From positions 1 to 7,295 of the forward strand of contig CAMEHJ010000053.1 in the NCBI GenBank assembly GCA_945917385.1: a DNA stretch of 7,295 nucleotides. Direction: 5' to 3'. Shown here in pieces: positions 1 to 7,295 of this stretch. The stretch's first letter is position 1, and each line of letters starts with the position of its first letter. The notes below the pieces were generated by a model. It had not been told where the DNA came from, did not search any database, and saw only the letters and a program-made list of their open reading frames with translations. Both the position numbers and the translations under genes were made by a program. The DNA comes from an uncultured bacterium. GTDB taxonomy: Bacteria; Bacillota_A; Clostridia; Oscillospirales; Oscillospiraceae.

Positions 1-656
1 TACGCGCCGATGGGCTTTGACAGCAGCATGACCGCCGCGAGCGCCGCGAGCGTTACCGGCGCAATCACTTTAAGCTCCGCCCACGAGGTGCCGGAGAAGC
101 TGCCCTGCGACCAGTGGTGCAGGTTTACAATATTGGATTCGTCCGCAAAGGTCACGACAAAGTCCGTCACCGCCGAGCAGATGTAGCCTATCATCACGCC
201 GCCGACGATGAGCATCGACATTCTGTTCACCCTGCGCGAAATGAGCAGGATAAAACCCATCGACAGCATTGCGCCTATAAACGCCGCCGCGACCATCCCC
301 GCCGAGCCGACGGCGCGCCCCGCCGACAGCGCAAAAACCATCGTCAGCGCGACGACGAGCTTTGCCCCCGACGATATGCCGAGCACGAACGGCCCCGCGA
401 TGGAGTTTGAAAAAAAGGTCCGGAGCAGAAAGCCCGCCACGGACAGCGCCCCGCCGAGCAGCAGCGCCGACAGCATACGTGGCATACGGATGCCGAAAAC
501 AATGCTGCGCGTCATGCCGTCGCCCGCGCCGAAAAGCGTGCTCGCAAGCTCTTTCGCGCCGATTCGGACGCTGCCGCAGGCGATGTTCCACACGGCAAAT
601 ATTATCAGCAAACACAAAAGCAGTGCAAAGCGCGGAGCCAATGATGCTCGCTTCAT
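1..656 (-). CDS. FecCD/BtuC-type ABC transporter permease, 3' part missing (window edge)
   Basis: This is the membrane permease of an iron-siderophore/heme/cobalamin-class ABC importer (FecCD family), and 218 codons are present. ATG is at 656-654, preceded by a good ribosome binding site (AAAGGAGAGC, complement of 661-670), only 13 bases after the stop of the binding-protein gene. Visible family features, in order, are a first membrane helix (residues about 8-27), the RMPR motif (57-60), LSVAG (71-75), LGISSGA (92-98), further hydrophobic helices at about 100-112, 117-140 and 147-170, and a W-x-Q-G-S-F-S-G segment near 182-189. Family members are usually about 330-350 residues, so roughly one third is missing past the left edge. 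The family motif usually reads Q then N-P in the loop after LSVAG; here R79 and N84-S85 are found. Substrate cannot be read from the sequence, but the B12 riboswitch upstream of the operon argues for a corrinoid or related tetrapyrrole/metal. An ATPase gene is expected next, outside the window. Confidence 0.9.
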   Translation of the reverse strand, partial: MKRASLAPRFALLLCLLIIFAVWNIACGSVRIGAKELASTLFGAGDGMTRSIVFGIRMPRMLSALLLGGALSVAGFLLRTFFSNSIAGPFVLGISSGAKLVVALTMVFALSAGRAVGSAGMVAAAFIGAMLSMGFILLISRRVNRMSMLIVGGVMIGYICSAVTDFVVTFADESNIVNLHHWSQGSFSGTSWAELKVIAPVTLAALAAVMLLSKPIGA

Positions 657-669
657 ACCCGCTCTCCTT

Positions 670-1782
670 TCAGTTCAACTTATACAAAAACCTGAGCTTC
701 GCCGTCTCATCCTCAGCGAACACGGCGTGCATGTCCGCGATAAGCTCACCGAGGCTCATGCTCTGCTGAAAAAGGCTCCTGTCCGTACACCAGACATTGC
801 CCTCGCGCACCGCCTTGAACTCGTAAAGCAGCTCCCACTTGGCACAAAGCTCATCTACGGAAGCGATGCCGCCGTCTATGGCGCTGTTGTAGATGAGCAC
901 GTCGGCGTCGCGCGCCGCGGCATAAAAGCTTTCAAGCTGCATATTCTCGGTGGACAGGGCGCTGTCGTTTTCCGCCTCGCCCTCCGGCAGGTACCGCCCG
1001 CCCGCAAGCTCCACCATCCGGCTGACGTAGCCGCCGGGCTTGTGTACCGTGGCGGAGCCGCTGCCGTTTATGTAGAAAAACGCAGCGCTTTTTCCCGTGG
1101 GCGTGGAGTTCATAAGCTCCCTGACCGCGGCGGTTTTTTCCTCAAATATTTGCCCGGCAAGCTCCTCTTTCCCGAACAGCACACCATAGAGCTTTATCCA
1201 CTCCATGCGGCCGAGCGGGTCATTTTCATAGCTTGAGCGCTCGATCAGCGTCGGTACGCCAAGCTTTGAGAGCTGCTCGATGACCTCCGGCTTATGCAGT
1301 ATCATCGTGGACTCGATTGCAAGGCCGCAGCCGTTTTCCAGAATCGTCTCATAATCGGGGGCGCTGTATTTTCCGGCGTAGAGGATATCGCCGCGCGCCA
1401 TCGCCTCCTCCGCCGCCGGCACATACCAGCCGCTCTCCTGCGTTCCCGACAGCCTGACATGGTCGAGCGCGTCTATCGTGCAGATTAAATCCATCGCGGA
1501 GGTCGCCTGAAGATAGACGTTCTCTATCGGTCTTTGCAGTATGAGCGTACCCTCCGGAACACGCTCCGGCAGCTCACCGTTTTCGGGGATAACGAGATAC
1601 CGGTTCTCACCTATCGTCAGAAGCGTGCTTCCGTCCGCATATCTGTCTATCGTAAATTCCTTCGCATAGGAAAGCTCCACGCGCTCGGGCGCGGACGTCT
1701 CCGCCTGACCTGCGCTTTGCGCCGCGCCGCAGGCGGTGAGAATAAGCGAGACGAGCAAAATCGGTATGATAAGCTTCTTCAT
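670..1782 (-). CDS. ABC transporter substrate-binding lipoprotein (BtuF/FecB-like)
   Basis: This 370-residue protein is the probable extracytoplasmic substrate receptor for the adjacent FecCD-type permease. A lipoprotein signal peptide is seen: K2-K3, a hydrophobic stretch 4-14, and lipobox LTAC with acceptor Cys18. The rest fits the type III periplasmic-binding-protein fold (Peripla_BP_2 family). There is a first lobe at about 75-205, including PLGRMEWIKLYG (189-200) followed by LFGKEELA, a long linking helix around 205-225, and a second lobe ending in the SLGELIADMHAVF helix (343-355) typical of the family C-terminus. The start ATG overlaps the TGA of the upstream gene by four bases (ATGA), which suggests translational coupling; its own ribosome binding site (AGAGAG) is weak. 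The permease follows after 13 bases. Binding could be of cobalamin, a cobamide precursor, heme or a siderophore; the operon's cobalamin riboswitch favours a corrinoid, but this is inference. Confidence 0.9.
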   Translation of the reverse strand: MKKLIIPILLVSLILTACGAAQSAGQAETSAPERVELSYAKEFTIDRYADGSTLLTIGENRYLVIPENGELPERVPEGTLILQRPIENVYLQATSAMDLICTIDALDHVRLSGTQESGWYVPAAEEAMARGDILYAGKYSAPDYETILENGCGLAIESTMILHKPEVIEQLSKLGVPTLIERSSYENDPLGRMEWIKLYGVLFGKEELAGQIFEEKTAAVRELMNSTPTGKSAAFFYINGSGSATVHKPGGYVSRMVELAGGRYLPEGEAENDSALSTENMQLESFYAAARDADVLIYNSAIDGGIASVDELCAKWELLYEFKAVREGNVWCTDRSLFQQSMSLGELIADMHAVFAEDETAKLRFLYKLN

Positions 1783-2642
1783 TCTATGCTCTCTGAATCA
1801 AAACACAGGCTGTATTCTATCTCGTGGGGCGTGCTCATCGCCGTCGTGTTTGCCGCGACGGAGATGGGTCTGTCAAAATACGCGACGGGAATTTCAAACA
1901 GCGACCCGCCGTCATTACTCAGCGCGTCATAGCGCTCATCCCCGACGCGCATATAGTCGTAGCTGCTGCTCGACCAGAGAATGCTCGCAAAAACCTCGCC
2001 GTTTTCCACTCTCATCGCGGCGGGGGACTGTATGCTCGCCCTGCCGGAGCCGCCGGAGAGCGAAACGGCACAGCTATACTCCCCGTCCGATAATCCGAGT
2101 GTCTCCGCCGTCACGAAATACCCGTCGGAAAACGCCTCCGCCGGGAGGGAATCCGCGCGGAAAACGAGCGTTCTGTCGTACCACGCCTCTTTCTTCTTGC
2201 TGAACGCGGCGCAGTCTATGGGCTTATCCAGCGCACTCACAGGTACCGTGAAGCTGTGCGCGCCGTCTGGAAGCTCCTTAAAAGGGATGCACTCGCTGTC
2301 GGGGGCTTTCTCCGCCTCTTCGATCGTACCCATATACACCTTGAGATAGCCCGTGCCGCCCATCGTCATCTCGGCGCTCATCTGCCCGTTTTCGACCGTG
2401 AGCGTGCAGTCAACGATCCTGAACATGGAGGAGCTTGAATCCACCGTTACCGTGTAGCTTCCGTCCTTGAGCGAGTCCGCGTCCACGGGAGACAAATCCG
2501 TCTCAGCCACCGTTGTCTCAGGCTGCGCCGCTTCGGCGTCGGGGGCGGGGGTCGCGGTCGGGTCGGCGGTGGGCTGCGCTGTGCACGCCGTCATTGTGAG
2601 CGTCATTAGCAGCAGCGCGGATATAATAATTTTTCTGAACAT
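1779..2642 (-). CDS. Lipoprotein with two tandem related beta-rich domains (NEAT-like pattern), function unknown
   Basis: This is a 287-residue predicted surface lipoprotein. The signal peptide ends in a lipobox with acceptor Cys20 (MTAC). A Pro/Thr/Ala/Glu-rich linker covers about 21-56. Two domains of similar layout follow. The first (about 60-161) begins DGSYTVTV, has VENGQM at 83-88, an FTVPVSALDKPI segment at 131-142 and ends KEAWYDRTLVF. The second (about 186-281) begins DGEYSCAV, has VENGEV at 212-217, FEIPVAYFDRPI at 249-260 and ends EIEYSLCF. This DG-x-Y start, VxNG turn, (V/I)PV..-(D)-P-I strand and final Y-containing strand resemble the layout of heme-binding NEAT domains, but I cannot confirm membership. 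The first domain carries an aromatic/basic patch (KKKEAWYDR), while the second lacks it, so only one may bind ligand. ATG at 2642-2640 has an AGAGGT ribosome binding site (2647-2652). It sits between the chelatase and the binding protein, so it may capture or hand over the transported ligand. Confidence 0.75.
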   Translation of the reverse strand: MFRKIIISALLLMTLTMTACTAQPTADPTATPAPDAEAAQPETTVAETDLSPVDADSLKDGSYTVTVDSSSSMFRIVDCTLTVENGQMSAEMTMGGTGYLKVYMGTIEEAEKAPDSECIPFKELPDGAHSFTVPVSALDKPIDCAAFSKKKEAWYDRTLVFRADSLPAEAFSDGYFVTAETLGLSDGEYSCAVSLSGGSGRASIQSPAAMRVENGEVFASILWSSSSYDYMRVGDERYDALSNDGGSLFEIPVAYFDRPISVAANTTAMSTPHEIEYSLCFDSESIE

Positions 2643-2660
2643 ATTTACCTCTTTACGGAC

Positions 2661-2692
2661 AGGCGGCAGTTGAATTTTTCAAACTGCCGCCT
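2661..2692 (-). other. Strong intercistronic hairpin between cbiK-like gene and next gene
   Basis: Perfect 11-base inverted repeat (arms 2661-2671 and 2682-2692) with a short AT-rich loop, lying in the 57-base gap between the chelatase stop (2700) and the next start (2642). On the coding (minus) strand no U-run follows it, so it is a poor terminator in that direction and is better read as an mRNA processing or stabilising element. On the plus strand it is followed by a T-rich run (2695-2706), so it could terminate antisense transcripts. Function is inference. Confidence 0.6.
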
Positions 2693-2699
2693 GGTTTTA

Positions 2700-3713
2700 T
2701 TATTTTGCCATGTCTTCCACGGCGGCGCGCGCGTGGCGGACGTAGATATCCCTTATGCTCTCAAGCTGTCCAAGCCCCTCGACGACGCAGAGAACCTCAT
2801 AGCCCTCCGCCTCGAACATGGACTTCCAGCTGTCCTCTTCGTCGCCCGCCATGTCATTGTTGGCGTGGTCGCCGGCGACGACCATCAGCGGGCGGAGCAC
2901 AACACGCTTATAGCTGCCGTTTTTGACAAGCGAGAGTACGGTATCAAGGCTCGGCTCCGCCTCGACAGTGCCGACGAAGTAGTTTTCCGCGCCCATCGCC
3001 GTGAGCGTATCCTGCATTTTCTCGTACACGCCGTTTGAGTCGGCCTCGGTGCCGTGACCCATGAGACATATGGCGGTCTCGCCGTCGTCAAACTCAGCGC
3101 AGGCGTCAACTACCGCCTGTGCGACCGCGGTGAAGTCCTCGTCCGTGTCGAGCAGGGGTCTGCCGACGGATATCCTGTCAAACGCGTCCGCGTAGTTTGC
3201 AAGTTCGTTTACAAGGTCGTTATACTCATAGCCGTCCATCAGGTGCGTGGGGACGACCACAAGCTCCTTCACGCCGTTTGCCGCCGCGCGCTCAAGCGCT
3301 TCGGTGACGTTGTCGATTTTGATATTGTCGCGGCTCAGAACATGGTCAATGATTATCTGACTGGTAAAGCCGCGGCGAACGGAATACTCCGGGAACGCAG
3401 TCTCGATATCGTTCTCGATCGCGCCGATGGTCAGGCGGCGGTTGTCGTTATAGCTCGTGCCGAAGCTGACGACAAGCATTTCGCGCTCCCCGATGCCGTC
3501 CGCGTTTCCGGGATTATCCAGTGAAGCATCACCCGTATTGTAATTTTCCTCGTCTGTCTGCGGTGTCATGGCGGTTTCTGTCTCCTCCGGCTGGGCTGTT
3601 TCTTTTGCGGCGGCTGTCGCTTCCGGCTGGGTCGTCTTTTCTGCGGCCGCTCCGCACGCGCAGAGCGAGAGGGCGATGGCTGCAACGAGCAGCAGTGCTG
3701 TGAGTTTTTTCAT
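2700..3713 (-). CDS. cbiK: Secreted lipoprotein sirohydrochlorin cobaltochelatase-like protein (CbiK family)
   Basis: CbiK-family class II chelatases insert Co2+ (or Fe2+) into sirohydrochlorin in anaerobic cobalamin synthesis. The 337-residue protein has a lipoprotein signal peptide (residues 1-19, lipobox LCAC, Cys20), a Thr/Glu/Ala/Pro-rich linker (about 21-75), then a full chelatase domain (about 78-337): VVSFGTSYND (81-90), PTHLMDGYEY (155-164), LMGHGTEAD (217-225) and PLMVVAGDHANNDMAGD (275-291). The two metal-binding catalytic histidines expected for the family are present (His220 and His283; spacing close to that in Salmonella CbiK), so the site looks intact. ATG at 3713-3711 was chosen because AAAAGGAGA (3721-3729) precedes it and it begins the signal peptide; an upstream in-frame extension would read through the riboswitch leader. 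An exported CbiK has a precedent in the periplasmic heme-binding CbiK(P) of Desulfovibrio. It is the first gene of a B12-riboswitch operon with transporter genes, so a role in external tetrapyrrole or metal handling is more likely than de novo synthesis. Confidence 0.9.
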   Translation of the reverse strand: MKKLTALLLVAAIALSLCACGAAAEKTTQPEATAAAKETAQPEETETAMTPQTDEENYNTGDASLDNPGNADGIGEREMLVVSFGTSYNDNRRLTIGAIENDIETAFPEYSVRRGFTSQIIIDHVLSRDNIKIDNVTEALERAAANGVKELVVVPTHLMDGYEYNDLVNELANYADAFDRISVGRPLLDTDEDFTAVAQAVVDACAEFDDGETAICLMGHGTEADSNGVYEKMQDTLTAMGAENYFVGTVEAEPSLDTVLSLVKNGSYKRVVLRPLMVVAGDHANNDMAGDEEDSWKSMFEAEGYEVLCVVEGLGQLESIRDIYVRHARAAVEDMAK

Positions 3714-3770
3714 ATGTTTTTCTCCTTTTCCGCACAGAGGGTACGGCTTGCTTCCCGAATGACCGCGCGC

Positions 3771-3807
3771 AAAAAGAGAGCCTTTTACCATAAAAACAGT
3801 AAAAGGC
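3771..3807 (-). terminator. Rho-independent terminator downstream of the cobalamin riboswitch
   Basis: On the minus strand a perfect 9-base stem (GCCTTTTAC, 3799-3807, with GTAAAAGGC, 3780-3788) around a 10-base loop is followed by TCTCTTTTT (3771-3779). It lies between the riboswitch aptamer and the start of the chelatase gene, the position of an expression platform, so B12 binding probably causes early transcription stop. The competing antiterminator pairing was not resolved by eye. Confidence 0.8.
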
Positions 3808-3842
3808 CGCACATAACAGTACAGCCAATTCCTCGTAGCCTT

Positions 3843-4035
3843 GGGACTTCTCCCCGTACCAACAGTCCGGCAGGTTTCCTGGCTCACGGATCTGCGTGCG
3901 CCGCCGCCTTCCCAACCCGAAGGTCAGTGGCATTTCGGCTGCGCACTTCCCGAATACAGTGACGAGATCGTACAGGATTCACACCTGTTTCCCTTTTACC
4001 TCCCTCCGCAGCGTAACGCTGTGGGAGCACCGGAT
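3843..4035 (-). promoter_or_regulatory. Cobalamin (AdoCbl-type) riboswitch
   Basis: On the minus strand the leader shows the conserved cobalamin aptamer segments in order: a GGTG..CCC start region (about 4023-4035), GGTGTGAATCC (about 3974-3984), TCACTGT, then AATGCCACTG (about 3925-3934), a GGTTGGGAAGGC segment (about 3906-3917), and the B12 box GAGCCAGGAAACCTGCC (3869-3885). A final GGACT..AGTCC hairpin (about 3845-3869) is the expected L13-type partner of the kissing loop. It ends about 130 bases before the chelatase start and is followed by a terminator, so cobalamin should repress the chelatase/transporter operon. Exact ends are approximate. Confidence 0.93.
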
Positions 4036-4062
4036 GAGTTTCACTATGCTATTGTTGTTCAG

Positions 4063-4091
4063 AATATACCACAAATGCGCGTCTGTGGCAA
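4063..4091 (-). promoter_or_regulatory. Housekeeping promoter of the riboswitch operon, with a palindrome in its spacer
   Basis: Minus strand: -35 TTGCCA (4086-4091), 17-base spacer, -10 TATATT (4063-4068), placing the transcript start near 4056, about 20 bases before the aptamer. Each hexamer matches the SigA consensus in five of six positions. The spacer region carries a dyad (4069-4088, CCACA with TGTGG at its ends and GCGC in the centre; 8 of 10 pairs match), a possible operator. Confidence 0.75.
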
Positions 4092-4114
4092 TAGCTTCAC
4101 ACGCGCCGCGAAAA

Positions 4115-4390
4115 CTATTTCTTCGGCATTGCGCGCTCTATCTCACAGTAGCGCTCGCGTATGCGGTCGTAGTTTTCCGGGATGTGCGGATAGAGACAGC
4201 CTGAGCAGTCCTTGCGCCCGTCCGGCAGGATGCGAAAGCCGCCGCCGCACTTCTCGCCCAGCAGGTACAGCGGGCAGTAGCAGAACAGGCAGTTAAATCT
4301 CTCCGGGTCCGCGCCCTTGTGACAGGGGAAATACTCACACTCCCTGTGGCTGAAAAATTTGTAGTTTGTCTTGTCGTTTTTGGCGTCCAT
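4115..4390 (-). CDS. Small cysteine-rich metal-binding-type protein (Cys-rich small domain, PF04071/COG2158-like)
   Basis: This 91-residue protein holds nine cysteines (18, 23, 34, 37, 39, 48, 62, 65, 82) and several histidines. They are arranged as NYKFFSHRECEYFPCHK (9-25), FNCLFCYCPLY (32-42), EKCGGGF and DCSGCLYPH (61-69), which I recognise as the Cys-rich small domain family. The function is not established; zinc or another metal ligand is presumed. I recall such domains occurring near or fused to cobalamin-synthesis proteins, which fits the B12-riboswitch operon starting 24 bases past its stop. Start 4390 was preferred over an upstream in-frame ATG at 4414 because GGAGA lies 8 bases before it, while the upstream ATG sits at the expected transcript start with no ribosome binding site. 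No terminator is seen after it, so read-through into the riboswitch operon is possible. Confidence 0.8.
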   Translation of the reverse strand: MDAKNDKTNYKFFSHRECEYFPCHKGADPERFNCLFCYCPLYLLGEKCGGGFRILPDGRKDCSGCLYPHIPENYDRIRERYCEIERAMPKK

Positions 4391-4421
4391 TTCCGTTTCT
4401 CCGATATCTTTCATTATTATA

Positions 4422-4427
4422 ATTATA
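4422..4427 (-). promoter_or_regulatory. -10 box (TATAAT) of the Cys-rich protein gene
   Basis: A consensus TATAAT on the minus strand lies just after the terminator of the preceding unit and about 32 bases before the chosen start codon. The -35 region 17 bases upstream (TTTTCC) is poor, and a second TATAAT-like run follows, so the exact promoter is uncertain. Confidence 0.5.
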
Positions 4428-4440
4428 CCACCGCGCGCAG

Positions 4441-4479
4441 AAAAGGAAAAGCCCCGGACGGCGCTGTGTCCGTCCGGGG
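4441..4479 (-). terminator. Rho-independent terminator after the ECF S-component gene
   Basis: On the minus strand a perfect 10-base GC-rich stem (CCCCGGACGG, 4470-4479, with CCGTCCGGGG, 4452-4461; 8-base loop) is followed by CTTTTCCTTTT. It lies 20 bases past the stop of the S-component gene and separates that unit from the Cys-rich gene. Confidence 0.9.
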
Positions 4480-4498
4480 GGCAGGTTTTTCCGGTATT

Positions 4499-5017
4499 TT
4501 ATTTGCAGAATTTCTCCCACGCGGCGAGAAGTCTCGTCTTGAAGCAGAGCAGAAGTCCCACGACCGCGCCGACGACGGCCTGAAGGATCTGGAACGGGAG
4601 CTTCATAATCGCATAGGCGGGCGTGCTGTATATAAACGCGCGGCCGAGCGTGTAGCCCACGACCATTATTACAACGCCGAGCGCAACGCCTATGAGCGTT
4701 CTCACAAAGCCGGACTGCGCGTTATCCTTATGCGCAAGCAGCGAGATGACCAGCGCCTGAAGGCCGTGCACCGCAAGCGAGACGAACATCGGCGTGGGGT
4801 AGAAGAAGAAGTCGCCGAGAAACGCACCGATGCCTCCTACCAGAAAAGCGCCGAGCGGGTCGAGCAGTATGGCGGCGGTGACGATGATGATATCATTGAG
4901 GTACAGATGCCCGCCGGGGACGGGAATGCTGAACGAGCTGAGCGCAATGTTCATCGCCATGAACACGGCGCAGACGGTTATCCATTTTGTCGGGTGCGAC
5001 TGACGCAAGCTTTTCAT
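4499..5017 (-). CDS. ECF transporter S component (substrate-capture membrane protein)
   Basis: S components are small integral membrane proteins that bind a vitamin or similar micronutrient and dock onto a shared energising module (EcfT with ATPases EcfA/EcfA'). This 172-residue protein has the family size and about six hydrophobic segments. Characteristic segments are an N-terminal helix ending ALSSFSIPVPGGHLYLND, then a DPLGAFLVGGIGAFLGDFFFY stretch split by small residues, and a helix with VSLAVHGLQALVISLL. This pattern fits the riboflavin/HmpT-like S-component superfamily. The substrate cannot be assigned, and no known riboswitch was recognised upstream. Start 5017 is chosen because GAGGT lies about 7 bases before it; an in-frame ATG at 5050 lacks a clear ribosome binding site. 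The gene follows the TtcA-family gene by 101 bases with no clear terminator, and ends at a strong terminator. EcfT/EcfA are not in the window, as is usual for unlinked S components. Confidence 0.85.
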   Translation of the reverse strand: MKSLRQSHPTKWITVCAVFMAMNIALSSFSIPVPGGHLYLNDIIIVTAAILLDPLGAFLVGGIGAFLGDFFFYPTPMFVSLAVHGLQALVISLLAHKDNAQSGFVRTLIGVALGVVIMVVGYTLGRAFIYSTPAYAIMKLPFQILQAVVGAVVGLLLCFKTRLLAAWEKFCK

Positions 5018-5020
5018 AAA

Positions 5021-5050
5021 ATGACCTCGCTTCTTATTTTTCCAGGTCAT
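5021..5050 (-). promoter_or_regulatory. Inverted repeat covering the S-component ribosome binding site
   Basis: A perfect 7-base inverted repeat, ATGACCT (5044-5050 on the minus strand) and AGGTCAT (5021-5027), with a 16-base AT-rich loop. The 3' arm contains the GAGGT ribosome binding site of the ECF S-component gene, so the fold would hide it. A second ATGACC/GGTCAT pair (5101-5122) lies upstream and overlaps the ttcA stop codon. Either RNA-level control or a protein operator is possible. Confidence 0.45.
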
Positions 5051-5118
5051 AATAACATCGTTCTGGTTATTTGAATATCACCAAAGCAAGATTATTTTAT
5101 ATGACCAGTTTGTGCGGG

Positions 5119-5874
5119 TCATTTGTCGTCTTTTCTTGTTCTGTAGCTCGGAAGCGGCTCCCAGCCGGGGAGCGGCTGGCGCTGCATGGCGCCGAAGATC
5201 TTGCTCTTCATGTCGGGGTAATCGCGGCAGAGGGCAGACAGCAGCTTCTTTATCTCGTAGCGCTTGCTCGCCTTGTCCTGCGGGCAGGGGTTTTCAACGA
5301 TGGGAACGTTCAGCGCGGCGGCGACGTTCGCTATCTTCTGCTCGCCGCAGTAGACGAGCGGGCGTATCTGCGTGACGCCGCTGCGGTCAAGGAAGGTCAC
5401 GGGGCGAAAACAGCTTATGCGTCCCTCAAAAAGCAGGCTCATCATAAAGGTCTCGACGGCGTCGTCAAAATGGTGGCCGAGGGCGAGCTTGGTTATGCCC
5501 CGCGACCTGATAATGTCGTTGAGCGCGCCGCGGCGCATCTTCGCGCAGAGCGAGCAGGGGTTATCCTCCTTGCGCACGTCAAAGACGATCTCCTTGATAT
5601 CCGTCTTGACGCAGGTATAGGGTATCTCAAGGCGCTCGCAAAGCTCCTTGACGGGGGTAAAATCCATGCCCTCGAAGCCCAGCTCTATCGTGACCGCCTC
5701 AAGCTCAAAGTGCCGGGGGTAGTATTTTTTCAGGTGGTTGAGGGCGAGGAGCAGCAGCATACTGTCCTTCCCGCCGGACACGCCGACGGCGACCTTGTCC
5801 CCCTCCTGTATCATTTCATAGTCGTCCACGGCGCGGCGCACCATGCCTGTAAATTCGTTGAGCAGTTTGTCCAT
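5119..5874 (-). CDS. ttcA: TtcA-family tRNA thiolation enzyme (PP-loop ATPase)
   Basis: TtcA-family enzymes activate a tRNA base with ATP and add sulfur, classically making 2-thiocytidine at position 32, in the cytoplasm. In the 251-residue protein the PP-loop SGGKDS is at residues 33-38. The iron-sulfur ligands typical of the family appear as the C-S-L-C pair (107 and 110, in NPCSLCAKMRRG) and Cys197 in ENPCP. LGHHFDDAVET is at 132-142, and PLVYC near 173-176 lines the usual C-terminal part. Length is near but a little under that of E. coli TtcA. Start 5874 was chosen because GAGGATC lies 8-14 bases upstream; an in-frame ATG at 5889 has no ribosome binding site. All catalytic elements look intact. 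In Firmicutes the exact target base is less certain, so the related 2-thiouridine or other thiolation roles cannot be excluded. It probably shares a transcript with the ECF S component downstream. Confidence 0.88.
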   Translation of the reverse strand: MDKLLNEFTGMVRRAVDDYEMIQEGDKVAVGVSGGKDSMLLLLALNHLKKYYPRHFELEAVTIELGFEGMDFTPVKELCERLEIPYTCVKTDIKEIVFDVRKEDNPCSLCAKMRRGALNDIIRSRGITKLALGHHFDDAVETFMMSLLFEGRISCFRPVTFLDRSGVTQIRPLVYCGEQKIANVAAALNVPIVENPCPQDKASKRYEIKKLLSALCRDYPDMKSKIFGAMQRQPLPGWEPLPSYRTRKDDK

Positions 5875-5915
5875 GGCAGAGATCCTCATAAATTAAAAAT
5901 TCAAATCCAGTATAA

Positions 5916-5950
5916 CGGAGAATTTGAGAGTATTCCGGAGAATTTGAGAG
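5916..5950. repeat. Pair of 15-base direct repeats upstream of ttcA
   Basis: CGGAGAATTTGAGAG occurs at 5916-5930 and again at 5936-5950, identical, with a 20-base period (about two helical turns, same DNA face). It lies 42-76 bases before the ttcA start and overlaps a candidate minus-strand promoter, so it may be a repressor or activator site. No regulator gene is nearby. Confidence 0.6.
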
Positions 5951-5958
5951 ATTGTAAA
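5929..5958 (-). promoter_or_regulatory. Candidate promoter of the ttcA unit
   Basis: Minus strand: -35 TTTACA (5953-5958), 18-base spacer, -10 AATACT (5929-5934). The direct-repeat copies occupy the spacer and the region just past the -10, so binding there would affect initiation. An alternative -10 (TATACT near 5907-5912) has no good -35. Confidence 0.4.
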
Positions 5959-5977
5959 ATCAGGATTAAAATAGGTG

Positions 5978-6006
5978 TTGACTTGCAAAAGTTCTTGTGA
6001 TATAAA
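5978..6006 (+). promoter_or_regulatory. Strong plus-strand promoter for the rplM-rpsI operon
   Basis: TTGACT (5978-5983), 17-base spacer, TATAAA (6001-6006); both hexamers match the SigA consensus in five of six positions. Start of transcription is expected near 6013, giving a leader of about 237 bases that contains the palindromic repeat. A weaker promoter candidate (TTGAAG 6158-6163, TATGAA 6182-6187) lies nearer the gene, partly in the right arm of that repeat. Confidence 0.65.
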
Positions 6007-6037
6007 GATAAAGCGCGTTTGAGGTACTAATTCTTGA

Positions 6038-6172
6038 TAAAAAGATTCAATCAGCAGCGCAGGTATATTGGTGCAAGACAAGGCAGCGGAGCGCCGCCAT
6101 GCTTTGTGTATGGTAAGCGACGATAACGCAGTATTGCGCCAATAGACCAAGCTGATATTGAAGATTTTTATT
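6038..6172. repeat. Imperfect palindromic element of about 135 bases (MITE/REP-like)
   Basis: The left arm (6038-6076) and right arm (6134-6172) are imperfect inverted copies: reading each inward gives an A-rich end, TCAAT..CAGC, GGT.TATTGG.GCAA. The central part (6077-6133) contains a further hairpin (CAAGGCA..TGCTTTG around a GC-rich core, about 6079-6106) and a segment near AAGCGACGATAACGCAG. It encodes no convincing protein and differs in composition from the AT-rich flanks. This looks like a non-autonomous dispersed repeat in the rplM leader; copy number elsewhere cannot be seen here. Confidence 0.5.
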
Positions 6173-6249
6173 AAAAATTAGTATGAAAAATATTTTAATG
6201 TCAAACGCCTGAATTGTCAAAACTTTTTAATTCTATACGGAGGCCGAAT

Positions 6250-6678
6250 ATGTCTACTACCATGGTAACCAAGGAGACCGTACAGCGCAAGTGGTACGTC
6301 CTTGACGCAGCAGGCAAGCCCATGGGCAAAACCGCTGCTCTCGCCGCTGACCTTCTCCGCGGCAAGCTCAAAACCGACTACACCCCGCACGTTGACTGCG
6401 GCGATTACGTCATCATCATCAACGCCAAGGACGCTGTCCTCACCGGCAAAAAGCTGGAGCAGAAGTACTACCGCACTCACTCCGGTTTCCCCGGCGGTCT
6501 GAAGGAGACTCAGTACAAGACTCTCATGCAGAAGAAGCCTGAGCTTGCTATGCGCCTCGCTGTCCGCGGCATGCTTCAGAAGAACACCATCGCCCAGTGG
6601 CAGCTCAAGCGCCTGAGAATCTTCGCCGGCGCCGAGCACACCCACGCAGCGCAGAAGCCCGAAGTCTGGGATCGCTAA
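6250..6678 (+). CDS. rplM: 50S ribosomal protein L13
   Basis: L13 is an early-assembling protein of the large ribosomal subunit. The 142-residue product has the typical family length and the expected segments: KWYVLDAAGKPMGKTAALAA (14-33), LRGKLKTDYTPHVDCGDYV near 36-54, NAKDAVLTGKKLEQKYYRTH (57-76) and the LAVRGML..N segment followed by a short basic C-terminus (RLRIFAGAEHTH). Start 6250 follows a consensus GGAGG (6239-6243) by 6 bases; an in-frame ATG at 6214 lies in non-conserved leader sequence. Codon choice is strongly biased (CTC, GGC, AAG, CGC), as expected for a highly expressed gene and unlike the neighbouring genes. rpsI follows after 14 bases in the near-universal bacterial pairing. 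In other Firmicutes an L13 leader RNA autoregulates this operon; I could not identify that fold here. Confidence 0.98.
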   Translation: MSTTMVTKETVQRKWYVLDAAGKPMGKTAALAADLLRGKLKTDYTPHVDCGDYVIIINAKDAVLTGKKLEQKYYRTHSGFPGGLKETQYKTLMQKKPELAMRLAVRGMLQKNTIAQWQLKRLRIFAGAEHTHAAQKPEVWDR

Positions 6679-6692
6679 GGAGGTAAAGAAAT

Positions 6693-7103
6693 ATGGCAAC
6701 CTATAAGTGCAAGAAGCCCTATATGTACGGCACCGGACGCAGAAAGTCCTCCGTCGCACGCGTTCACCTCATCCCCAACGGCACCGGTGCTATCACCATC
6801 AACGGCCGTGACATCGACGACTACTTCGGTCTCGAAACTCTCAAGCTGATCGTCCGTCAGCCCCTGGTCGCCACCGCGACCGTCGGCAAGGTCGATATCG
6901 AAGCTACCGTCTCCGGCGGCGGCGTTTCCGGTCAGGCCGGCGCAATCCGCCACGGTATCGCCCGCGCACTGCTCCTCGTTGACGACAGCTACCGCGCAGC
7001 TCTCAAGGCCGCAGGCTTCCTGACTCGCGACCCGAGAATGAAAGAGCGTAAAAAGTACGGTCTCAAAGCAGCCCGTCGCGCTCCGCAGTTCAGCAAGAGA
7101 TAA
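6693..7103 (+). CDS. rpsI: 30S ribosomal protein S9
   Basis: S9 is a small-subunit head protein whose C-terminal tail reaches the P-site tRNA. The 136-residue product shows the family motifs: [13 protein letters not shown] (12-24), [10 protein letters not shown] (36-45), [21 protein letters not shown] (73-93) and the C-terminal [27 protein letters not shown] with the conserved final Ser-Lys-Arg. It is a few residues longer than the common 130, mainly at the N-terminus ([11 protein letters not shown]). A strong AAGGAGGT (6677-6684) overlaps the rplM stop codon and sits 8 bases before the ATG. It shares highly biased codon use with rplM and ends 10 bases before a terminator, so the pair forms a complete operon. 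Confidence 0.98.
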
Positions 7104-7113
7104 TTTGTATATC

Positions 7114-7147
7114 AAAGAGCACCGCTTCACGGCAGTGCTCTTTTCAT
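7114..7147 (+). terminator. Rho-independent terminator of rplM-rpsI
   Basis: Perfect 9-base stem AAAGAGCAC (7114-7122) with GTGCTCTTT (7135-7143), extended by two more GC pairs after one mismatch, loop TTCACG, then TTTTCATT. It starts 10 bases past the rpsI stop. Confidence 0.85.
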
Positions 7148-7295
7148 TATCCCGAAACAGAATTATAATAGTCCAACGGGAGTTGAACACTCACCGCATT
7201 TGAGCGGCACTGTCGGGCTGCTTTTGATTTGTCGTCCTCGACTTGCGACAGCAAGCCTTCGTCCTCCGCACCAAAATCAGCTCCGATATTACTCG
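7148..7295. other. Unassigned right-edge region
   Basis: No recognised gene. A minus-strand frame stays open from 7295 to a TAA at 7147-7149 (49 codons) but shows no known motif and low-complexity composition. The segment contains small palindromes such as TTGCGACAGCAA (about 7242-7253) and resembles the kind of intergenic repeat seen in gut Clostridia. It could be the end of a gene beyond the edge or part of a dispersed repeat. Confidence 0.3.

Follow-up and report, generated by a model that had tools for sequence, protein, structure and literature searches.

A cobalamin-riboswitch operon encoding an exported CbiK-family chelatase and a tandem NEAT-fold lipoprotein: a candidate uptake system for a cobamide precursor

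The window analysed in this study is a 7,295-nucleotide stretch of contig CAMEHJ010000053.1 (assembly GCA_945917385.1) from an uncultured Oscillospiraceae bacterium. On its minus strand, a riboswitch is followed by genes for a CbiK-family chelatase (2700..3713; 337 aa), a two-domain lipoprotein (1779..2642; 287 aa), a substrate-binding protein of the Peripla_BP_2 family (670..1782; 370 aa; PF01497, 86.4 bits), and a FecCD-type permease (1..656; PF01032, 131.8 bits, profile positions 1-199 of 311), the 3' end of which lies beyond the window edge. The N-termini of the first three products each carry a lipobox (...LSLCACG, ...LTMTACT, and ...LILTACG, respectively). This layout had been proposed in a preliminary description and was confirmed by the matches to Rfam and Pfam and by the three lipoboxes. 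Since the stop of the two-domain lipoprotein gene overlaps the start of the binding-protein gene by 4 bases, and 13 bases separate the binding-protein stop from the permease start, the set looks like one operon.

The cobalamin riboswitch aptamer (RF00174; 3852..4049, minus strand) was detected at full length with a covariance model (107.1 bits against a gathering cut-off of 31.5, E 8.9e-27, model positions 1-189 of 189). A terminator-like hairpin (3779..3808, minus strand), 13 pairs long and ending in a T-rich tail, is the putative expression platform; it sits between the riboswitch and the first gene, CbiK, and is overlapped by a second hairpin at 3826-3805. Terminator-like sites number 13 in 600-4500 against 4.2 in shuffles, and one such match is weak alone. 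The RNA fold of 3850-3735 (116 nt) has an energy of -39.6 kcal/mol (z -2.37), which 2 of 200 shuffles equalled. Upstream, the riboswitch adjoins a promoter-like site, TTGCCA-17-TATATT (4063..4091, minus strand; 10/12 consensus match, TG before the second hexamer); such sites number 4 in 600-4500 against 1.4 in shuffles, and the match alone is no evidence of function. A gene upstream of the riboswitch encodes a cysteine-rich small protein of the zf-like family PF04071 (4115..4414, minus strand; 90.1 bits). In related loci, a PF04071 domain is fused to the ABC ATPase of the operon (L001 and L009), and a homologue directly precedes the riboswitch and CbiK-NEAT (L032) or adjoins cbi genes (L043, L046, and L048). 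The PF04071 protein is thus a probable further component of the system. A literature search for PF04071 together with cobalamin found no paper.

The chelatase passes the Pfam model PF06180 (266.6 bits, cut-off 26.2) and fails the NCBIfam CbiK equivalog (217.6 bits, cut-off 400). Its E163, H220, and H283 align with E89, H145, and H207 of Salmonella CbiK, in which a glutamate and two histidines form the metal site. Among 56 aligned rows, these residues are conserved in 56/56, 56/56, and 55/55 (one gap), respectively; L035-L054, L056, and L085 were excluded from the CbiK and NEAT residue counts as repeats of other loci, and both L030 copies and the cytoplasmic L055 were kept in the CbiK count. 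The best PDB match was 9b86, 'heme-binding protein FetB' (E 9e-45). Another solved relative, 2xvx ('chelatase, putative'), is presumably CbiKp of D. vulgaris; D. vulgaris CbiKp is periplasmic. In a midpoint-rooted tree built from 58 rows, the outgroups were limited to three (FetB, Salmonella CbiK, and a single cytoplasmic CbiK), and FetB fell outside the exported clade. The window protein was closest in this tree to L010-L012, whose hosts carry CobA; its highest sequence identity was to L001 (74%), whose host lacks CobA.

For the comparison of loci, the best 120 of 5467 and the best 120 of 7995 homologues were listed, and 34 of the 120 formed, with the window, set A1; L035 was excluded as it shares a contig with L030. 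Unlike cytoplasmic CbiK, the window protein has a lipobox, and an export signal was found in 34/34 related loci, 22 with a lipobox and 12 with a Sec-type signal. These calls were made partly by eye: the script flagged 24 lipoboxes, L008 and L014 were added, and L010-L012 and L031 were moved to the Sec group. The preliminary description had suggested examining related CbiK copies for a lipobox and had regarded its loss, or the separation of chelatase and transporter into different operons, as contrary to its model; the copies proved to be exported throughout, and a binding-protein gene lies downstream in 27 of the 30 related loci that could be tested for it. Within the same 34 loci, a NEAT gene follows CbiK or is fused to it in 30/32 testable loci, and a cobalamin riboswitch lies upstream of CbiK in 27/31. 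In the remaining four (L001, L003, L007, and L009), even a lax Rfam search found no riboswitch. No NEAT gene was found at the L021 locus, and later parts of the operon were not found near L006, L014, L015, L025, and L032. Of 20 testable loci, 12 have an operon that runs directly on into a CbiD or CbiP-like gene, and no cobamide genes follow in the other 8. In L036, a single run comprises a CbiK-NEAT fusion, binding protein, FecCD, and ABC genes, then CbiD, F, G, H, J, E-T, and A, and then CobT, U, S, a CobC-like gene, CbiB, CobD-like and CbiP-like genes, and BtuR.

The preliminary description had correctly recognised two domains in the second lipoprotein, the halves of which share 29% identity over 92 aa (E 1e-6), and had missed that they are NEAT-like. 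A fold search with the model of this protein (pLDDT 87) gave NEAT domains as the best PDB matches, in agreement with the NEAT beta-sandwich. By this predicted structure, the protein is a tandem of NEAT-fold domains, domain 1 covering residues 56-165 (2148..2477, minus strand) and domain 2 residues 181-287 (1782..2102, minus strand). It was the fold search that settled this identity: PDB sequence searches gave weak matches only, and PF05031 scored 19.3 bits (E 0.0016), below its gathering cut-off of 32.8, on the window protein; many of the best 120 homologues listed carry PF05031. In domain 1 (54 rows), M73 is conserved in 53/53, W154 and Y155 in 51/51, and K151 in 45/53, gapped rows being left out of the counts for M73, W154, and Y155. 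The haem-ligating motif of NEAT domains is YxxxY. In an assumed register, the motif is replaced by KxxxY in the first domain and by HxxxY in the second. Fusions among the loci include CbiK-NEAT, NEAT2-binding protein, and NEAT-NEAT-binding protein; gene order and these fusions show that CbiK is paired with domain 1 and the binding protein with domain 2.

The labels BtuF and BtuC, previously attached to the transporter, are unsupported beyond the superfamily level. Proteins that bind haem, siderophores, or B12 all match the model of the binding protein (pLDDT 89), the BtuF structure 5ysc ranking 34th, and the BtuF label was rejected as this fold cannot discriminate the ligand. The permease, incomplete in the window, scored 92.4 bits against NCBIfam BtuC (cut-off 334).

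The ring-making genes HemB, HemC, and CobA were surveyed in the host genomes of the 34 related loci, most of which are MAGs of unstated completeness. CbiD was found in 33 hosts, CbiC in 30, HemB in 8, HemC in 8, and CobA above the cut-off in 9. The three ring-making genes were all absent from 24/34 and all present in 6/34; of the 4 mixed hosts, 3 had CobA and one other gene, and G027 had HemB only. This near all-or-nothing split is unlike random gaps in MAGs. One of the 24 hosts, G029, also lacked CbiD and CbiC. All three genes were missing in 23 of the 33 CbiD-positive hosts, and CbiL was missing too in 14 of these 23. Judged by gene content, such hosts look like precorrin-2-type salvagers, the counts being those of the relatives' genomes and not of the window's own. 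CbiL was missing in 15/34 hosts overall, 3 of which (G002, G008, and G031) had an unassigned fifth TP-methylase match. A simple sirohydrochlorin importer therefore cannot account for every host.

Whether these genomes hold a second, cytoplasmic CbiK, as the preliminary description had asked, received a divided answer: of 10 genomes scanned with the CbiK model, 8 had a single copy, all without CobA, and 2 had two copies, both with CobA. The second copy in G005 has no signal peptide. With the CbiX model PF01903, no second chelatase ORF was found in 25 CobA-lacking genomes, this model being weak in that it missed the exported CbiK of G032 and scored the second ORF in G033 below the cut-off.

A class-level sample of 393 genomes was collected at a requested completeness of 90; a sub-cut-off HemC match in G200, which lacks CbiD, was dropped. 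The NEAT family occurred in 24/124 CbiD-positive and 1/269 CbiD-negative genomes. Among CbiD-positive genomes, it occurred in 14/32 without HemC and 10/92 with HemC (Fisher p 1.5e-4, uncorrected for kinship), and 18 of the 32 without HemC had no NEAT match. HemC was present in 10 of the 24 genomes with both NEAT and CbiD, and CobA in 9 of the 34 hosts; the system is therefore not limited to salvagers. Since some hosts build the ring themselves, scavenging must also occur.

Taken slightly above even probability, our reading is that the operon serves to import an external methylated tetrapyrrole, a cobamide precursor of the sirohydrochlorin (factor II) type; in some hosts, the imported precursor is perhaps C20-methylated, of the factor III type. 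At low cobamide, the riboswitch would let transcription pass the terminator. The surface NEAT domains would capture the ring, CbiK being the partner of domain 1 and the binding protein that of domain 2. The surface CbiK, with its metal site, would insert Co2+ or swap the metal, placing cobalt insertion outside the cell. The binding protein, the FecCD permease, and an ABC ATPase would then import the cobalt ring, and cytoplasmic enzymes from CbiL or CbiH onward would finish the corrin, as the run-on into cobamide genes suggests. In ring-making hosts, the system would act as a scavenger. More tentatively, and at somewhat under even probability, cobalt insertion, to which anaerobic B12 synthesis is committed, has moved out of the cell: a NEAT-CbiK complex at the surface charges isobacteriochlorin from neighbours with cobalt, the cobalt form is imported, and many hosts have lost HemB, HemC, CobA, and cytoplasmic CbiK.

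It is rather unlikely that the operon is a BtuFCD-type importer of finished cobamide or cobinamide to which NEAT and CbiK were added as binders without chelatase turnover. The B12 riboswitch, the PF01497/PF01032 transporter, the presence of 5ysc among the haem and siderophore binders matching the binding-protein model, and the tie of NEAT to cobamide metabolism (CbiD in 24/25 NEAT-positive genomes) agree with such an importer; yet every metal residue of the chelatase is retained, which is unexpected in a mere binder, NEAT is enriched in genomes lacking HemC, the BtuC cut-off was missed, though by an incomplete permease, and the corrin-ring genes into which the operon often continues would not be needed. 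Improbable to a greater degree is a haem-use system, in which NEAT takes haem, surface CbiK strips the iron by reverse chelation, as suggested for IhtB/FetB of P. gingivalis, and the cell takes up the products. The NEAT fold is typical of haem-binding proteins, and FetB is the top-scoring solved relative; iron removal from haem was proposed for IhtB (PMC6460266) and Mn-protoporphyrin synthesis for FetB (PMC13402209). Control by a cobalamin riboswitch, location in cobamide operons, the replacement of YxxxY in the assumed register, and the position of FetB in the small tree argue against haem use, as do unpublished data, cited in PMC6460266, that loss of a cobalt-chelatase gene in B. fragilis did not affect haem-iron use.

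The preliminary description had envisaged a surface system acting on a tetrapyrrole, or buffering cobalt, before uptake; its core idea, a chelatase at the surface that acts on a tetrapyrrole next to an importer, fits better than the alternatives. The corrin-gene run-on in genomes without HemB, HemC, and CobA favours import of a B12 precursor over cobalt buffering. CbiK relatives do bind Co2+. A cobalt-gathering device, in which exported CbiK and NEAT would bind cobalt or one of its complexes so that the metal could be taken up, is nevertheless very improbable, as it leaves unexplained both the missing ring-making genes and the absent second CbiK (8/8 CobA-lacking genomes scanned). Moreover, FecCD systems transport large chelates, and the ligands of NEAT folds are tetrapyrroles. 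In favour of cobalt gathering, PMC7689651 places a TonB receptor, putatively for cobalt, behind an adenosylcobalamin riboswitch.

The window chelatase shares the PF06180 family and the Glu-His-His metal site with the sirohydrochlorin cobaltochelatase CbiK (1qgo) and differs in its lipobox, import operon, and equivalog score. Like FetB/IhtB (9b86; of P. gingivalis, PMC13402209), the window protein is an exported, CbiK-like lipoprotein, whereas FetB is described as a haem/protoporphyrin protein and lies outside the exported clade of the three-outgroup tree. Isd/Hal-type NEAT haem uptake lacks the cobalamin riboswitch, cobamide operon, chelatase partner, and altered axial position (assumed register) seen here. 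The transporter superfamilies and riboswitch class are common to BtuFCD, from which the surface chelatase, the NEAT parts, and the frequent siting with ring-synthesis genes distinguish the present operon. Tetrapyrrole precursor salvagers, including a precorrin-2 class, resemble 23 of the 33 CbiD-positive hosts in having a corrin pathway without ring-making genes; the available part of their description names no importer (Shelton et al., PMC6461909), and the present operon is a candidate. Precorrin-2 salvagers were predicted in 0.6% of genomes (PMC8123684; PMC6461909); such predictions came from comparative genomics, dependence on 5-aminolevulinate being the sole verified case in the accessible text. 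PMC12654859 remarks in passing that sirohydrochlorin cobaltochelatase also transports sirohydrochlorin, and classes as a cobinamide salvager the rumen OTU Bt-995, which has corrin-ring genes and BtuFCD-labelled transporters without early tetrapyrrole genes. In literature searches that lacked most subscription papers, no paper joining 'NEAT domain' and 'CbiK' was found, and the matches listed held no description of a system of cobalamin riboswitch, NEAT, chelatase, and lipoprotein.

If correct, this reading would supply a concrete importer for precorrin-2-type precursor salvagers and name compounds traded in the gut and rumen. On the more tentative reading, with HemB, HemC, CobA, and cytoplasmic CbiK lost from many hosts and no CbiL found in 15/34, gut bacteria may exchange precursors up to factor III. 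P. gingivalis, in which precorrin-2 synthesis is reportedly absent (PMC6461909), keeps an exported CbiK relative; the present reading may bear on the reason. One step of B12 biosynthesis would sit outside the cell, and NEAT domains would gain a new class of ligand.

A scan with the window CbiK matched 35 loci (L numbers). Most come from gut and rumen MAGs assigned to Lachnospiraceae, Oscillospiraceae, and other Clostridia, and one comes from Atopobiaceae. L035 lies on the contig of L030 and was left out, leaving 34 loci; because these were retrieved with the window's own CbiK, they are relatives and not an independent sample. Among their host genomes (G numbers), CbiD is present in 33 of 34 and CbiC in 30 of 34. 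HemB and HemC were each present in 8 of the 34 hosts, and CobA exceeded the cut-off in 9. All three were absent from 24 hosts, 23 of which carry CbiD (G029 does not), and all three were present in six. Intermediate states were confined to G017, G023, and G026 (CobA with one of HemB and HemC) and G027 (HemB alone). This near all-or-nothing loss is not what random gaps in MAGs would be expected to produce. A complete hemL-hemB-cobA/hemD-hemC cluster was found in G005, on the stretch L051.

CbiL was detected in 19 of the 34 hosts, in 16 above the cut-off. Both CobA and CbiL were absent from 15 hosts (G001, G002, G004, G007, G008, G010, G011, G014, G015, G019, G022, G024, G025, G029, and G031), and 14 of these have CbiD. 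Since neither methyltransferase was found in them, their corrin pathway may start from a ring that is C20-methylated on entry, or an unrecognised enzyme may methylate it. Ten of the 15 have four TP-methylase matches, which by score and place among the matches listed are CbiF, CbiH, CbiE, and an RsmI-like protein. G022 has three matches, G029 one, and G002, G008, and G031 five each; the fifth could be a divergent C20 methyltransferase.

The class-level genomes, 393 in number, served as an independent sample. The NEAT-tandem profile matched 25 genomes, and CbiD occurred in 24 of them versus 100 of the 368 others. HemC was absent from 32 of the 124 CbiD-positive genomes; the NEAT family was present in 14 of these 32 versus 10 of the 92 that have HemC (p = 1.5e-4, uncorrected for kinship). 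This distribution supports a link between the NEAT family and precursor salvage. The system also occurs in full producers, and over half of the corrin makers that lack HemC do not have it. Of the 25 NEAT-positive genomes, 20 have CbiK within the same short locus; G110, G132, and G219 have the binding protein but no CbiK near NEAT, and G035 and G249 have neither.

Among the CbiK loci, NEAT follows CbiK or is fused to it in 30 of the 32 whose contig continues (exceptions, L014 and L021; contig ends at L013 and L031). The binding protein lies downstream in 27 of 30 loci (exceptions, L014, L025, and L032; L011, L013, L029, and L031 left out), followed by FecCD in 23 of 25 (exceptions, L006 and L015; L003 and L016 left out). 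The L030/L035 contig contains two copies of part of the operon, facing in opposite directions, together with two riboswitch pairs; this arrangement probably reflects either a palindrome created during assembly or a recent duplication with inversion. At 2655-2700 in the window, a GC-rich inverted repeat was seen by eye in the spacer that separates CbiK from NEAT; it is no ordinary operon terminator, because its T run is on the plus strand.

The preliminary description placed a lipoprotein CbiK under a cobalamin riboswitch. An export signal was found on CbiK at all 34 loci, as a lipobox in 22 and as a Sec-type signal in 12 (24 lipoboxes were flagged by script and the split was corrected by eye). 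The riboswitch lies upstream of CbiK in 27 of 31 loci (the start is too near the contig end in L006, L010, and L026); none was detected at L001, L003, L007, and L009, even at E 1. A second, cytoplasmic CbiK had also been raised. In ten genomes scanned with the CbiK model, a second copy was found in the two CobA-bearing genomes (two CbiK each) and not in the eight CobA-lacking ones (one each). The second CbiK of G005 has an N-terminus without a signal peptide. Second ORFs matching the CbiX model, which is insensitive and wholly missed the CbiK of G032, were confined to CobA-bearing genomes (5 of 9: G005, G009, G023, G026, and G033). Tandem forms also exist: the homologue P0122 is a CbiK-CbiK protein, and L025 encodes CbiK-CbiK-NEAT. 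Among the best 120 of 7995 homologues, many CbiK relatives are about twice the CbiK length (567-589 aa).

The two NEAT halves tend to differ in partner, as judged from fusions and separate-gene placements. CbiK-NEAT fusions occur in L009, L018, L019, L020, L025, L032, and L033, and a NEAT-NEAT-binding-protein fusion in L006; among the matches listed, PF05031 is present on the CbiK relatives P0228 and P0231. In the class sample, the binding protein is fused to NEAT domain 2 in L069-L071, L073-L075, and L080, and separate genes place domain 1 beside CbiK and domain 2 beside the binding protein in L058-L063, L081, L082, and L084. The signatures are M73, K151, and W154-Y155 for domain 1 and GGSG, M269, H273, and Y277 for domain 2 (window protein numbering). 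From such conserved motifs, we infer a putative haem-ligand register.

Directly upstream of the riboswitch, a cysteine-rich small PF04071 protein is encoded at 4414-4115 on the minus strand. In L001 and L009, a relative forms a fusion with the ABC ATPase of the operon, and in L032 one precedes the riboswitch. On the cytoplasmic side, the protein may take part in the handling of metal or ring; a literature search pairing PF04071 with cobalamin found no paper. A different C-terminal extension of the ABC ATPase (approximately 122-134 aa) was seen in L010, L012, L021-L024, L030, and L033, being of the FVIAGGGSGIPVYRRL type in several. An ECF transporter S component of the riboflavin/folate type (4499-5050) lies upstream of the operon. 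Of the 20 loci with at least 900 bases beyond the ABC ATPase, 12 have a cobamide-synthesis gene that overlaps it or begins no more than about 60 bases downstream (L001, L004, L005, L007, L008, L009, L018-L020, L024, L030, and L033), and eight have none there (L002, L010, L017, L021, L023, and L026-L028). In L036, the transporter genes lead into CbiD, F, G, H, J, E-T, and A, then CobT, CobU, and CobS, then CobC-like, CbiB, CobD-like, CbiP-like, and BtuR.

Hosts with corrin genes and without HemB, HemC, and CobA need a preformed, methylated ring: precorrin-2, sirohydrochlorin, or a metal form thereof, also C20-methylated in hosts without CbiL unless another enzyme acts. Precorrin-2-type salvagers had been predicted earlier in 0.6% of genomes (PMC8123684), and 5-aminolevulinate dependence has been tested in three species (PMC6461909). 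The window CbiK is nearest in the tree to L010-L012, whose hosts have CobA, and highest in identity to L001, whose host lacks it; because the two point to differing hosts, the window's host may be a scavenger or a salvager. The extra TP-methylase matches of G002, G008, and G031 and the insensitivity of the CbiX model slightly lower our confidence in an import role, to which we give a little over an even chance. They lower it likewise for the bolder case in which cobalt insertion has moved outside the cell and intermediates as late as factor III may be exchanged, to which we give somewhat less than an even chance. In the simplest reading, that of an import role, the group tied to such genomes behind a cobamide riboswitch, an exported sirohydrochlorin-type chelatase with NEAT domains and an importer, would capture an external ring, insert cobalt, and import the product.
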